A stretch of 64,000 nucleotides of DNA, taken from assembly GCF_014644555.1 (NCBI RefSeq), contig NZ_BMKX01000003.1, positions 124,001-188,000 of the forward strand, given 5' to 3'. This document shows, piece after piece, positions 1 through 64,000 of this stretch (positions within the stretch are counted from its first letter, which is position 1; the number at the start of each line of letters is the position of its first letter). The translations under genes were made by a program, and so were the position numbers. A model generated the notes under the pieces. That model did no database searches. It saw nothing but the letters and a program-made list of their open reading frames with translations, and was not told the origin of the DNA. Source of the DNA: Glutamicibacter ardleyensis. Lineage in GTDB: Bacteria; Actinomycetota; Actinomycetes; Actinomycetales; Micrococcaceae.

Positions 1-186
1 GTATGGTGTGAATCCTTTCGGTTTAGCGCGGCGGGCTTGGTGTGTGACAAGTGTTCGCCAAGGTTTCAGCGCCTTCGATGACTCAACTAGATTCGTTTTG
101 CCGATCAGCTTCCCGTTCTTCCTAACCGGCATCGCCGTTTTTGATCCTTGAGGGGCAGGGATACCGGCTACATGGAAAGTGATCAT
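1..186 (-). CDS. RusA-like Holliday junction resolvase, partial (runs off left edge)
   Basis: Only the first 62 codons are in the window. The N-terminus reads MITFHVAGIPAPQGSK, followed by a V-E-S-S-K-x-L-K-P-W-R block, the hallmark start of RusA family endonucleases (PF05866): a beta strand, the PAPQGSK turn and the SKxLKPWR helix. RusA proteins are small dimeric enzymes that cut four-way DNA junctions and are typical of phage early or late-early regions. The acidic catalytic residues lie further on, beyond the edge. The ATG (184-186) overlaps the stop of the methylase by four bases (ATGA), so the two are probably translationally coupled. Family call from the N-terminal motif only; catalytic competence cannot be judged. 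Confidence 0.8.
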   Translation of the reverse strand, partial: MITFHVAGIPAPQGSKTAMPVRKNGKLIGKTNLVESSKALKPWRTLVTHQARRAKPKGFTPY

Positions 187-1553
187 GCGGCGATCAGGCT
201 TTCTACTGCGATCATTCCTAGGTCGCGTGAGACTGGCGGGGTGACGCTGTTCCCGGACTGCTTGACCTTTTCTCGATTGTTTCCAGTCATGATGTAGTCC
301 TTCGGGAATGCCATGCCTGCCATGTATTCGTGCGGTGCGATCATCCTGAATTCGCATTCGTTGATGTCCGCTGCAGTCCATTCGGCCAGGCCATGATGAG
401 TTCCCCCGGCTGTAATAGTGCCGAAAGGTTCGCTAGTCAGCTTCGTGCTATTCGCAACCTGCGCGGGCGCTGTGCCGCGTAGTGTCGTAATCATTGCAAA
501 ACGGTCTGTCGTGGTGATCGTTGGAATCGCTTTCGATACAGGGTGGGTAACCCCGTTGCCGTAGTACTCCATCATCATGTGTTCACCTGGTGGGGTAAGT
601 AGGCTCCGCGTGTAGCTTGTGGTTTGTGTCGCGAAGGGCTGACGATCGACCGCTGAAATTATTGGTGCGCTACGTACAGCATCAAGCGCCATTCGTTGCG
701 CACCGTATTTTTCCAAGCCGATCTTTATTCGCGCCATGGTCTTTTCGGCCAGTGGTCGCGGACGCTCGCCAATCTTCTGCCCACGAATTGACCAGTCGAT
801 TGCGGATGATGCTGGCAACCATGCCGGTTCGATGATTTCGTTTCGGCACTTGGCGTTTGGGCAGCGGTAGTTGTACTGGGCACGGTAGCGGCCCCAACGT
901 TCGTTTGGCTTCTTGAAGACCTGCAATGCTCGCACTGTCTCGTCGCATGTTGGGCAGTAGGCCATTGGGCGTAGCCGGTCGAAGTCTGGTTTGCGGCTAC
1001 CTTTCAGCCAGAACATGACGTACATGCGGTCACGTGATTGTGGGGCCGGCATACCGCCGAGCTGGGCGTGCATCGAATTCAGGTACACGATGTGGTGTTC
1101 GTAGCCGAGTGAATTCATTGCCATGAGCCAGGCATCGAACATGATCCATTTGGCTGCGTCTACGACGTTCTCTGTGATGATGATTTTGTACTTGTGCTGT
1201 TCTGCGAACCTGGGCACATCCCACATGGTTGCCCGTGATTTCTCGGCAGCTTCGTCGGCGATGGAATCACCGAAGATATCTGGCTGGTTTGTGATGCGGC
1301 GCTTGCCCTTGGCTACCGAGTGGTTGGTGCATTCTGGGGAGGCCCAGAGGATATCTGAGCTGGCGATGTAGCGTGGGTCGGTTACCTGAATGTCAGCTAG
1401 CACGTGATCCGTTGCTGGGTGGTTCAGGCTGTGCGTTTCGATTGCGCGTTCCCAGTGGTTCATCGCGGTCTTCACGGTCACGCCGGGGATTTCGAGTAGG
1501 CCGGTGGATGATCCTCCCGCGCCGCAAAACATGTCCGTGATTGTGATGCTCAA
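183..1553 (-). CDS. Phage DNA (cytosine-5-)-methyltransferase with SPEC motif and zinc-ribbon insert
   Basis: 456 aa. SAM-binding motif I DMFCGAGGSSTGL lies at residues 7-19; the catalytic motif IV is ASPECTNHS near residues 71-79, motif VI is TENVV, motif VIII is QSRDRMYV, and motif X is GNSVTPPVSRDLG near the C-terminus. These are the C5-methylase landmarks in canonical order. The catalytic loop is S-P-E-C rather than P-P-C, so one residue separates Pro and Cys. Between the conserved blocks there is a CPTC...CPNAKC pair that looks like a zinc ribbon in the target-recognition region. Start is TTG at 1553 with TAGGAGA eight bases upstream. No partner restriction gene is visible, which suggests protection of phage DNA from host restriction rather than an R-M system; target sequence unknown. 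Confidence 0.9.
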   Translation of the reverse strand: MSITITDMFCGAGGSSTGLLEIPGVTVKTAMNHWERAIETHSLNHPATDHVLADIQVTDPRYIASSDILWASPECTNHSVAKGKRRITNQPDIFGDSIADEAAEKSRATMWDVPRFAEQHKYKIIITENVVDAAKWIMFDAWLMAMNSLGYEHHIVYLNSMHAQLGGMPAPQSRDRMYVMFWLKGSRKPDFDRLRPMAYCPTCDETVRALQVFKKPNERWGRYRAQYNYRCPNAKCRNEIIEPAWLPASSAIDWSIRGQKIGERPRPLAEKTMARIKIGLEKYGAQRMALDAVRSAPIISAVDRQPFATQTTSYTRSLLTPPGEHMMMEYYGNGVTHPVSKAIPTITTTDRFAMITTLRGTAPAQVANSTKLTSEPFGTITAGGTHHGLAEWTAADINECEFRMIAPHEYMAGMAFPKDYIMTGNNREKVKQSGNSVTPPVSRDLGMIAVESLIAA

Positions 1554-1577
1554 TTTGTTGTCTCCTAGGTATAAGAA

Positions 1578-1601
1578 AAGCTGCTCAGTGTTGAGCGGCT
1601 T
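1578..1601 (-). terminator. Hairpin with T-rich tail ahead of the methylase gene
   Basis: AAGCTGCTCA / TGAGCGGCTT arms (10 bp, one G-U pair) with a 4-nt loop. Read leftwards it is followed by TTTTCTTATA, so it has intrinsic-terminator form. It overlaps the last codons of the upstream gene and lies just before the methylase ribosome-binding site. It belongs to a recurring hairpin family in this prophage (also 5715-5738 and 9440-9463). Confidence 0.6.
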
Positions 1602-2055
1602 GCAGTGATTTGATTGCTTGCTTTACAGCTTCGACTCCCGCTGGATTCGCTGGCGTTGCCGGGGTCATCCGTTTGCCTAGCATGTTGTCGGGGCGTAGGC
1701 CGGTTTTTATGTCGGCCCAGCAGCATGGGCAGCTATGCGCTTCGAACGTTGAGTGTTCTTCGCACAATGGGCGAGGTGCGCTCTGGTAGCCCTTGCCAGC
1801 GGGTGCAGTGTCATCCCAGAACCGCGAGGGCTCGTGGATGAATCCCGGTGTCTGCTTGACGTATTCACCTCCACCGCTGGTTGCTGTGGCGTATGCAACT
1901 GCCGCTCTGATCGCATGGTTGAAATCGTGTGCGGGTAGTCCGTTTCCTTGGTTGGCGGTTTGCAGGATTTTCGAGATGCTTGCGATTGCCCATTCAGGTC
2001 TTGATGCATTGATGATCACTGCCAGCCGTTCGCCTTGTGAGCGTGTGAGTATCAT
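1585..2055 (-). CDS. Phage protein of unknown function with C-terminal CxxC
   Basis: 156 aa from ATG at 2055. An in-frame TTG lies four codons upstream but falls inside the TTGGAGA ribosome-binding site, so the ATG, six bases after GGAGA, is the better start. The protein is mostly helical in character with a central Gly-rich SGGGEY stretch and a CEEH...HSCPCC cluster around residues 98-112 that could hold zinc. I recognise no family. It sits between the candidate origin region and the methylase and is probably co-transcribed leftwards. Confidence 0.75.
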   Translation of the reverse strand: MILTRSQGERLAVIINASRPEWAIASISKILQTANQGNGLPAHDFNHAIRAAVAYATATSGGGEYVKQTPGFIHEPSRFWDDTAPAGKGYQSAPRPLCEEHSTFEAHSCPCCWADIKTGLRPDNMLGKRMTPATPANPAGVEAVKQAIKSLQAAQH

Positions 2056-2071
2056 TTTTGTCTCCAATAAT

Positions 2072-2124
2072 CAGCAGCAATTTGTTGCGTCCGTCGCGTT
2101 AACTTACGCAACGATTTGCTGCTG
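2072..2124. repeat. 19-bp imperfect inverted repeat in the intergenic region
   Basis: Arms at 2072-2090 and 2106-2124 (CAGCAGCAATTTGTTGCGT and ACGCAACGATTTGCTGCTG) match at 17 of 19 positions around a 15-nt spacer. No T-run follows on either side, so this is not a simple terminator. It lies 17 bases upstream of the start of the 1585-2055 gene and next to the phased repeats at 2223-2285. It could be an operator, an mRNA structure, or part of a replication origin. Confidence 0.6.
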
Positions 2125-2186
2125 ACTTTCTTTGAATTGATGACCAAAAAACTTACTAAGCTATCGACGCTACGTAAGTAGTTAAT

Positions 2187-2214
2187 GGTGTTGGTGTTGG
2201 TGTTGGTGTTGGTG
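2187..2214. repeat. GGTGTT hexamer tandem repeat (4.7 copies)
   Basis: Four perfect GGTGTT units and a partial fifth (GGTG) lie head to tail. A 6-bp tandem in non-coding phage DNA, flanked by an A/T-rich stretch (2128-2160) and by the TGCTA array, is consistent with an origin region; by itself it could be a neutral microsatellite. Confidence 0.9.
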
Positions 2215-2222
2215 CCACTTTT

Positions 2223-2285
2223 TGCTAGACGTTTGCTACGTGGCTTGCTACTAGTCCTGCTGTAGCACCTGCTAGACGTTTGCTA
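2223..2285. repeat. Phased TGCTA repeat array, candidate iterons of the prophage origin
   Basis: TGCTA occurs at 2223, 2234, 2246, 2270 and 2281, with TGCTG at 2258: six units at intervals of 11 to 12 bp, roughly one helical turn each. The longer unit TGCTAGACGTTTGCTA occurs twice (2223-2238 and 2270-2285). The array starts at the stop codon of the replisome-organiser gene, the classical position for initiator-bound iterons. The repeats are seen directly; the origin role is inference. Confidence 0.6.
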
Positions 2286-2675
2286 GGCTTGAGGGTTCTC
2301 GCACCAATAACACCCAGGCTTCACGATCCCTTGATTTGTATGGTTTTTCGTGTGCCCACCAAGCGCCCCAGCAACAGATTTGTTCGACTTGTGTTGCAGA
2401 ATTTCCTTCTTCGATTTCTGGTGCTTCAAGTAGTCATGCATTGCGTAGTCTTCGCCCTTTTTATCTACCCAACCCACTTTGAGAAGCTGCTCTTTCACCT
2501 TCTGCGGGTATTCGTCGAACACCCATGAGTCCACGTGCCCATCGGTCATGAACTCGTTGCAATGCGCCCAAAGTTCCAGCAACGTCACACGTGCTTCAAA
2601 GTTGAGTCGCCGGAACTTTGGGTGTCGAAAGAGTTCGTTGGTGACCGCAATATATGGCCGCGTATCTCTGGACAC
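2283..2675 (-). CDS. Replisome organiser / phage replication initiation protein (winged-helix type)
   Basis: 130 aa. The opening resembles phage replisome-organiser and DnaD-N-like proteins, with a Y-I-A-V-x-N-x-L-F-R-H-P-K-F-R-R-L pattern followed by a helix and E-F-M-T-D-G-H-V. The middle holds G-W-V-D and M-H-D-Y-L-K-H-Q-K-S-K, also frequent in these proteins. The C-terminus has CYWC, a possible metal site. Such proteins bind origin repeats and recruit the replicative helicase or loader. It lies just downstream of the phage clamp gene (10-bp gap) and directly upstream of the phased repeats, which fits an initiator-origin pair. Assigned by sequence pattern and context. Confidence 0.65.
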   Translation of the reverse strand: MSRDTRPYIAVTNELFRHPKFRRLNFEARVTLLELWAHCNEFMTDGHVDSWVFDEYPQKVKEQLLKVGWVDKKGEDYAMHDYLKHQKSKKEILQHKSNKSVAGALGGHTKNHTNQGIVKPGCYWCENPQA

Positions 2676-2685
2676 TTAGAAGCTC

Positions 2686-3783
2686 CTATTGGTTTGGTAG
2701 GCGTATCGGCATGAGTAGGTATCGGCTAGTGCCGTCGCCTGGCTCGATAGTCGCTGGCTTCGCGCCTGCTGGCGAAAGCTTCACCTGATCCGTGTCGATG
2801 GATCGAAGAACGGTCAGGAGGAATCTTGGGTTGAATGCAAGAATGAACTCTTCGTAAGAGTCAGTTTCGATAGCTACTGACGCGGCGTTGTCGCCGCCGC
2901 CAGCGTCGAGCACGATCATCGAATCTTTGGCAGTGAGGCGCACAGGCGTGTTTCGTTCAGCTATAACGCTTACCGCGTCAACAGCGTCGATGAGTTCTTT
3001 GCGGTCGATGGTGTGGGTGTCGGTGCTCGCGTTGGTGAAGAGCGCCCGAACCTTCGGGTAGTCGCCACTGAGTAGGCTGATACTGCTTGTGTACGGGCCA
3101 GAGGTGACACCGATCCGCGATGGCTCGCCGCCGTCCATGCTGATGTGTAGGGTGGTTTCCCCTGCGATGGTTTTGGATATGTTTTTGAGCCAGTCCGTTG
3201 AGACGGTTGCGGAGATTTTCATTTCCGCGTTTGGTTCCCAGTTGGTGTAGTCGGTACCGATCTTGTACCGATCAGTAGCCATACCGTCGATCCGCTCCCC
3301 CAATTCAAGGTGGATGCTTTTCAACACCGGCAGGGCTTCGTCTGTTGAGGCGCATCCTTCGAGTGCGTGGATGAGTTTGGAGAACTCGTTGCCGTTGATG
3401 GTGCCGATATCTTCGGGGGTGCCGTTGAGGTTCTTCGGGTATTCGCTGGCGGGCATTATTGGCATTTCAAACTTCATTGAGCCTTGAGAAAGGTACGCAC
3501 GGTCTGATTCGACGCGCACAGTCACCGGCTTCTTCGATTTGAACTTGTTGACGGCTAGTCCAAGCATCTGCCCATATAGAAGTGCTCGGCCAGGCTGCTC
3601 AACGTCTACTGTCACGGCAACTCTTGAATAGCGTAGGTAATCCGATCCGCTGGCGCGTAGCTCGTGCGGTTGAACTTCGAGCAGTACGGCGCTCATGATT
3701 GGCGAGGTGGGCCGGGAGGCGATTGCGGTTTGTGCGAAGCGTACGGCTTCTTTGAGGTCTGCGGGGTCGATAGAGAACTTCAT
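2686..3783 (-). CDS. dnaN: Phage-encoded DNA polymerase III beta subunit (sliding clamp)
   Basis: 365 aa, the normal size for a bacterial beta clamp with three repeated domains. The start (MKFSIDPADLKEAVRFA), the central G-x-x-x-M-A-T-D-R-Y-K stretch and the C-terminal RYLLMPIRLPNQ, matching the clamp P-M-R/I-L end, are diagnostic. A clamp encircles DNA and tethers polymerase. As this copy lies inside the prophage early operon, not next to dnaA/recF, it is a phage clamp, presumably loaded by the host clamp loader or replacing the host clamp on phage forks. No phage polymerase is visible in the window. Start ATG at 3783 follows TAGGAAAACG. Confidence 0.93.
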   Translation of the reverse strand: MKFSIDPADLKEAVRFAQTAIASRPTSPIMSAVLLEVQPHELRASGSDYLRYSRVAVTVDVEQPGRALLYGQMLGLAVNKFKSKKPVTVRVESDRAYLSQGSMKFEMPIMPASEYPKNLNGTPEDIGTINGNEFSKLIHALEGCASTDEALPVLKSIHLELGERIDGMATDRYKIGTDYTNWEPNAEMKISATVSTDWLKNISKTIAGETTLHISMDGGEPSRIGVTSGPYTSSISLLSGDYPKVRALFTNASTDTHTIDRKELIDAVDAVSVIAERNTPVRLTAKDSMIVLDAGGGDNAASVAIETDSYEEFILAFNPRFLLTVLRSIDTDQVKLSPAGAKPATIEPGDGTSRYLLMPIRLPNQ

Positions 3784-3793
3784 GATCGTTTTC

Positions 3794-4075
3794 CTATTCG
3801 TGGTCGATGGTTGGAACGATGAGTGAGATTTCCAAGCCGGTTTTGGTTATGTCGTGGTCAATGGTGATGCTGAAATGTTTGCCGGATTCGCTTGTTCGTA
3901 GGTGGTGTCCGGCCATTTTGAGTTTGAAGATTGCGGATTGCCGTTGTGCTTCGGTGCGGAAGTAGATGCAGATGTGCAAGGGCACTTCTTGGTATTCGCG
4001 GCCTGGTAGGTTGTCGGCTTCGAGGATGGCGGCAAATTTTCGGAGTGCTTCGGCTTGCTGTTGTGGTGTGCTCAT
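3794..4075 (-). CDS. Phage hypothetical protein, 93 aa
   Basis: The reading frame stays open far upstream, but ATG at 4075 has AAAGGAA eight bases ahead and overlaps the upstream stop by four bases (ATGA), so it is the start. The product begins MSTPQQQAEALRKFAAIL and has a mixed alpha/beta look with an I-x-I-x-x-D-H-D strand near the end. No family recognised. It is ten bases upstream of the clamp gene in the same operon. Confidence 0.75.
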   Translation of the reverse strand: MSTPQQQAEALRKFAAILEADNLPGREYQEVPLHICIYFRTEAQRQSAIFKLKMAGHHLRTSESGKHFSITIDHDITKTGLEISLIVPTIDHE

Positions 4076-4299
4076 CGTCTGGTTCCTTTTAGGTAGATGG
4101 GGCGGCCTTGGTAGCCGATGCCGTTGCGGTCTCGCATGGTGCGTCCGATGGCTTGTTCGGCTACTGGGTCGCGGTAGAGTTCGCGCCCGGATTGTTTCTG
4201 TCGTGCTGCGCTGTGGCATAGGCAGGATCCAGAACGGCAGAACATGTGGGGTGCTCTGCCTTTGCAGAGCGAGCAGCATGGCGGGGTGTCTGTCATCAT
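4072..4299 (-). CDS. Small Cys-rich phage protein (putative zinc-binding)
   Basis: 75 aa, with CCSLC and C-R-S-G-S-C-L-C-H within residues 8-30, enough cysteines for a zinc ribbon or knuckle, then a basic region rich in R and G. It overlaps its neighbours by ATGA at both ends, which supports reality despite the small size. Two adjacent ATGs (4299, 4296) could start it. Function unknown; nucleic-acid binding is a reasonable guess only. Confidence 0.7.
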   Translation of the reverse strand: MMTDTPPCCSLCKGRAPHMFCRSGSCLCHSAARQKQSGRELYRDPVAEQAIGRTMRDRNGIGYQGRPIYLKGTRR

Positions 4300-4436
4300 T
4301 TGGTCACCATGCGCACTTTTTGGTTGCGTCGATCCTTGTTTCGAGTTGCGGCCAGCTTGTCTTGGAATGCTTTGGCGCTCCGAAGGTTTTCTTCGTGGGA
4401 GGGCCGCGGCGTGATGACTTTCCTCTTGGTTGGCAC
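4296..4436 (-). CDS. 46-aa basic phage microprotein
   Basis: Opens at GTG 4436, nine bases after a strong GGAGG that lies in the last codons of the upstream redoxin gene, and ends in a TGA overlapping the next start. The product is strongly basic (VPTKRKVITPRP...RRNQKVRMVTK), fitting a nucleic-acid-binding or disordered peptide. Support is the ribosome-binding site and the seamless overlap on both sides; there is no homology I can name. Confidence 0.6.
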   Translation of the reverse strand: MPTKRKVITPRPSHEENLRSAKAFQDKLAATRNKDRRNQKVRMVTK

Positions 4437-4437
4437 G

Positions 4438-4713
4438 CTAGTTCGCCTCCAAGATGTGTTCGTTGATGAGGTCTGGCCGGAAGCTGAACCAGTCGGCGAT
4501 GAGCACGTTGTGTTCGTCGTAGACCGTCACGTAAGGCATTTCGGCGGGTGAGTTGAGTTCGTCTGCTCTTGCCCGGATCGCGTCGGCTAGGAGCTCGTTG
4601 CCTTTCTCTGATGCGTTGATGGTTGCGTATGGGATTTTTGCGTCATCGAGTTTGCGTTTGGTGATCCGGCATTTCTGGCAGGAGGCCGTGGTGTGTACGG
4701 TGATTGCGCGCAA
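4438..4713 (-). CDS. NrdH/glutaredoxin-like thiol redoxin
   Basis: 91 aa from a TTG start at 4713, six bases after AAAGGAAC. The N-terminus reads RAITVHTTASCQKCRITKR: a beta strand, then a CxxC active site (CQKC) leading into helix 1, as in NrdH and glutaredoxins. Later P-Y-V-T-V matches the cis-proline segment (M-P-Y-V-T-V). NrdH proteins reduce class Ib ribonucleotide reductase; phages often carry them to boost dNTP supply. No nrdE/nrdF is in view, so it would serve the host enzyme. An upstream extension to 4803 crosses two hairpins and lacks a better ribosome site, so it was not used. Confidence 0.8.
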   Translation of the reverse strand: MRAITVHTTASCQKCRITKRKLDDAKIPYATINASEKGNELLADAIRARADELNSPAEMPYVTVYDEHNVLIADWFSFRPDLINEHILEAN

Positions 4714-4737
4714 AATAAGTTCCTTTGGGGATGGGTT

Positions 4738-4768
4738 GGGGCTGGCATCCGTGATGGATGCCAGCCCC
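4738..4768. repeat. Perfect 13-bp hairpin upstream of the redoxin gene
   Basis: GGGGCTGGCATCC / GGATGCCAGCCCC with a 5-nt loop. The T-run (GTTTT) lies on the rightward side, so it would terminate plus-strand, not leftward, transcription. It may block antisense reading into the early operon or act as an mRNA stabiliser or regulator next to the redoxin ribosome site. Confidence 0.65.
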
Positions 4769-4784
4769 GTTTTGGGTACTAAAA

Positions 4785-4809
4785 AAGCCAGTACGTTATG
4801 CACTGGCTT
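4785..4809 (-). terminator. Intrinsic terminator after the small membrane protein gene
   Basis: AAGCCAGT / ACTGGCTT stem (8 bp), 9-nt loop, then six T residues in the leftward direction (A-run 4781-4786 on the plus strand). Located seven bases past the stop of the 4816-5055 gene. Confidence 0.75.
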
Positions 4810-4815
4810 GGAGTG

Positions 4816-5055
4816 TTATTTCTTTAGCATCCTCGGCGTGAATGGCGTGTTGCCGAGAAGCGTTCGGATTGCGTAAACCGGCAAAACGAGCTGCCAGAAT
4901 GTCAAGCCGATTTCAGGGAACCATGCGGCGAAAAACCACCACACAATAAGGGTTCGGAATGCCACGCCGAAGAAAGCGGCGAAAATCTTGGCGAACCACT
5001 TTTCGGGCTCCCAATGCGGTTGAACAATTTCTGCTTTGATGTAGTTCTCAGACAT
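4816..5055 (-). CDS. Small phage membrane protein, 79 aa
   Basis: A short polar N-terminus (about 20 residues) is followed by aromatic-rich hydrophobic stretches (F-F-G-V-A-F-R-T-L-I-V-W-W-F-F-A-A-W-F and L-T-F-W-Q-L-V-L-P-V-Y-A-I) that predict two membrane helices, ending in a basic tail. Ribosome site GAAGGAAAGC precedes the ATG at 5055. Together with the lipoprotein and the 57-aa membrane protein next to it, it forms a small membrane cluster. Function unknown; superinfection exclusion is one possibility. Confidence 0.7.
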   Translation of the reverse strand: MSENYIKAEIVQPHWEPEKWFAKIFAAFFGVAFRTLIVWWFFAAWFPEIGLTFWQLVLPVYAIRTLLGNTPFTPRMLKK

Positions 5056-5081
5056 GCTTTCCTTCTTTCGGGATTGTGGAG

Positions 5082-5477
5082 TTACTGCTTGCCGGTCTGC
5101 AATTCAAACTCAGGCACGATCGTTTCCGGCTTGAAGATGACCTTGTAGTGATAAACGCTCACGTCGATAGGCTCCAGTTGTTCAACGAAGTACGAGACGT
5201 TATCGCTCAGACCAAGAATGTGCTTTTTATACTGGTCATCACCCAGCCGGCAAGTCACTTCAAGTTGCTCGTTCGCATCCTTGATCGAGCAACGGCCTTC
5301 GATGCTCAGGAGGTACTTGTCAGTGATTCCGTTGAACATGACGATTCGTCGATTCACTTCGAAGTGGTCAGCGTCTTTACTGAGGTTGTACGAAGCAGTT
5401 TCCGCGTTGGTGCATCCGGCGAGGGTGAGCGCGCCGATTGCGAGTGCGGACATTGCGATGATGCTTTTCTTCTTCAT
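5082..5477 (-). CDS. Phage-encoded lipoprotein
   Basis: 131 aa. A signal peptide of MKKK plus a hydrophobic stretch ends in the lipobox L-T-L-A-G-C at residues 17-22; after lipidation Cys22 would be the first residue. The mature part is rich in alternating polar/hydrophobic strands (FEVNRRIVMFNG, EVTCRLGDD, YHYKVIFKP), suggesting a beta-sandwich of the type often seen as 'beta-sandwich lipoprotein' in actinophages. Two further cysteines (C-S-I...V-T-C) may form a disulfide. Surface exposure during lysogeny would fit receptor masking or DNA-entry block, but that is inference. Confidence 0.8.
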   Translation of the reverse strand: MKKKSIIAMSALAIGALTLAGCTNAETASYNLSKDADHFEVNRRIVMFNGITDKYLLSIEGRCSIKDANEQLEVTCRLGDDQYKKHILGLSDNVSYFVEQLEPIDVSVYHYKVIFKPETIVPEFELQTGKQ

Positions 5478-5513
5478 GGTTGCCTTTCGGGCGTGAGGTG
5501 GAGGTGAGGTTGT

Positions 5514-5687
5514 TTAGCGGAGTCCGTGGCGCTTGCGGAAAGCGTCGTACTCGGCATCCTGCTTAGCAACGGCCTGATCGAATTGTTTCTTCGCCGCTAC
5601 TGCTAAGACGCTGGCGATGATTGCCCACAGGATGAAAAGGCCTGCGATGACTGCGCCGATTACGAGGATGATTTGGATGATGTCCAT
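5514..5687 (-). CDS. 57-aa single-span membrane protein
   Basis: ATG at 5687 with AAAGGC upstream. Residues 2-31 are almost wholly hydrophobic (I, L, V, A, G), one membrane helix, followed by a charged cytoplasmic-type tail (KKQFDQAVAKQDAEYDAF, then RKRHGLR). Lies between ssb and the lipoprotein gene, same strand. No known family. Confidence 0.65.
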   Translation of the reverse strand: MDIIQIILVIGAVIAGLFILWAIIASVLAVAAKKQFDQAVAKQDAEYDAFRKRHGLR

Positions 5688-5714
5688 GATGTTTTTGCCT
5701 TTCGGGCATAAGGA

Positions 5715-5738
5715 AAGCCGATCTGTTTAGACCGGCTT
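5715..5738 (-). terminator. Terminator-like hairpin after ssb
   Basis: AAGCCGATC / GACCGGCTT arms (one G-U pair) with a 6-nt loop, followed leftwards by TTTCCTTATG. It lies 19 bases past the ssb stop, in the same context (hairpin, TTATG-like tail, then ribosome site) as 1578-1601 and 9440-9463. Confidence 0.55.
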
Positions 5739-5756
5739 GGTTTTGAATACTTGCTG

Positions 5757-6290
5757 TTAGAACGGCGGTTCATTTGCGCCTGGGTTGCCCCAACCGCCAC
5801 CGTTGTTCTGTTGTGGTTGCGACTGACCACCTCCTGTGCTCCACGGGTCATTGTTTGGCGCGTTCCAGCCTCCACCTTGCTGTGGCTGCTGTTGCGTGTT
5901 GTTGCCCCAGCCGGGTCCTGGCTGATGAGTGTTCGCGCTCGTTTGATTAGTCGCGCCGGCACTACGACCACTTGGAGGGGTAAGGATTTGGACACCCCAC
6001 GCGGTCACGTCTAAGCTCACGCCCGGCCCGTTCTTGCCCTCGTACTGGCGCATGTAGAATTCGCCAGTGATCTTGACGCGAACGCCCTTAGATAGTTTGT
6101 CGCCAAGGAATTCGGCGAGGCTCCCCCACACCGTGACGTTTAGCCACTGCTCGGCAACTTTTTCCCAATCGTCACCCTTCTTCTTGGACTTCGAATCAGC
6201 CATGCGAAAGTTCAACACAGGCGAACCACTTGGCGTATACCTGATTTCTGAATCCGCGCCAAGGTTGCCTGTTGCAACTATTTCAGCCAT
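5757..6290 (-). CDS. ssb: Single-stranded DNA-binding protein
   Basis: 177 aa. Residues 1-110 form the OB fold (start MAEIVATGNLGADSEIRYTP; later W-L-N-V-T-V-W-G and G-V-R-V-K-I-T-G-E-F). The remainder is a Gly/Gln/Asn/Pro-rich linker and the extreme C-terminus is ANEPPF, the acidic-PPF peptide that binds replication and repair partners (less acidic than the usual D-D-D-x-P-F). It would coat ssDNA during phage replication and annealing. Its start shares a base with the stop of the upstream ATPase (TAATG), so the two are coupled, consistent with Sak4-SSB partnership. Confidence 0.95.
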   Translation of the reverse strand: MAEIVATGNLGADSEIRYTPSGSPVLNFRMADSKSKKKGDDWEKVAEQWLNVTVWGSLAEFLGDKLSKGVRVKITGEFYMRQYEGKNGPGVSLDVTAWGVQILTPPSGRSAGATNQTSANTHQPGPGWGNNTQQQPQQGGGWNAPNNDPWSTGGGQSQPQQNNGGGWGNPGANEPPF

Positions 6291-7204
6291 TAGTTTGCTC
6301 CAAACCGGGCTGACTGCCCTTGGATAGATTGCAGTACATCGCCAGTCGCTCCGGCGGCTTGCGCTTCCCCGTAGAGTGCGCGTAGCTCGTCAACTGAGCT
6401 GGCACTGTTCGCCCGGTTCAACCAATGGTCGGGGTCGTTGGCTTCGCTGGCCTCAGTGGGTGCCGTAGCCGAATGCTGGCGTGGTGCCACGTTTTGAGGT
6501 TCCGCAAATCCGAACTTCACCCATAAGTCCTCAAGAGTAAAGTTCTCAATGGGGCGACGCTCCCCCAAAGGAATGTCATGCCGAAGAGATCTAGCGCCCG
6601 TAACCTCGGCACGACCGCGAGCTAGGAACTCAACAATCACCCCCACATCGAACGGCAAGGTCTTGTGCCCCTGGGGCTTCCAAGTTTTTTCCTTGGTTGG
6701 TTTGCCGTTCACGATTACTGTCACTTCGTTGAGCCTCGCGGTAAGAACCACCGGCCCGTTGTGAGCGCGCAAAGCTTCGATTACGCGCTTCCATTTATTG
6801 CCAGCTTTGTTCCACAGCTCCATCGTGATTTGCCCGGTGTTGAACTGTCGAGCATCCGCTACTCGCTGCGCTTCCTCTGTGAGAAGTTCCCAGATCATTG
6901 AAGCGGAGTCGATGACAATCATGTTCGGTCGAGCCGGGTTGGACGGTTCAGCAACAGCCGCTTGCACTGCGCCGAGAATGCTCTTGTAGCTTCCATCATG
7001 AACAACGATTTCAAATCGAGCGCCCGGCAGTTGACCGTATTCGTCGGGATCATCCTCGCCAATGCTGATCCAGAAAGTTCGGTCGATCAGTTGAGATGAG
7101 GACGCTACAGCACATGAATAAGATTTTCCGGCCTTTTCGATGCCCGCAATAAGCATGATCGGCCAAGGCGGTTTGCCTGTTGGTTGGCGTGTCTGAATAG
7201 CCAT
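6290..7204 (-). CDS. Sak4-like RecA-fold ATPase (phage single-strand annealing/recombination)
   Basis: 304 aa. A Walker A motif G-I-E-K-A-G-K-S-Y is at residues 21-29, and a Walker B-like strand M-I-V-I-D-S-A near residue 95. The domain is a RecA-like AAA_24 nucleotide-binding core, as in phage Sak4 proteins, which work with SSB in annealing-type recombination. A QGHKTLPFDVG segment follows, and the C-terminal 60 residues look like a linker with a small helical tail. Adjacent genes (SSB downstream; PD-(D/E)XK exonuclease upstream) give the exonuclease-annealase-SSB arrangement. Confidence 0.8.
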   Translation of the reverse strand: MAIQTRQPTGKPPWPIMLIAGIEKAGKSYSCAVASSSQLIDRTFWISIGEDDPDEYGQLPGARFEIVVHDGSYKSILGAVQAAVAEPSNPARPNMIVIDSASMIWELLTEEAQRVADARQFNTGQITMELWNKAGNKWKRVIEALRAHNGPVVLTARLNEVTVIVNGKPTKEKTWKPQGHKTLPFDVGVIVEFLARGRAEVTGARSLRHDIPLGERRPIENFTLEDLWVKFGFAEPQNVAPRQHSATAPTEASEANDPDHWLNRANSASSVDELRALYGEAQAAGATGDVLQSIQGQSARFGAN

Positions 7205-8164
7205 TTAGCCCTCCACTGTTTCTAGAATTTTTGCTTCGGTGAATGGTCGCGGATCCAGAGGTTCGCGCCGCTGATGCCCCGGCCAGATTCCTGACTCATG
7301 GCATTGCTGCCAAAGGTCGGTGGCTCTCCTGTTCATCCCGCGGCCTAGTCCTCGGAAATACTCGGTGATTGAATAGACTGCGACGCGGTAGGGTGCCGAC
7401 GATTCGCACACAATGAATTTGAATGCGTGCTTTTCGCCGGTCACTGATTCCACAATGTCGGCGTAGAACGGATCTTGCTGGTAGTACCCGTAGTTTTCGA
7501 CGGACTTCAAAAAGCCTTCGCGTGAAGCGTCTTTGTCTGATTTCAAATCCGCGAGGAAACCATTGCCCCAAATGTCGGGGCGGCATCGAGCCGGCACGCC
7601 GTTGAGTTCACCGAATACTGATGCCTCAATCTGCGCCGCGCTCTCGATGATTTGGCGCGCTTCATAATCAGCCATGACCGATTCGCGCATTTCCTTGATG
7701 ACGGTCAGTTCATGAGCGAGCATCGGGATATTTCCAGCCGAGATAACTTCGTCGCGTTCCTCTTGCGCTGCCTTGGTTCGGTAGTTTTCATAGTCGAGTT
7801 CGACCACCGCACCGAATGTGCTTTCGAGCGTGTACGAATGGAAAACTGTGCCCATGTCGAACACCTTTTTGTGTTCTTGGCCCTTGTCGAGGTTGTGGCG
7901 CAACAATGCGGGGCCACCATCTTGAACGATGGTTTTCGCCATTGTCGAACTGATTACGTCCTTGTGCGAGTGGTAATCAGCATTCGTCATATCCAAGTAG
8001 ATTCCGGGTTCCATTTTTACCGGTTCCTGGCTGACTACTACTGGCACAGGCTGCGACTTCACTGCAACCTTTGCTGGCTTCGGTTCGGTGAACGTCTTGG
8101 ATACGACTGCGGGTGGTGTCTCCGGTTTTGGAGTTGCCACCCGAGCCCCTGTCTTGATAACCAT
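7205..8164 (-). CDS. RecE-like PD-(D/E)XK exonuclease
   Basis: 319 aa. After a Pro/Val-rich N-terminal tail of about 50 residues comes G-I-Y-L-D-M-T-N-A-D-Y-H-S-H, then K-V-F-D-M-G-T-V-F-H, E-A-S-V-F-G-E-L-N-G, C-R-P-D-I-W and A-D-L-K-S-D-K-D-A-S: the order of motifs of the exonuclease VIII/DUF3799 branch of PD-(D/E)XK nucleases, with catalytic D (RPDIW), D-x-K (DLK) and a YYQQ box. It would resect duplex ends 5' to 3' to supply ssDNA for the Sak4-like annealase. Start ATG 8164 overlaps the upstream stop by one base. Confidence 0.85.
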   Translation of the reverse strand: MVIKTGARVATPKPETPPAVVSKTFTEPKPAKVAVKSQPVPVVVSQEPVKMEPGIYLDMTNADYHSHKDVISSTMAKTIVQDGGPALLRHNLDKGQEHKKVFDMGTVFHSYTLESTFGAVVELDYENYRTKAAQEERDEVISAGNIPMLAHELTVIKEMRESVMADYEARQIIESAAQIEASVFGELNGVPARCRPDIWGNGFLADLKSDKDASREGFLKSVENYGYYQQDPFYADIVESVTGEKHAFKFIVCESSAPYRVAVYSITEYFRGLGRGMNRRATDLWQQCHESGIWPGHQRREPLDPRPFTEAKILETVEG

Positions 8165-9351
8165 TACGCTAGTTCTCCGTCTACTAGTCGGAACTCGTGG
8201 TCTTCGGAATCAGACACGAATTCAACAAATGCTTGGAAGTTGTTCTCTTCGCACATGGACTGGAGCACCTGCAATGAGCGCTCATCCATGACGTTGCCGT
8301 TGCGGATAACCATCGTGCGCACTTCTGGGTCGGTGGCGATAATCATTGCCGCGCTGACAATGATCTGCTCAGCGCCGGATGCCCGCGAGAACGGCACGCC
8401 TTGGTACAGCACGCCTTCTTCATCGAAAGACAGTCCTTCGACGGGCATTTCTGCAGTTGCGAGTCCATCGGCTTTACGCTTCTGCACTTCCTTAATCTGC
8501 GCATCGAATGAAGCCCATTCGCTGAGCAATTTGTCCTTGCGTGCAACTTGTTCACGAGCCGAGTTGTTTGCTCGGATAGCCGAGTTGGAAGCCTCGGCAT
8601 TGTTGATCTGCGCTTGGAGAGATTCAAGCTCCACGCGGTCAGGGGCGGCTTTCAATACTTCGCCAGCCGTCTTCAAGCTTTCCTTTGCTTTGATCAATTG
8701 GCGCTCAAGAACCGTCACGTATTCGGTAGCGGCTTCCACACCATCAAGTGCAGCATCGAGCTGTGCATTGGATTCCTGTCCGGCGCGGTACTGGATGATC
8801 AATTCATTCAGACTGACTTCATCGGTTGGAATGTTCGCGTCCACATCGAAGTCACCGATCACCTTGGCCTGCTGTCCGGCCAATAGTCGCTTAGCTTCCA
8901 GAGCCTTGATTTCAGAATCAAGTTCAGCAGGAACAAACGGCAATTCCACGATACTCAGCAACGTTTCAAGCTGCTTCTTCTCGCCAGCCATGATGAACGA
9001 TGCAGCATCAACACCGAGAACGCTCAACGCCTGGTCAAGGTCACGCTGCCCTAGCTTGTCACCATTAGCTTTCTTGCCCGTAAGCGTGGGGCCGGACGGG
9101 GTGAACTTCTGGTGGAGCTGTGTGCCGTCGGTCAGCTTGATCTTGATATCTGCTCGCCCTGCACCGTCTCGGATCGGGCGCTTGATGAACTTCGCATTGA
9201 ACTTGCAGAACCCGGTCTCGATAGCATCTAGGATGCTGGTCTTACCTGCCGCGTTCTTCCCGAATAGCAGGATGACGCTGTTGGTTGGTTCGATCTTCAC
9301 TGCGCTGATGCGTTGGAAGTTGGTGATTTCGAGCGATTCGATGGTGCTCAA
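8164..9351 (-). CDS. SMC/RecF-like ABC ATPase (phage recombination)
   Basis: 395 aa from TTG 9351, which has AAGGAGAACAAAA just ahead and overlaps the upstream stop (TTGA). STIESLEITNF and I-L-L-F-G-K-N-A-A-G-K-T-S-I-L-D give the N-terminal strand and Walker A of Rad50/RecF/SMC ATPases. Residues 150-290 are rich in Glu, Ala, Leu and Lys and probably coil. Near the C-terminus come A-S-G-A-E-Q-I-I-V-S-A-A (signature-like) and M-V-I-R-N-G-N-V-M-D-E (Walker B region). It heads the exonuclease-annealase-SSB block and may act with the nuclease as an SbcC-like end-processing partner. Confidence 0.8.
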   Translation of the reverse strand: MSTIESLEITNFQRISAVKIEPTNSVILLFGKNAAGKTSILDAIETGFCKFNAKFIKRPIRDGAGRADIKIKLTDGTQLHQKFTPSGPTLTGKKANGDKLGQRDLDQALSVLGVDAASFIMAGEKKQLETLLSIVELPFVPAELDSEIKALEAKRLLAGQQAKVIGDFDVDANIPTDEVSLNELIIQYRAGQESNAQLDAALDGVEAATEYVTVLERQLIKAKESLKTAGEVLKAAPDRVELESLQAQINNAEASNSAIRANNSAREQVARKDKLLSEWASFDAQIKEVQKRKADGLATAEMPVEGLSFDEEGVLYQGVPFSRASGAEQIIVSAAMIIATDPEVRTMVIRNGNVMDERSLQVLQSMCEENNFQAFVEFVSDSEDHEFRLVDGELA

Positions 9352-9536
9352 TTTTTGTTCTCCTTGGTTTCGGGTGGTTGTTTTCCGAAGATTGCCCAGA
9401 GTAGGCGTTCTTCGGGTGTCAGGTTTTCTGGCATAAGAAAAGCCGAATCGTCTGATTCGGCTTGGTCGGTGATCGGGGCGCAACAACCGCAGTTCTGGTC
9501 GCAGTGTCTCTGGTAGGGGTGCGGATAACTGCTCAT
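9348..9536 (-). CDS. 62-aa Cys-containing phage protein
   Basis: Overlaps both neighbours by four bases (ATGA at 9533-9536; TTGA at 9348-9351). CDQNCGCC near residues 12-19 may bind metal; the C-terminal half (T-P-E-E-R-L-L-W-A-I-F) is helical. A perfect 10-bp hairpin (9440-9463) lies inside the reading frame, so an internal ATG at 9434 could make a 28-aa C-terminal form independent of the hairpin. Function unknown. Confidence 0.6.
   Translation of the reverse strand: MSSYPHPYQRHCDQNCGCCAPITDQAESDDSAFLMPENLTPEERLLWAIFGKQPPETKENKN
9440..9463 (-). terminator. Terminator-like hairpin inside a small gene
   Basis: AAGCCGAATC / GATTCGGCTT, perfect 10-bp stem, 4-nt loop, followed leftwards by TTTTCTTATG. 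Same form as 1578-1601 and 5715-5738. Because it falls within a frame that is open on both sides, it may act as an attenuator. Confidence 0.6.
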
Positions 9537-9736
9537 CTCTTTTGCCTAGCTAGATGCTCAGCGACAGAACGCAACAGTTCAATGTATGTTTGCCGTTCCA
9601 CCTTGTACATGTACTTCTTCCGTTTACGTGGGATACGGCCATTGGTGGATCTGATCTTGAAAGCCTTGCGAGCGGTCATCTTGAGCCACCGATCATGCTT
9701 TCGAGTCAGATTGTCAATCCATGGATTGTTGCTCAT
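9533..9736 (-). CDS. 67-aa very basic phage protein
   Basis: ATG 9736 makes a four-base overlap with the upstream stop; an earlier in-frame ATG at 9745 lies within the upstream gene. The product is loaded with Lys and Arg (KHDRWLKMTARKAFKIR, RKRKKYMYK), suggesting nucleic-acid or ribosome binding. No family recognised. Confidence 0.6.
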   Translation of the reverse strand: MSNNPWIDNLTRKHDRWLKMTARKAFKIRSTNGRIPRKRKKYMYKVERQTYIELLRSVAEHLARQKR

Positions 9737-9894
9737 AACCCGCATCCTTTGCTGGTGTCTTGGTGTGTGGCGAGTCGGTCTAACGCGAGCGCCATGAACG
9801 CGGCCTCAAACTGTTCACCACACGCAACGCATTTGCTAGTGACCGGGATGAATGGTGCAGTCTCAAAACTGCGTGATTTACCGGAGTTAGGCAT
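9733..9894 (-). CDS. 53-aa phage protein with CxxC
   Basis: Start ATG 9894 lies after a strong AAGGAGG and overlaps the upstream stop by eight bases (ATGCCTAA). It contains CVACGEQF, half a zinc ribbon, followed by a helix and H-Q-D. Small actinophage proteins with a lone CxxC and His are common and uncharacterised. Confidence 0.6.
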   Translation of the reverse strand: MPNSGKSRSFETAPFIPVTSKCVACGEQFEAAFMALALDRLATHQDTSKGCGL

Positions 9895-10228
9895 TAGGGG
9901 CCTCCTTGTACTGGTTAGCGCGGGCACGGATTATCCGTATGATGTTTCGACCTGCGATGATCTGGCCGTTTTCGTGAGCGTGCCCAGGAATATCCGCTTC
10001 GAGAACATGCGCCACATCGGTCAGTGCTTCTCGTTTCGCTTCGGCGCGGATCTTGGCGATGGCACGGTCAAATTCCTTGAACGCTTCATCCTTGACTGCC
10101 CACCATTCTTCTGTTGTTCGGCCATTGCCAGGGTCTTTTGATAAGGCGTAATTCAAGCGGCTACTATCTAGGATCTCCCCATACTCCCCGCCGTGGTATG
10201 CCGCTTCATACTTCTCATTAGCGCCCAT
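9887..10228 (-). CDS. Phage hypothetical protein, 113 aa
   Basis: Starts MGANEKYEAAYHGGEYGEIL and has a long charged helix (DEAFKEFDRAIAKIRAEAKR). Ends with an eight-base overlap with the next gene. The predicted product is soluble, helical and slightly acidic. No family recognised. Confidence 0.7.
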   Translation of the reverse strand: MGANEKYEAAYHGGEYGEILDSSRLNYALSKDPGNGRTTEEWWAVKDEAFKEFDRAIAKIRAEAKREALTDVAHVLEADIPGHAHENGQIIAGRNIIRIIRARANQYKEAPNA

Positions 10229-10232
10229 TGGT

Positions 10233-10499
10233 CTAACCTCTTCCGTGTTGCATTGCGTTTATATAGACGGCGTGCGCTTGATCTTCCGGCAGTGGCTCAA
10301 GGATGTAGAGCCGTTCATATCGTTCGGAGCAGAACGCGCATTCTTTGAATACAACTGGCACGTCCCAACCGCTCGGGTCTTCACCGGGAAATATTGTGGA
10401 CTGATAGTAAACGTCGCCGGACTTTATACGCCCAGCGCGGTCACATGTCATGCAGCGGTGCGCCTTACGTGCAATAACCCGCCGCCCAACACTAGGCAC
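10233..10499 (-). CDS. Zinc-ribbon phage protein, 88 aa
   Basis: GTG start at 10499 overlaps the upstream stop by eight bases. HRCMTCDRAGRIKSGDVYY is followed by a second CAFC (F-K-E-C-A-F-C-S-E-R-Y), two CxxC knuckles 37 residues apart: a classic small zinc ribbon, with the R-I-x-x-G-D/E-x-Y spacing common in phage 'HNH-like but no HNH' ribbons. Function unknown, possibly nucleic-acid binding. Confidence 0.7.
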   Translation of the reverse strand: MPSVGRRVIARKAHRCMTCDRAGRIKSGDVYYQSTIFPGEDPSGWDVPVVFKECAFCSERYERLYILEPLPEDQAHAVYINAMQHGRG

Positions 10500-11070
10500 C
10501 AGGCACCTCCGGGCGTTCGATGTGGATGGTCACCTTGTCGGCCATAGACCATGCGCGGTCGGTCGCCATTTCGAATCCGACGAGCACGTGACCTTCTGGA
10601 ATTTCCCCGACTTCGATCTCTCCGCCCTCCCATGCGAGCATCCGCATCTTGGCTGGCAAGGACTCCACACGGTTCACTACCGGCTGGGCGACGGCGAGGT
10701 AGTTATCGACTGACTGCACGTCTGTCTGTTCTTTCAGCCCATCGACTGCACGCTTGGCCACTTCTGCGAGGTCGTGCCATGAATGCATGACATGCGGTTC
10801 TGGTTCACCCTTTAGCGCATTCGCGGTATCGGTCAGAATCCGTGCTAGGCGCGTATTGATTTCATGCAACTCTTCTGCCGTGCCCTCCGCTTCAAGGTAC
10901 GCGGTCAGGACTTTCCGTGTCGCGGTTTCCCACGGCTTACGCGTGGATGCCTTTAGCGACTTCCAATCAAAGCCGAGAACATCCGCGGCGGACTTGTGGG
11001 CTGTGATGGTCAGGAACAGCTCTTTGCACGCGAGTTCAAAAGCGTCCGGGTTTAGCAGATTGTTATTCAT
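10492..11070 (-). CDS. Phage hypothetical protein, 192 aa
   Basis: ATG 11070 has AAGGAACC upstream and overlaps the previous gene by ATGA, so it is preferred to upstream in-frame starts. The product is largely helical, with MHSWHDLAEVAKRAVDGL in the middle and a beta-rich C-terminal region (GHVLVGFEMATDRAW, KVTIHIERPE). No family recognised. Confidence 0.7.
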   Translation of the reverse strand: MNNNLLNPDAFELACKELFLTITAHKSAADVLGFDWKSLKASTRKPWETATRKVLTAYLEAEGTAEELHEINTRLARILTDTANALKGEPEPHVMHSWHDLAEVAKRAVDGLKEQTDVQSVDNYLAVAQPVVNRVESLPAKMRMLAWEGGEIEVGEIPEGHVLVGFEMATDRAWSMADKVTIHIERPEVPGA

Positions 11071-11279
11071 CGTTGGTTCCTTGTCTCCCAAATACGAATG
11101 ATTTCCTCGGCACATTTACCCTGATCCGTGTGCACTGATGCAGTCGCAACGTTAAACATGTCCTCGGACATACCGAAGAACCTGTCGAAGTGCTGATCCT
11201 TTTGCTCTACGATCCGAGATGTTGCCGAACAATCCCGGCAACTTTCGGCACTCGCGTCCGGGTTTAGCGGGGTGTTCAT
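11067..11279 (-). CDS. Phage hypothetical protein, 70 aa
   Basis: Flanked by ATGA overlaps on both ends. It contains C-R-D-C near residue 14 and a helix ending in C-A-E-E-I-I-R-I-W-E. No recognised family. Reality is supported by coupling alone. Confidence 0.6.
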   Translation of the reverse strand: MNTPLNPDASAESCRDCSATSRIVEQKDQHFDRFFGMSEDMFNVATASVHTDQGKCAEEIIRIWETRNQR

Positions 11280-11725
11280 GATTTCCTCATTTCGCGGGCT
11301 TTACGGGCAACAGCGAGCCATTTGCGTAAAGATGTATCACTCATGTGCTCAATTGACCGGTAAGGCGGATTGCCTACTACTAGCACCGCAGAGTTCGCGA
11401 GTTCCAGCGCTTCGGCTTCCAGTTCGGCTTGTTCCTTGGCTTCGGCGGTAGCGCGCTGTTGCTTCTCGATATAGGTGGACAACTCGTAAGCGGTATCCGA
11501 TAGGTGCTCAGAAGTTCCAAGCCGTGCGGACGGAATCGACCGCGCTTCCACCCCCGCCGCTTCGAGGATTGCGAGGGCCAGGGCGGGGATGGTTGCTGGG
11601 TGAATGTCCAGTGAAGCGAAAGATTCACCTTCAGTGCAGATTATGAATCGCACAAGGTCTTCATTGGTTCTGACGATGTGCAGTTCCAGTAAGCTTTTCG
11701 CGCTCTTGAACGTCTTGCTAGTCAT
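11276..11725 (-). CDS. Phage hypothetical protein, 149 aa
   Basis: Start ATG 11725 follows AAGGAGACAAGTA and overlaps the upstream TAA by one base. Residues 65-110 include a Glu/Ala/Gln-rich helix (EKQQRATAEAKEQAELEAE) that may form a coiled coil, then N-S-A-V-L-V-V-G-N-P-P-Y-R. The NPPY string resembles a methylase motif, but no SAM-binding motif is present and the context is wrong, so I do not call a methylase. Confidence 0.65.
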   Translation of the reverse strand: MTSKTFKSAKSLLELHIVRTNEDLVRFIICTEGESFASLDIHPATIPALALAILEAAGVEARSIPSARLGTSEHLSDTAYELSTYIEKQQRATAEAKEQAELEAEALELANSAVLVVGNPPYRSIEHMSDTSLRKWLAVARKAREMRKS

Positions 11726-11934
11726 TACTTGTCTCCTTGGTTGGTGCGTGCCATACGGTCTAACGCTGCGTCGGCCAGCTTGCGGGTTTTGCAGGGGTAG
11801 GCGGTGTGGCATGTTCTGCATGCCTTCATCCGTCCTAAGATTCCCCAATCTTCAAGATGAGTTGGGTGCAGTTCTTGGATCTGCTCCAACGCGGTGCGCA
11901 TGACCGGGATGCGGTGTAGACCGTTCTCACTCAT
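11725..11934 (-). CDS. 69-aa phage protein with CxxC...C
   Basis: ATG 11934 (AGGAAAAACCC ahead; ATGA overlap upstream). C-R-T-C-H-T-A-Y-P-C in the second half looks like a metal-binding loop, followed by a K-T-R-K-L-A-D-A-A-L-D helix. Similar short ribbons recur in this operon. Function unknown. Confidence 0.6.
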   Translation of the reverse strand: MSENGLHRIPVMRTALEQIQELHPTHLEDWGILGRMKACRTCHTAYPCKTRKLADAALDRMARTNQGDK

Positions 11935-12311
11935 GGGTTTTTCCTTCCACATTCTGGGGCTCGGCATTCCCACGAACCACAGTTAGCCTGGTATGGCTGC
12001 ACCTCGTGTTCACAGTCGCCGTACTCGTCAAAGTGTTCTTCGTCAGCGTCGTTATGCATCAGCTCAATAGATGACACGATTAGCGGACCGTTGCCGTAAA
12101 CATCGAGGTACTGGGTTGCCATGTACTCGCCGTCAGTAGCCCACGCAGTTAGGTCTTGTCCACGTCCGGGGCGAGTCTCTGCCTCGAATGCGACGTGCCA
12201 GCGGCCTAGGTCTTGCCCGCAGATGTTCTGGGCTCGTGAGTCAGCTTCCGACAGTGCCTTGACCTGTTTCTCGGTCATCTGCTCCTGCTGCTCAAACCAG
12301 AGGTTACTCAT
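11931..12311 (-). CDS. Phage hypothetical protein, 126 aa
   Basis: ATG 12311 overlaps the upstream microprotein stop by eight bases. Begins MSNLWFEQQEQ; the acidic C-terminus (DADEEHFDEYGDCEHEVQ) contains C-E-H...C-G-S-W-E-C...C, a plausible zinc site. An in-frame extension upstream to 12443 runs over the neighbouring frame and lacks a ribosome site. Confidence 0.65.
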   Translation of the reverse strand: MSNLWFEQQEQMTEKQVKALSEADSRAQNICGQDLGRWHVAFEAETRPGRGQDLTAWATDGEYMATQYLDVYGNGPLIVSSIELMHNDADEEHFDEYGDCEHEVQPYQANCGSWECRAPECGRKNP

Positions 12312-12453
12312 TCGACTCACCGTCCAGTGCGCGGTGTTCGTTTGGGTAGGGCGAGTTCTGGAAATGTGCGCGGTCATATGTGGAGTCATATTTGCCGTCC
12401 CGGTCGTAGCCCCAAACGTCAAACCCCGCATCACAGAAAACATGCTCAGACAC
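12304..12453 (-). CDS. 49-aa acidic phage microprotein
   Basis: GTG 12453 overlaps the end of the 12446-13210 gene by eight bases (GTGTCTGA), and its TAA overlaps the next start by eight bases. The product starts VSEHVFCDAGFDVWGYD and ends ...PNEHRALDGESNE: aromatic and acidic, soluble. Without it there would be a 134-bp gap in an otherwise gapless operon. Confidence 0.6.
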   Translation of the reverse strand: MSEHVFCDAGFDVWGYDRDGKYDSTYDRAHFQNSPYPNEHRALDGESNE

Positions 12454-13210
12454 GGTCATCACCGTCCAGGGCGCGGAGAATTTCGCCGGACAACGTGCGA
12501 ATATTCGGCATGTTCATCTGAGCCACTTCTGCCTGAGACTCCAAAGCCAACTCCCGCACTCTTGCTACGGACGCCTCGGCCTTGCGCTTGCTCTCGCCGA
12601 GTTCGGTCACGCGATCCCAGACAACATCCCAGTCACCGTCACCGTCCTCTCCGATAATGTCTTGCGAATCGGTAGCTTCGACAACCCAGTCGGAATGCTT
12701 CGCTAGTACCTGAGCCAGGGTCTTGCACGCATCGGAAAAGTTCTTGCGTTCCTGCTCAGCCTGTTCGAGGCGGGATTTGTACGACTCGCCCCATTGGTTC
12801 ATAGGTTCGTCCTCGATCAGGCTTGATAGTTCGTCGTAGCTGAATTCATCCAGTCGATCCGACAACATGCTCAAGAGTGCTTTTAGTTCGCGGTCACGCT
12901 GGGTGTGGAAGTCCAACGCCTGTTCCGCCGCCTCCACACGCTCAATCAGGGCGAGGACGGTTGATGGTTGGAACGTGGCGATGTGGGTTGCGTCCGCTTT
13001 ATCCTGTGCCGGATCACGGCTATCAGTAATCATCGCCTGGCACACGCTCCCCGGGTCGCTCTCGCTAACCTGCGCGATCCCCCCGTACCAAGGCAACTTC
13101 TCTTCTAGCCAGACCCACCAGTAGCCGGGCTCTTCGCCAGGTTCAAATGGAATCCAGTTACCCGGTGTTGCTGCTTCCGCGATCTTGCGCAGCTCGGTTA
13201 GGTCTTTCAC
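12446..13210 (-). CDS. Ead/Ea22-like phage protein
   Basis: 254 aa. The N-terminus L-T-E-L-R-K-I-A-E-A-A-T-P-G-N-W and the later D-A-T-H-I-A-T-F-Q-P-S-T-V-L-A-L motif are characteristic of the Ead/Ea22-like family (PF13935), common accessory proteins of lambdoid and actino-prophages with no settled function. The second half is a long charged helical region (residues 85-250, several heptad-like segments), probably coiled coil. GTG start at 13210 overlaps the 29-aa gene (GTGA). Confidence 0.75.
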   Translation of the reverse strand: MKDLTELRKIAEAATPGNWIPFEPGEEPGYWWVWLEEKLPWYGGIAQVSESDPGSVCQAMITDSRDPAQDKADATHIATFQPSTVLALIERVEAAEQALDFHTQRDRELKALLSMLSDRLDEFSYDELSSLIEDEPMNQWGESYKSRLEQAEQERKNFSDACKTLAQVLAKHSDWVVEATDSQDIIGEDGDGDWDVVWDRVTELGESKRKAEASVARVRELALESQAEVAQMNMPNIRTLSGEILRALDGDDRV

Positions 13211-13296
13211 GCCGCGCTCCTTTCAATTAGTGCCCAAACCATGAATGCTACGAAACACAGCCCGGCGAGGATGAAGTCAAACTTTAGGTAATCCAT
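13207..13296 (-). CDS. 29-aa single-helix membrane microprotein
   Basis: ATG 13296; product MDYLKFDFILAGLCFVAFMV then W-A-L-I-E-R-S-A-A. One hydrophobic helix with a short charged tail. It overlaps the upstream 34-aa gene by 13 bases in another frame and the downstream Ea22-like gene by four. The tight nesting supports expression; no ribosome site stands out, so it may depend on reinitiation. Confidence 0.5.
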   Translation of the reverse strand: MDYLKFDFILAGLCFVAFMVWALIERSAA

Positions 13297-13388
13297 GCGC
13301 CAACCAGGCTGAGAATCGACCAGATGAACAAGGCGGATGCTACGGCGATACCTTCCAGCCAGTAACCGGTGGGGGTTTCGTTATCCAC
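13284..13388 (-). CDS. 34-aa single-helix membrane microprotein
   Basis: GTG 13388 overlaps the preceding stop by eight bases (GTGGATAA). Residues 10-32 form one hydrophobic helix (W-L-E-G-I-A-V-A-S-A-L-F-I-W-S-I-L-S-L-V-G). It forms a nested pair with the 29-aa protein. Function unknown; such pairs sometimes act as holin-like or membrane-stress peptides, but the early position argues against lysis. Confidence 0.5.
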   Translation of the reverse strand: MDNETPTGYWLEGIAVASALFIWSILSLVGAWIT

Positions 13389-13683
13389 GAGCAGACTCCT
13401 TACTAGGAGCCCAAAGAATCAGCCGGCCACCATTACGCGACCGAGTACGCGAACGGTTATAACCAACCTCAACCAACTTGAACTCAGAAACAGCGCGCCC
13501 CATAGCAGCGCCATACCAATTCGAATGCCTCGGCTCACTACTCAAACGCTTACGAATGTCATCGTTAGTGAACGGACTAGCCTCGCCCACAAGCTCGCCA
13601 ACCGCGTTCAGGAAAGCTTCAAAGAAATCTTCTTTCGAAGACTCGAAAAGCATCGGAACCGGTAAACCCTTCCCGCTAACCAT
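13381..13683 (-). CDS. Phage hypothetical protein, 100 aa (possible winged helix)
   Basis: Starts MVSGKGLPVPMLFES. Residues 30-95 (F-T-N-D-D-I-R-K-R-L-S then NWYGAAMGRAVSEFK, then R-S-R-N-G-G-R-L-I-L-W-A-P-S) have the helix-helix-wing pattern of small winged-helix proteins, the wing being R-N-G-G-R. Overlaps both neighbours by eight bases. Function inferred only as possible DNA binding. Confidence 0.65.
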   Translation of the reverse strand: MVSGKGLPVPMLFESSKEDFFEAFLNAVGELVGEASPFTNDDIRKRLSSEPRHSNWYGAAMGRAVSEFKLVEVGYNRSRTRSRNGGRLILWAPSKESARG

Positions 13684-13960
13684 TGAGGGTCTTCTTAGAC
13701 TTCATGGCCCTAAGCTCAGCCTTCACATGAGCGCGAGCGCGACGCTTAGCGTTCTCAACGCACCGCCCAAAAAGACGGTGACGAAAAACCCAATCCTTAG
13801 CCATGTAGTTATCGGCGACATACATTCGCATGCCAGCATCGACAATATAGAGAACGAACTCTTCATGATGCCGAGTCGGCTTGACGCTCACGCGGGCAGT
13901 CCGAAGACCACCAACGAACACCCAATCAAGGACTGGTTCGGGCGGGGCTAGAATAGACAT
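13676..13960 (-). CDS. Phage hypothetical protein, 94 aa
   Basis: ATG 13960 with AAAGGAAAAC ahead. Beta-rich first half (DWVFVGGLRTARVSVKP, EEFVLYIVDAGMRMYVAD) and a very basic helical second half (RCVENAKRRARAHVKAELR). No family recognised. It follows the hairpin at 13988-14016. Confidence 0.65.
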   Translation of the reverse strand: MSILAPPEPVLDWVFVGGLRTARVSVKPTRHHEEFVLYIVDAGMRMYVADNYMAKDWVFRHRLFGRCVENAKRRARAHVKAELRAMKSKKTLNG

Positions 13961-13987
13961 GTTGTGTTTTCCTTTCGAGGGATGCAA

Positions 13988-14016
13988 AAGGCCACCAGTT
14001 CGCACCTGGTGGCCTT
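13988..14016. terminator. Strong hairpin between early genes
   Basis: AAGGCCACCAG / CTGGTGGCCTT, perfect 11-bp stem, 7-nt loop. T-runs on both sides (TTTTGC leftwards; ACTTTTT rightwards). Placed directly after the 14026-14229 gene and before the ribosome site of the next gene. Confidence 0.75.
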
Positions 14017-14025
14017 ACTTTTTGA

Positions 14026-14229
14026 TTAGAATAGGTCGCTACGTTTAGCCGGTGGCCTCGGGCGAAATGCGGGCACTTGCGGCTCCGGCGAATGTTTCTC
14101 GCCAAGCGCCACACCCTTATTCCAGCCTTCAACGGTGATCTGCCCGTTCTTTTCGAGCAGTGCCAGAAAATAGCCAGCCATGATCGGATCAACAAGACGT
14201 GCGGGCGGGGCAATAGGTTCGGTGCTCAT
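14026..14229 (-). CDS. Phage hypothetical protein, 67 aa
   Basis: Begins MSTEPIAPPARLVDPIMAG; a short amphipathic helix (Y-F-L-A-L-L-E-K-N-G-Q-I-T-V-E-G-W) and a Pro-rich basic C-terminus. ATGA overlap with the upstream gene and a terminator after its stop. No family recognised. Confidence 0.65.
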   Translation of the reverse strand: MSTEPIAPPARLVDPIMAGYFLALLEKNGQITVEGWNKGVALGEKHSPEPQVPAFRPRPPAKRSDLF

Positions 14230-14510
14230 GCAGCCATCAACCTTCTCTCTACTGACTTATGGTGATCGCACTCTTTCGGATTCATCGCATGCGCTACAGC
14301 TGTTTCGCCGGTAATATCGCTGTACTCCTTCTCATAAGCGAGCGCCAAGAACTCGGCGGCTTCAACCGCTTTATCAGCGCGATCATTGAACGCACGCTCA
14401 AGCCGGCGTGCAGTTTTCTTCATCTCCGAGAAGGTTGCCTGAACGGCGTTGATCGCGTTATAACGGGCAAGCTCCGTGAGGAAGTCCGGCTTCGGGTTGT
14501 TTTTGGGCAT
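14226..14510 (-). CDS. Phage hypothetical protein, 94 aa
   Basis: ATG 14510 follows AAAGGACTATTTGTC. Highly helical and charged (TFSEMKKTARRLERAF, KAVEAAEFLALAYEKEY), ending C-D-H-H-K-S-V-E-R-R. Likely a small helical bundle. No family recognised. Confidence 0.65.
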   Translation of the reverse strand: MPKNNPKPDFLTELARYNAINAVQATFSEMKKTARRLERAFNDRADKAVEAAEFLALAYEKEYSDITGETAVAHAMNPKECDHHKSVERRLMAA

Positions 14511-14623
14511 GACAAATAGTCCTTTACTTTCCGCAAACAACACGGAAGGGAGGGTTCGAAAGATACTGCGGGATGTTTGCCCAGAATCGGGCGGGATGCC
14601 TAGTTAGGCGAAGGTGCTGCTGG

Positions 14624-14815
14624 TTATGCGCTTGGTTCGTCCGGCAGTGCGTTGAACCAGTTGTCTAGTTCTTTCGCTCCGATTACTGGCCGACTGGTTG
14701 GGTACTTGGCGTTTAGATCACCGCGCTTGATTGCTGCGCGGATGGTATCCGTTGATACGTCATATGCTTTGGCAGCTGACTGGATGGTAAACGCTTGCTT
14801 GGTTTCGGCGCTCAT
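14624..14815 (-). CDS. Excisionase-like / MerR-type HTH protein
   Basis: 63 aa: FTIQSAAKAYDVSTDTIR then A-A-I-K-R-G-D-L-N-A-K and a V-I-G-A-K-E-L-D-N-W-F end. This is the compact winged HTH of AlpA/Xis/'helix-turn-helix 17' proteins: helix 2-3, R-G-x-L, wing, then D-x-W. In prophages such proteins act as recombination directionality factors or early regulators. It follows the Cro-like gene with an ATGA overlap, the usual xis position, though the integrase is not seen. Confidence 0.75.
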   Translation of the reverse strand: MSAETKQAFTIQSAAKAYDVSTDTIRAAIKRGDLNAKYPTSRPVIGAKELDNWFNALPDEPSA

Positions 14816-15048
14816 GCTGCGTTCACCTGAATCATTTCTCGGGTGAGGATTGCGTAGAGGCTAATCCCGGTTAGGCCTGAAATTTTCATCAGGTCGTTCA
14901 TGGTGAACTTGTCGGAGGCCAGTCGCTTGCGCCAAGTTGCGTAAGAGATCCCGAGTGCGTCGTGCGCTTCGGTCTGGCTAACACCGGCAAGCTTGATTGC
15001 TTCAAGGATGCTTGCGCCCAGCTCGGTGGGCTTCTGTGTTGCGGTCAT
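14812..15048 (-). CDS. Cro-like HTH regulator, first gene of the leftward early operon
   Basis: 78 aa from ATG 15048. It holds an HTH of lambda-repressor type: S-Q-T-E-A-H-D-A-L-G-I-S-Y-A-T-W-R-K-R-L. Transcribed divergently from the other repressor. The ATG lies six bases after a -10 (TACGCT) of a promoter with consensus TTGACA, so the transcript probably begins at or next to the ATG and is leaderless. An upstream in-frame ATG (15069) lies inside the promoter and was rejected. Confidence 0.75.
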   Translation of the reverse strand: MTATQKPTELGASILEAIKLAGVSQTEAHDALGISYATWRKRLASDKFTMNDLMKISGLTGISLYAILTREMIQVNAA

Positions 15049-15152
15049 ATGTACAGCGTATGCGGTCATACGACGGCATGTCAACTCAAAAATAAAAGAA
15101 ATAGCTTCGCTTGTAAGTTGCATACTCACGTTTGACGGCATAAAGTGGTCAT
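15049..15152. promoter_or_regulatory. Divergent early promoters and operators of the lysogeny switch
   Basis: Leftward promoter: TTGACA (15079-15084 complement), 18-bp spacer, TACGCT (15055-15060 complement), six bases to the ATG. Rightward promoter: TTGCAT 15118-15123, 17-bp spacer, TAAAGT 15141-15146, six bases to the ATG at 15153. Operator-like sequences: an imperfect 20-bp palindrome at 15060-15079 with half-sites ATGCSGTCRT covering the spacer of the leftward promoter; further GGTCATA copies at 15044 and 15148, and GACGGCAT at 15072 and 15134. Both mRNAs look leaderless. Confidence 0.65.
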
Positions 15153-15392
15153 ATGCCTATTAACGAAGAATCGTATTGGGCAGCCATCTCCACCGCTATC
15201 AAGATGGAGATGACCGCCAATGAACTCACGCAGGCGAAGCTTGCAGAGTCAGTTGGGATAAGTAGAGACGCCTTAGGCAACTACCTATCTGGTAAAAGAG
15301 AAATGCCCTTCAAGACGTTCATGCGCATCGCAGATGCACTGGGAACGACCATGGGGGACATTATCTCAACGGCTGATCGTCGGATGAAATAA
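15153..15392 (+). CDS. XRE-family HTH protein, probable prophage repressor
   Basis: 79 aa, HTH_3 domain: L-T-Q-A-K-L-A-E-S-V-G-I-S-R-D-A-L-G-N-Y then L-S-G-K-R-E-M-P, and an A-L-G-T-T-M-G-D-I-I end typical of XRE repressors. It lacks a LexA-like peptidase domain, so induction would not be by simple RecA-stimulated cleavage. It is the only rightward gene of the prophage part and is divergent to the Cro-like gene. No ribosome site is seen, matching a leaderless start. Confidence 0.8.
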   Translation: MPINEESYWAAISTAIKMEMTANELTQAKLAESVGISRDALGNYLSGKREMPFKTFMRIADALGTTMGDIISTADRRMK

Positions 15393-15555
15393 GCTCATTC
15401 ACCGAAACGCCCAGGGGAATCACATGACGGATCAGATCTTGAACCGTCAGCGTGGTTCCCCTTCTCGTTTGCACTTTAGCCAATTTCTCGTCGATGCTCT
15501 GAGGCACTACTTCTTCTCCAATTGTTCGAAAGTATGTTCGATTGAGAGGTTGCAC
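15361..15555 (-). CDS. Possible small ORF resembling an XRE C-terminal half (doubtful)
   Basis: 64 codons from GTG 15555. The product starts LNRTYFRTIGEEVVPQS after Q-P and ends with L-G-V-S-V-N-E-L-I, which recall the recognition-helix and end segments of XRE proteins, but the HTH core is absent and the frame overlaps the repressor 3' end by 32 bases. An in-frame stop sits right before the start codon. It may be a decayed HTH gene or chance. Confidence 0.25.
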   Translation of the reverse strand: MQPLNRTYFRTIGEEVVPQSIDEKLAKVQTRRGTTLTVQDLIRHVIPLGVSVNELISSDDQPLR

Positions 15556-15598
15556 TTAGCCTACATGCCCCATGCGACACTTTGAAGTTCAATCTTTT

Positions 15599-15670
15599 GT
15601 AACGTGCGCTAGCTTGGGCTACGTTACGCTCACACGAAATAAAAGATCGGGGGTACTTCTGGGGGTACTT
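15599..15670. repeat. Inverted and direct repeats beside tRNA-Met, candidate attachment-site arm region
   Basis: GTAACGT (15599-15605) and ACGTTAC (15621-15627) form a 7-bp inverted repeat; GGGGGTACTT is directly repeated at 15649-15658 and 15661-15670. They lie between the last prophage gene and the tRNA-Met 3' end, where integrase arm sites would be expected. The role is inference; no integrase gene is visible. Confidence 0.35.
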
Positions 15671-15694
15671 GGCACCCTTTTGGTTAAACAAAAA

Positions 15695-15725
15695 TAGCCC
15701 CGGAATCCGCTAGATTCCGGGGCTA
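15695..15725 (-). terminator. Terminator of the leftward tRNA-Thr/tRNA-Met transcript
   Basis: TAGCCCCGGAATC / GATTCCGGGGCTA, perfect 13-bp stem, 5-nt loop, followed leftwards by TTTTTG. Nine bases past the tRNA-Met 3' end. Confidence 0.85.
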
Positions 15726-15733
15726 GATCGCTG

Positions 15734-15807
15734 TAGCGGCGCCGGGGCTCGATCCCGGGACCTCACGATTATGAGTCGTGCGCTCTAACCAGCTGAGCTA
15801 CGCCGCC
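15734..15807 (-). tRNA. tRNA-Met (CAT), elongator
   Basis: 74-nt cloverleaf: acceptor GGCGGCG paired with CGCCGCT (1-72 pair is G-U), D-arm GCTCAGCTGGTTAGAGC, anticodon loop CTCATAA, T-loop ATCGAGC, discriminator A. CCA is not encoded. The 3' end faces the prophage, the usual target geometry for tRNA integration. Confidence 0.93.
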
Positions 15808-15854
15808 ACAAGTGGGAAACCATCCTGTAGAAGCCAAGATGACTTCCCACTCAG

Positions 15855-15926
15855 AGCCCCCTGCCGGAATCGATCCGGCGACCTCGTTCTTACCAAGAAC
15901 GCGCTCTACCACTGAGCTAAGGGGGC
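15855..15926 (-). tRNA. tRNA-Thr (GGT), leftward copy
   Basis: 72 nt, acceptor GCCCCCT/AGGGGGC, anticodon loop CTTGGTA, discriminator T, no CCA. Identical over its full length to the copy at 16338-16409 on the other strand. Lies 47 nt upstream of tRNA-Met and probably shares its transcript and terminator. Confidence 0.95.
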
Positions 15927-16337
15927 AACGAGTAAATACTCTACACGGATTTCTCAGCAAAGAAAAATCGCAGTCCACGTCGAATCAAAATCCATCAAAT
16001 CACCTATATAGCCAAGTCAGAAGCGGATACGAATTTCGAACTGGTGCTTCGTTTCTGAACTTCAAAGAAAACTTGGCCAGTGACGCTACTCACGAAGTTA
16101 GTCAACACTTCACTACTTGTTTAGGAACGTGATGGCCATTGATTCAAATGCAAACGTCAATGGATTGAAAGTCGAACTTTGCTACAAATACTTTCCTCTA
16201 CTTCGCGAGAATCCATGAATCCGCGACACCGAGCTCGAGGCGCAGAACGCCTAATGAGATCCGATTTTGTGACTTCTGGCACTCACCCTAGGGCGATTTT
16301 GAAAACCCTTTGAATGTGTGTAAAGTATTTATCTGTT
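15927..16337. other. Gene-free 411-bp spacer between inverted tRNA-Thr copies
   Basis: No convincing reading frame. It contains the promoter of the rightward tRNA-Thr (TTGAAA 16299-16304, 16-bp spacer, TAAAGT 16321-16326, eleven bases to the tRNA). The 20 nt upstream of both tRNA copies are also alike (GTGTARAGTATTTA shared), so the -10 region was duplicated with the gene. Confidence 0.7.
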
Positions 16338-16409
16338 GCCCCCTTAGCTCAGTGGTAGAGCGCGTTCTTGGTAAGAACGAGGTCGCCGGATCGATTCCGG
16401 CAGGGGGCT
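16338..16409 (+). tRNA. tRNA-Thr (GGT), rightward copy
   Basis: 72 nt, sequence identical to the 15855-15926 tRNA but inverted. It has its own promoter and terminator. Confidence 0.95.
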
Positions 16410-16414
16410 CAGAT

Positions 16415-16460
16415 AAGAGGGAGAGAATCTTTGATAGATTCTCTCCCTCTTGCTTTATTT
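16415..16460 (+). terminator. Terminator of the rightward tRNA-Thr
   Basis: Perfect 16-bp stem (AAGAGGGAGAGAATCT and its complement), 5-nt loop, tail GCTTTATTT. Starts six bases past the tRNA. Confidence 0.9.
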
Positions 16461-16568
16461 AACATCCCTTTCGACCAGACCCAGAACCGGCGAAACTTTC
16501 GAAGTTCCGTAATCCACAGGTCGAAAATTTACCTCTAAAACGTCTGTAACGCACTATAAAATGGAGTT

Positions 16569-17999
16569 ATGTACGAAGACGGATGCGACGATCGCGATAA
16601 CTTCGAAAACGAGGCTCCTAAGTGGCCGCCAGACAATGGACTTCACGAAGGCTGTGAAGCCTTGGTGGGGAAAGTTAACGACAATCTGGGCCAGCTCATC
16701 GCTCATGGCGGCAGGTCCGCATACTCAGCAGCACTGAATGAGTTGGAACGCACCAAAGCTAGTTTCTGCGCAGCTCAGATAAAGATGGCTTACCTTTTCG
16801 AAAAAGAAGTCGTTCGCGACCATGAGGAACGCGGCGTCTTCATAGATGAAAGCGAACGTGGTGCCGCTTCTGCGGTGGCAATGAGCCGTCGTCAGCCACC
16901 GACAGGTGCCCGAAGCTACATGAAATCTTGTCGGATACTGGTAGAAGATATGCCGAATCTTTTACTAGCTCTTGATCTAGGTGATCTCTCGGAGCGACAG
17001 ATATTCGCCGCTACGTCCCCTTTGCAAGAAGTTAATGCTGAACATCGCAGGGAGTTCGACCAGCTGTTTCGCACCCATCCGGAAATGTTTGAAGGGCTCG
17101 GCGTCAAGGCAATCGGCGACACAGTTCGCAAGTTCACCGAACGTTTTGAAAGCACCACGAAGGCGTTCCAGGCTGAAGATGAAGCGTCGAAGCGATACTC
17201 ACGATTTCGCAAGAGCGGAAATTGTGTCATGCTCAGCGCTAAACTCCCGCTCGCAGAAGGCACCGCCTTATGTAAGTCAATCAAGCAGCGGGTCAACGAA
17301 CTGCGTCGTAGCGGAGACCCACGAACAAAAGATCAGCTGATGGCTGACATGTTGATTTGCAGTCAGATTGAGGGTTTCCCTCCCAAGCTCCCCTTGTTCG
17401 TTGATATTAAACTGATCATGACGGATAAGAGTTTGCTCATGGGCGATCGCGAACCGGCAAATCTACCCGGGTACGGGATCATTCCTTCCCAATATGCGCG
17501 CGAACTAGTGGCGGGGGCGCAGATACGGGTCAACGATTACTTCCATGAGTATCCGGAACACGACGACCTAGCGTTACGAATCTTCACCTTCCCTGAAATC
17601 CAGCGGTTGTATACAGCCCCTGGAAATCAAGATTTAATTGCCATGGATTCCAAAGCACGCGAGTTCCCGGACGCAATGAAGGAATTCATCAAGATCCGAG
17701 ATGTTCATTGTCGGACACCATATTGCGATGGAATCATAGAAAACGTTGACCACGTGATGCAGCATTATCTTGGTGGTCCGACAAATGTAAAAAATGCTGA
17801 CGGTCGGTGTCAATGGTGCAATCTTGCCAAGGAACAACCGGGATGGTTTGAGATTGTGGTGCACGAACAACCGCACTCGATGCGAATCAATCCCGGAGAT
17901 GGCGCTATTTATCAGTCTTTGGCACCACCAGCAACGGGAGTAGTACGAGACGTGATCCCTCCGATTCTTCCGTATGGATATCGGTGGCAACGTGAATAG
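16569..17999 (+). CDS. DUF222 / HNH endonuclease-domain protein (13E12 repeat family)
   Basis: 476 aa. The long helical N-terminal two-thirds matches the DUF222 domain of actinobacterial 13E12-type proteins (S-R-R-Q-P-P-T-G-A-R, then P-N-L-L-L-A-L-D-L-G-D-L-S-E-R-Q). The C-terminal HNH site is I-R-D-V-H-C-R-T-P-Y-C-D then V-D-H-V near residues 395-400 and C-Q-W-C-N-L, giving the zinc-binding CxxxC/CxxC pairs and the catalytic DH. The role of this large family is unknown; copies are often mobile and multi-copy. It sits beside the duplicated tRNA-Thr in an otherwise empty stretch, consistent with an integration hot spot. Confidence 0.85.
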   Translation: MYEDGCDDRDNFENEAPKWPPDNGLHEGCEALVGKVNDNLGQLIAHGGRSAYSAALNELERTKASFCAAQIKMAYLFEKEVVRDHEERGVFIDESERGAASAVAMSRRQPPTGARSYMKSCRILVEDMPNLLLALDLGDLSERQIFAATSPLQEVNAEHRREFDQLFRTHPEMFEGLGVKAIGDTVRKFTERFESTTKAFQAEDEASKRYSRFRKSGNCVMLSAKLPLAEGTALCKSIKQRVNELRRSGDPRTKDQLMADMLICSQIEGFPPKLPLFVDIKLIMTDKSLLMGDREPANLPGYGIIPSQYARELVAGAQIRVNDYFHEYPEHDDLALRIFTFPEIQRLYTAPGNQDLIAMDSKAREFPDAMKEFIKIRDVHCRTPYCDGIIENVDHVMQHYLGGPTNVKNADGRCQWCNLAKEQPGWFEIVVHEQPHSMRINPGDGAIYQSLAPPATGVVRDVIPPILPYGYRWQRE

Positions 18000-18319
18000 T
18001 TCTCGGAGAACCTAGATTCTCTACCTGCCCAGGGGACATCTCCCACTGTTTCATCACCGTGCCTACCCTGAATCAGACTTGCGACGACAACACTGATCAA
18101 ACTAATGGTCAGGGTATCCCCCTGCCCAAACGTTGTGAGGCGCTGTGTGTGGCCTCTGCACGCGTTAGAGCGAGGAGGCTAGGCCCAGAGTTCGTCCAGG
18201 CCTTATTGGGACTCTCAGCGCGAACTTTCCTGGCATTGTCTATGTCGCGTTTTAGGCACAAAAAAGCACTCCCGCGAGCCGTTTTCACGATTCAAGGGAG
18301 TGCTCTTAGGTTTTAAGAC
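18000..18319. other. Intergenic region with the terminator of the DEAD-box gene
   Basis: A weak GAGAACC...TTCTC stem lies directly after the HNH gene (18002-18021). The strong feature is an AGCACTCCC / GGGAGTGCT hairpin (18265-18304) followed leftwards by TTTTTTG, the terminator of the helicase. An 85-codon frame on the plus strand in this space has no ribosome site or recognisable composition and is not called. Confidence 0.7.
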
Positions 18320-20239
18320 TTAGTAGTCGCGACGTCCACCGCTACGGCTTCCGCCACCGAAGCGCTTTTCGCCACCGCCGCGTCCGCCACCGAAGCCGCC
18401 GCGTCCACCGCCGCCGCCGAAGCCGCCACGTCCGCCGCCGCGTCCGCCACCGAAGCCACCGGAACGCTTACGGTCGCCGTAGCCACCGCGGTCCGAATCT
18501 TCAGCTGGGCTGCGACCGTTGTCTAGCTCCAGGTTGATGGCTTCGCCACCAATGCGGGTGTTAGACAGTGCACGCCACTGGTCTTTGGTCAGCTCTGCTG
18601 GCAACTCGACCAAGGTGTGATCCGAACGGATATCAATGCCACCGATTTCGGAGGAGTTGAAGCCGCCTTCGTTGGCAAGTGCGCCAACGATGGAGCCCGG
18701 CTGAACGCGGTTCTGACGACCCACGGCCAAACGGTACATTGCGTTGCCTTCCGCTGCAGTCTTACGACCACGTGGGGCACGCTCGCCGCGTCCGCCTTCA
18801 CGCTCGCCACGTCCGCCTTCGCGGTCCATGCGAGCCTTCTTCGAAGGTGGGATCACTGGCTCGGTCATCAGCAGTGGGCGACCACCCTGAGCCATCAGTG
18901 CCAGTGCAGCAGCGATTTCAAGCTGGTCTAGGTCTTCGTGCTCTGCAGCAAAACGCTCCACGATTTCACGGAAGGTGCTCAGATCCTGACCACTGATGGT
19001 CTGATCGATGCGATCGGTGAAACGCTGGATACGACGGTCATTGACCGTGTCCAGGGAAGGAAGCTGCATCTGAGTCACTGGCTGGCGGGTAGCCTTTTCG
19101 ATGGCACGCAGTAGGTACTTCTCGCGTGGGGTCATGAAGAGGATCGCGTCGCCGGTACGGCCTGCACGGCCGGTACGGCCAATGCGGTGCACGTAGGACT
19201 CGGTGTCGTGTGGGATGTCGTAGTTGATGACGTGGGAGATGCGTTCCACGTCAAGGCCACGGGCAGCCACGTCGGTTGCGACCAAGATGTCGATCTTGCC
19301 CGAACGCAGGTTCTCGACGGTGCGCTCACGCTGCTGCTGTGGGATGTCACCGTTGATAGCTGCGGCGGTGAAGCCCCGAGCCTTCAGCTTGTCGGCAAGA
19401 TCTTCGGTAGCCATCTTGGTGCGAACGAAGGCGATAACGCCTTCAAATGGTTCGGATTCCAGGATACGAGTCATGGCGTCGAGCTTGTGAGCTCCCATAA
19501 CCTGCAGGTAACGCTGGGTGATGTTGGTGCCGGTCGAGGTGTTCGACTTGACCGAAACTTCCTGTGGGTTACGCAGGTATTCGGCAGCAATGCGGCGAAT
19601 GGTGCGTGGCATGGTTGCGGAGAACAGTGCAACCTGCTTGTCCTTTGGAGTCGACTCCAAGATCTTGTCGACCTCTTCGGCGAAGCCCATGCGAAGCATT
19701 TCGTCGGCCTCATCCAGTACTACGTACTGAAGGTTGGACAGGTCCAACGAACCCTTGTTGATGTGGTCGATGACGCGGCCTGGGGTACCGACAACAACCT
19801 GTGCGCCGCGGCGCAGTCCGTTAAGCTGTGGGCCGTATGGCGAGCCACCGTATACCGGAAGGACGGTGAAGTCGCTCAGGTACTTGGCGTAAGAAGTGAA
19901 AGCCTCAGCAACCTGAAGAGCCAGCTCGCGGGTTGGAGCTAGAACCAGGATCTGTGGGGTGCGAGCTGGACCGTTAAGGTCTGCAAGCTCAGCCATGCGG
20001 GACAGTGCCGGCAGCGCGAAGGCTGCGGTCTTACCGGTACCGGTCTGTGCCAGACCAACTACGTCACGGCCTTCAAGAAGCAGTGGGATGGTGGCTGCCT
20101 GGATTGGCGATGGCTTCTCGTAGCCTAGGTCGGCTAGTGCTGCAAGCACTCGGGCGTCAAGACCAAGTTCGCTGAAAAGCACGGTCGGCTCTTCGGTGGT
20201 CTTTTCGTCATTGGTGTTTACGGGCATGTCTGATGACAC
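18320..20239 (-). CDS. deaD: DEAD-box ATP-dependent RNA helicase (DeaD/CsdA type)
   Basis: 639 aa. All helicase motifs are present: Q motif region, AQTGTGKTAAF, PTRELALQ, TPGR, DEAD (VLDEADEMLRMG), SAT, then ARGLDV and HRIGRTGRAG. Residues 490-560 form the DbpA-like RNA-binding domain, and the last 70 residues are an RGG/Gly-rich tail, a low-complexity RNA-binding segment common in actinobacterial DeaD. It unwinds structured RNA in ribosome assembly and mRNA turnover, especially in the cold. The start is GTG 20239, eight bases after GAGGT. The terminator is at 18265-18304. Confidence 0.95.
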   Translation of the reverse strand: MSSDMPVNTNDEKTTEEPTVLFSELGLDARVLAALADLGYEKPSPIQAATIPLLLEGRDVVGLAQTGTGKTAAFALPALSRMAELADLNGPARTPQILVLAPTRELALQVAEAFTSYAKYLSDFTVLPVYGGSPYGPQLNGLRRGAQVVVGTPGRVIDHINKGSLDLSNLQYVVLDEADEMLRMGFAEEVDKILESTPKDKQVALFSATMPRTIRRIAAEYLRNPQEVSVKSNTSTGTNITQRYLQVMGAHKLDAMTRILESEPFEGVIAFVRTKMATEDLADKLKARGFTAAAINGDIPQQQRERTVENLRSGKIDILVATDVAARGLDVERISHVINYDIPHDTESYVHRIGRTGRAGRTGDAILFMTPREKYLLRAIEKATRQPVTQMQLPSLDTVNDRRIQRFTDRIDQTISGQDLSTFREIVERFAAEHEDLDQLEIAAALALMAQGGRPLLMTEPVIPPSKKARMDREGGRGEREGGRGERAPRGRKTAAEGNAMYRLAVGRQNRVQPGSIVGALANEGGFNSSEIGGIDIRSDHTLVELPAELTKDQWRALSNTRIGGEAINLELDNGRSPAEDSDRGGYGDRKRSGGFGGGRGGGRGGFGGGGGRGGFGGGRGGGEKRFGGGSRSGGRRDY

Positions 20240-20560
20240 GAAGAATTACCTCATTCGTTTGGGGAGGGCCTACCCGTCCCCAATTTAAGAACGACGCATA
20301 GGCTACACAGTAAGAAAACTACTCACGCTCATCAAGCGCTCCCCTATGACATAAAAACCGCGCACACACTTGGCGGAAGAAATACAACACGAGAAGGCTC
20401 TTGCCTCAAAAATTGGGCTAGATGCAAGGAAACCCTGATGTTCGCGAACACCTAATACTATCGACAAGTAGGCTCATTTGTCAGCGTGGGTGCCGTGTGA
20501 GTTCGGGCACCGCTTGCAAAGTGGGCCGTAACACTAGGTCTTGACGCTAGGCTGGGAGAC
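20240..20560. promoter_or_regulatory. 321-bp divergent upstream region of the helicase and a membrane protein
   Basis: No gene seen. It may hold a long 5' leader for the helicase mRNA, as known for cold-induced csdA/deaD genes. A candidate leftward -35 TTGATG followed 17 bp later by TACTGT lies about 60-95 bp upstream of the start. A perfect 12-bp palindrome TGTTCGCGAACA occurs at 20439-20450. Promoter assignments are weak. Confidence 0.35.
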
Positions 20561-20971
20561 GTGAAAAAGCCCGTAACTCCCCCGCCAAATACCCTGCCAA
20601 CACCCGGTGCCTTGCGCATTTCGCGGTTCGTTTGGATCTTGGCCGGGGTGCTCTTTTTAGGCTTCGCCGCGAATCTGGCCTTCGATGTCTTCGATGTTCG
20701 GCCCTTAGATCTTGGCCCGCTGGCACTAGTAGTGCTCTTGGCCGTGGCCGGAATAACTATCTGTTTCTTAGCCGTACGACTGTGGAAGGGCGAACGCTCC
20801 GCACGCGCCCAACTGACTTGGATTGGCTTAATCGCGGCTCTACCCACTTTGCTGCGCATGGGACGGTATTCGATCCTCGCCGCGGTGGTGCTTCTCGCGG
20901 TGCTGCTGATGTGGACCCCGGCAAGTATCAAATACTTCAAACTCACCTCACCGAAAACCAGACAAAAATAA
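20561..20971 (+). CDS. Small integral membrane protein, 136 aa
   Basis: GTG start at 20561 after GGGAG. About four hydrophobic segments (residues 23-43, 54-75, 84-100 region, 105-125), with a Pro-rich N-terminus and a Lys-rich C-terminus (S-P-K-T-R-Q-K). No recognised family; conserved small membrane proteins of this type are frequent in Micrococcaceae. Monocistronic, between the helicase and a shared terminator. Confidence 0.7.
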   Translation: MKKPVTPPPNTLPTPGALRISRFVWILAGVLFLGFAANLAFDVFDVRPLDLGPLALVVLLAVAGITICFLAVRLWKGERSARAQLTWIGLIAALPTLLRMGRYSILAAVVLLAVLLMWTPASIKYFKLTSPKTRQK

Positions 20972-20985
20972 TTCCGGCGTTAAAA

Positions 20986-21027
20986 ACTGCGGGGCTCGTG
21001 AACCAATTGGTTCACGAGCCCCACAGT
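20986..21027. terminator. Bidirectional terminator
   Basis: 19-bp stem (ACTGCGGGGCTCGTGAACC, one G-U) with a 4-nt loop, A-run on the left and T-run on the right. It serves the membrane protein gene (rightward) and metB (leftward). Confidence 0.9.
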
Positions 21028-21037
21028 ATTTTATGGC

Positions 21038-22195
21038 TTACAACGCGCCGAAAGCACGATCCAAGTCATCGATCAGATCTGCAACATCTTCGATTCCTAC
21101 CGACAGACGAAGCAGGTTTACCGGAACTGCCAGCTCGGTGCCCTTGACCGACGCGTGGGTCATCTCCGATGGGTAGTTCATCAGCGATTCAATTCCGCCG
21201 AGGGACTCTGCCAGCGTGAACAGCTTGGTGCTTTCGGCGATCTTACGCGCGGCAGCCTCACCACCGGAGAACTGCACGGAAACCATGCCACCAAAACCAC
21301 TCATCTGCTTCTTGGCAATGTCGTGACCTGGGTGATCTTCGAAGCCTGGGTAGAGCACGCGCTCAACTTCCTTGCGTTCACGTAGCCAGTGGGCCACCTT
21401 TTCAGCGTTTTCGTTGTGTGCGCGCATGCGCACACCCAGAGTCTTCAGACCACGAGTGGTCAAGAAGGCATCCATGGGGCCCGAGACGGCACCTACGGCA
21501 AACTGGATGAATCCGATCTTCTCGGCCAGCTCATCATCCTTCACGATGACCGCTCCGCCAACAACATCGGAGTGCCCACCGATGTACTTGGTCGTGGAGT
21601 GCACCACGATATCTGCGCCCAGGGTCAACGGCTGCTGCAAGAATGGGCTGGCGAAGGTGTTGTCAACGACCAGCAGTGCGCCTGCGGCGTGCGCGATTTG
21701 TGCGACCTTCGCAATGTCGGTGATGGTCATCATTGGGTTTGAAGGAGTCTCAACCCAAACCAGCTTGGCCTTGTTCTTTTCAATTGCAGCGGTTAATGCC
21801 TGCTCATTGGACATGTCCACCGGAGTGTTGCCAATGCCCCACGCACCAAGGACGCGGTCAATGAGGCGGAAGGATCCACCGTATGCGTCATTGCCCAAGA
21901 CAATGTGATCGCCGGGGCGCAGGATTGCACGGATCAGTGAATCTTCGGCGGCCAGACCGGAGCTAAAGGAAAAAGCGTGCTTGCCCAGTTCTGCACCGGC
22001 TAGCTGTGCCTGCAGCGAGTCACGGGTCGGGTTGGTTCCGCGGCCGTATTCGTAGCCGTTGCGCAACTTGCCGATGGCTTCCTGCGCATAAGTGGTGGAG
22101 AAATGTACCGGTGGGACGACGGCGCCGGTGTGCGGTTCAAATTCCTGTCCGGCGTGTACGAAACGAGTGTTTGATCCCTGAATGTTTTCGGTCAT
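21038..22195 (-). CDS. metB: Cystathionine gamma-synthase / gamma-lyase (PLP-dependent Cys/Met metabolism enzyme)
   Basis: 385 aa from ATG 22195 (CAGGAACGTC ahead; an upstream TTG at 22219 is less likely). The PLP lysine is in S-T-T-K-Y-I-G-G-H-S-D; Y-E-Y-G-R-G-T-N-P-T-R, E-T-P-S-N-P and V-D-N-T-F-A-S-P are further family motifs of the Cys/Met PLP group. These enzymes either join O-acyl-homoserine and cysteine or cleave cystathionine. It lies 27 bp downstream of cbs on the same strand; that pairing favours reverse transsulfuration (cystathionine to cysteine), although sequence alone does not separate synthase from lyase. Confidence 0.88.
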   Translation of the reverse strand: MTENIQGSNTRFVHAGQEFEPHTGAVVPPVHFSTTYAQEAIGKLRNGYEYGRGTNPTRDSLQAQLAGAELGKHAFSFSSGLAAEDSLIRAILRPGDHIVLGNDAYGGSFRLIDRVLGAWGIGNTPVDMSNEQALTAAIEKNKAKLVWVETPSNPMMTITDIAKVAQIAHAAGALLVVDNTFASPFLQQPLTLGADIVVHSTTKYIGGHSDVVGGAVIVKDDELAEKIGFIQFAVGAVSGPMDAFLTTRGLKTLGVRMRAHNENAEKVAHWLRERKEVERVLYPGFEDHPGHDIAKKQMSGFGGMVSVQFSGGEAAARKIAESTKLFTLAESLGGIESLMNYPSEMTHASVKGTELAVPVNLLRLSVGIEDVADLIDDLDRAFGAL

Positions 22196-22222
22196 GACGT
22201 TCCTGTCCTGTTGAGTCAATGT

Positions 22223-23587
22223 TTAGCGGGTTACGTAGGCCAGCAGGTCCGACGCGGTCAGCGCGGCCTGAATTTCGCCACCGTCGGTCAACAAGACCGC
22301 CGGGTGCGTGGCAAGTAGTTCCTGGGCACGGTCTAGGCTTTCGCCGACGCCCAGCAGTGGGATGGGAAGCTGTTCGAGCTCAGCTAATGTGCTGGTAGCT
22401 TCGGCCCCGGCCAATAGGGCGTCGGTGAGCGTGGCTGCACCGATCACCGCACGGATCTCTCCGATACGTGCAGGTAACTGCGCGGTGCCAACCACTAGTG
22501 CTTCGGCTCCGGACTCGCGCAGCTTCTTTGCGGCTTCGGCCAGGGTAGTTTCTGCGCTCACAGTTGGCTGTGGCTGAGTGGCCAATGCGCGAGCAATTTG
22601 CGCCAGCTTCATGTTTTCTTCTCCGGTGAAGCCTTGGGTCAGCATCCACGAGTCATTAAAAATCTTTGCCAGGTAGCCGCGTCCACCGTCGGGAGCAATG
22701 ACCACCACGACGTCGTCTTCACTCAAGTTTTGAGCCACACGTAGCGCGGCGACAATCGCCATACCCGAAGAGCCGCCAAGTAGCAGCCCTTCTTCCTTGG
22801 CCAGACGGCGCGTCATCGCGAAGGACTCTGCGTCGTTGACCGGCTCCACCACATCGGGTACGGCCGGATCATAGTTGCCTGGCCACATGTCCTCGCCGAC
22901 ACCTTCGACAAAGTATGGCCGTCCGGTACCGCCGGAGTACACCGAACCGTCTGGGTCTGCGGCAATCACCTTGACCGGGCCGCTGGCTCGGTCAGCAGAT
23001 ATTTGCTTCAGGTAACGTCCGGTGCCGGTGATCGTTCCGCCGGTGCCGGCACCAATTACTACGTGGGTGAGCAAGCCGTCGGTGTCGTTCCAGATTTCTG
23101 GGCCGGTTGATTCGAAGTGGCTATCGGGAGCTGCTGGGTTAGAAAATTGGTCTGGCTTGTATGCGCCGTCGATCTCGCGGACCAGCCGGTCCGAGACGCC
23201 GTAATAGGATTCTTCAGATTCTGGGGCGACCGCTGTCGGCGTCACCACCACCTCGGCGCCGTAGGCTCGCAAAACATCGCGTTTTTCTTCGCCCACCTTG
23301 TCGGGAGTGACAAAAATTGTTTTGTATCCCTTGAGCTGACCCACCATCGCCAGCCCCACACCGGTGTTGCCACTGGTTGGTTCGACGATAGTTCCGCCAG
23401 GCTTCAATTCGCCACTTTGTTCGGCACGCTCAACCATTTTCAAGGAAATGCGATCCTTGATAGATCCGCCCGGGTTCAGGTATTCCAGCTTGACCAACAC
23501 GGTGGCTTTGATACCGTCGGTCACCCGATTGAGTTTGACGAGTGGCGTGTTGCCAATCAGATCTAGAACTGTAGACGCATACTTCAT
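22223..23587 (-). CDS. cbs: Cystathionine beta-synthase with C-terminal CBS domain pair
   Basis: 454 aa. The PLP fold carries G-N-T-P-L-V-K-L, P-G-G-S-I-K-D-R (PLP Lys), T-S-G-N-T-G and G-A-G-T-G-G-T-I-T-G; residues from about 335 to the end form a tandem CBS domain module, which in this family often senses adenosyl ligands. It condenses homocysteine with serine to cystathionine. First gene of a cbs-metB operon. Start ATG 23587 chosen by homology of the MKYASTVLDLIGNTPLV start; the frame is open further upstream. Confidence 0.92.
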   Translation of the reverse strand: MKYASTVLDLIGNTPLVKLNRVTDGIKATVLVKLEYLNPGGSIKDRISLKMVERAEQSGELKPGGTIVEPTSGNTGVGLAMVGQLKGYKTIFVTPDKVGEEKRDVLRAYGAEVVVTPTAVAPESEESYYGVSDRLVREIDGAYKPDQFSNPAAPDSHFESTGPEIWNDTDGLLTHVVIGAGTGGTITGTGRYLKQISADRASGPVKVIAADPDGSVYSGGTGRPYFVEGVGEDMWPGNYDPAVPDVVEPVNDAESFAMTRRLAKEEGLLLGGSSGMAIVAALRVAQNLSEDDVVVVIAPDGGRGYLAKIFNDSWMLTQGFTGEENMKLAQIARALATQPQPTVSAETTLAEAAKKLRESGAEALVVGTAQLPARIGEIRAVIGAATLTDALLAGAEATSTLAELEQLPIPLLGVGESLDRAQELLATHPAVLLTDGGEIQAALTASDLLAYVTR

Positions 23588-23698
23588 GTCAAGAACTTTA
23601 CCGGCGCTTGTCACACATGTCGTGGCGGTACGTAGCTTTGCGTCATGCAATAGCGTGAAAGTATGGGAAATGTTAGTGAGAGGAAGGGTTTTGACAGT

Positions 23699-24664
23699 AT
23701 GCACTTTGATGCCATGACCGGCTCTTACGACCCGCAGCGTCCGGTAAGTCTGCAGAAGTCGTTAGGGATTTTGCGTCGTGGTCTGGGCGACCCAACGATC
23801 CGGCTAACCGAAGCCGAGGCCTGGCTGGCGTTCGCCAGCCCGTTCGGCGATGCCACGTTGCGCATCACTAAACACTCGCTGAACTCTGCCGCACACTGTG
23901 AAGCGTGGGGTGCTGGGGCACCCTGGGCCATCAAGCACGCACCGGATCTCCTGGGTGCCTCCGATGATTGGTCTGGCTTTGATGAGCCGGATTTTTTTTC
24001 TTCTTTGCCCGAGTTGGTCCAGCATCAACGTGTACTACACCGCGACTTGGTGCTGCCGCGAACCAATAGAATTTTTGACCACGCCGCCGGGGCTATCCTC
24101 GAACAACGAGTCACCGGCATCGAAGCGAACTATGCCTGGCGTTGGCTGATCCGGCACCATGGACGTCCTGCTCCGGGGCCGGCACCGCAGGGACTAGCGC
24201 TTTTTCCTCGCCCCGAAGAACTTGCAAGGCTCAAAAGGTGGGACTGGCAGGCCGCCCGAGTAGAACAACAACGCGCACAAGCCCTAGGCAGGCTTGCGGT
24301 GGCGGCGAGCCGTCTAGAATGGTGGGCTGCCAGAGATCTGAGAGCAGAAAAGCCCCATACTTCAGGCGCAGGAACGATTGAGTCAGCACTGTTATCTTTG
24401 CCGGGCGTCGGACCGTGGACTGTGGCAGAAACCTTGCAACGTTCGCATGGTTCACCCGACCATATTTCCGTTGGCGATTACCATCTGGCTGGTTTTGTCG
24501 GCCAAGTACTTATTGGGCGTCGGGTTGATGATCTGAAGATGCTTGAGCTTCTTCAGCCTTTTTCGGATCATCGGCAACGGGTGATCCGGCTGTTGCAGCT
24601 TTCGGGACAGAAAAAACAAAGCTTCGGGCCACGCTACGCCCCGTTAGATCACCGAGGTCGTTAG
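23699..24664 (+). CDS. AlkA-like DNA-3-methyladenine glycosylase (HhH-GPD)
   Basis: About 321 aa. The C-terminal half carries the helix-hairpin-helix plus catalytic Asp: L-L-S-L-P-G-V-G-P-W-T-V then I-S-V-G-D-Y-H-L, the HhH-GPD signature (Asp in GDYHL). The N-terminal 150 residues are less conserved, as in AlkA-type enzymes. It would remove alkylated purines in base excision repair. ATG 23699 has AGGAAGGG ahead; ATG 23663 upstream and ATG 23714 downstream are alternatives. Divergent to cbs. Confidence 0.75.
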   Translation: MHFDAMTGSYDPQRPVSLQKSLGILRRGLGDPTIRLTEAEAWLAFASPFGDATLRITKHSLNSAAHCEAWGAGAPWAIKHAPDLLGASDDWSGFDEPDFFSSLPELVQHQRVLHRDLVLPRTNRIFDHAAGAILEQRVTGIEANYAWRWLIRHHGRPAPGPAPQGLALFPRPEELARLKRWDWQAARVEQQRAQALGRLAVAASRLEWWAARDLRAEKPHTSGAGTIESALLSLPGVGPWTVAETLQRSHGSPDHISVGDYHLAGFVGQVLIGRRVDDLKMLELLQPFSDHRQRVIRLLQLSGQKKQSFGPRYAPLDHRGR

Positions 24665-24695
24665 CAGCCCGAAGCTATTAATAGTGCTTTGTGTA

Positions 24696-25067
24696 TTACT
24701 CCGCCTGTGCAGCTTCCTCGGCGATTTGCGCGTGTACCTCAGACATGTCAATGCCCTTCACCGCGGTGACTAGATCTTCAAGCTGAGCCTGGTTCAAAAC
24801 ACCAGGCTGCGAAAAGACGAGGACCTTTTCACGGAACGCCATCACGGTAGGAATCGAGGTCACGTTAGCTGCTCGTGCCAAACCCTGCTCCGCTTCGGTA
24901 TCAACCTTGGCGAACACGACATCCTGGAATTTTTCCGAAGTCTGTTCATAAACCGGGGCGAACTGACGGCAAGGACCGCACCACGCTGCCCAGAAATCAA
25001 CGAGCACAATGTCATTGTCTGCAATCAGCTGGGCGAATTCTGCTTCGCTCACATTTTTAGTTGCCAT
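24696..25067 (-). CDS. trxA: Thioredoxin
   Basis: 123 aa from ATG 25067 (MATKNVSEAEFAQLIAD). Active site W-C-G-P-C within V-D-F-W-A-A-W-C-G-P-C-R-Q-F, and cis-Pro segment T-S-I-P-T-V. The frame runs open back into the tRNA-Tyr gene, so the longer ORF is an artefact. The C-terminus extends about 15 residues beyond E. coli TrxA with an acidic/alanine tail (AQIAEEAAQAE). Cytosolic disulfide reductase using thioredoxin reductase. Confidence 0.95.
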   Translation of the reverse strand: MATKNVSEAEFAQLIADNDIVLVDFWAAWCGPCRQFAPVYEQTSEKFQDVVFAKVDTEAEQGLARAANVTSIPTVMAFREKVLVFSQPGVLNQAQLEDLVTAVKGIDMSEVHAQIAEEAAQAE

Positions 25068-25176
25068 GCCTACACGGTATCTGAATTTATCCGCAAGTAC
25101 GTAGCTTGGAGAGATTGGACGCAGTAGCAAAGCACAAAATTCAAGACTTTTAAGTAATGTCTCCGGGATGCAAAAA

Positions 25177-25204
25177 ACTCCCAGATCTTTCGATCTGGGA
25201 GTTA
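25177..25204 (-). terminator. Terminator of tRNA-Tyr
   Basis: AACTCCCAGATC / GATCTGGGAGTT, 12-bp perfect stem, loop TTTC, six T residues leftwards. Five bases past the tRNA. Confidence 0.9.
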
Positions 25205-25208
25205 TCTG

Positions 25209-25290
25209 TGGCAGATACTGGATTCGAACCAGTGAAGGCGTTGCCAGCTGATTTACAGTCAGCCCCCTTTGGCCACTCGGGTAATCTGCC
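25209..25290 (-). tRNA. tRNA-Tyr (GTA)
   Basis: 82 nt with the long variable arm of a class II tRNA. Acceptor GGCAGAT/ATCTGCC, anticodon loop CTGTAAA, T-loop TTCGAAT, discriminator A, no CCA. Its 3' side faces trxA. Confidence 0.95.
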
Positions 25291-25455
25291 ATGTTTGTTC
25301 ACGTCGGAACGAGAAATAACTCTACAGGAGTTTTTGTAGCTTGTGAAATCGAGAGGGGCATTTTTGATGTAAGCCTGATCACAGCCGAAATTCTTCTCGC
25401 TAAACCGGTAGGCTATGAAGCGAATTGGACCCGTAGAACACCAAGGAGAAATCAC

Positions 25456-25944
25456 ATGGCTAGCGATTCCACATTTGATGTTGTCAGCAAGGTAGACAGT
25501 CAAGAAGTCGCCAACGCAATGAACCAGGCTCAGAAGGAAATCGTCCAGCGATACGACTTCAAGGGCATCGGCGCAGAAGTTGATTTCAGCGGCGAGAAGA
25601 TCCTGATGAAGGCGAACTCTGAAGAGCGCGTCAAGGCTGTACTGGATGTCTTCCAGTCCAAGCTGGTCAAGCGCAACATCTCCCTGAAGTCCTTGGACGC
25701 CGGCGAGCCTTACGCATCGGGCAAGGAATACCGCATCGAAGCATCCATCGTTGAGGGTATTGCTCAGGATGTTGCCAAGAAGATCAACAAGCTCATTCGT
25801 GATGAGGCACCCAAGGGAGTCAAGTCCACCATTCAGGGTGATGAGCTGCGCGTATCATCGAAGTCCCGCGATGACTTGCAGGCCACTATGACGCTGCTTC
25901 GTGGTTTCGACGAAGCAGACCTACAGTTTGTGAACTTCCGCTAG
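25456..25944 (+). CDS. yajQ: YajQ family nucleotide-binding protein
   Basis: 162 aa from ATG 25456 with AAGGAG ahead. S-T-F-D-V-V-S-K-V-D at the start, Q-R-Y-D-F-K-G and the C-terminal F-R end match DUF520/YajQ. In Xanthomonas a YajQ protein binds cyclic di-GMP and works with a LysR regulator; in most bacteria the function is unknown. Monocistronic, followed by a strong terminator. Confidence 0.93.
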   Translation: MASDSTFDVVSKVDSQEVANAMNQAQKEIVQRYDFKGIGAEVDFSGEKILMKANSEERVKAVLDVFQSKLVKRNISLKSLDAGEPYASGKEYRIEASIVEGIAQDVAKKINKLIRDEAPKGVKSTIQGDELRVSSKSRDDLQATMTLLRGFDEADLQFVNFR

Positions 25945-25979
25945 ACGCACACCGCGTAAGGCTTCTAAGCCACACGCAT

Positions 25980-26017
25980 AAAGGGCGTCGTTGCCACTCT
26001 TGGCAACGACGCCCTTT
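25980..26017. terminator. Bidirectional terminator between yajQ and htpX
   Basis: 17-bp perfect stem (AAAGGGCGTCGTTGCCA) with a CTCT loop; T-rich on the right (TTTGCTGTTT). Convergent genes share it. Confidence 0.9.
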
Positions 26018-26033
26018 GCTGTTTCACAAGCTA

Positions 26034-26897
26034 TTACTGCCCGCGTGCCATCGCTTGAAGTCGAGCCACCCGGTCATCCATCGACGGGTGTGTGGAGAAC
26101 ATCTGCTTCAGACGCGAACCGAAAGGGTTAGCAATCATCAGGTGTGAGCTGTTGACCAGCTTCTGATCCTGGGGTGCCAGCGGGGCGGCGCTGATGCCCG
26201 ACTCCAAGCGGCGCAGAGCACTAGCCAGCGCCAGTGGATCACCGGTGAGTTTGGCACCATCTTCGTCCGCGTCGAACTCGCGGGTACGGCTGACTGCCAT
26301 TTGAATCATCGAGGCGGCCAGCGGGGCCAACAAGGACATAGCAATCAACGCGATGGGATTAACGTTGCGGTTATCGCGTCCACCGAAGAACAACATGAAC
26401 TGTGCAACAGAGGTGATGACGCCTGCTACCGCGGCGGCCACCGAGGAGGTGAGGATGTCACGGTTATATACGTGCATTAGTTCGTGGCCCAGTACTCCGC
26501 GCAGTTCACGCTCATCGAGCAGCTGCAAGATCCCTTCCGTGCAGCAGACCGCGGCGTTTTCCGGGTTTCGGCCGGTGGCAAAAGCATTAGGTGAGGTAGT
26601 TGGCGAGACGTAGAGGCGCGGCATCGGCTGTTGCGCATTGATCGACAGCTCACGGACAATGCGGTACATGCCTGGCTGGTCCGCCTCGGTGACCGGATAG
26701 GCCTGCATAGAGCGCAGCGCGATCTTATCGCTGTTCCAGTATCCGTAGGCAGTGGTACCCAGACCGACCAGCGCAAAGATCCAGATAAAGGAACTATTGC
26801 CGCTACCGACGGAAATGAGCGAGCCGAGCGCAAGCAACAGGGCAAACATGCCGCCGAGCAATAGCGCAGTCTTAAAACCATTGTTATGTTTATGCAC
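26034..26897 (-). CDS. htpX: HtpX zinc metalloprotease homolog (M48B)
   Basis: 287 aa. Two N-terminal helices (residues 8-30 and 35-53), then V-S-P-T-T-S-P-N-A-F-A-T-G, the zinc site L-G-H-E-L-M-H-V, two more helices around residues 150-200, and F-D-A-D-E-D-G-A-K supplying the third ligand (E). It is a membrane quality-control endopeptidase with a cytosolic active site. The start is GTG 26897, nine bases after GGGGAG. Confidence 0.95.
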   Translation of the reverse strand: MHKHNNGFKTALLLGGMFALLLALGSLISVGSGNSSFIWIFALVGLGTTAYGYWNSDKIALRSMQAYPVTEADQPGMYRIVRELSINAQQPMPRLYVSPTTSPNAFATGRNPENAAVCCTEGILQLLDERELRGVLGHELMHVYNRDILTSSVAAAVAGVITSVAQFMLFFGGRDNRNVNPIALIAMSLLAPLAASMIQMAVSRTREFDADEDGAKLTGDPLALASALRRLESGISAAPLAPQDQKLVNSSHLMIANPFGSRLKQMFSTHPSMDDRVARLQAMARGQ

Positions 26898-27119
26898 TTA
26901 GGTCCACTCCCCGTGTCCGTAATCCCGATACCTTTAGTGTATTTGAACGACCGGCCCGAAAGGTTTGTTCCCCGACGAGTCGCTGCGCGGGCCCTAAGGT
27001 GACTACTATCACCTAGTGTGACTGTGAGGCGCTGCGGGACATACGATCAACAGATAATGCGCGGGTCTGCGGATCGCGTGAACTTTTCAAGACATGGCGG
27101 AAGAAGACACGAATAACTC

Positions 27120-28058
27120 ATGAGTTCCGGCAGCAATAAACCAGTTCGCTCCGAACATTCCTTGGGCCTGATCCAAGGCACCGCAGCGTACCTCATTTGG
27201 GGTTTACTCCCCCTGTACTTCCTGTTCTTACCGCAGATCTCAGCCTTTGAATTTGTTGCTGTGCGGATCGTTTTCTCGCTGATCTTCTGTATGTTGCTGT
27301 TGCTAGCCACCAAACAGATTCGTCTGTTCATCAGCATGTTCAGAGACGGCAAAACGGTGGGCAGACTCGGCCTTGCCAGCGTTCTGATTGCGGTGAACTG
27401 GACGCTGTACGCCTTTGCGATACTCACCGGCCACGTTTTAGAGGCTTCGTTGGGGTACTTCATTAACCCCATCGTCGCGATTGTCCTGGGCGTGATCGTC
27501 TTGAAGGAAAAGCTCAGTCGCCTGCAGTGGCTTTCCTTGGCCGTTGCCGCGCTTGCAGTGATCGTATTGACGGTCGGTTTGGGCCGGGTCCCCTGGATCT
27601 CCTTGGGCTTGGCTTTCTCCTTTGGATTCTATGGACTGGTCAAAAATCAGGTCGGCAAAAGTGGCACCGCGTTGGGTGCGCTCACCATGGAAACGCTACT
27701 GCTGACCCCGCTATCACTCATTTTCTTGGGCTGGACGATGTTCCACGGCACCTCGGTGTTTACCTCCGTAGATGTCCCAACCTTTGCCTTGCTCGCCATC
27801 AGTGGCATTATCACGGCTGTACCGCTACTGCTCTTTGGCGGAGCGGCCCGTCGTCTTCCACTGAGCACCTTAGGTTCCTTGCAGTTCTTGGCACCGATTA
27901 TGCAGTTCATCCTGGGCCTACTGGTATTCGGTGAGTCAATGCCGGCGGAGCGTTGGATTGGCTTCGCGCTGGTCTGGGTAGCGGTAGTACTCATTGTTTT
28001 GGACATGGTGCGTACCCCACGTGTTGGCCCGGGGCCTGAACCCAAAAAAGTCAGCTGA
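27120..28058 (+). CDS. rarD: RarD-type EamA family transporter
   Basis: 312 aa, ten predicted helices in two EamA repeats. G-T-A-A-Y-L-I-W-G-L-L-P-L-Y at residues 20-33 and A-V-N-W-T-L-Y-A-F at about 97 are RarD markers. Named for a link with chloramphenicol sensitivity; the substrate is not known. Alone, ending in a strong terminator. Confidence 0.88.
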   Translation: MSSGSNKPVRSEHSLGLIQGTAAYLIWGLLPLYFLFLPQISAFEFVAVRIVFSLIFCMLLLLATKQIRLFISMFRDGKTVGRLGLASVLIAVNWTLYAFAILTGHVLEASLGYFINPIVAIVLGVIVLKEKLSRLQWLSLAVAALAVIVLTVGLGRVPWISLGLAFSFGFYGLVKNQVGKSGTALGALTMETLLLTPLSLIFLGWTMFHGTSVFTSVDVPTFALLAISGIITAVPLLLFGGAARRLPLSTLGSLQFLAPIMQFILGLLVFGESMPAERWIGFALVWVAVVLIVLDMVRTPRVGPGPEPKKVS

Positions 28059-28080
28059 ACAATTCATTCATTAAATAACG

Positions 28081-28111
28081 CGGGGGCTGGTTCGTTTAGA
28101 ACCAGCCCCCG
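28081..28111. terminator. Bidirectional terminator between rarD and gabT
   Basis: CGGGGGCTGGTTC / GAACCAGCCCCCG, 13-bp perfect stem, 5-nt loop, A/T-rich tails on both sides. Confidence 0.9.
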
Positions 28112-28128
28112 AATTATTTACTCAAGAA

Positions 28129-29469
28129 TTAGGCGTGCTTGCGAATCGCCGCTTCAAGAACGTCAAATGCTTCGCTGAGCAGCTCGTCACTGATCACCAA
28201 TGGTGGCAGTAGGCGCACTACGTTGCCGTAGGTACCGCAGGTGAGGATCAGAACACCTTCTGCGAGGCATTCCTCGGCAATCTTCTTCGTCAGTGCGGCG
28301 TCTGGTTCCTTGCCGCCAGCCTTGACGAATTCAATGGCGACCATTGCGCCACGTCCACGGATGTCACCCAGTGCGGAGATTTCCTTTCGGATAACACCAA
28401 AGCGAGTGAAGAACTGCTCTTCGATCTGGCGGGCTCGCCCGGCCAGATCCTGCTCTTCCATGAACTTGATGCTCTCTAGCGCTGCAGCCACGGCCACAGG
28501 GTTGCCACCGTAGGTGCCGCCCAGTCCGCCACCGTGGACCGAGTCCAATAGTTCGGCGCGACCAATCAGGCCCGACAGCGGCATGCCGCCAGCGATGCCC
28601 TTAGCCACGGTCACCAGATCTGGTTCGATACCTTCGATGTCCGAGGCGAACCATGCGCCCGAGCGGGCGAAGCCTGCCTGGACTTCATCTGCAATGAACA
28701 CGATGCCGTTTTCCTTGGCCCACTCAGCCACGCGTGGCAGGAAGCCGGTGGCGGGAACGATGAAGCCGCCCTCGCCCTGGATCGGTTCGATGATGATCGC
28801 GGCGATCTGATCTCCGCCAATCTGCTTCTCCATGGCCAAGATTGCGCGCTCTGCGGCTTCTTTACCTGAGATGTTGGGGTTTTCTTCGCGGTATGGGTAG
28901 CTCATTGGCATCCGGTAGATCTCAGGAGCCAGCGGGCCGAAGCCACGCTTGTAGGGGGCGGCCTTGGCGGTCAAGCCCATGGTGAGGTTTGTACGGCCGT
29001 GGTAGGCATGGTCAAAGGCCACCACTGCCTGGCGTCCGGTGGCTACGCGAGCAACCTTGATCGCATTTTCTACTGCTTCGGCGCCCGAGTTGAAGAATAC
29101 TGCGCGCTTTTCAAAGTGGCCCGGAGTGATCGTCGCTAGCTTTTCGGCCAACTCGATGTAATTCTCGTACGGTGCCACCATGAAGCAGGTGTGGGTGAAT
29201 CGAGCTGCCTGCTCGGCAACTGCCTTGGCTACCGCTGGGTTCGACGCACCGACGGTAGTGACCGCGATACCCGAGCCGAGGTCGATGAGCTGATTTCCGT
29301 CCACGTCAACGATGATTCCACCGTCTACATCGGCTGCGTAGACCGGCAGGCTAGAAGCAACGCCGGCTGCGACTGCCTTGGCACGGCGGGCGGCCAGTGC
29401 CTGGGACTTTGGACCTGGGAAGGCGCCATTAATCTGGCGCTTCTGCTCGATGCGGTAAGTAACGTCCAC
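28129..29469 (-). CDS. gabT: 4-aminobutyrate aminotransferase
   Basis: 446 aa from GTG 29469, six bases after AAAGGA. Class III PLP aminotransferase: F-F-N-S-G-A-E-A-V-E-N-A, Y-H-G-R-T, E-P-I-Q-G-E-G-G, F-I-A-D-E-V-Q-A-G-F (PLP Asp) and V-T-V-A-K-G-I-A-G-G (PLP Lys). The set fits GabT: GABA plus 2-oxoglutarate to succinate semialdehyde. Upstream on the same strand are an NSS transporter and its small subunit, and a divergent PucR regulator, a setting known to control GABA use in Corynebacterium. No gabD is in the window. Confidence 0.92.
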   Translation of the reverse strand: MDVTYRIEQKRQINGAFPGPKSQALAARRAKAVAAGVASSLPVYAADVDGGIIVDVDGNQLIDLGSGIAVTTVGASNPAVAKAVAEQAARFTHTCFMVAPYENYIELAEKLATITPGHFEKRAVFFNSGAEAVENAIKVARVATGRQAVVAFDHAYHGRTNLTMGLTAKAAPYKRGFGPLAPEIYRMPMSYPYREENPNISGKEAAERAILAMEKQIGGDQIAAIIIEPIQGEGGFIVPATGFLPRVAEWAKENGIVFIADEVQAGFARSGAWFASDIEGIEPDLVTVAKGIAGGMPLSGLIGRAELLDSVHGGGLGGTYGGNPVAVAAALESIKFMEEQDLAGRARQIEEQFFTRFGVIRKEISALGDIRGRGAMVAIEFVKAGGKEPDAALTKKIAEECLAEGVLILTCGTYGNVVRLLPPLVISDELLSEAFDVLEAAIRKHA

Positions 29470-29607
29470 CGTGATTCCTTTCAAAAAAATATCCGGCTCT
29501 AGTTCGGCCGGTATGACTCTAGATAGAACACTATGGCCGGGATTCGTATCGATCTACCAATACCGGCACAAAAATGAACCACCTTCATAGTGCACTTGCA
29601 CAAGAAA

Positions 29608-29648
29608 GGTCTCCGCCCCACGAATCTAGAATTCGCGGGGTGGAGACC
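29608..29648 (-). terminator. Terminator of the metP-metS transcript
   Basis: 18-bp stem with two G-U pairs (GGTCTCCGCCCCACGAAT), 5-nt loop, TTTCTT leftwards. It separates the transporter operon from gabT, which therefore likely has its own promoter. Confidence 0.8.
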
Positions 29649-29662
29649 AGATGACTTTGTGG

Positions 29663-29803
29663 TTACTCGTTACCCGTTGGGGCGAGCTCTATATCGTCAT
29701 CCTGCTTCTCGGGATGGCGGGATAGATTCCACAGGCTTAGCGCCAAGCCGCCCCAAATGGTCAGCATGGAGATGATCATGAAGGTAATTGCGATTCCACT
29801 CAT
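29663..29803 (-). CDS. metS: MetS-type NSS transporter small subunit
   Basis: 46 aa: MSGIAITFMIISMLTIWGGL, one membrane helix, then a short N-L-S-R-H-P-E segment and an acidic tail. This matches the MetS small subunit family (methionine/alanine import), whose members are 40-60 aa with an I-W-G-G-L helix and R-H-P-E. AAGGAG lies eight bases ahead of ATG 29803, and the gene starts two bases after the metP stop. In Corynebacterium the small subunit is needed for MetP transport. Confidence 0.88.
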   Translation of the reverse strand: MSGIAITFMIISMLTIWGGLALSLWNLSRHPEKQDDDIELAPTGNE

Positions 29804-29805
29804 GG

Positions 29806-31404
29806 CTAGTACTCCTTTCCAACTGGGTCTGGCAACTCTTCTGCCTCAACTTTTTGCTGGTGTTCCTCAAATTCTGGATCATTCAGCTTAGACTTCTTGC
29901 TCCATGGGACCAAGGACATCAATACCGCGCCAACAATCAGCGCACCAGCCATGCCCCAACCGAAGACACCGTTGAACCAGACCGGGTAGCCCGAGTAAGA
30001 CTCGGAAATTTTGGTCTGGACTTCATTGATCAACATGTAACCCAGCGCAGCCGGGCCCACACCGCCAACCAGAACCATCCAGCCGGTACCCAACTTGATC
30101 GAGCTGTGACGGTTCAGGTGCTTAGCCAAACGCGGCAACATGCCCAGACCGGCACCGAAGACAATCACGATAACCAAGGCGCATGCGAGGATGCCGAACT
30201 GGTTCACGAAAGCGTCCATGGTGTCCAGCAGGTAGAGGCCCGTGGTTGTCGGGAAGAGAACCATCGAGATAAACGCCACCGGAACGGTAACCACCAAAGT
30301 GGCGGACTTGCGGTTCCAGCCCAACTTGTCCTGGAACGCGGCAACGATTACTTCAAGGATCGAGATCAACGAGGTCAACCCTGCGAAGACCAGCGAGCCG
30401 AAGAACAGCACGCCGATGACCGAACCAAATGGTGCGGCCGAGACGATGGTCGGGAAGGCGATAAACGCCAGGCCGATACCACTGGTGGCTACGTCGCCAA
30501 CGGCAGAGTTCGCGTTGTATGCCATGAAGCCAAGAGCTGCGAAGACACCAATGCCTGCAAGCAATTCGAAGCTGGAGTTAGCGAAAGCTACAACGTAACC
30601 CGAACCGGTCAGGTCACTCTTGCGCTTCATGTAGGAGGAGTAAGTGACCATGATGCCGAAGGCTACGGACAGCGAGAAGAAGATGTGACCGAAGGCCGCA
30701 GCCCACACACCTGGGTTCTGCAACGCTTCGAAGTTCGGCGTGAAGAATGCGTTCAGGCCGTCAATTGCGCCAGGCAGGAAGACCGACTGAACTACGAGGA
30801 TCACGAACATCACGATCAGCAACGGCATGAAAATACCGTTGGCACGCGAGATGCCCTTGTTGACGCCTGCCACCATGATGATGATCGCCACGAGCCAGAC
30901 GCCGAGCATTGGGCCGAAGACGCCACCGACGATATCCAAGGAGACACCGGCCTCCGGGGCAACCTGTAAGAAGTCTTCCATGAAGAAGGTCGCGGCATCG
31001 TCGCCCCAGGCCTTCGTGATGGAGAACCAGCAGTACATGGCGGCCCACGCGATAATGGCCGCGTAGTAGATCGCGATGACGAAGCAGATTAGAACCTGCC
31101 ACCAGCCAAGCACTTCTGCTTTGCGGCTGGCTCGGCGGTACGCCAGCGGAGCCGAACCGCGGTAGCGGTGGCCGATCGCGTAGTCCAGAAATAATAGTGG
31201 AATACCCGCGCAAAGTATTGCGACAAGGTATGGGATAAGGAATGCGCCGCCGCCGTTTTCGTAGGCGACATAGGGGAAACGCCAGATGTTTCCCAGTCCA
31301 ACGGCTGAACCAATCGCCGAGAGAATAAAAAGCTTGCGCGACGAGAACGTCTCGCGCTTGCCTTCAGCGAGTGGAGCGCCCTTTTTCAAAGATGGAGTGC
31401 TCAT
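29806..31404 (-). CDS. metP: Sodium-dependent NSS family amino-acid transporter
   Basis: 532 aa, about 12 helices with the LeuT-type fold: S-A-I-G-S-A-V-G-L-G-N-I-W-R-F-P-Y in helix 1 (substrate/Na+ site), then N-G-G-G-A-F-L-I-P-Y and L-D-Y-A-I-G-H-R-Y. It imports an amino acid with Na+. Methionine or alanine is suggested by the paired MetS-like subunit; GABA or a related amino acid is suggested by gabT and the PucR regulator next door. The sequence does not settle the substrate. Confidence 0.9.
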   Translation of the reverse strand: MSTPSLKKGAPLAEGKRETFSSRKLFILSAIGSAVGLGNIWRFPYVAYENGGGAFLIPYLVAILCAGIPLLFLDYAIGHRYRGSAPLAYRRASRKAEVLGWWQVLICFVIAIYYAAIIAWAAMYCWFSITKAWGDDAATFFMEDFLQVAPEAGVSLDIVGGVFGPMLGVWLVAIIIMVAGVNKGISRANGIFMPLLIVMFVILVVQSVFLPGAIDGLNAFFTPNFEALQNPGVWAAAFGHIFFSLSVAFGIMVTYSSYMKRKSDLTGSGYVVAFANSSFELLAGIGVFAALGFMAYNANSAVGDVATSGIGLAFIAFPTIVSAAPFGSVIGVLFFGSLVFAGLTSLISILEVIVAAFQDKLGWNRKSATLVVTVPVAFISMVLFPTTTGLYLLDTMDAFVNQFGILACALVIVIVFGAGLGMLPRLAKHLNRHSSIKLGTGWMVLVGGVGPAALGYMLINEVQTKISESYSGYPVWFNGVFGWGMAGALIVGAVLMSLVPWSKKSKLNDPEFEEHQQKVEAEELPDPVGKEY

Positions 31405-31505
31405 GGCACTAAACTAGCCTAAATAGTTCACATTATGGGCAATTTTTTGATAATAATGTCCAGTATCTGAACAAGTTAGTTTTTCGGGAACTTTACCGAG
31501 CACTC

Positions 31506-31517
31506 TAGAATTGCCTT
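31506..31517 (+). promoter_or_regulatory. -10 box of a probable leaderless pucR promoter
   Basis: TAGAAT at 31506-31511, six bases before the ATG, so transcription would start at the start codon. No clear -35. There is no ribosome site ahead of the ATG. Confidence 0.55.
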
Positions 31518-32921
31518 ATGGCAATCACTTTACGCGCCCTATTGGCTATTGACGAGCTGGACTTACGTCCACTAAACGATCATTCCACAGCCAACAACAC
31601 CGCAATCACCTGGGGCGCGGTTACCGAACTTCTCAACCCAGCGGATTTTCTCACAGGCCGTGAAATTGTCCTCACCACGGGTGTCCGGCAAAAAACTACT
31701 GCAAGTCAACGCGAGTTCGTGAGAACCCTTGCCGAGAACGATGTGGTGGCTTTGGGATTCGGCACCGGGCTGGGACATAAAAATGTTCCAGCCACAATCC
31801 TACAGTCAGCAAATGAAGTTGGGTTGCCCGTCTTTGAGGTCCCCTACCAAATTCCTTTTGCCGCGATCACCCGGGTGATCGCCGAGGCATTGAATGCCGA
31901 CCACCTCAAACGCCTCGAACGCCTCCTACGTTCGCACCAGAAACTGACGCGGGCGCTGCTCTCCTCAGATCTGCAAACGATGCTTGGCGAACTAGCGCGA
32001 ATCCTCAATACCCATGTCGCACTGACCTTATATGGCGAATGCATCAGCGGTGACTTCGATCCACAGCGCGATTGGAATAGTCTGCCGGTAGCCACCGGCA
32101 TCCGCGATAAATGTGTCTTGCACCTCGCCAAGCCCTATGCGGCAGACCCGCTCATCGAGTACGCGCAGTCATTGGTTGGTTTGGAAGTGGCCAATAACGC
32201 CCGGCTACTTTCCTCTGAACGTCAGTCCAATGGGCAGGTACTAGCGGATCTCGCCGCGGGCACCCTCACCGGAGCGGACGCGGCGGTCCGCGTCGGGGCC
32301 CTGGGGCTGAACCCAAAGCGCGAGCATGCGGTGATCCTCATCCAGACCACCGCTCAACCAGAACGATTACACGCCTTGCCGCTGCCGGCCGAACTCAGCT
32401 CACAGGTTTCGGTGATCGTGGAGGATCGCCTAGCGATTATTGTGGCGCACAATCAGCTCCAGGCGTCGGTAGCTCGCTTGGATACATATCTAGACGACGC
32501 CGGGATCACCGCTCGGGTAGGTTATGGCGGACGCTATCCAAACACCACCGGCATCCGCTGGAGCTACTTTGAGGCCTTGGAAGCACTGAGTCATGGTGAT
32601 CGTGTTAATGTTCCAAATAAGTTGTCATTGACCTCGCTCTTGCTTGCCGCACGTGATGTGCCACTCCAAGACCTCGCCGAAGAGGCCTTAGGCCCCATCA
32701 GAAAATTTGATGCAACTCACGATTCAGATCTAGAACAAACACTGCGCGAGTACTTAAATCGTGATGGTTCGGTCGGCGCAGTCGCTGAATCATTAGGGTT
32801 GCACCGCAATACCGTGCGCTACCGATTGCAACAAATCGCCGAACTGTCCGGATACGATCCGAACATCACCAGTGATCGGGTCCAGCTGTGGATCGCGTTG
32901 AGCGCACTTGAACTGGGCTAA
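31518..32921 (+). CDS. PucR family transcriptional regulator
   Basis: 467 aa. The N-terminal PucR domain (L-T-G-R-E-I-V-L-T-T-G, residues 45-130) precedes a central GGDEF-like region and the C-terminal PucR HTH_30 (D-G-S-V-G-A-V-A-E-S-L-G-L-H-R-N-T-V-R-Y-R-L). Such proteins are mostly activators responding to a metabolite of a neighbouring catabolic route; GabR of Corynebacterium, which controls gab genes, is of this type. It is divergent to metP-metS-gabT, so the likely inducer is GABA or a related amino acid (inference). Confidence 0.85.
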   Translation: MAITLRALLAIDELDLRPLNDHSTANNTAITWGAVTELLNPADFLTGREIVLTTGVRQKTTASQREFVRTLAENDVVALGFGTGLGHKNVPATILQSANEVGLPVFEVPYQIPFAAITRVIAEALNADHLKRLERLLRSHQKLTRALLSSDLQTMLGELARILNTHVALTLYGECISGDFDPQRDWNSLPVATGIRDKCVLHLAKPYAADPLIEYAQSLVGLEVANNARLLSSERQSNGQVLADLAAGTLTGADAAVRVGALGLNPKREHAVILIQTTAQPERLHALPLPAELSSQVSVIVEDRLAIIVAHNQLQASVARLDTYLDDAGITARVGYGGRYPNTTGIRWSYFEALEALSHGDRVNVPNKLSLTSLLLAARDVPLQDLAEEALGPIRKFDATHDSDLEQTLREYLNRDGSVGAVAESLGLHRNTVRYRLQQIAELSGYDPNITSDRVQLWIALSALELG

Positions 32922-32940
32922 TTCTCGATAGGATAAAGAC

Positions 32941-33375
32941 ATGGCTGACATGTTTCTTGAGAAGTTCCGTTCCCTCGTCCCGAAATACCTTGAGGACAAG
33001 TGGAATGAAGCTGACGGGTTGAACGCCGAGGAGCTGGCCGAGGGCCTAGCCCAGTCCGGCGTCTCGATTCCGTTTGTCCTCGAAGAGTTCTACCTCGCGG
33101 TAGGTAACAACGAAGACTTCACCGAGGCCTACCACTTCTTCTTTGATCCCGAAGAACTAGAAATTGACGGGGAATACCTGCTCTTCCTAGAAGACGAAGA
33201 AGAAAAATACGTGTGGGGTTTCAAAACTTCCCAGCTTTCGGTGCCAGATCCAATCGTTTACCGCCGTAATAACTCGAAGGGAACATGGACCAGCGAAGAA
33301 GGCACCTTCAGCGAATTCACCTTTGACATGTTCAGCTGGGTCTTTGAAGAACTAGCAGCTGAACTGGATGACTAG
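32941..33375 (+). CDS. SMI1/KNR4 (SUKH)-like acidic protein
   Basis: 144 aa, very acidic (F-F-F-D-P-E-E-L-E-I, F-L-E-D-E-E-E-K-Y-V-W-G-F). The pattern of an I-P-x-x-L-E-E-F-Y helix, a D-P-E strand and a Y-V-W-G-F strand resembles SUKH-fold proteins, some of which are immunity proteins to nuclease toxins. No toxin gene lies next to it here. The stop overlaps the HIT gene start by one base, so the two are coupled. Confidence 0.6.
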   Translation: MADMFLEKFRSLVPKYLEDKWNEADGLNAEELAEGLAQSGVSIPFVLEEFYLAVGNNEDFTEAYHFFFDPEELEIDGEYLLFLEDEEEKYVWGFKTSQLSVPDPIVYRRNNSKGTWTSEEGTFSEFTFDMFSWVFEELAAELDD

Positions 33376-33887
33376 TGCTCCATAGCTCCCACGAACCAAC
33401 GGACTATCAGTGCCCGTTTTGCGAATTGCTCAACGACCAGCCTTTTAGCCCAGATAATCTGTGCGCGCCAAGCGACCTGATTTATCGCACGCCCTTGGTT
33501 GCCGCCATCATGGCTTGTGATGGCTTCGGGAATTATGGCGGTCACGTGATGATCATTCCCACCGCCCATCTGGAGGCGCTCTATGATCTGGATGAGCAAA
33601 CGGGTTCTGCCATCATGTGGGAAACCAAACGGGTTGCCTTGGCGATGAAGTTGGCGTGGAATCCCGCGGGCACCAGTACCAGGCAACACAACGAGCCTGC
33701 AGGCAATCAGCATGTCTGGCATTATCACCAGCATGTTTTTCCGCGCTACGCAGACGATGAGCTGTACCGCCAGCTACGCCACCGGGTCTCGGTTGAAGAC
33801 CGCGCACGCAAGGCTCTGGAGCTTCGTAGCGCCTTATTCTCCGCCGAGCACCCCTACCGGCTGACCGACGCCGACATGGTTCGCTAA
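33375..33887 (+). CDS. HIT family hydrolase
   Basis: 170 aa from GTG 33375, overlapping the preceding TAG. C-P-F-C-E near the N-terminus, G-H-V-M-I-I-P-T-A-H at about 56-65, and the histidine triad N-Q-H-V-W-H-Y-H-Q-H-V-F are the landmarks. HIT proteins hydrolyse nucleotide phosphoramidates and dinucleoside polyphosphates; the physiological substrate here is unknown. Confidence 0.9.
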   Translation: MLHSSHEPTDYQCPFCELLNDQPFSPDNLCAPSDLIYRTPLVAAIMACDGFGNYGGHVMIIPTAHLEALYDLDEQTGSAIMWETKRVALAMKLAWNPAGTSTRQHNEPAGNQHVWHYHQHVFPRYADDELYRQLRHRVSVEDRARKALELRSALFSAEHPYRLTDADMVR

Positions 33888-33900
33888 AAATACTTAAACA

Positions 33901-33938
33901 AACGCTGCCTGCTCTTCGGAAGAAGAACAGGCAGCGTT
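33901..33938. terminator. Bidirectional terminator
   Basis: AACGCTGCCTG / CAGGCAGCGTT, 11-bp stem with an inner CTTC-GGAAG stem; TGTTT to the right and TGTTT complement to the left. Convergent genes. Confidence 0.85.
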
Positions 33939-33950
33939 GGTGTTTAAAAC

Positions 33951-35048
33951 TTAGGCCTCGCGGGTGACAACCGCATCAGCGAAGGAAATCAGCGCTTGCT
34001 TGATAGTTCCTTCGGGTAGCGGCGCAAGAATCTGAATTGCATCATCTGCCCACCGGCGGGCTACGTTCCAGGCTTCCTGAGTTGCCGGGTGCGCGGCTAC
34101 GGCGGTGACCGCCTGTGCCAATGCTTCATCGGTGCTTAGATCCGCATCGACCAGCTTCACCGCGGCTTGCGCCTGGGTGTCACCGTGCTCGGCTGCCTGA
34201 CGTAACAGCAGGATCGGGAGGGTCGGGACGCCTTCACGAAGATCGGTTCCGGGGGTTTTGCCCGAATCTGATTCTTCGGAAGCGATATCGATGACGTCAT
34301 CGGCAACTTGGAAAGCCACACCGACCTTTTCGCCATACTCGCGCAGCACCTCAACAAACTGTGGGCTGCCACCAAACTTGGCGCCGAAGGCTCCGGAGGT
34401 TGCCAGCAATGAGGCAGTCTTATCGCTGATCACCTGAATATGGTGGGTGATCGCATCGTCGTTCTCGCGTGGCCCAATCGATTCGTGCAGCTGGCCTAGG
34501 CACAACCGCTCGAAGGTTCGTGACTGCCAGCGCACGGCCTCTGGGCCAAGCTCGGATCCGAAGACCGAAGCGCGGGCGAAGATCAAGTCGCCGGCGAGGA
34601 TCGCCACGGAGTTGCCCCACACCTCGTGGGCGGTGGGTGCCCCGCGACGCATCGGCGCGGAGTCCATCACGTCATCGTGGTAAAGGGTCGCCAGATGGGT
34701 CAATTCGACCACTGCGGCGGCTTTGATCACGTCGTCGTTGATGCCGTCGCCCAAAAGTGCTGTGAGCAGCACCAACAGTGGGCGCACACGCTTTCCGCCG
34801 GCCTCGACGAGGTGACGGCTGGTGGCATCAATTAGCGGGTCGGAGTTGGCTATCGCGTCTCGCAGTAGCTTCTCAACTTTGGCCATACCCACGGAGATGG
34901 CAGGGCCAAACTCCGGGTCTTCGGCAATCAGCGCGAAGCCCGACGGAAGACTTATGGCCGCAGCAAGTACCGCGGTTTCAGGATTCAGCTCAATCGAGTC
35001 GGACACCTCGTGGCCGGCTGCGGTCCAGTTGCTCTTGGAATCAGTCAC
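33951..35048 (-). CDS. Trans-isoprenyl (heptaprenyl-type) diphosphate synthase
   Basis: 365 aa. First Asp-rich motif L-Y-H-D-D-V-M-D, preceded by G-G-K-R-V-R-P; second Q-V-A-D-D-V-I-D-I. These are the substrate-binding motifs of long-chain polyprenyl synthases. It likely builds the menaquinone side chain: menF is divergent next door, and menD and menC follow. Compared with typical enzymes of 320-350 aa it has a slightly longer N-terminus. Start ATG at 35048; product length cannot be read from sequence. Confidence 0.85.
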   Translation of the reverse strand: MTDSKSNWTAAGHEVSDSIELNPETAVLAAAISLPSGFALIAEDPEFGPAISVGMAKVEKLLRDAIANSDPLIDATSRHLVEAGGKRVRPLLVLLTALLGDGINDDVIKAAAVVELTHLATLYHDDVMDSAPMRRGAPTAHEVWGNSVAILAGDLIFARASVFGSELGPEAVRWQSRTFERLCLGQLHESIGPRENDDAITHHIQVISDKTASLLATSGAFGAKFGGSPQFVEVLREYGEKVGVAFQVADDVIDIASEESDSGKTPGTDLREGVPTLPILLLRQAAEHGDTQAQAAVKLVDADLSTDEALAQAVTAVAAHPATQEAWNVARRWADDAIQILAPLPEGTIKQALISFADAVVTREA

Positions 35049-35318
35049 TGTTTTACGGCTTACTTATCTTTCATCGGGTTGGTCATCGCAAAGAACGAAG
35101 ACTCCTTGCATGCCAAATGCACGCAAACTTCACTCTAGCCGATGCTTACCACTGAGCGTCTTCGGGCACTCCGCAACCGCCGTTGATGACCGGCGGAGCA
35201 CCAGAACTGTATTTGTCCCTGAGTTTACCGGTTGATCCATAGTGTGCGGCACCGACCCGCTACATCTCACGTGGGTGAGCAGCAACACCTAGCGCTGACC
35301 AACGCGGGTGCGCCGCGG

Positions 35319-35334
35319 TAGGCTTAGCCCTATC
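35319..35334 (+). promoter_or_regulatory. -10 box of the menF promoter (near-leaderless)
   Basis: TAGGCT at 35319-35324 lies ten bases before the ATG; a possible -35 CTGACC is 18 bp further upstream. No ribosome site precedes menF, so a leader of only about three bases is likely. Confidence 0.5.
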
Positions 35335-36672
35335 ATGTCTGCCGATTCGACCGCACTCACCCCCACCGCGCACCAATCCCCGGCACCGGCTTTGACCAGT
35401 GTCACCTTCAAATTCCAGGATGCCGCGCAGTCACTTATTTCCGACTCCTTAAGACACCACGCGATGGTGTGGACTCGAAATGGAAATGGCCTCGTTGGAT
35501 TCGGCGTGGCCGCCCAAATCCATACTCAAGGTGAAGAGCGCTTCGCTCAGGCACGGGCGTGGTTCGCGCAGATCATCAAGCTGGCACAAATCACGGACCC
35601 GATCACCCGACCGGGCAGTGGACTGGTGGCCTTCGGTTCCTTCGCTTTTTCTTTCACTAGCTCTTTCGCCTCACGTTTGGTGATCCCCGAAGTGGTACTC
35701 GGCAAAGATGGCGAGCATGCATGGATTACCGTGACCGGCACGGCCGAGAAGCTTGCCGGGATGCAGTTTGCCGACGCGTTGGCGCTGGCCGAGGTCAAGC
35801 TGGCGCAGGCCGCCATTGCGGCCAGCGCTCCGGGTGAAATTGAACTAACCACCGGACAGCTCACCGCAGGTTCCTATTTGGAAGCCGTCACCAAGGCGCT
35901 GGGACAGTTTGAAGATCGTGGTATCTCCAAACTGGTCTTGGCGCGCGATATTGTGGCCCGCAGCAGCTCCCCGATTGATCTGGCTTCCGTGTTGCGCACG
36001 CTGACCGAGCAGTACGGCAATTGCTGGACCTACGCCGTAGATGGCTTGGTAGGTGCGACCCCTGAAATGCTGGTACGTGTCACCAACGGACTTGCCGAGG
36101 CGCGTGTCTTGGCTGGAACCTTGGATCGTGCCACCGCCGGGGCAGACGCTACCGGGTATGCCCACGCGCAGCTCTTCGAAGATCCCAAGCAGCGCCACGA
36201 GCATCAGCTGGCCATCGATTCGCTCACCGAATCCCTGAACCCGATCTCGCACGGCATGCAGTCCCCGGAAGAACCTTTCATTTTGCAGCTACCCAATGTC
36301 TGGCATCTTGCCAGCGACGTGCGCGCCGAATTGCGCGCGGATGCCGAGGGGCAGCTGCCCTCCGCATTGGACGTCGCGGAGATTTTCCATCCAACGGCAG
36401 CGGTGTGCGGTACCCCTACTAAGCGGGCCGGGGTGCTTCTTCGTGAACTTGAGGGTCTAGACCGTGGGCCTTACGCGGGTCCGGTGGGTTGGGTAGATAG
36501 CCGTGGTGACGGAGAATTCGGCATCGCTTTGCGCGGCGGCATGCTGGAAACCGAGAACATGATGCGGCTCTACGCCGGGTGCGGCATCGTTCCCGGTTCG
36601 GTGCCAGAAGCAGAACTTGCCGAATCTTGGGCAAAAATGCGCCCGATGCGTCAAGCCTTACAGGCCGAATAG
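35335..36672 (+). CDS. menF: Isochorismate synthase (MenF)
   Basis: 445 aa from ATG 35335. Chorismate-binding domain: S-K-L-V-L-A-R-D-I, G-A-T-P-E-M-L-V, L-A-G-T-L-D-R, F-H-P-T-A-A-V-C-G-T-P and Y-A-G-P-V-G-W-V-D. It converts chorismate to isochorismate, the first committed step to menaquinone. Divergent from the polyprenyl synthase. The same family includes siderophore isochorismate synthases, but the men context favours MenF. Confidence 0.92.
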   Translation: MSADSTALTPTAHQSPAPALTSVTFKFQDAAQSLISDSLRHHAMVWTRNGNGLVGFGVAAQIHTQGEERFAQARAWFAQIIKLAQITDPITRPGSGLVAFGSFAFSFTSSFASRLVIPEVVLGKDGEHAWITVTGTAEKLAGMQFADALALAEVKLAQAAIAASAPGEIELTTGQLTAGSYLEAVTKALGQFEDRGISKLVLARDIVARSSSPIDLASVLRTLTEQYGNCWTYAVDGLVGATPEMLVRVTNGLAEARVLAGTLDRATAGADATGYAHAQLFEDPKQRHEHQLAIDSLTESLNPISHGMQSPEEPFILQLPNVWHLASDVRAELRADAEGQLPSALDVAEIFHPTAAVCGTPTKRAGVLLRELEGLDRGPYAGPVGWVDSRGDGEFGIALRGGMLETENMMRLYAGCGIVPGSVPEAELAESWAKMRPMRQALQAE

Positions 36673-36828
36673 AGTCTTGTGCATGGTGTTTTTTCACAGA
36701 TTCTGAGCATAAGTAATACTTACGCTTGAGCCGACTTGTGTGATGGAAATCTCGGTCTAGTGTCTCCGTGGTTATGATTGTGCCTACGCACTGATCCACT
36801 CGCATTACCGAAAGTAGGTTCTGATCCT

Positions 36829-37623
36829 ATGCGTCGAATCAAGAAGAACTTCGTCTCAACGCTCGCCGTCTCCTCGGTGGCACTACTAGCACTGACCGCA
36901 TGCGGCTCCTCGGGCGGAAGCGACAGCTCCTCCGACGAGGCAAGCTCCGGCTTCCCGGTCAACGCCGGAAAGTTCACCGTCTGCTCCGATATTCCTTACG
37001 AGCCCTTCGAATTCGTCAAGGACGGCAAGAACGTCGGCTTCGACATGGACATCGCCGCAGAAATCGCCACGGATGCCAAGCTGGAACTTAATGTCATCGA
37101 TGCTAGCTTCGACTCGATCGAATCCGGCTTGTTCAGCGTCCAGTGCGACGTGGCAATCTCCTCGGTCTCCATCACCGATGCTCGCAAGGCAAAGATGGAC
37201 TTCTCTACCCCTTACATGGACGATGATCTGGTCTTGATCGCCGCCGACGGGTCCGGAGTTACCGACATCGAGTCCGCCAAGGGCAAGAAGGTCGGCGTTC
37301 AGCAGGCAACCACCGGCGAGAAGTACGCCAAGGAACAGGGCCTGAAGGACACCATCGGTTACGAGGATGCGGGCCTCCAGACCCAGGCGCTTCTTGCAGG
37401 TCAGGTTGACGCACTACTGGGTAACCAGTCGGTGCTCGGCTACACCATCAAGGACAAGCCAGGCTACAAGGTTGTCGCCGACTTCAAGACCGGCGAGCAG
37501 CTAGGCGTCGCGGTTCCAAAGGACAAGTCCGAGACCCTGGACCTCGTCAACGGCACCCTGAAGCGTCTGACCGATGCAGGCACCATGGAAGAACTAACTG
37601 TGAAGTGGTTCGGCGAGAAATAA
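36829..37623 (+). CDS. Amino-acid ABC transporter substrate-binding lipoprotein
   Basis: 264 aa from ATG 36829. Signal peptide with R-R-x-K-K start and lipobox L-T-A-C at residues 21-24, a Ser/Gly linker, then an SBP_bac_3 fold: Y-E-P-F-E-F (ligand site), G-F-D-M-D-I, D-V-A-I-S-S-V-S-I-T. It captures a polar amino acid outside the membrane and delivers it to the permease and ATPase encoded next. Ligand unknown (His/Gln/Arg/cystine group). Confidence 0.9.
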   Translation: MRRIKKNFVSTLAVSSVALLALTACGSSGGSDSSSDEASSGFPVNAGKFTVCSDIPYEPFEFVKDGKNVGFDMDIAAEIATDAKLELNVIDASFDSIESGLFSVQCDVAISSVSITDARKAKMDFSTPYMDDDLVLIAADGSGVTDIESAKGKKVGVQQATTGEKYAKEQGLKDTIGYEDAGLQTQALLAGQVDALLGNQSVLGYTIKDKPGYKVVADFKTGEQLGVAVPKDKSETLDLVNGTLKRLTDAGTMEELTVKWFGEK

Positions 37624-37650
37624 TCCTCCGCCACTAACAGTTTTCAAAGC

Positions 37651-37698
37651 GAGCGGGGCATAGGCCGCAAACCAACGGTGTTGGGCCTATCCCCGCTC
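37651..37698 (+). terminator. Intra-operon attenuating hairpin after the binding-protein gene
   Basis: 16-bp arms (GAGCGGGGCATAGGCC and its complement with one bulged base), followed by CCCTTTAT. It lies between the binding-protein and permease genes; such partial terminators lower permease expression relative to the binding protein. Confidence 0.7.
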
Positions 37699-37720
37699 CC
37701 TTTATGAGAGGTAATTCAGC

Positions 37721-38512
37721 ATGGCAATGACCACGAGTCAGCGCGCCCGCATGAGCAAGACCATCCAAATAGGCATTTTTGTCATCGCCATCGTTGCCGT
37801 CATCGCAGCCGTGGACTGGGATAAGACGGCGTACGCCTTCTTCTCCTTCGACAAATTGGGACCGATGTTCCCAGACATGATCCTCATCGGTCTAAAGAAC
37901 ACCATTTTCTACACCATAATCTCCTTTGCTTTCGGCCTCGTTCTGGGTTTGATTTTGGCATTGATGAAGATGGCGTCTTTCGCACCCTACCGTTGGTTTG
38001 CCACGGCATTTATTGAATTCTTCCGCGGTATTCCGGCCATTCTGGTGCTGTTGGCCTTCGGTTTTGGTCTGCCTCAGGCATTCGGAACTAACTGGCCACA
38101 GCCGGTCAACGTGATGTTCGCGTTGGGTCTGGTCTCGTCGGCATATATCGCAGAAACCCTGCGTGCAGGTTTGCAGGCAGTGCCTAAGGGGCAGACTGAA
38201 GCTGCTCGGTCCCTGGGTATGCCAGCATGGCGGGCCATGGTCACCATCGTGATCCCGCAAGCCTTCAAGATTGTGCTGCCACCGATGACCAACGAAATTA
38301 TCCTGCTGACCAAGGACACCTCCTTGGCGTTCATTCTCGGTGCATCATTCGCCCAGTACGAGATGACCAAGTTTGGTCGCGACGGCATTTCATCGCTTGA
38401 CGCCGGTATCACCCCGCTGGTTGTCGCAGGCCTGTTCTACCTGGTTATCACCATTCCGTTGAGCCTGGTTGCCCGTAAACTTGAGTCACGCAGCGCGCGG
38501 ACCCAGCGATAG
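37721..38512 (+). CDS. Amino-acid ABC transporter permease
   Basis: 263 aa with about five helices of the His/Glu/Gln/Arg/opine family. G-L-K-N-T-I-F-Y-T-I at residues 57-66 and the E-A-A-x-x-L-G-x-P-x-W-R-A coupling loop (E-A-A-R-S-L-G-M-P-A-W-R-A) that docks on the ATPase are visible. GAGAGG lies ahead of ATG 37721. Likely a homodimer. Confidence 0.92.
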   Translation: MAMTTSQRARMSKTIQIGIFVIAIVAVIAAVDWDKTAYAFFSFDKLGPMFPDMILIGLKNTIFYTIISFAFGLVLGLILALMKMASFAPYRWFATAFIEFFRGIPAILVLLAFGFGLPQAFGTNWPQPVNVMFALGLVSSAYIAETLRAGLQAVPKGQTEAARSLGMPAWRAMVTIVIPQAFKIVLPPMTNEIILLTKDTSLAFILGASFAQYEMTKFGRDGISSLDAGITPLVVAGLFYLVITIPLSLVARKLESRSARTQR

Positions 38513-38525
38513 TTAGGAATAGAGA

Positions 38526-39308
38526 ATGACGACTCCAAACAATGAGCTTCGGGTCAAAGCCTCCGGCGTAGACATTGCCGGACTGCGCAAGTCCTACGGC
38601 TCAAATGAGGTCCTCAAGGGCATCGATCTGACCGTCAAACCAGGCGAAGTGGTCTGTTTGATTGGCCCCTCAGGTTCGGGCAAGTCAACGTTGCTTCGTT
38701 GCGTCAACCTGCTCGAACAGCCTAATGGTGGAACCATCCACGTAGCCGGCTTCGAAACCACCGATCCGGAGGTGAACCTGGATAAGATGCGCCAAAATGT
38801 AGGCATGGTGTTCCAGCAGTTCAACCTCTTCCCACACCTGACCGTGCTGGAAAACTGCACGGTGGCACAACTCAAGGTGCTCAAGCGCAGCAAGAACGAC
38901 GCCGAAAAGACGGCTCGGGAAAATCTGGAGCGGGTAGGCCTGGGTGACTTTGGAGGCCGCTATCCAGACCAGCTCTCCGGCGGTCAGCAGCAACGTGTTG
39001 CTATTGCCCGCGCGCTGTCGATGGAACCAACACTGATGCTCTTTGATGAGCCCACCAGCGCCTTGGATCCAGAAACCGTCGGTGAGGTACTTTCAATTAT
39101 GAAGAACCTCGCAAAATCCGGCATGACCATGCTTGTGGTCACCCACGAGATGAGCTTCGCCAAGGAAGTTGCAGACCGTGTGGTCTTCATGGACGGTGGC
39201 GTAGTGGTGGAAGAAGGCAAAGCTGTGGAAGTTATTGGCAACCCGCAGCAGCCGCGTACGCAGGACTTCTTGCGACGCGTCCTTGACCCAACACACGTGG
39301 ATATCTAA
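38526..39308 (+). CDS. Amino-acid ABC transporter ATP-binding protein (GlnQ type)
   Basis: 260 aa. Walker [11 protein letters not shown]-loop F-Q-Q-F-N-L-F-P-H, signature L-S-G-G-Q-Q-Q-R, Walker B L-M-L-F-D-E-P-T and switch His (V-V-T-H-E-M). It powers the upstream permease; 13 bp separate the genes. A shared terminator follows. Confidence 0.95.
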
Positions 39309-39324
39309 GCTCTAGAAACTATCA

Positions 39325-39374
39325 AAAACTGGGGCGTGAAATCGGTGTTTACCGATTCCACGCCACAGTTTTTT
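39325..39374. terminator. Bidirectional terminator between the ABC operon and menD
   Basis: A long stem around AACTGGGGCGTG...CACGCCACAGTT with an inner ATCGGT/ACCGAT, six T residues rightwards and five leftwards. Confidence 0.85.
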
Positions 39375-41082
39375 ATGCTCCCGCCGGCCAGCGCAGCTCC
39401 GCGATGCGACTGATCAGTTCTAGGTTCATTTTACGCAGCGTGCTGCGGTCCGCGGTGATTTCGATTAGTCGCAGTTTCCCCGGCTTGGGGGCACGTAGCA
39501 CTTGGCGCAATTCCGCTTGGGTACTTGCTTGTTGATAGTCCCAACCGTAGGCGATTGCCAGCGGCTGCAATTGAACGTTCTGCGGGGTGGCGAAGAGCCG
39601 TTCAACCGCTTGCCCATAACGCCCGGACTCCGCGACCTGCCCATGTTCCAAGGTGGAGAAGATGGCTCCCCCACCATCGTTATAGACCACCACGTCCAGA
39701 TCTGGAGCCGGCTCCCCCGGAGTCCAGAGCATCGCACTGGCATCATGCAGGAAGGTAATGTCCCCCATGATGCTCACCGTTGGTTTCCCGGTGGCCAGCG
39801 CCAGTCCTAAGCCCGTAGAAATGGTTCCATCGATACCGGCCAGCCCCCGGTTAGCAAAGACCTGCCCTGAAGCGGCCGCAGCAGGGGCAGCACAAAGGTC
39901 AAAATCCCTGATGATATTAGATGAGCCCAACAACAGCGGCCCGTTCACGGTGCTCCACACAGTCTGAGCAACGCTTGGCCCGGTGAGTTGCTCACTGCCA
40001 TACAGTTCTTCGCAGACGGCGAGCGCTTGGGCGTCAAGTTCCTGCCAGCTGCGCAGCCAATGCTCTGGTGCTTTGCCGGCAAAGCTGAGCAACTCTGTGG
40101 GAGTGCTAATTATTCTTTCGCGGCGACGGCCAGGCTCATACCAGGACACCGGAGTTGGTTGCCAGATAGCGGTAGTCACTGCCGGGTCAGCCAGCAGTCT
40201 GCCGACCGGCCGGCTTAGTGTGGGGCGTCCAAATAGTACTACCCGCTCGATTTGTGCTGCCCCCACTGCGAGCAAGGGGCGGTAATGCCCGATGGCGTGG
40301 GCAGAGAAGCGCGCGTTGGAAGATGGTTCGGCAAAAAGTGGAAGTCCGAGCTGTCGCGCAAAGGCCTGCGCTTCGCCGCCCGTGTCATGCCCGGCTACCA
40401 CCACGGTACGTCGCTCTTCGAGCCCCTCAGGTACGGACCAGTTGACCGGCTGCGCAGACTGTTGCCACAACGCAGCGTCTAGTTCGGTCCAGCGCTGGTT
40501 TGCCACGGTATCTGTCGGCCCTGGGGTCAGCGGGTCACGGAACTGTAAGTTGAGCTGTACCGGACCACCTGGGCGCGTTGCCGACCCGGCAAGGGCTGAG
40601 AGTGCTTCGGTCAGTGCTTGGCTCGGGTCTGCCCCGGCGGGAACGTTGAGCACTGTACGCACATGAGTACCAAAAAGTTGTTTCTGGTCGGTGCTTTGGC
40701 TCGCCCCGGTTCCTAACAATTCGTCGGGACGATCTGCAGAGAGCACCAGCAGCGGTGTTGCGGTGTGGTTCGCTTCCATGATGGCAGGTAACAACTCACC
40801 TATGGCGGTGCCCGACGTCGCGATAAGCGCCACCGGGGTCTGTGAACCTTGGCTGAGCCCTAAGGCGAGGAAACCGGCGGAGCGTTCATCGATACGTACA
40901 TGAATGCGTAGCACTCCGGTGGCTTCAGCCTCGGCCGCGGCGTAAGCCAGTGGTGCGCTGCGTGAACCTGGTGAAAGTACAATCTCGCGCACCCCTGCAA
41001 CGATGAGCCCTGCCAATACTTGGCGGGCCGTATCGATTGCTGGTTGTCCGTCCTCGTGCCGTGCGCTCACGCCGTGCTTCAC
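39373..41082 (-). CDS. menD: 2-succinyl-5-enolpyruvyl-6-hydroxy-3-cyclohexene-1-carboxylate synthase (MenD)
   Basis: About 569 aa. ThDP enzyme: S-P-G-S-R-S-A-P-L near residue 35, catalytic E in D-E-R-S-A-G-F, A-T-S-G-T-A, and the C-terminal ThDP motif G-D-I-T-F-L-H-D...V-V-Y-N-D-G-G-G. It adds a succinic semialdehyde unit from 2-oxoglutarate to isochorismate. Two GTG starts (41082, 41070) have equally placed AAGGG or AGGGG; the longer is given. The ORF stays open to 41181 without support. Works after MenF. Confidence 0.92.
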   Translation of the reverse strand: MKHGVSARHEDGQPAIDTARQVLAGLIVAGVREIVLSPGSRSAPLAYAAAEAEATGVLRIHVRIDERSAGFLALGLSQGSQTPVALIATSGTAIGELLPAIMEANHTATPLLVLSADRPDELLGTGASQSTDQKQLFGTHVRTVLNVPAGADPSQALTEALSALAGSATRPGGPVQLNLQFRDPLTPGPTDTVANQRWTELDAALWQQSAQPVNWSVPEGLEERRTVVVAGHDTGGEAQAFARQLGLPLFAEPSSNARFSAHAIGHYRPLLAVGAAQIERVVLFGRPTLSRPVGRLLADPAVTTAIWQPTPVSWYEPGRRRERIISTPTELLSFAGKAPEHWLRSWQELDAQALAVCEELYGSEQLTGPSVAQTVWSTVNGPLLLGSSNIIRDFDLCAAPAAAASGQVFANRGLAGIDGTISTGLGLALATGKPTVSIMGDITFLHDASAMLWTPGEPAPDLDVVVYNDGGGAIFSTLEHGQVAESGRYGQAVERLFATPQNVQLQPLAIAYGWDYQQASTQAELRQVLRAPKPGKLRLIEITADRSTLRKMNLELISRIAELRWPAGA

Positions 41083-41140
41083 CCCTGAAGTATCCCTTGA
41101 AAGTATCGGTTCAAGTCTATGCCGAAGGTGACAGACAAAA

Positions 41141-41187
41141 ACCCCGGTGCGGGATCTCAAGATGTTCTTGAGTTCCTGCACCGGGGT
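41141..41187 (-). terminator. Terminator of phoX
   Basis: ACCCCGGTGC / GCACCGGGGT with an inner CTCAAG/CTTGAG stem, then TTTTTGTC leftwards. It lies 15 bp past the phoX stop. Confidence 0.85.
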
Positions 41188-41202
41188 CTAGAAGGGCGTT
41201 AT

Positions 41203-43317
41203 CTAGTCTTTGTTCTTGTCGTTGCCCTTGCCATTGCCGTTGTTTCCGTTGTTGCCCTTGCCCTGTTTGAAGACCTGGACCACGGATGGGCGTGGGCCGT
41301 AGAACTGGCCTTTACCCGCAGACTGTGGCGACTTGATGAAGTCTGGGAAGAGTGATGCTGGCTGGGCAAAGCTTCCGCCTTCACCCGGGTGCTGGACCGA
41401 GACAAAGACCGAGTTGTCTTTATCGTGTACCACTGGACCGCAGGTTTCTGCGCCGGTTGGAACGGCGAGGAACTGCTCAACACGTCCGCGGTCTTTGCCG
41501 TGCAGGCTGACCTTGTGCAAAGCGTCAGACAGACCAATGACTCCGGGAGCACCATCGGTGGAGATCCACAGGTTACCTGCCGAATCAAAGGCCAGGTTAT
41601 CTGGGCACGAGATTGGAGATACCTTGTCGGTGGGGTAACCGGAGAAGTAGGTGGAGTCATTTACTCGTGGGTCTCCGGCAACAAGCAAGATATTCCAGGT
41701 GAATCGGGTGCTTGTTGCGTCATTACCGGCCTCGGTCATTTCCAGTACGTGACCATCGCGGTTGGCGATACGTGGGTTCTGCTCTGTGGCGCCTTCCTTG
41801 CCGTCCTTGCCACGGTCGGTGTTGTTGGTCAGTGCGACGTAGACCTTGCCCGAGACCGGGCTTGGTTCAACATCCTCTGGACGGTCCATCTTGGTGGCGC
41901 CAGCTTTATCTGCGGCCAATCGGGTGTAGACCAAGACTTCGTCAACACTCATTCCTTCGACCATGGATTTTCCGTTGCGTACCAGTGGTAGCCACTGTCC
42001 GGTGCCATCAAATGCACCGTCAGAAGGAACCTGGCCACTTCCGTCAAATTCGGATGCCGGCGAGTTTCCGGCGAACTTGGCAACATATAGGTCACCCTCG
42101 TTGAGCAGGGTCATATTGTGCCGGCGATCGTTCTTCCGGTAGGTATCCTTCGAAATGAACTTGTAGATGTATTCGAATCGCGAGTCATCACCCGAGTACG
42201 CCACTGCCTTGCCGTTTTTGGCAATGCGTACGGTCGCGCCTTCGTGCTTAAATCGGCCCAGGCTCGTGTGCTTAACCGGGGTAGAATCCGGATTCTGCGG
42301 GTCAATTTCGACAATCCAGCCGAAACGGTTCGCTTCATTCTCGTAGCCTGCATGGTTCAAACCAAAGCGTGGGTCGGTTAGTTCCCAGCCTCGGTCTGTT
42401 GCCCCGGTACCGATGCCGTAGCGTGCTTCTTCAGCGGTTCCACGGCCTTGGAAGTACTGATCAAAGTTTTCTTCACCGGAAAGTACTGTTCCCCAGGGGG
42501 TGGTACCGCCGGCGCAGTTATTCAAGGTACCCAAGACAAGCTTGCCCGTAGGGTCTGCAACCGTCTTGAGCAGGTCGCTTCCTGCGGCCGGCCCATCAAC
42601 GGCAAACGGGGTGCTTGCCGTGATACGGCGGTTACGTTCGCCGCCCACTACATAGGTCCACCGCTGATCATGCTTTTTGCGTTTGATCTCAACCACGCTC
42701 AAGCCGTGGGAGTTCATGGCGATACGGCGAGCTTCATCGGTGTTTGCGACAAACCACGCTGCATCAAACATCATGTCTTCATTTGAATACTCGTGGTTAG
42801 CTACCAACACCCCGGTGCGTCCGGAGTACTTGTCGGCAATGATGTCCAGGTAATCACAGTTGTAACCAAACTGCATTGCCTGCGACTTCGCCGACTGCTT
42901 CTTCGAATCAAATTCCGGGCTGTTAGCAAATAGTGGATCTCCCCACCGAATAATTGCGTGCCAGTCATAACCTTCTGGGACGCTCATATTGTCCACGGAA
43001 CGTGAAACCGGGTCGATAGCGTCAAACTTCAGGTGACCACCCCTGCCGCGGCCGGTGTCTACCAATGGTGCTGCTACAGCGTTCGGAGCACCGAACAACT
43101 GTGGGCCGATGACCAATGCCGAGGCGCCAACCGCACCGAGTCCCAGCACGTTTCGACGAGATAGTGCCTGATCTGCGACATCCTTGAAGTAGCTATTACC
43201 CGAGGTATTGCACTCTGGTTTGACGCAAGCATCACCACATTTGAAGTGGCAGGTAGCTGCGGAGCGTCCGCCGCGGGTGTGGCCCAGCATTGGCAACAAG
43301 GTACGGATGGGATTCAT
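41203..43317 (-). CDS. phoX: PhoX family phosphatase (Tat-exported)
   Basis: 704 aa. After a conserved Cys-rich N-region (C-H-F-K-C-G-D-A-C) comes a twin-arginine signal L-S-R-R-N-V-L-G-L-G at about 52-61 with a hydrophobic core and A-V-A-A-P cleavage region. The body has the PhoX/DUF839 motifs W-G-D-P-L-F, N-H-E-Y and G-E-E-N-F-D. PhoX enzymes are Ca/Fe alkaline phosphatases folded before Tat export. The C-terminal Lys/Asn/Gly repeats (K-G-N-N-G-N-N-G-N-G-K-G-N-D) are low-complexity. A PHO box upstream suggests phosphate-starvation control. Confidence 0.9.
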   Translation of the reverse strand: MNPIRTLLPMLGHTRGGRSAATCHFKCGDACVKPECNTSGNSYFKDVADQALSRRNVLGLGAVGASALVIGPQLFGAPNAVAAPLVDTGRGRGGHLKFDAIDPVSRSVDNMSVPEGYDWHAIIRWGDPLFANSPEFDSKKQSAKSQAMQFGYNCDYLDIIADKYSGRTGVLVANHEYSNEDMMFDAAWFVANTDEARRIAMNSHGLSVVEIKRKKHDQRWTYVVGGERNRRITASTPFAVDGPAAGSDLLKTVADPTGKLVLGTLNNCAGGTTPWGTVLSGEENFDQYFQGRGTAEEARYGIGTGATDRGWELTDPRFGLNHAGYENEANRFGWIVEIDPQNPDSTPVKHTSLGRFKHEGATVRIAKNGKAVAYSGDDSRFEYIYKFISKDTYRKNDRRHNMTLLNEGDLYVAKFAGNSPASEFDGSGQVPSDGAFDGTGQWLPLVRNGKSMVEGMSVDEVLVYTRLAADKAGATKMDRPEDVEPSPVSGKVYVALTNNTDRGKDGKEGATEQNPRIANRDGHVLEMTEAGNDATSTRFTWNILLVAGDPRVNDSTYFSGYPTDKVSPISCPDNLAFDSAGNLWISTDGAPGVIGLSDALHKVSLHGKDRGRVEQFLAVPTGAETCGPVVHDKDNSVFVSVQHPGEGGSFAQPASLFPDFIKSPQSAGKGQFYGPRPSVVQVFKQGKGNNGNNGNGKGNDKNKD

Positions 43318-43407
43318 AACTGCGGCACTTCCTCATTCTTTAGCTCACGTTCAGGGGAACGAACGAATTGAGCTTGTCATTGGGAAATGAGCCAACGTCG
43401 ACGTGCA

Positions 43408-43425
43408 GGTTAACTTGAGGTAAAC
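43408..43425 (-). promoter_or_regulatory. PHO box upstream of phoX
   Basis: Reading leftwards: GTTTACC, TCAA, GTTAACC: two heptamers spaced by four bases (11-bp period), each 6/7 to the GTTCACC unit known for PhoP of Streptomyces. It lies 91 bp upstream of the phoX start, in the menC-phoX gap. A third unit is not evident on either side. Confidence 0.65.
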
Positions 43426-43428
43426 ACC

Positions 43429-44436
43429 TTAATTGTGGCTTTCTGGGGCCATCAATTGTTCGTAGCACTCTCTGACCCGCTGCTCCCACCAGGTCCTGCG
43501 TTCGGTAGTAACGCTCAAGGTACGCAACTTGTCTTCGTCTGGAGCTACCCGGCGTACCGGAAGCTGTCCGGCGGTGGCCAGCAGCGGTGTTGCGGTGACA
43601 TCTTCGGCAAATAACGATCCGGTGGCAAGCCCACATGCGTACGGTAGCTGCGGCACCGCCGAGGCGAGGGCGGCTGCCTGCGCTAAACCTACCGAGGTAT
43701 CTAAGGCGCTGGAAACGACAACATCTAATCCGGACTGCGCGGCGATGTCGAGAACCGCTTGGATCCCACCCAGTGGCTGTGCTTTGATCACCATCAGATC
43801 AGCTGCCCCCAGCCGGGCTACTTCTAATGGATCAGAATGTTTGCGTACCGCTTCATCTGCCGCAATTTTTAGCTCAACCCCGTGGGAGCGCAGCCGCTCA
43901 CGGACCCGCGCCAAGCCAACAATGCCAGGCACAGGCTGCTCGGCATACTGCAGGTCGAATTCAGAAAGCTTCAGCAATGCGCTTACCGCCTCGTCGATTC
44001 CCCAGCCGGTGTTTGCGTCCACGCGTAGCGCAGCGTCTGGGAACAGTCGCCGGGTCTCTGCCACCCGAGCGATATCGTCGTCAAGATGTTGTCCCTTTTC
44101 GGCGACCTTAATTTTGATGGTGTGCGGTGCATCGTAATTCGCTAGGACACCGGCGATCTGGTTCGCTCGCACCGCAGGCAGTGTGGCGTTCACCGGGATA
44201 CTGGTGCGCAGGGGCGTGGGAAAGTCCGTGTAGGCGGCTTCAATGCCAGCGGCGAGCCAGCGTGAGGCTTCGGCTGGGCCGTATTCAAGAAAGGCCGAGA
44301 ATTCACCCCACCCGGCAGGACCGTGAATGAGTAGCGCTTCGCGTTCGGTGACACCACGAAACTTCACCCTCATGGGTAAGCGCACTACGTGCGCGTTGGC
44401 TATCAGTTCTTCCACCGGTGGCAAAGTAAAGTTCAT
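43429..44436 (-). CDS. menC: o-Succinylbenzoate synthase (MenC)
   Basis: 335 aa, enolase superfamily (MLE/MenC branch): I-K-I-K-V-A at about 106-111 (catalytic Lys), L-R-V-D-A-N-T-G-W (metal Asp), Q-Y-A-E-Q-P-V-P and A-A-D-E-A-V for the remaining metal ligands, V-I-K-A-Q-P-L-G for the second Lys. It dehydrates SHCHC to o-succinylbenzoate in menaquinone synthesis. The ATG is six bases after TAGGCT, so the mRNA is probably leaderless. Confidence 0.92.
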   Translation of the reverse strand: MNFTLPPVEELIANAHVVRLPMRVKFRGVTEREALLIHGPAGWGEFSAFLEYGPAEASRWLAAGIEAAYTDFPTPLRTSIPVNATLPAVRANQIAGVLANYDAPHTIKIKVAEKGQHLDDDIARVAETRRLFPDAALRVDANTGWGIDEAVSALLKLSEFDLQYAEQPVPGIVGLARVRERLRSHGVELKIAADEAVRKHSDPLEVARLGAADLMVIKAQPLGGIQAVLDIAAQSGLDVVVSSALDTSVGLAQAAALASAVPQLPYACGLATGSLFAEDVTATPLLATAGQLPVRRVAPDEDKLRTLSVTTERRTWWEQRVRECYEQLMAPESHN

Positions 44437-44467
44437 ACCCTAAGCCTAGCTATAGTGTCTAGGCTTA
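44437..44467 (-). promoter_or_regulatory. menC promoter with a 9-bp perfect inverted repeat
   Basis: TAAGCCTAG (44441-44449) and CTAGGCTTA (44459-44467) are perfect inverted arms, 9-nt spacer. The left arm contains the -10 TAGGCT of menC (complement 44443-44448), six bases before the ATG; the right arm contains a TAGGCT facing the other way. It could be an operator or paired divergent -10 boxes. Confidence 0.6.
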
Positions 44468-44516
44468 CAGACCCGGTTCATAGGGCACCTACACCAAAAT
44501 GTGACATTCTAGAGTC

Positions 44517-45380
44517 ATGAGTCCGCGGTCAATTCTAAGCTCCCCACGCCACCTGAGCTGGTGGTGGGCTTTGCCATTGCTCGCCGGGCTTTTTGTCGTC
44601 GAGTACCTGTTCTTTGTCCAGCTTCGTTCTGGACAATGGGCTGACCAAGCGGCTTTTGTTGGCTGGACGCAATGGTGGCCACGAACAAAAATACTGGATC
44701 CAATGCGTGAATTCTTGGATCTTTTACCCTGGATTTGTGCTGGAATGTCCGGCATTTTCTTGCTCTATCGAGTGATTCGCGACCGTAGTTTCTTACGTGC
44801 CGCACTCGCCGTGGCCGCGGTAGCTGCCGCGTTGCTCAGCACTCAGCTGCTTAAACACTTATTGTTAGAACGCCCCGATTTTAACTTCGGTACCGTGGGC
44901 AACTCTTTCCCTTCCGGACACACCACCGTGGCTGCGGCGTCCATGGGACTGATGTACCTGATTTCGCCGCCAAAACTGCGCCCAGTGGTGCAACCTATTG
45001 CCTGGATCTTTGCCACCGTGACCGGATTGGCAACGCTCGTTTGTGGTTGGCACCGTCCCAGTGACATCGCCGGCGGCTTTATGATTGCCGCCTTCTGGCT
45101 GGTCTTGGTCAGTGCGATCTTGCAACGTATCCAGCCCTTGGGTCCAGTGGTTCGGGAGTCCGGCTGGTCTAGGAAGACTGGTGCCACGTGTCTGGTTCTC
45201 TGGGTGTTGGTCTTGGCAGCTTCGATGTGGCTGCCGCATCCACATATCCAGCGTATCCCGGATATTTTGTTGATCACCTATGCGGTGCTCGGCTTGGTTC
45301 ATGTGACAGTGGCTTCGCTCATTGCCAGCCTGTGTTTGCGTTCGGTGGTTACCGGGCCCATGCGGAAGCCTCAGGTGTAG
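44517..45380 (+). CDS. PAP2-family phosphatase, membrane protein
   Basis: 287 aa, about six to seven helices. Phosphatase motifs: K-H-L-L-L-E-R-P, then P-S-G-H-T-T and later W-H-R-P-S-D-I-A-G-G, the three blocks of the acid phosphatase/vanadium haloperoxidase fold, with active-site His in each of the last two. Probably acts on lipid or prenyl phosphates on the outer face of the membrane, which could fit recycling of undecaprenyl phosphate. Divergent from menC. Confidence 0.88.
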   Translation: MSPRSILSSPRHLSWWWALPLLAGLFVVEYLFFVQLRSGQWADQAAFVGWTQWWPRTKILDPMREFLDLLPWICAGMSGIFLLYRVIRDRSFLRAALAVAAVAAALLSTQLLKHLLLERPDFNFGTVGNSFPSGHTTVAAASMGLMYLISPPKLRPVVQPIAWIFATVTGLATLVCGWHRPSDIAGGFMIAAFWLVLVSAILQRIQPLGPVVRESGWSRKTGATCLVLWVLVLAASMWLPHPHIQRIPDILLITYAVLGLVHVTVASLIASLCLRSVVTGPMRKPQV

Positions 45381-45500
45381 TCCTTAGAGTCTGCCTGCCT
45401 TGAGGTCTTAGACAACGGATGCCGCATCTTGCCGCTACGGCACGGCAATCCGCCGGCATTGAGCCCTGCGGTTAGCCACGCAAGGCTACGGGCAGCAAAG

Positions 45501-46520
45501 TTATACTCGGTTCATTTTGGAGTGCAAAATCGCCGCCGCGCGCTGCGAATCTGGGATGGTGACCGCGAATCGCTTGCCATCTTCCAGATCAAAAGACAGC
45601 CCTTCACTCCGGCGTAGCACTACCGCCGAGCCGCCCGGGAAGAAGCGCCACCCCCAGCCGCTCCATTCCATCGGCAAGATTTCTTCACTGCGGACTTCCT
45701 TGATCTGATTTACAGAAATGGTTCGTAGTGGGAAAGCAAAGATTGCCGACGAAACACGTACTTGATCTTCGGTGATTCGTACGCGGATCTTGCACAGACC
45801 CAGAATCAGTGGAGTGAGTATCAAGACAAAAAGCGGTCCCGAAATCAGCATGATGAGAGTTTCTGACTCATCATCACCCTTCAACACGGTCAACATCACG
45901 ATGCCCATGGCCAGCGGGAACAGGCCCAAAAGCCAAAACCACCACGAGGCACTGGCAGTCTGGTTGAAGCCCTGCGCGGAAGATGTCGTTGCTGTGTTTG
46001 CTACAGGTACCGAAGTATCTCGGCCCTGAGCCTGAGCCACACGCTGACGCCGCTTGGTCTGAGATTCCTTGGCATGCTGCTGATACACCCCGGCGATCCA
46101 GACGGGAAGCAAACCAACCAATGAGGCCACAATGCTCAGTACTGTGAAACCGCCGCTTAGCAGTGCCTGCGTCGGGTCTCCGGCCAGGGCAGAAGGAACC
46201 GCGCAGCTGACGAACAGTCCGGCGCTAGTCCATGCCGCGAGTCCGCCAACAAAGAGCAAGAGGCTATGGAGCACTGGCTTGTGTGACAGCGAGAAAGAAA
46301 TAAATCCGAGAACTGCACCGCCAATGGCAAGTGAGATGCACACAGTGACAAAAACACGCGTGTCGGTGAATCCATCAGGGTATGCGCTGCCCGACCAGTG
46401 AGTCGCGGTAATCGCCGGCAGACTGGTTCCTAGAAGTAGCCGGGTGCCCAGCACTATGAGGCTCGGCAGAACCAACAAGAGGGTAAGTAACGAGCGGTGC
46501 TTGACCTCGTAGTGTGGCAT
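45501..46520 (-). CDS. Membrane protein with DUF1648-like N-terminus
   Basis: 339 aa. N-terminal half has about four helices; I-T-A-T-H-W-S-G-S-A-Y-P-D-G near residue 37 resembles the P-x-H-W-x-x-x-G-x-P-D motif of DUF1648 proteins. After a charged Gln/Arg linker (residues 150-190) come two more helices and a C-terminal beta-rich part (V-R-I-T-E-D-Q-V-R-V...I-K-E-V-R-S) like a bacterial PH-type domain. Function unknown. ATG 46520. Confidence 0.75.
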   Translation of the reverse strand: MPHYEVKHRSLLTLLLVLPSLIVLGTRLLLGTSLPAITATHWSGSAYPDGFTDTRVFVTVCISLAIGGAVLGFISFSLSHKPVLHSLLLFVGGLAAWTSAGLFVSCAVPSALAGDPTQALLSGGFTVLSIVASLVGLLPVWIAGVYQQHAKESQTKRRQRVAQAQGRDTSVPVANTATTSSAQGFNQTASASWWFWLLGLFPLAMGIVMLTVLKGDDESETLIMLISGPLFVLILTPLILGLCKIRVRITEDQVRVSSAIFAFPLRTISVNQIKEVRSEEILPMEWSGWGWRFFPGGSAVVLRRSEGLSFDLEDGKRFAVTIPDSQRAAAILHSKMNRV

Positions 46521-46658
46521 GGAAATAGTCTAGTCCTCGCTCGTCGGTGCGCGCCTGGGCAGTACGCGGTAGTCGCTGCGACCTAGAACCTCCGGCCGAA
46601 GTATTTAGTACAGTCTAGTAAACCCGCGTTGACTTGCAAAAAATACAACGAATACAGG

Positions 46659-46704
46659 GTAAAAGGGTATCGCCCGGCCTGTTGGCCGGGCGATGCCCTT
46701 TTAC
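46659..46704. terminator. Terminator after the bkd operon
   Basis: 21-bp stem with one mismatch (GTAAAAGGGTATCGCCCGGCC and its partner) and a 4-nt loop. Leftwards the T-rich part is inside the stem base. Confidence 0.75.
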
Positions 46705-46714
46705 TTACTTCCGA

Positions 46715-48115
46715 TTACAGGGCTGCTAAGGCGGCCTTTGGATCGGTCATCGCGTCCGCGACGTAACGCAGGAAGCCTGCGGCGGTTCCGCCGTCACAAA
46801 CACGGTGGTCGAAGCTCAGGGTCAGCTCACAGATGGAGCGAACCTTGATCTTGCCGTTGACTACCCACGGCTTTTCTACGACCCTACCAATGCCGAGGAT
46901 CGCTGCTTCTGGGTAGTTGATGATCGCTGCCGAACCGTCAACGTTGAACACCCCGTAGTTGTTGATAGTGAAGGTGCTGCCCGAGAGGTCGCGGACCCCG
47001 GCCTTACCTTCGCGAGCCAAGGTTGCCAGACGGGCAAACTCGGCCGAGAGTTCCACGGCGTTGAGCTTATGCGCCTCACGCACGTTGGGAACAACCAGTC
47101 CGCGCTCGGTTTGCGCTGCGAAGCCCAAGTTGACCCCCTCGAAGAGGGTATGGCGCAGTCCGCCGTCGGCTTCGGTGTCGATGCGGCTGTTCATTTCTGG
47201 GAAACGTGCCAGCCCTGCGATGGCGAAGCGTGAGATCAGTGCGAGCATACTTGGCGCACTGCCCTGAGCTTCCTTCAACTTGCTCCGTAGCTTGAGCAGT
47301 TTGGTGACATCAACGTCCACCCAGACGGTAGCTTCTGGGATTTCGCGGCGCGAGGTAGCCATCGCGTTTGCGATGGTGCGGCGCACCCCGGTCAGTACCT
47401 GCGAGCTTGCCACTGGAAGTGCGGTGCGTGAATCCTCACCAGTAGTCTGCGCTGCCACAGCCGGAGCTTGGGTAGGCGCTACCGGTGCGGCGGTCGCCTG
47501 AACCGATGGTGCTGCAGCCTCCGAGCCCTGGCCGATCAATGCTTCCACGTCACCGCGCAGCACCAAACCGTCAGGTCCGGTGCCAGTGACCTGAGTGATA
47601 TCCACCGAGTTTTCCTTCGCCAGTTTGCGCACCAAAGGATTGATGACCTTGGTGGCAACCGTGGTGGTCTCGCTGGAGGCGGACGCGGTGGTAATTCCGG
47701 CGCGTGGGCGACGACGCCGGCTGGTGTTGGTCTTGGCTCCACCGGTTCCGTAACCGATCAGCACGTTACCGCTGCCTTCGTCTTCTTCCTCGGGAACCTG
47801 CGTGCCGGCAAGTTCTTCTTCGAGGTAGGTTTGCGCGCCTTCGGCTGGCTGCTGCGCCGGCGCTTCATCCTCCCCGCCGGTGTTCACCGAGAAGAACGGC
47901 TTATCAACGAGCATCATCTGCCCGGCTTCACCGTGCAAGGTAGCGACCACACCTTCAAAGGGCGAAGGGATCTCCACCAACGATTTAGCTGTTTCTACCT
48001 CAGCGATAGGCTGGTCAACCGCGACGGTGTCCCCCGCTGCGACCATCCAACGCACCAGCTCCGCCTCGGTGAGTCCTTCACCTAGGTCGGGTAACAGAAA
48101 GGTCTTGACGCTCAA
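46715..48115 (-). CDS. bkdC: Branched-chain 2-oxoacid dehydrogenase E2 (dihydrolipoamide acyltransferase)
   Basis: 466 aa. Residues 1-77: lipoyl domain with D-L-G-E-G-L-T-E and lipoylation Lys in V-E-T-A-K-S-L-V-E. A Pro/Ala linker leads to the E1/E3-binding domain (I-N-P-L-V-R-K-L-A-K-E-N...G-T-G-P-D-G) at about 160-200, then the acyltransferase core ending in S-F-D-H-R-V-C-D-G-G, the catalytic His motif. It is third in a bkdA-B-C operon; only one base separates it from the E1 beta gene. Confidence 0.93.
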   Translation of the reverse strand: MSVKTFLLPDLGEGLTEAELVRWMVAAGDTVAVDQPIAEVETAKSLVEIPSPFEGVVATLHGEAGQMMLVDKPFFSVNTGGEDEAPAQQPAEGAQTYLEEELAGTQVPEEEDEGSGNVLIGYGTGGAKTNTSRRRRPRAGITTASASSETTTVATKVINPLVRKLAKENSVDITQVTGTGPDGLVLRGDVEALIGQGSEAAAPSVQATAAPVAPTQAPAVAAQTTGEDSRTALPVASSQVLTGVRRTIANAMATSRREIPEATVWVDVDVTKLLKLRSKLKEAQGSAPSMLALISRFAIAGLARFPEMNSRIDTEADGGLRHTLFEGVNLGFAAQTERGLVVPNVREAHKLNAVELSAEFARLATLAREGKAGVRDLSGSTFTINNYGVFNVDGSAAIINYPEAAILGIGRVVEKPWVVNGKIKVRSICELTLSFDHRVCDGGTAAGFLRYVADAMTDPKAALAAL

Positions 48116-48116
48116 T

Positions 48117-49199
48117 TTACGCCTCCCACTGAAGTTGATCTACCGCATCGAGGATGCGTTCGGCGCTTGGCAAGTTGTACTTTTCCAAGGTTGGTGCCGG
48201 ATAAGGAATGTCAAAGCCGGTCACGCGCAGCACCGGCGCCGCCAGCGAATGGAAGCACCTCTCCTGCACGCGGGCCACAATTTCACTGGCCACCGAGACA
48301 AACCCTTGGGCTTCGGCCACCACGATGGCGCGCCCGGTCTTACGCACCGAGGCGCAGACGGTCTCATCGTCAAAGGGCACGATGGTGCGGATATCAATGA
48401 CTTCCAAGCTGATGCCTTCTTCGGCGGCAAGTTTTGCCGCTTCCATGGCGGTAGAGACGCTGGGACCGTAGGTGATCAACGTGGCGTCTGAGCCGGCACG
48501 AGCAATGCGCGCGGCCCCCTCGGTGGTTGCGGCCCGCTTGGCCTCGTAGTCGCTGGCCAGTACCTGCAGATCTACCTGTTCCTTGGACCAGTAGAGCTTC
48601 TTTGGTTCGAAGAAGATCACTGGATCTGGCGAATCAATTGCTTCGCGCAGCATCAGGTAGGCGTCCTTGACGGTGGCCGGGGTGAATACCTTGAGTCCCG
48701 GGGTGTGCGCGTAATAGGCCTCGGAGGAATCGCAGTGGTGCTCCACGCCGCCCACGCCGCCAGCGTATGGGATGCGGATCACCATCGGCAGATCCACCTT
48801 GCCGCGGGTGCGGTTGTGCATCTTAGCTACGTGCGAGGCGATTTGTTCAAAGGCCGGGTAAGCGAAAGCGTCAAACTGCATTTCAATGACCGGACGCATG
48901 CCGTTCATTGCCATGCCGATGGCCATGCCCACGATGCCCGATTCGGCCAGCGGGGTATCAAAGCAGCGTTCGGAACCAAAGCGTGCGGTCAGCCCGTCGG
49001 TGATGCGGAAAACGCCACCGAGGGTTCCCACATCTTCACCGAAGATGACCGTCGAGTCGTTAGCGACCAAGGCATCTGCCAGGGCGGTGTTTAGTGCCTT
49101 GCCGAAGGTGACCGGCTGATTTTGGGTTGCTGCCTTAGCAGCTGCGCGTGCGGTTGCATCGCTGACATTTGGGTTGACGTGTGATGTCGTGGCGGTCAT
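48117..49199 (-). CDS. bkdB: Branched-chain 2-oxoacid dehydrogenase E1 beta
   Basis: 360 aa with the transketolase-like Pyr domain: G-E-D-V-G-T-L-G-G-V-F-R, then F-D-T-P-L-A-E-S-G-I-V-G, E-M-Q-F-D-A-F-A-Y-P-A, and the C-terminal half with V-I-D-I-R-T-I-V-P-F-D. With the E1 alpha subunit it forms the ThDP heterotetramer that decarboxylates the 2-oxoacids from Val, Leu and Ile. Two bases from the E1 alpha stop. Confidence 0.93.
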   Translation of the reverse strand: MTATTSHVNPNVSDATARAAAKAATQNQPVTFGKALNTALADALVANDSTVIFGEDVGTLGGVFRITDGLTARFGSERCFDTPLAESGIVGMAIGMAMNGMRPVIEMQFDAFAYPAFEQIASHVAKMHNRTRGKVDLPMVIRIPYAGGVGGVEHHCDSSEAYYAHTPGLKVFTPATVKDAYLMLREAIDSPDPVIFFEPKKLYWSKEQVDLQVLASDYEAKRAATTEGAARIARAGSDATLITYGPSVSTAMEAAKLAAEEGISLEVIDIRTIVPFDDETVCASVRKTGRAIVVAEAQGFVSVASEIVARVQERCFHSLAAPVLRVTGFDIPYPAPTLEKYNLPSAERILDAVDQLQWEA

Positions 49200-49201
49200 G
49201 G

Positions 49202-50365
49202 CTAGGCCTCCTCACGGGCTAGTTCGTCGGCCAGCAGCGCCTGCTGCTCGGCCAGCTGAGTGGTCTTGGACGCAAATACGTGCTCAAAGAGTTCACTTGG
49301 CGGGGTATTTGCGTCCTGGTTCATGCCGTCGCGTAGCTTCTTGGCGATAGCTTCGGCGCGCTCGGTGATTTTTGCTTGGGCTTCTTCGGTCAGTAGCCCG
49401 GCATCGTCGAGGTAGGCGTGCATGCGAGTGACCGGGTCCTTCGCGATCCATTCCTGGACCTCGGAGTCCTCACGGTAGCGCTTGTCGTCATCGGCGTTGG
49501 TGTGTGCCTGCATGCGGTAGGTGTGCGCTTCGATCAGTAGCGGGCCATTGCCTTCACGGGCTAGGCGCACCGCACGGCGCATCACTGCCATCAAGGCCAT
49601 CAGGTCGTTACCGTCAACACGTTCGCCAGCCATACCGTAACCGACGGCCTTATGTGCCAGCGATGGTGCGGCACTCTGCTGCGAGAGTGGCACCGAGATG
49701 GCGTACTTATTGTTCTGTACGAAAAAAATCACCGGGAGTTTGAAGACCGCGGCGAAGTTCAGCGCCTCGTGGAAGTCGCCCTCACTGGTAGCACCGTCGC
49801 CACACATGGCAACAACTACGGTGTTTTCACCGCGCAGCTTGGCCGCATGGGCCACACCGACGCCGTGCAACAGCTGAGTGGTCAGCGGGGTGGACATCGG
49901 AGCGCAGTTATAAGCCTTTGGATCATAACCACAGTGCCATTCACCGCGGAAGCTAGTCATAACCTCCATCGGAGCCACACCCTTGGTGAGTACGGCCACG
50001 GTGTCGCGGTAGGTCGGGAAGAGCCAGTCGCTCTCCTCCAGGCACAGGGCGGCTGCCACCTGGCAGGCTTCTTGTCCATGGCTGGAAGGGTAAACGGCCA
50101 TGCGACCCTGGCGGACCAGGGCGGAGTTCTGGTCATTAACACGGCGTCCCACGGCGAGCGCGGAGTAGGCATCCATCAGCTCGGCCGGGCTCGGCAAGGG
50201 GTATTCGTGCCCTGGTTCGGTCCCCTGGTCGCTTTCCTCGCGGAGGGTTCCATCAACATTGAGCAGATTGATCATATGCCGTGCTGGCAGCATGTAATCT
50301 TCGGGGGTAATCCCGAACTTTTTGCTGACCGATGAGATGCGATCTTCGTGAGCTTCGGTGCTCAT
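49202..50365 (-). CDS. bkdA: Branched-chain 2-oxoacid dehydrogenase E1 alpha
   Basis: 387 aa from ATG 50365 (AAAGGCGTGATGGC ahead). ThDP-binding motif G-D-G-A-T-S-E-G-D-F-H-E-A-L-N-F-A...Q-N-N-K-Y-A-I-S. H-T-Y-R-M-Q-A-H-T-N-A-D-D matches the phosphorylation-loop region of E1 alpha; this and the bkd-type pairing with a divergent Lrp regulator favour branched-chain over pyruvate substrate. The frame is open to 50422 without support. Confidence 0.9.
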   Translation of the reverse strand: MSTEAHEDRISSVSKKFGITPEDYMLPARHMINLLNVDGTLREESDQGTEPGHEYPLPSPAELMDAYSALAVGRRVNDQNSALVRQGRMAVYPSSHGQEACQVAAALCLEESDWLFPTYRDTVAVLTKGVAPMEVMTSFRGEWHCGYDPKAYNCAPMSTPLTTQLLHGVGVAHAAKLRGENTVVVAMCGDGATSEGDFHEALNFAAVFKLPVIFFVQNNKYAISVPLSQQSAAPSLAHKAVGYGMAGERVDGNDLMALMAVMRRAVRLAREGNGPLLIEAHTYRMQAHTNADDDKRYREDSEVQEWIAKDPVTRMHAYLDDAGLLTEEAQAKITERAEAIAKKLRDGMNQDANTPPSELFEHVFASKTTQLAEQQALLADELAREEA

Positions 50366-50589
50366 GCCATCACGCCTTTCGTTATCTGGTTGAGTACTAA
50401 GAAACGACGTCTTGTGACTCAACTCACCCGAACATCATTTGTCATCAATTATGCGCAGTCGGATCATTTTGTATCCAGTCCGCTCCAAAATCGTAGAAAG
50501 TTGAGCATAGGATACGTATACTTGTAGACGATTAGTACGCTCAAAATGGGTTTGGCGAATTCTCGTCCTACCCCCTGCAAGGAGAACAA

Positions 50590-51042
50590 ATGGCCGCGGA
50601 TGCGGAACTAAAGCTGGACGACGTTGACCGGGCAATCCTGGCAGAGCTGACCAATGACGGCCGGCAATCGGTGACCACGGTAGCCCAGCGCGTCCACGTT
50701 TCTCGAGCACACGCGTATTCACGCATCGCAAAGCTGCAAGATGCTGGGGTTATTACCCGGTATACCGCCGTAATCGATCCGGTCAAAGCAGGGTTGAAGG
50801 CCAGTGCCTACGTGACGCTGAAACTGCGTCAGCACTCCTGGCGGGAACTGCGTGACCACCTCGCCGCGATTCCCGAGGTGCAGCATATTGGACTGGTCGG
50901 CGGAAACTTTGACGTGATTCTCCTGGTTCGCGCCAAAGACAATTTGGATTTACGACGCGTTGTTTTTGAACAATTGCAATCTTTGCCAACGGTGCTTGAT
51001 ACCCAGACCTTATTGATCTTCGAAGACTCAGATACCCGCTAA
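50590..51042 (+). CDS. Lrp/AsnC family regulator (BkdR-like)
   Basis: 150 aa. N-terminal winged HTH (L-D-D-V-D-R-A-I-L-A-E-L, then R-V-H-V-S-R-A-H-A-Y-S-R-I) and C-terminal RAM ligand domain (V-G-G-N-F-D-V-I-L-L-V). AAGGAGAACAA precedes ATG 50590. Divergent from bkdA, the arrangement of Pseudomonas bkdR, so it most likely responds to branched-chain amino acids. GTATCC (50471) and GGATAC (50512) in the shared upstream region form an inverted pair that could be part of its site. Confidence 0.9.
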   Translation: MAADAELKLDDVDRAILAELTNDGRQSVTTVAQRVHVSRAHAYSRIAKLQDAGVITRYTAVIDPVKAGLKASAYVTLKLRQHSWRELRDHLAAIPEVQHIGLVGGNFDVILLVRAKDNLDLRRVVFEQLQSLPTVLDTQTLLIFEDSDTR

Positions 51043-51054
51043 GCGCGGGTATGA

Positions 51055-51094
51055 CAAAGCAGGCGAGACAGTAGCTTCCGTCTCGCCTGCTTTG
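51055..51094. terminator. Bidirectional terminator
   Basis: CAAAGCAGGCGAGAC / GTCTCGCCTGCTTTG, 15-bp perfect stem, T-rich rightward tail (TTTGTACTTTT). Confidence 0.9.
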
Positions 51095-51103
51095 TTTGTA
51101 CTT

Positions 51104-51889
51104 TTAGTTTCCGCCGGTAAAGACCGGTGGCCGCTTTTCTTGGAAGGATTTAAATCCTTCGGCATAGTCGCTCGTGTCGCACAATGCTGCTTGTGCTTTG
51201 TTTTCCGTGCGCATCGAGGCCCAGAGGCCTGCGCGCTCGTCACGGATCTGCGCCACCAGCTTCTTCGAGGCGATGAACGCTTGGGTAGCGCCCTGCGCCA
51301 CCTTGGCGATAATTTCTTCGCTACGCTCCACTAGTTCCTCTGCAGGGAATGCTCGGGAGAAGAGCCCCGAACGTACCGCTTCGGCACCGGAGATCAGCTG
51401 TGCGGTGTAGATCATGTCCAGGGTGCGGTGTGCCCCGAGACGCTCGGTGAACAACCAGTGACCGCCGGAGTCGAGGGTCGCGCCGAGGTTTGCAAACGGA
51501 GAACCAATCTTCGCGTTCTCTGCCACGTACACCACGTCGGTGGCCACGGCTAGACCGAGCCCCACGCCAAGACAAGCACCCTGCACGATGGCAAAGGTGG
51601 GTGCCGGGAAACTGGACATCTTCTCCAACAATGGCTGGACTAGCCCGTCAAGGTAGCCCATGACGTCGTCATCAGCCGGGTTCACCCCAGAGATGTCGCG
51701 TCCTGCGCAGAACCCGCGGCCCTCGCCGCGTAGCACCAGGGCTCGTACGGTGCCCTCGGAGACCCCTTGAGCTGCCTTGTCATAGGCCTTAGAGAGTTCT
51801 TGCAAGCCGGCTGGATCCAAAGAGTTCATCTTCTTTGGAGCGTTAAGCATCACGGTGGCGATGCCTTCGCTGATGCTAAGTTCAATCAT
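51104..51889 (-). CDS. Enoyl-CoA hydratase/isomerase family, PaaG-like
   Basis: 261 aa crotonase fold. Oxyanion-hole motifs F-C-A-G-R-D-I-S-G (about 60-68) and G-A-C-L-G-V-G-L-G-L-A; the catalytic-loop region reads N-L-G-A-T-L-D-S-G-G, where PaaG-type isomerases have P-D-S-G-G, instead of the Glu of true hydratases. PaaG turns the ring-1,2-epoxide of phenylacetyl-CoA into an oxepin. It is the last gene of the paa epoxidase operon (10-bp gap after paaE), which fits. PaaF-like hydratase remains possible. Confidence 0.7.
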   Translation of the reverse strand: MIELSISEGIATVMLNAPKKMNSLDPAGLQELSKAYDKAAQGVSEGTVRALVLRGEGRGFCAGRDISGVNPADDDVMGYLDGLVQPLLEKMSSFPAPTFAIVQGACLGVGLGLAVATDVVYVAENAKIGSPFANLGATLDSGGHWLFTERLGAHRTLDMIYTAQLISGAEAVRSGLFSRAFPAEELVERSEEIIAKVAQGATQAFIASKKLVAQIRDERAGLWASMRTENKAQAALCDTSDYAEGFKSFQEKRPPVFTGGN

Positions 51890-51899
51890 CTGTTATCCC

Positions 51900-53060
51900 C
51901 TAGGAATCAAAGTTGACGCTGAGCTTGTCGCTGGTTGGGTGCGACTGGCAGGTCAGCACGTAGCCGGCTTCAACTTCTTCTGGTTCCAGTGCATAGTTCT
52001 CCGACATGGTCACCGAGCCTGAGGTGACCTTTGCGCGGCAGGTGCCACACACGCCGCCAGCACAAGCGAACGGAACATCTTGGCGGACTCGAAGGGCGGC
52101 ATTTAGCACCGTTTCGTTTGCACGCACAGGCGACTTCACCTCACCTTGCAACCCGTCAAGGGTGAAAGTGATTTCAAAGCTCGTCTCGTTTTCATCCACC
52201 AATACCGGACGGCCCACCTGTCCCTGCGGACGGTTCGGCTCACCGGTGCTAAATAGCTCAAAGCGCACCTTGTCGGCCGGGACCTCAAGGACCTTGAGTT
52301 CATCACGGACCATCTGCACCAGTTCGAACGGCCCACAGAGGAACCATTCGTCAACCTTCGGCGCCTGCAGCACGTTGTTGAGCAAGGCCGAAAGCTTCTC
52401 TGCGTCGATACGTCCGGAAAGCAACGGGGAAATACGCTGTTCGCGGCTCAGCACATGGTGCAGTGCCAGGCGTGCGGGGTAGCGATCCTTGAGATCTGCC
52501 AGTTCCTCCAGGAACATCACGTCCATGGCGGCCTTATTGGCGTAGATCAAATCAAAACGGGTGTTCTCGTTGGCTTCCAAGATGGTGCGTGCAATAGCCA
52601 GCACCGGGGTGATGCCACTGCCTGCGGCCACCGCAACGAACTGATCCTGGTTCACGGTATCCACCGTGGAAGGATCATTCATTCCGGTGAGCTTGTGCTT
52701 GGAAATGAATGCGCCGGTTGGGCTCATCACATCAATCTGGTCCCCGGCCACGAGTTCCTCATTGGCCCAGGTAGAGAACTGTCCACCAAGATCTTTCTTG
52801 ATGGCTACCTTTATCTGCTTACCGGTGGGAGCAGCACAGATTGAGTAAGAACGGCGAACCTCGACGAGTTCACCTTCTGCGTTTGGCAGTTCCTTACGCA
52901 ACGCCACGTACTGGCCGGCGACGTAATCGAAGTCGGCAGAAAGCTCTTCGGGAATCGCGAAGCTTACTTCGATCGAGTCCTTGGTCAGCCGGCGCACTTC
53001 GGAAACCGTCAGACGGTGGAAGGTGGCCCGACGACGGGTGGGAATAGTTTGTTCGCTCAT
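51900..53060 (-). CDS. paaE: 1,2-phenylacetyl-CoA epoxidase reductase subunit (PaaE)
   Basis: 386 aa from ATG 53060. Ferredoxin-NADP reductase-like domain: R-R-S-Y-S-I-C-A (FAD), A-A-G-S-G-I-T-P-V (NAD(P)H). C-terminal plant-type [2Fe-2S] domain: C-A-G-G-V-C-G-T-C-R and L-T-C-Q ligands. It passes electrons from NADPH to the di-iron oxygenase PaaAC. Its ATG overlaps the paaD stop (ATGA). The frame's upstream extension overlaps paaD and is unsupported. Confidence 0.95.
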   Translation of the reverse strand: MSEQTIPTRRRATFHRLTVSEVRRLTKDSIEVSFAIPEELSADFDYVAGQYVALRKELPNAEGELVEVRRSYSICAAPTGKQIKVAIKKDLGGQFSTWANEELVAGDQIDVMSPTGAFISKHKLTGMNDPSTVDTVNQDQFVAVAAGSGITPVLAIARTILEANENTRFDLIYANKAAMDVMFLEELADLKDRYPARLALHHVLSREQRISPLLSGRIDAEKLSALLNNVLQAPKVDEWFLCGPFELVQMVRDELKVLEVPADKVRFELFSTGEPNRPQGQVGRPVLVDENETSFEITFTLDGLQGEVKSPVRANETVLNAALRVRQDVPFACAGGVCGTCRAKVTSGSVTMSENYALEPEEVEAGYVLTCQSHPTSDKLSVNFDS

Positions 53061-53554
53061 GAAAGCACCTTGAAGTAGTCGAAGGGTTCTAAACAGTCTT
53101 TGCAGGTGTACAACGCCTTGCAGGAGGTCGAGGCGAAACGCGCAAGCTCTCGGGTATTTAGCGAGTGACACCGTGGGCATTTAACGCTGATGCCCAGAGT
53201 TACCCGTCCGCTGTGACCGGTGCCGGTGGGCGGCGCAATCCCGTATTCTTCGAGTTTGCGCTTACCGTCCTCGGTCATCCAGTCGGTAGACCATGCTGGG
53301 GTCAGTACCAGCTTGACGTCTACCTTCTCGATTCCTGCCTCGCCGAAAGCGAGGTAGAGGTCTTGGGTGATCACGTCCATGGCTGGGCAGCCCGAGTAGG
53401 TCGGGGTGATGATGACCTGGACGCTGCCGTCTTCGTTGGCGTTCACCTCGCGCAGAATGCCCAGGTCCGCAATGGAAAGCACTGGGATTTCTGGGTCGGT
53501 CACTTTAGCGGCGATGCTAAAGAGTTCCTCGGCGTTAGTCATGACGTTGTTCAA
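53057..53554 (-). CDS. paaD: Phenylacetate epoxidase accessory protein PaaD (MIP18/SUF-T-like)
   Basis: 165 aa from TTG 53554, eight bases after AAGGGAG; ATG 53542 is the alternative. D-P-E-I-P-V-L-S-I-A-D-L-G-I-L matches the MIP18/DUF59 fold; T-P-T-Y-S-G-C-P-A-M carries the conserved Cys; a C-terminal zinc ribbon C-P-R-C-H...C-K-D-C follows. PaaD is thought to help mature the Fe-S cluster of PaaE. Confidence 0.92.
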   Translation of the reverse strand: MNNVMTNAEELFSIAAKVTDPEIPVLSIADLGILREVNANEDGSVQVIITPTYSGCPAMDVITQDLYLAFGEAGIEKVDVKLVLTPAWSTDWMTEDGKRKLEEYGIAPPTGTGHSGRVTLGISVKCPRCHSLNTRELARFASTSCKALYTCKDCLEPFDYFKVLS

Positions 53555-53589
53555 GACTGTTGCTCCCTTCAAACGGATTAGGGAATCGG

Positions 53590-54450
53590 TTACCAGCTCG
53601 CACCGGGGTGCTTGCGGGCAAGTACTTGCATCTCGGCCAGGATGAAGCCCAGATGTTCGGAATGTTCGCCGACACGTCCGTGTGCCATCGCCATTCCTGA
53701 CTTAGGAATTTCTAGTCCGGCTTCTGCCAGCACGTCAGTGATTTCCTTTTCCCACGCTTCGCGCAAGGTAGAGGGCAGTACCGCCACGTCACCTAGGGTG
53801 CGGTGAAGCTCTTCGTCCTGGAACATTTCGCCGGTGTAAGGCCAAAGTACTTCCAGTGCGTGACGCATCTTTGCTGCCGACTCTTCGGTGCCCTGGCCCA
53901 GACGGATAGTCCAAGCGGCCGAGTGGTCACGGTGGTAGTCAACTTCCTTGACTGCCTTGGCGCAGATTGCCGCGATGGTCTCATCTGTGGATTCCAAGAG
54001 CTTGCTGTAGAGCAAGTGCTGATAGATGGAGATAATCAGCTGGCGCATAATTGTGACGCCAAAGTGACCGTTAGGCTGCTCAACGATCTGTAGTGAGGTG
54101 AAGTCTTCTTCCTCGCGCCAGTAGGCCAGGTCATCTTCGCTCTTGTCCCAGGCCAGTCCGGCATAGGTCAAGAAGGAACGGGCGTGGCCCAGAACATCAA
54201 GGGCGATGTTGCCAAGGGCAATATCTTCTTCGATTTCTGGGGCGCGGGAGATCCAGTGAGAGAGGCGCTGAGCCAAGATGAGCGCGTCATCGCCGAGGTG
54301 CAACGCATACTGTGCGACCTCGTCACTTGGCTTGGCACCGGCAACGGCAATATCTTCCGGACGCAGTGCGTTACCCGGGGTGACACGAGTGGCTGATGCC
54401 AGCGCGTCGCCGAAGCTGTCCAGTGATGCGTCGAGTTCTTCGTGGTTCAC
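53590..54450 (-). CDS. paaC: 1,2-phenylacetyl-CoA epoxidase subunit PaaC
   Basis: 286 aa ferritin-like helical protein (L-G-D-D-A-L-I-L-A-Q-R-L-S-H-W, E-E-D-I-A-L-G-N-I-A-L-D, V-D-Y-H-R-D-H). PaaC is the structural partner of the catalytic PaaA; unlike PaaA its residues do not hold a functional di-iron site in E. coli. ATG overlaps the paaB stop by four bases, giving the usual A-B-C-D-E order. Confidence 0.93.
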   Translation of the reverse strand: MNHEELDASLDSFGDALASATRVTPGNALRPEDIAVAGAKPSDEVAQYALHLGDDALILAQRLSHWISRAPEIEEDIALGNIALDVLGHARSFLTYAGLAWDKSEDDLAYWREEEDFTSLQIVEQPNGHFGVTIMRQLIISIYQHLLYSKLLESTDETIAAICAKAVKEVDYHRDHSAAWTIRLGQGTEESAAKMRHALEVLWPYTGEMFQDEELHRTLGDVAVLPSTLREAWEKEITDVLAEAGLEIPKSGMAMAHGRVGEHSEHLGFILAEMQVLARKHPGASW

Positions 54451-54737
54451 AGGTGCTTCACTCCTTCGCTGGCCTTGTAATAGGTCGCGTGACGGTAGTC
54501 CTTGCCCTGCGGGGATTCAAAGAACGCATCCTTGCTATCCGGGTCGGAGGTGATGATGTCGGTGGAGCGCACTACCCATAGAGAGACGCCTTCATTGCGA
54601 CGGGTGTAGAGATCTCGCGCGTTGCGCAGTGCCATCTCTTTATCCGGTGCGTGTAGCGATCCTGCGTGGACATGTGAAAGTCCTCGGGAGGAACGGACGA
54701 ATACTTCCCACAGGGGCCAATTGCTCTTGTGGCTCAT
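54447..54737 (-). CDS. paaB: 1,2-phenylacetyl-CoA epoxidase subunit PaaB
   Basis: 96 aa from ATG 54737. W-P-L-W-E-V-F-V-R-S-S-R-G-L-S-H-V-H-A-G-S is diagnostic of PaaB, followed by A-L-R-N-A-R-D-L-Y-T-R-R-N-E-G. A small subunit that links PaaAC heterodimers. One base separates it from paaA. Confidence 0.95.
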   Translation of the reverse strand: MSHKSNWPLWEVFVRSSRGLSHVHAGSLHAPDKEMALRNARDLYTRRNEGVSLWVVRSTDIITSDPDSKDAFFESPQGKDYRHATYYKASEGVKHL

Positions 54738-54738
54738 G

Positions 54739-55725
54739 TTAGGCAACCTCACTTTGTTCTTGCTTTGCGGCGTAAGCGGTAGCGGCTTCACGGACCCAGG
54801 CACCTTCGCGGTGGGCCTCGCGGCGACGTTCGAGTCGCTGGGCGTTGGCTGGACCATTGCCCTTGATAACGTTCATGAATTCGTCCCAGTTCAGATCCTT
54901 GTGGATCCACTGCTTCTTCTCTTCGTCGAAGTGCAGGTTCTCGTCAGGCAGGGTCAGGCCCAAGACCTTGACCTGCTCGGCGATCATTCCTACGAAGCGC
55001 TGGCGCAGTTCGTCATTGGAGAAGCGCTTAATCTTCCACGCCATGGACTGGGCGGAGTTTGGGGACTGGTCATCTGGTGGGCCAAACATCATCAGCGATG
55101 GTTCGTAGAAGCGGTTGATCGCATCCTGCGCCATCTGCTTCTGCTTCTCGGTGCCACGCGAGAGCGAGAGGAGGATTTCGAATCCCTGACGCTGGTGGAA
55201 TGATTCTTCCTTGCACACTCGCACCATGGCACGGCCGTATGGACCGTAGGAGGCGCGGCACAGTGGCACCTGGTTAGCGATGGCTGCACCATCAACAAGC
55301 CAACCAATGGCGCCCATATCTGCCCAGTTGCGTGCGGTGTAGTTGAAAATTGAGGAGTACTTGGCGCGTCCGGTCAGTAGCTGATCGTTGAGCTCATCGC
55401 GCTCGGTGCCCAAGGTTTCGGCAGCCGAATACAGGTAGAGCCCGTGACCGGCTTCGTCCTGAACCTTGGCCATCAAAATGGACTTACGCTTCAGTGATGG
55501 AGCACGGGTGATCCAGTTAGCCTCCGGCTGCATTCCGATAATTTCGGAGTGCGCATGCTGGGAGATCTGACGGGTGAGCGTCTTGCGGTATGGCTCAGGC
55601 ATCCAATCTCGGGGCTCAATCCGAGAATCGTCGCCAATCAGGGCGTCGAAACGCGACTGGGATTGCTGCTCTTCATAGCTTGGGACGGCACTTAGTCCCG
55701 GCTCCTGCGGTGTGGTCGGGGCCAT
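54739..55725 (-). CDS. paaA: 1,2-phenylacetyl-CoA epoxidase catalytic subunit PaaA
   Basis: 328 aa. Ferritin-like with di-iron ligands in E-x-x-H contexts: [15 protein letters not shown] and K-E-E-S-F-H-Q-R-Q. It uses O2 to form the ring-1,2-epoxide of phenylacetyl-CoA. First gene of paaABCDE-(paaG-like). AGTGAGGTGAACC precedes ATG 55725; the promoter and operator lie 29-74 bp upstream. Confidence 0.95.
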
Positions 55726-55753
55726 GGTTCACCTCACTGAAAATTAATTTACA

Positions 55754-55799
55754 TACTGACCGTTCGTTCAGTATATGAGGGTGCCCTCGATCACGTCAA
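55754..55799 (-). promoter_or_regulatory. paaA promoter with overlapping TetR-type operator
   Basis: Leftward -35 TTGACG (55794-55799 complement), 18-bp spacer, -10 TATACT (55770-55775 complement). The 20-bp near-palindrome TACTGACCGTTCGTTCAGTA (55754-55773, plus-strand reading; TACTGA/TCAGTA arms) overlaps the -10 and start point, a repression geometry. It matches the paaI site at 61608-61627 at 15 of 20 positions. Confidence 0.75.
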
Positions 55800-56035
55800 C
55801 CGCACGCGTCATGCTTGCGCATAAATACTTCGCATCCTCCACTTCAGACCCACCCCATTCCCCTCGCGAATGCCGATTATTGCGCCACAACCGATCAAAA
55901 CTGGCGATATCCGGTTCGAAAACCCTCGCCGGAAACGCAGAAATCCCCTGCTGCCACACCCAAAGAATGGGGTGACACCACGGGATTGCTCATTAGTACC
56001 AGTGCGGCTCACAGCGCTTGCCACTATGCGAATAG

Positions 56036-56485
56036 TTACGCGTTAATGAGGACCTTATCTGCCTGCTTGCTCTTGAAGAACAGTGCGTCTAAGGAAATGC
56101 GGCCCGGTCCCACGAGGAACAGCGCCAATGCGCCGGCGGCCAACGCCAATACAAGCTCAAAGCCGCCATTTTCGACAAAGACTCCGCCCGGCGCGTGCAC
56201 CATGAATAGCGCAACGACCATCTGGACACCCAGCAGGCCAGCGAAGACTCGAGTCAGTAGCCCCAGAATAATAGCGATACCACCGACGATTTCAAGGGTT
56301 GCTACCACCGGAGCAATCAGGCCAGCCGCCGGTACGCCCATCTGACCAAAAGCGGCAACGGTGCCCTCGATGGTGAACTGGAAGAATTTCTGCCAACCGT
56401 GGGCCAAGAAAAGGAAGCCGAAAGCCAAGCGCAACAGCGTGCGCGCAGCGGTCTGCAGGCGAGGGTTCTCGATAAAAGCGTTCAT
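56036..56485 (-). CDS. DoxX family membrane protein
   Basis: 149 aa, four helices. L-L-R-L-A-F-G-F-L-F-L-A-H-G-W-Q-K-F-F and the E-I-V-G-G-I-A-I-I-L-G-L-L-T-R segment fit DoxX. Members are linked to thiosulfate oxidation in archaea or to redox stress in actinobacteria; the role here is unknown. It lies between paaA and an ABC operon and has no obvious link to either. Confidence 0.88.
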   Translation of the reverse strand: MNAFIENPRLQTAARTLLRLAFGFLFLAHGWQKFFQFTIEGTVAAFGQMGVPAAGLIAPVVATLEIVGGIAIILGLLTRVFAGLLGVQMVVALFMVHAPGGVFVENGGFELVLALAAGALALFLVGPGRISLDALFFKSKQADKVLINA

Positions 56486-56687
56486 ATAGGTGACTCCTGG
56501 TCAGTAGATCCGACTAATTTCGGATATCGAACAATTAGCTTCGCCGCCGACGGTTCGGCGCGAGCTCCGAGTTACACCCTAGGACAAATTACTTTAATCT
56601 TCAACTAATGTTGCGGGACTCAACGATTTGCACTGGCTCAGGCAGATGGGTGTGGCCTTGCCGTGCACCTGTTCACGGATTAAAAAA

Positions 56688-56730
56688 GCCCGCACCAACT
56701 CAACTTTCAAGCAGTTGAGTTGGGGCGGGC
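56688..56730 (-). terminator. Terminator of the second amino-acid ABC operon
   Basis: 18-bp stem with one G-U (GCCCGCACCAACTCAACT), 7-nt loop, six T residues leftwards. It lies 28 bp past the ATPase gene. Confidence 0.9.
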
Positions 56731-56757
56731 CGAAGCTACGCTCAAGGCGAGAAAGTC

Positions 56758-57513
56758 CTAGAGAACCTTGGAAAGGAAATCGCGGGTACGTTCTTGCTGA
56801 GGGTTACCAAACAATTCTTCTGGCTTACCTTCTTCACACACGACGCCGCCGTCCATGAAGACCACCCTGTCCCCCACCTCGCGGGCGAAGCCCATCTCGT
56901 GAGTGACCAAGACCATCGTCATGCCAGAGTCCGCCAGTTCCTTGATGACCTGCAAAACCTCGCCGACCATTTCCGGGTCCAAGGCACTGGTTGCCTCATC
57001 AAAGAGCATGATTCCAGGAGACATCGCCAACGCGCGGGCGATAGCCACGCGCTGCTTCTGCCCGCCGGACAAGGACGCCGGACGGGCATTAGCCTTGTCG
57101 GACAATCCCACACGGGTCAATAGCTCTTCAGCCTTGGCTCGTGCCTCGGTGCGGTTCATCTTCTTAAGCTCCACCGGAGCCAACATGATGTTTTCCGCGA
57201 CCGACATATGCGGGAACAAGTTGAAATGCTGGAAGACCATGCCCACGTGGCGGCGGACCTCGTTGATATCAACCTTTGGATCGGTGACATCAAAGCCGTC
57301 AACAACCACCTTGCCGGCGGTGATCTCTTCGAGCTTGTTCAGGCAACGCAAGAGCGTGGACTTGCCGGAACCCGAAGGCCCGATCACACAAACTACTTCA
57401 CCCTCTGCCACGTCAAGATTGATCCCCTGCAGGACCTCGTTAGACCCGAAGGACTTACGTAGATCCTTGACCTGAATCTTGGAGGTCGTGGTCTTTTCGC
57501 TTACGGTGCTCAT
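56758..57513 (-). CDS. Amino-acid ABC transporter ATP-binding protein (GlnQ type)
   Basis: 251 aa. Walker [20 protein letters not shown], signature L-S-G-G-Q-K-Q-R, Walker [11 protein letters not shown]-switch V-T-H-E-M. D-E-A-T instead of the usual D-E-P-T is seen in many amino-acid transporters. Starts four bases inside the fused binding-protein/permease gene (ATGA). Confidence 0.95.
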
Positions 57514-58976
57514 TTGTTAAACCTCCGATCGGCAAAGTTTGCCAATTTGGTCAGGGCCATGATGGCTACGAAGTAAATGAAGCCGACGATAATCAGAGTC
57601 TCGGTGACTCGGAAGTTCGCCGCGTAAATCTGCTGACCCTGGTAGAGCAGCTCGCCGAAACCAATGGCAAGCAACAATGAGGAGTCTTTGAGCATGATGA
57701 TCAGCTGGTTGATCAATGACGGTGTCATCATCTTGAAAGCCTGCGGAACAACGACCTTCTGCATTGACTTACCGTAGCCAAGGCCCAGTGAACGCGAAGC
57801 CTCAAGCTGTCCCGGATCAACTGACTGGATACCGCCGCGAACAATCTCGGCAATATATGCGGCCGAGTTCAGCGACAAGGTCAGCACGCCGGCAACCCAG
57901 ATGCTGACATCCCAGCCGGTCAGCTGTGGCAGACCGAAGTAGAACATGAACGCCCAGAGCAGCAGCGGGGTGCCACGGAAGATATTGACGAAGGAAGTCG
58001 AAATTCCGCGCACCACAATGTTGCCCGAAATCTTCATGAACCCGAAGGCCAGACCCAGCATCATGGCCACCGCGAAGGAAATCGCGGTTACCAGCAAGGT
58101 GTTACCCAAACCAGTCATCAAGGCCGGCAAGGACTTGGCGACCAGGTCAAAGAAGTTACTTGGCACCGCTTCGCTTGGATCAGCCAGGTAGGTGTTTAGA
58201 ATCTTGTCGTATTCGCCGTTAGCTTTCAGCTCGGCTAGCCCATCGTTGAATGCTGCGAGCAGGGCGGTGTTTTCACCCTTGTTCACCGCGAAGCCGTAAG
58301 AGCCGCCAGGCACCTTATCGGTAACGGTCTTCAGGCCATTGTTCTGTGCAATGCCATAGGCCAGCACCGGGTAGTCATCAAAGACCGCTACGGCACTGCC
58401 AGCCTTGACCGATTCATACATGGTGGCCGACTGGTCCAAGGACTTGACCTTAAACCCGTATTCATTAGCAATGGACTTCGCGTAGGTTTCACCCTCGGAA
58501 CCGGTCTTCGCGACGACGGTCTTGCCCTTCAGGTCCTCATAACCCTTGACCGCTTCATCATCACGGTCAACTGCCATTTGGATGCCAGATTCAAAGTATG
58601 GCTCGGAGAAATCATAGATCTCCTTGCGTTCGTCGGTAATTGACATACCGGCGATCACACCATCAACCTGATTTGACGACAGCGCCTGCAGTGCGGCACT
58701 GAAGCCTAGGGAACGGATCTCGACATTAAAGCCCTGATCCTTAGCGATGGTGTTGAGCAGGTCCATATCGATACCTGTCAGCTTGCCATCCTTGCGGAAT
58801 TCAAATGGCGCGAAGGTAGTATCGGTGCCGACAACGTAGGTTTGTCCGTCGACACTTTCATTTCCCTGAGCTAATGCTCCGGGTGCTCCGGCTACCAGCG
58901 CCATGAAACCGATGGATACCGCAGCGATCCACCGAGTTATACGCCTCGACCTCAAAGTTGTGCGTGTGTTTTTCAC
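57510..58976 (-). CDS. Fused amino-acid binding protein and ABC permease
   Basis: 488 aa. A signal-peptide-like N-terminus (R-S-R-R-I-T-R-W then a hydrophobic stretch ending G-A-L-A-Q) leads into an SBP_bac_3 domain (residues 45-270: [23 protein letters not shown]). From residue 285 onwards it is an ABC permease with about five helices, G-L-G-N-T-L-L-V-T and the [10 protein letters not shown] coupling loop. In most bacteria these are two genes; fusion keeps a 1:1 ratio and anchors the receptor without a lipid. No lipobox Cys is present. Ligand unknown. Confidence 0.92.
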
Positions 58977-59180
58977 TGCCGAATCACTTTCTATTGCGAG
59001 TAGGGCCTTGTGCCCCGGATGCAGTTCGATTCTTATGCTTGCTAGCCTATGACCAATAGAGCTGAGCGGGTACCCTTTCCGTCCATGTCCGCGCCTTAAT
59101 TAGTAAATTTTTCGGGCTCATCCTGTCCGCGCTGAGCATAGCCAACCCCAGAACAGCTCACCGTGAGATTGAATAGATGT

Positions 59181-61343
59181 ATGACTTCTGATTCGATGAC
59201 CGCCGGCGCACCGCTGGCTGCAAAGATTCCAACCACCCGCGAATTCCACGGCGACTCATTCACCGACAACTACGAATGGTTGCGTGAAAAGACCAGCAAT
59301 CAGGTACTTGACCACCTGAAAGCCGAGAATTCGTACACCGACTCGGTCACCTCAAATCAAGAGCAACTGCGCGCCGATATCTTCGAAGAAATCAAGTCAC
59401 GCACCGTGGAAACCGATTTGTCGGTTCCCACGCGTCGACGCGGCTGGTGGTATTACACCCGCTCAGTTGAGGGCAAACCGTACACCATTCAGTGCCGCGT
59501 CAAGGCCGAGGATTCAGCTGATGCACGTAAAGATTGGACACCACCGGAAATCGACCCGGTACAGCCACTTGAAGGCGAGCAAGTACTACTCGACGGCAAT
59601 GAGCTGGCAGAAGGTCAACCGTTCTTCTCGCTTGGCGGCATGGCCATCAATGAGCCAAGCAACCTGCTGGCCTATTGCATCGATACTCAGGGAGATGAAC
59701 GGTTCACCCTGTACATCAAGGACTTAGAAACCGGTCAGCTACTTCCCGACGTCATTGAGGGCGTGTTCTACGGACTGACCTTCTCCCCGGACTCATCCAC
59801 CGTGTACTACTTGGTGGTAGATGACACCTGGCGCCCACATCAGGTGCGTGCACACAAATTGGGGACCGACCCAGCCACCGACACTGTCATCTTCCAAGAA
59901 GATGACCCGGGCATGTGGCTCGGCTTTGATCTGAGCACAGATCACCAGCAGCTTTTGATTTCCAGTGGCAACTCCGAATACGCCGAGACCAGCGTCCTAG
60001 ATTTGAATGACCCGCAGGCGCAGGTTCGACTACTCGTACCGCGTTCACTGCGACTGCTTCACGGGGTGGATCTGCTACCGGGCGCCGATGCTCGTGCGGT
60101 GATCACCCACGATTACCAGGCCCCCAATAATATGGTGTCCCTGGTGGAGCTCAGCGAGCTAGGCGCCGACACCGATCCGGCTAGCTGGACCACGGTGTTG
60201 GCTCACGAATCAACGGTGAAGGTCGAAGGGACGGCACTGACGGCAACTCACCTGGTACTTTCGGTGCGCCGCGATACCTGCGAACGAGTGCAGCTGATTG
60301 CGTTGGAGTCTTTGGGCACCGAGTCCCAGCAAGCGATTATTGAGCCAGCCTTTGACGAAGAACTCTTTACCGCCGCGGCGACCTTCGCGAACTTGGAAGC
60401 ACCGCTGATCCGCATTGGATATACCTCGGACTTCACTCCTGCGCGGGTCTATGACCTGTGGCTCGACGACCTGGAATTGGTACTGCGCAAGCAAACCCCG
60501 GTCAATGATTATGATTCGGCGCAATACCTGTCCACTCGTGAATGGGCAACCGCTGCCGACGGCACCAAGATTCCGCTGACTGTGATGCGTCGAGCAGATT
60601 TGGATACCTCGGTTCCTAACCCGGTCTTGCTTTACGGTTACGGATCCTATGAGGCCTCGATGGACCCAGGCTTCGGAATTCCACGACTGAGTGTGCTGGA
60701 CCGCGGCGTCATCTTTGTCATCGCCCATGTGCGCGGCGGCGGCGAGCTGGGACGCGACTGGTACCTGCAGGGTAAAAAACTGACCAAGAAGAATACCTTC
60801 ACCGACTTTGTCGATGCAACTAACTACCTGATCGACACCGGTTGGGCAGACCCAGCACGGATTGTGGCGCTAGGCGGCTCTGCCGGAGGATTGCTGATGG
60901 GTGCCATCGCTAACTTGGCACCACAGCTATACACCGCGATCATTGCTCAGGTTCCCTTTGTGGACCCACTGACTTCAATTCTTGATCCAGAACTTCCGCT
61001 ATCTGCTTTGGAGTGGGAAGAGTGGGGCAACCCCATTGAGGATAAGGAAGTGTACGACTACATGAAGTCCTACTCCCCTTATGAGAATGTCACCGCCGTG
61101 AGTTACCCACGGATTGCCGCGGTTACCTCGTTGAATGACACCCGAGTGCTCTATGTTGAGCCAGCTAAGTGGGTGGCCAAGCTGCGCGAGGTGGGCACGG
61201 GCAGTGAACCGATCTTGCTGAAGACCGAAATGGAAGGCGGGCACGGCGGCGCTTCGGGTCGCTACGAAGCGTGGAAGAACCGCGCGTGGGACTACGCCTT
61301 CGCCTTGAACGCCTTAGGCAAAAACACCGGCTCAGCCAAGTAG
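59181..61343 (+). CDS. ptrB: Oligopeptidase B / prolyl oligopeptidase family (S9A)
   Basis: 720 aa from ATG 59181; GTG 59163 is an alternative. The N-terminal half is a beta-propeller; the C-terminal alpha/beta-hydrolase has Y-G-S-Y-E, catalytic Ser in G-G-S-A-G-G-L-L, Asp near T-R-V-L-Y-V-E-P region (S-L-N-D-T-R-V) and His in E-G-G-H-G-G-A. R-G-G-G-E-L-G-R-D-W-Y is also diagnostic. Oligopeptidase B cuts after basic residues in short peptides in the cytosol; its start resembles oligopeptidase B more than Pro-specific enzymes. Confidence 0.9.
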   Translation: MTSDSMTAGAPLAAKIPTTREFHGDSFTDNYEWLREKTSNQVLDHLKAENSYTDSVTSNQEQLRADIFEEIKSRTVETDLSVPTRRRGWWYYTRSVEGKPYTIQCRVKAEDSADARKDWTPPEIDPVQPLEGEQVLLDGNELAEGQPFFSLGGMAINEPSNLLAYCIDTQGDERFTLYIKDLETGQLLPDVIEGVFYGLTFSPDSSTVYYLVVDDTWRPHQVRAHKLGTDPATDTVIFQEDDPGMWLGFDLSTDHQQLLISSGNSEYAETSVLDLNDPQAQVRLLVPRSLRLLHGVDLLPGADARAVITHDYQAPNNMVSLVELSELGADTDPASWTTVLAHESTVKVEGTALTATHLVLSVRRDTCERVQLIALESLGTESQQAIIEPAFDEELFTAAATFANLEAPLIRIGYTSDFTPARVYDLWLDDLELVLRKQTPVNDYDSAQYLSTREWATAADGTKIPLTVMRRADLDTSVPNPVLLYGYGSYEASMDPGFGIPRLSVLDRGVIFVIAHVRGGGELGRDWYLQGKKLTKKNTFTDFVDATNYLIDTGWADPARIVALGGSAGGLLMGAIANLAPQLYTAIIAQVPFVDPLTSILDPELPLSALEWEEWGNPIEDKEVYDYMKSYSPYENVTAVSYPRIAAVTSLNDTRVLYVEPAKWVAKLREVGTGSEPILLKTEMEGGHGGASGRYEAWKNRAWDYAFALNALGKNTGSAK

Positions 61344-61607
61344 CTCGCTTAGCGAACTCTACAAGCGGCGGCCTGCAGGACCTGGTGAGGATCACTAACT
61401 AGGTTCGGCGGGCCGCCGTGGTCTTTAACTGCACGTTGCGCGGTGCAGGGACAGTCAACGCAATCATAAAGATTCTTCGGCTTAATTCGACCCACCTAGA
61501 GGCCTGCTCACGGCGAAATTTCGGCTTCGGGACTCAAGAAATTCACACCTTTGTGACGCCTACCATTAGACAGCAGGGCTTGATATGGGTCACAATCTAG
61601 TATTACC
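61344..61607. other. Intergenic region downstream of ptrB
   Basis: Contains a CGGCGGCC (61366-61373) / GGCCGCCG (61411-61418) pair enclosing 37 nt, a weak terminator candidate for ptrB. No gene seen. The paaI operator starts at 61608. Confidence 0.4.
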
Positions 61608-61627
61608 TAATGATCGTTCGGTAACTA
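61608..61627 (+). promoter_or_regulatory. Operator-like site upstream of paaI
   Basis: TAATGATCGTTCGGTAACTA, 15 of 20 identical to the site overlapping the paaA promoter; shared core is TGANCGTTCG. It ends 17 bases before the paaI start. A promoter around it is not clear: TTGATA at 61580 and TATTAC at 61601 are spaced by only 15 bp. Confidence 0.65.
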
Positions 61628-61644
61628 ATTCGGCGGAGGTCCCT

Positions 61645-62091
61645 ATGAGCGAAACCCAAATAGATAAAGCATTGCCCCACGCAATCTTGCACAACGACTA
61701 TGCAACCCAGTGGATGGGCATCGAAGTTGTCGAGGTCAGTGACGGGTACGCGGTCATTACGATGACACTGCGCCAAGAAATGCTTAATGGTTTTGGTATC
61801 GCCCACGGTGGCATGATCTTCAGCCTTGCAGACACCGCCTTCGCACTGAGCTGCAACCCTGCCGAAGGTTCCAAGGACACCATCACCGTGGCCTCCGGAG
61901 TGGATATCAACTTCCTCAAGCCAGGAATTCCTGGTCGATTGTTGACTGCTACGGGCCGCCGGGTCTCCCAGCAAGGACGCAGCGGGATCTATGACATTAC
62001 CGTCACCCAGCCCACGAGCGATGGCGGTACCGAAACCGTAGCCGAATTCCGCGGCCGCTCACGCACCGTCCCACAGCCTAAAAACCGCTAA
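61645..62091 (+). CDS. paaI: Hydroxyphenylacetyl-CoA thioesterase PaaI (hotdog fold)
   Basis: 148 aa from ATG 61645 with GGAGGT seven bases ahead. Hotdog-fold motifs: N-G-F-G-I-A-H-G-G-M-I-F-S-L-A-D with the catalytic Asp, and A-S-G-V-D-I-N-F-L-K-P. It frees CoA from dead-end phenylacetate intermediates. Followed by paaK 28 bp later; both likely share one promoter under the same regulator as paaA. Confidence 0.92.
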   Translation: MSETQIDKALPHAILHNDYATQWMGIEVVEVSDGYAVITMTLRQEMLNGFGIAHGGMIFSLADTAFALSCNPAEGSKDTITVASGVDINFLKPGIPGRLLTATGRRVSQQGRSGIYDITVTQPTSDGGTETVAEFRGRSRTVPQPKNR

Positions 62092-62119
62092 GCGTTCCAC
62101 ACCACACGAAAGAATGAGC

Positions 62120-63439
62120 ATGTCACAGACAACTGACCGCGATAACCTGCCTAATCCACTGGATCCTGAAGAGACCATGAGCCGGGACCAGATCGAGTCG
62201 ATTCAGCTCACCCGTCTCAAAGAGACTCTGGACTATGCGTACACCAATGTTCCTTACTATAAGGACAAGTACGACACCGCCGGTGTGCACCCTAGCGATT
62301 TGAAGGAACTGGCAGATCTGAAGATCTTCCCTTTCACCGAAAAAGAAGATCTACGCAAAAGCTACCCCTTTGGCATGTTCGCTGTTCCACAGCACCAGGT
62401 AGCGCGCATCCACGCATCTTCAGGAACCACCGGCCGAGCCACGGTGGTTGGTTACACGCAGCAGGACCTCGATGACTGGGCCAAAATGGGTGCACGTTGC
62501 TTGCGCCTGTCCGGCGTAAAGCCCGGCTGGAAGGTTCATAACGCTTACGGTTACGGCTTATTCACCGGCGGAATGGGTGCGCACGCCGCAGCCGAGCGTC
62601 TAGGCACCACCGTCATTCCGATGTCTGGCGGACAAACCGATAAACAGATCACCATGATTCAGGACTTCGAGCCGGATGCCATCTTGTGCACGCCGACCTA
62701 CCTGTTGACTATCGGCGACGCGATGCAGCGTGCGGGACTTGACCCACGCAAAACCTCCTTGAAGGTTGCCGTATGTGGCGCAGAGCCGTGGACCGAAGAA
62801 ATGCGTCACGAGCTGGAAGAAATGTTCGGCATTGATGCCTGCGATATTTACGGACTCTCCGAGGTGATGGGCCCAGGTGTGGCCGGGGAATCTGGCGAGC
62901 TCAAGGACGGAAGCCATATTTGGGAGGATCACTTCCGCCCAGAAATCGTGGATGCTTATGACTCAACGAAGGTTCTTGGCGACGGCGAACACGGCGAACT
63001 TGTTTTCACCTCACTGACCAAGCAGGCCTTGCCTATCATCCGTTACCGCACCCATGATTTGACCCGGTTGCTACCCGGTTCGGTTCGCCCAGGACACCGT
63101 CGTATGGGTCGTATTACCGGACGCAGTGACGACATGATCATTTTGCGCGGTGTGAACCTCTTCCCAAGCCAGATCGAAGAGCTCATCTTGAAGTTGCCGG
63201 CACTCTCACCACACTTCCAGCTGGTACTCACCCGCCCGGGCCGCATGGATCAGCTCGCGGTCAAGGTTGAGCGCCGTGCCGGGATAAGCACCGAGGACGC
63301 TACCAAGGCCGGCGGCGAGTTGGTCAAGCTCATCAAGATCCATGTTGGTTCTTCATGTGCCATTGAAGTTCTTGACCCGGAGACGCTGGAGCGTTCTATG
63401 GGCAAGCTCAAGCGCATCTTCGACATGCGAGACAAGTAA
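62120..63439 (+). CDS. paaK: Phenylacetate-CoA ligase
   Basis: 439 aa from ATG 62120; ATG 62114 is in frame but sits right on the ribosome site (CGAAAG). AMP-forming motifs: H-A-S-S-G-T-T-G-R-A (P-loop), Y-G-L-S-E-V-M-G-P-G-V and the C-terminal G-R-S-D-D-M-I-I-L-R-G-V-N. It converts phenylacetate to phenylacetyl-CoA, the first step and the source of the inducer of the paa genes. Confidence 0.95.
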   Translation: MSQTTDRDNLPNPLDPEETMSRDQIESIQLTRLKETLDYAYTNVPYYKDKYDTAGVHPSDLKELADLKIFPFTEKEDLRKSYPFGMFAVPQHQVARIHASSGTTGRATVVGYTQQDLDDWAKMGARCLRLSGVKPGWKVHNAYGYGLFTGGMGAHAAAERLGTTVIPMSGGQTDKQITMIQDFEPDAILCTPTYLLTIGDAMQRAGLDPRKTSLKVAVCGAEPWTEEMRHELEEMFGIDACDIYGLSEVMGPGVAGESGELKDGSHIWEDHFRPEIVDAYDSTKVLGDGEHGELVFTSLTKQALPIIRYRTHDLTRLLPGSVRPGHRRMGRITGRSDDMIILRGVNLFPSQIEELILKLPALSPHFQLVLTRPGRMDQLAVKVERRAGISTEDATKAGGELVKLIKIHVGSSCAIEVLDPETLERSMGKLKRIFDMRDK

Positions 63440-63470
63440 AGTCCACCTAGCGTGGGATAATTAAGGGATC

Positions 63471-64000
63471 ATGAAACTTATCGAAAAATCGCGCATGCCT
63501 GTGAAGCGCGGTCGCCCCGGCTACGATCAGGATTCCGTACTTCGTATTGCTGTCGAAGCTTTTAACGAACACGGGTATGAAGCGACGTCGATGGGTAAAT
63601 TGGCGGACCGGCTGGGTATCAGTAAGTCCGCCATCTACCACCACGTTTCTTCGAAAGAAGATCTGTTGCGGCTCGCCCTTGACGAGGCACTGATTCCTTT
63701 GGAATCTGTCATCGATGAGGTTCAGGTACATCAGGGAAGTGCCGATGAGCGCTTAGATTTCTTCTTGCGGGCCACCTTCCGCATCTTGATTTCCAAGCGT
63801 AGCTACGTCACCTTGCTGTTGCGCTTGCGCGGTAATACAGAGCTTGAACGCAATGCGTTGGATCGCCGTCGCGCTATGGACCGCCAGCTGGCACAGCTGG
63901 TCACCGAAGCGCAGAGCACCGGCAGGCTTCGCGAGGATCTTGATCCTCGGGCTACCGCCCGTTTGCTGTTCGGTCTGATCAACTCCGTTGTGGATTGGTT
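63471..64000 (+). CDS. paaR: TetR/AcrR family regulator, probable PaaR (partial at right edge)
   Basis: 176 codons are in the window. HTH: A-V-E-A-F-N-E-H-G-Y-E-A-T-S-M, then L-G-I-S-K-S-A-I-Y-H-H-V, and the K-E-D-L-L-R-L-A-L linker, the TetR pattern. Downstream of paaK by 31 bp on the same strand. TetR-type PaaR proteins of other bacteria repress paa genes and release with phenylacetyl-CoA; the paired operator-like sites at paaA and paaI fit this. AAGGG lies only three to four bases ahead of the ATG at 63471; ATG 63495 is an alternative. Confidence 0.8.
   Translation, partial: MKLIEKSRMPVKRGRPGYDQDSVLRIAVEAFNEHGYEATSMGKLADRLGISKSAIYHHVSSKEDLLRLALDEALIPLESVIDEVQVHQGSADERLDFFLRATFRILISKRSYVTLLLRLRGNTELERNALDRRRAMDRQLAQLVTEAQSTGRLREDLDPRATARLLFGLINSVVDW

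Follow-up and report, generated by a model that had tools for sequence, protein, structure and literature searches.

The stretch analysed here (hereafter the window) comprises 64,000 nucleotides of a Glutamicibacter ardleyensis contig and carries replication genes of a prophage, whose terminase and portal genes lie to the left of the window. A gene encoding an initiator-like protein of 130 amino acids is followed on its own strand by an array of short repeats, a hexamer tract, an A/T-rich stretch, a large hairpin and a gene for a 156-aa protein, which is called loader-like by position only (Table 1). On the other side of the initiator-like gene lie genes for a sliding clamp and a single-strand binding protein (SSB), both recognised by Pfam, in agreement with the claim of the initial annotation that the phage brings its own clamp and SSB. 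The prophage proteins scanned, which cover a subset of the open reading frames, include no recognisable replicative helicase. Directly downstream of the loader-like gene, at 183–1553, is a gene for a C5-cytosine methyltransferase (Pfam PF00145, E 3.6e-25), and a recombination set, consisting of a Sak4-like AAA protein, an exonuclease VIII-like protein (DUF3799) and an SbcC/RecF-like ATPase, occupies 6290–9486. On the host contig to the left of the window, a gene at L187:14091–14621 matches PHROG 8643, 'DNA polymerase/primase' (E 1.4e-56); it sits between a small-terminase-like gene and other early genes, and its product might prime at the origin.

Table 1. Features of the candidate origin region and neighbouring replication genes (window coordinates).
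Feature	Position	Strand	Remarks
Downstream gene, 156 aa, loader-like by position only	1585..2055	-	C98, H101, C109 and C112 nearly invariant
Large hairpin, 20-bp arms	2071..2125	-	Fold; stem complementarity across 41 loci
Constant hairpin core, ATCGTTGCGTAAGTTAACGCG	2095..2115	-	Overlooked by the initial annotation
A/T-rich stretch between tract and hairpin, candidate unwinding element	2125..2164	.	Lowest GC of the region
Second imperfect inverted repeat past the tract	arms 2151-2161 / 2169-2179	.	82% complementary; overlooked by the initial annotation
Hexamer tract, (ACCAAC)n on gene strand	2186..2214	-	Adjoins array; only perfect period-6 run of at least 18 nt in window
Iteron array, six AGCA words (on gene strand five TAGCA, one CAGCA)	2223..2285	-	Words 11-12 bp apart
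Dyad within array, facing half-sites TAGCA and TGCTA separated by cc, TAGCACCTGCTA	2263..2274	.	Overlooked by the initial annotation
Initiator-like gene, 130 aa, short form	2283..2675	-	N-terminal domain and H-x3-H / C-x2-C cluster; PHROG match
Phage sliding clamp, DNA polymerase III beta	2686..3783	-	Pfam PF00712, E 3.3e-24; PHROG 947, E 1.3e-57
Phage single-strand binding protein	5757..6290	-	Pfam PF00436, E 1.1e-20

Two PHROG profiles that carry the name 'replication initiation protein' matched the 130-aa protein: 3926 (E 4.8e-24, over profile positions 2–127 of 312) and 2447 (E 5.4e-12). These names are annotations and not tests; the matches support the earlier description of the gene as initiator-like. 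Pfam gave no match at its curated cut-off, and its family Phage_rep_org_N (PF09681) was weakly matched by three of 44 aligned relatives (best E 0.0017), the window protein not being among them. The protein ends at position 127 of the 312 of PHROG 3926 and contains no C-terminal DnaD/O-like domain; near its end, residues H108, H112, C122 and C125 are nearly invariant among 44 aligned short relatives, which suggests that this cluster may be a metal-binding end replacing the usual C-terminal domain. A long relative from a genome of the same order (L003) matches on its C-terminal side PHROG 2514 (DnaD-like, E 1.3e-21) and PHROG 391 (O-like, E 5.2e-20), consistent with the idea that the short forms moved or lost a helicase-recruiting part. 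Words of the form GAAGCAAA, a tract of CCCGTA and a perfect palindrome of the TATTTATATC type all lie inside the gene of this long initiator (L003:976–1833). Structure models were obtained for the initiator-like protein (pLDDT 93.0, pTM 0.76) and, also with confidence, for the 156-aa protein (pLDDT 93.5, pTM 0.65). Fold searches with the first returned no significant match; the second had none in the PDB or in a viral structure library, its best PDB Foldseek match having an E of 2.7 and not being gp39, and the 156-aa window protein had no Pfam match. Structure thus backs neither the DNA-binding mode of the initiator nor the role of the loader-like protein.

The iteron units reported in the initial annotation were confirmed, with TGCTA at 2223, 2234, 2246, 2270 and 2281, TGCTG at 2258, and successive spacings of 11, 12, 12, 12 and 11 bp; the stop codon of the 130-aa gene (2283–2285) lies inside the last TGCTA unit, which reads TAGCA on the gene strand. 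The array had been described as phased: its spacing is indeed regular, but it is not exactly one helical turn. Chains of at least four exact 5-mers are absent from the window because one unit is TGCTG, and 4-mers were used instead. Apart from the six TGCT words, the 64 kb contain no chain of at least four identical 4-mers at 11–12 bp. In 100 order-2 Markov copies of the window the mean number of chains with at least four members was 0.02, and no chain reached five. A longer coding repeat, with the frame open beyond the TAG stop, was considered and rejected, as the period of 11–12 bp is out of codon phase and the frame is not kept by the next-closest relatives. A DNA-level search of phage records produced small matches only.

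The GGTGTT tandem beside the array was likewise found as described, and is the sole perfect period-6 run of at least 18 nt in the window; three consecutive GGTGTT units occur at a single site in the 3.9-Mb host genome, namely this tract. The nearby A/T-rich stretch also stood up to analysis, with 27.5% GC, a value as low or lower being reached in 25 of the 63,960 40-bp windows. The inverted repeat reported at 2072–2124 with 19-bp arms is present and slightly longer, consisting of two 20-nt arms (2071–2090 and 2106–2125), complementary at 18 of 20 positions, and a 15-nt loop. Inverted repeats with 20-nt arms and at most two mismatches occur at seven places in the 64 kb, this one included, so that the hairpin is unremarkable in itself and its significance comes from conservation. 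Another near-perfect inverted repeat with 20-nt arms, at 46658–46705 between host genes, is probably a terminator. A terminator reading of the hairpin was rejected: in the window one T-run follows the second inverted repeat (2151–2179), and reading the relatives by eye showed no such rule.

Related loci were collected from IMG/VR (11 by one protein search, 73 and 64 by two alignment-based searches), from GTDB genomes (8) and from phage records. The latter gave 44 matches (33 in Arthrobacter, 10 in Gordonia and one in Glutamicibacter), 12 of these 44 initiator records being used together with one locus found via the downstream gene; loci from relatives of the host were added. Removal of near-copies (>90% identity over 60 residues) left 86 loci, window included, in all of which the DNA behind the initiator domain was read. 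According to how far the frame extends beyond the domain, 54 were classed as short and 32 as long forms. Arrays and tracts were sought in the 260 nt behind the domain, for which 83 of the 86 loci were long enough, and in 1562 control segments from the same loci; since the loci are related, the counts that follow are not counts of independent events. Chains of at least three identical 4-mers at 9–14 bp spacing were found in 78 of 83 loci versus 296 of 1562 controls, chains of at least four in 36 versus 23, and chains of at least five in 24 versus 2; five loci had no chain of three or more. Tracts of period 6 or 7 scored at least 8 in 54 of the 83 loci versus 79 controls and at least 10 in 43 versus 15; the score stayed below 8 in 29 loci, among them the GCGGCA group around phage Faja. 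Dyads of the iteron word were present in 57 of 84 loci versus 247 of 2094 control segments (a 12% background), and an inverted repeat scoring at least 7 followed the tract in 20 of 60 loci versus 70 of 1461 control segments, with 14 of 28 long forms and six of 32 short forms having one; the ungapped score of the window's own repeat is 5.

The iteron word varies by lineage (TAGCAA, TAAGCA, CAAGCA, GCGATCGCA, GTGGCAA, GCGGCAA, GAAGCAA and others), as does the 6–7 bp unit of the tract (ACCAAC, ACCATTA, GACAGA, GATACA). In short initiators the array starts no earlier than the stop codon, which in 22 of 53 cases runs on as TAGCA, TAGCG or TAAGC and so forms part of the first word. In long ones it is inside the gene, like ori-lambda in gene O (PMC5043065) and oriL in SPP1 gene 38 (PMC6316719). 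The initial annotation had named absence of the repeats in close relatives with the same initiator gene as a refutation of its reading; this did not come about, as relatives carry an array in the corresponding position, mostly made of a different word. These positions also bear on the proposal that the array is an operator through which the short protein, as a transcriptional autoregulator, controls the downstream gene, replication starting elsewhere. Phage initiators can double as regulators; the window protein is short and winged-helix-like, MarR-type regulators figure among the insignificant fold matches of its model, and the repeats lie between its gene and the next. However, the array of long forms is intragenic and distant from where a promoter would sit, and long-form proteins carry DnaD-like or O-like C-terminal regions, as described above for one of them; a simple scan of 1500–2900, which may not suit this host, found no sigma-70-like promoter. 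This operator reading is considered improbable.

In short forms the tract is non-coding. In long forms it is translated, and codon usage was compared in the 27 of 32 with a tract score of at least 9. Within the tracts all 35 Thr codons were ACA, whereas in the rest of these ORFs 37 of 275 were; all 11 Ile codons were ATA (13 of 218 elsewhere), and all 11 Ala codons were GCA (104 of 712 elsewhere). Codons in one repeat are copies of each other, and a count by locus is fairer: in 19 of 19 informative loci the Thr, Ala and Ile codons of the tract all end in A, which indicates that the DNA itself is constrained. A rival view, that DNA slippage in a protein linker left the repeats behind and that they have no cis function, might draw on the long-form tracts, whose translations are simple repeated dipeptides, for example (DT)n and (ET)n. 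Yet array and tract keep their order in short forms, where neither is coding, the words differ between lineages while spacing and order are constant, and in one genome, described below, word and initiator were exchanged together; slippage on its own is hardly credible as an explanation.

The hairpin contains a constant core within a variable stem. The core (ATCGTCACCTAAGTAACGCG type, at least 75% match) was found in 38 of 52 testable short forms and in none of 904 control segments, and was absent or under threshold in 14; because the reference words were composed once the loci had been seen, the figure of 38 is descriptive, the controls being scored with the same words. IMG/VR was scanned with two 19-mer core patterns, yielding 23 stretches with one match each, of which 18 had the initiator domain upstream, one (L199) proved to be the end of PrincessTrina, a member already known, and two (L180 and L184) had an initiator of another family together with the downstream gene; one pattern, CGTYCAGTNASKTAACGCG, also matched two unrelated A/T-rich stretches (L189 and L195). 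A third pattern gave no stretches. The stem varies freely yet stays complementary: 22 of 41 native arm pairs have at least 10 of their 14 positions paired, versus 41 of 1088 swapped ones, and median gapped scores were 24 for native, 17 for swapped and 15 for shuffled arms. Among 31 distinct arm pairs picked for at least 8 of 14 complementary positions, the six best columns each contained all four pair types, and 170 of their 186 cells were Watson-Crick, with three G-U and three A-C; this preselection raises the percentages, and the comparison of native with swapped arms is the fair one. Four loci of the Klausavirus type keep the core and have no clear stem. Klausavirus phages L015–L019, L023 and L024 retain the core motif with no clear stem and no gene recognisable as loader-like in the next 520 nt, as tested for L015, L016 and L018.

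A relative of the 156-aa protein follows the array within 520 nt in 44 of the 54 short forms and in none of the 32 long forms; four of the ten short forms without it are cut by contig ends. Lying just before this gene, the hairpin could be a leader RNA that controls how the loader-like protein is translated and be unrelated to the origin, in which case the iterons may still be an origin. Folded as RNA with its 5' flank the element is very stable (z -5.69; z -4.57 as single-stranded DNA), and in some relatives (e.g. L007, L021 and L048) the start codon lies in the 3' arm. Rfam gave no match at the gathering score on 1500–2900, only three sub-threshold microRNA matches. The substitutions do not favour G-U over A-C as expected of an RNA stem, with three of each in the 186 cells mentioned above, 16 versus 36 over all 14 columns and 34 versus 61 in a looser count, numbers that are small and not decisive between RNA and DNA. 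The core also persists in loci of the Klausavirus type with no recognised loader-like gene (L015, L016, L018 and L044). Finally, the distance from tract to core (s.d. 10.0) is no looser than that from core to loader-like gene (s.d. 16.7) in the 22 loci other than L012, an outlier on which the distance argument leaned and without which it is weak. A leader RNA is, overall, a real possibility, though short of an even chance.

Exchanges between phages bear on how these elements belong together. In a genome of the same genus (G010), the prophage initiator fell below the search threshold and the locus was found via the hairpin core. This initiator is distant (22% identity over 89 residues; E 2e-9 against the domain profile) and is followed by GATTC words at 11 bp with inverted GAATC copies, a CCCGA tract, the hairpin and a downstream loader-like protein 81% identical to that of the window. 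DNA homology between the two, 79% over 636 columns, extends from window position 2189, inside the tract, to 1558. Initiator and iterons have thus been exchanged together, and hairpin and downstream gene retained. In L180 and L184 (sites around 7.8–8.7 kb and 3.0–3.9 kb, respectively) an initiator of another family (PHROG 8064) comes with TAGCCCC-type repeats and a 7-bp tract, the hairpin core and the downstream gene family being shared with the window. In both instances the iteron word changes along with the initiator. The inverted repeat, which the initial annotation had made part of the initiator layout, is conserved, but goes with the downstream loader-like cassette and not with the initiator. 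The best reading of these comparisons is that the putative origin is composed of two exchangeable cassettes recombining near the tract, one of initiator and iterons and the other of hairpin and loader-like gene. Tentatively, and with more doubt, the hairpin might act as a second cis element. Opening of the origin would expose it as a stem-loop of single-stranded DNA, and the loader-like protein or a primase would dock on its constant loop (CGTCACCTAAGTAACGCG type). The hairpin would then be a previously undescribed element that travels with the loader-like gene while initiators and iterons are exchanged across the tract, a proposal for which the odds are rather against.

Combined, the sequence comparisons indicate that the repeat region is most likely a theta-type replication origin of the prophage, of the lambda O / SPP1 gp38 kind. 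As in iteron-type origins, one word recurs several times at the initiator gene and an A/T-rich element is adjacent. The candidate origin initially proposed here gains support from the position of the array, which is kept in relatives, and from its exchange along with the initiator in G010; activity itself we infer. In such an origin the 130-aa initiator would bind the AGCA iterons, facing itself at the central dyad. Once bound, it would distort the neighbouring DNA and open the A/T-rich stretch between hexamer tract and hairpin, the tract possibly being the strand that is held open. The 156-aa downstream protein would bring the host helicase, and the phage clamp and SSB would join the host replisome.

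If correct, this interpretation assigns a replication origin to many actinophages and to a few other phages, for which, as far as searches show, none has been mapped, and explains how a short initiator manages without the C-terminal domain of its long relatives. The natural swap within one genus would make the specificity of initiator for iteron directly testable, and the hairpin, with its variable stem and constant core, would be a new cis element to test. The same layout with different repeat words in related phages may likewise provide a testable map of replication starts. In the open-licence literature no description of such an array in actinophages was found; subscription journals may hold one.

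Initiator plus iterons is a known kind of origin, and several systems offer comparisons. In the account of phage lambda in PMC5043065, ori-lambda lies within gene O, and, as here, repeated initiator sites lie by an A/T-rich stretch, are tied to the initiator gene and are followed by the next replication gene. By contrast, lambda has four 19-bp inverted-repeat iterons in gene O and the loader P, whereas the window has short words 11–12 bp apart starting from the stop codon, then the tract and the conserved hairpin, and an initiator without the C-terminal domain. For SPP1, PMC6316719 places oriL within gene 38 and describes gp38 as initiator, gp39 as helicase loader and gp40 as helicase; its oriL and oriR share with the window direct repeats and an A/T-rich element, and its initiator gene is followed by a small gene, just as the 156-aa gene comes directly after initiator and putative origin in 44 of 54 short-form loci. 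Unlike SPP1, the prophage had no helicase gene recognised among the proteins scanned, and the PDB search gave its 156-aa protein no match to the gp39 fold. The DnaA-trio of bacterial oriC (PMC10797057) also consists of short repeats between initiator sites and unwinding region, but its triplets, 3'-(G/A)AT-5', were not found in the (ACCAAC)n tract of the window, where units are of 6–7 bp and the initiator is not an AAA+ protein, and the likeness is one of analogy only. Iteron plasmid origins such as those of RK2, F and P1 (PMC5043065, PMC10797057) resemble the window in their direct repeats, initiator and A/T-rich unwinding region, and differ from its phage setting, shorter words, tract and hairpin. 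The new traits of this variant are a short initiator with its stop codon inside the array, the relation between arrays inside and after the gene, a constrained tract, and a hairpin that travels with the downstream gene.
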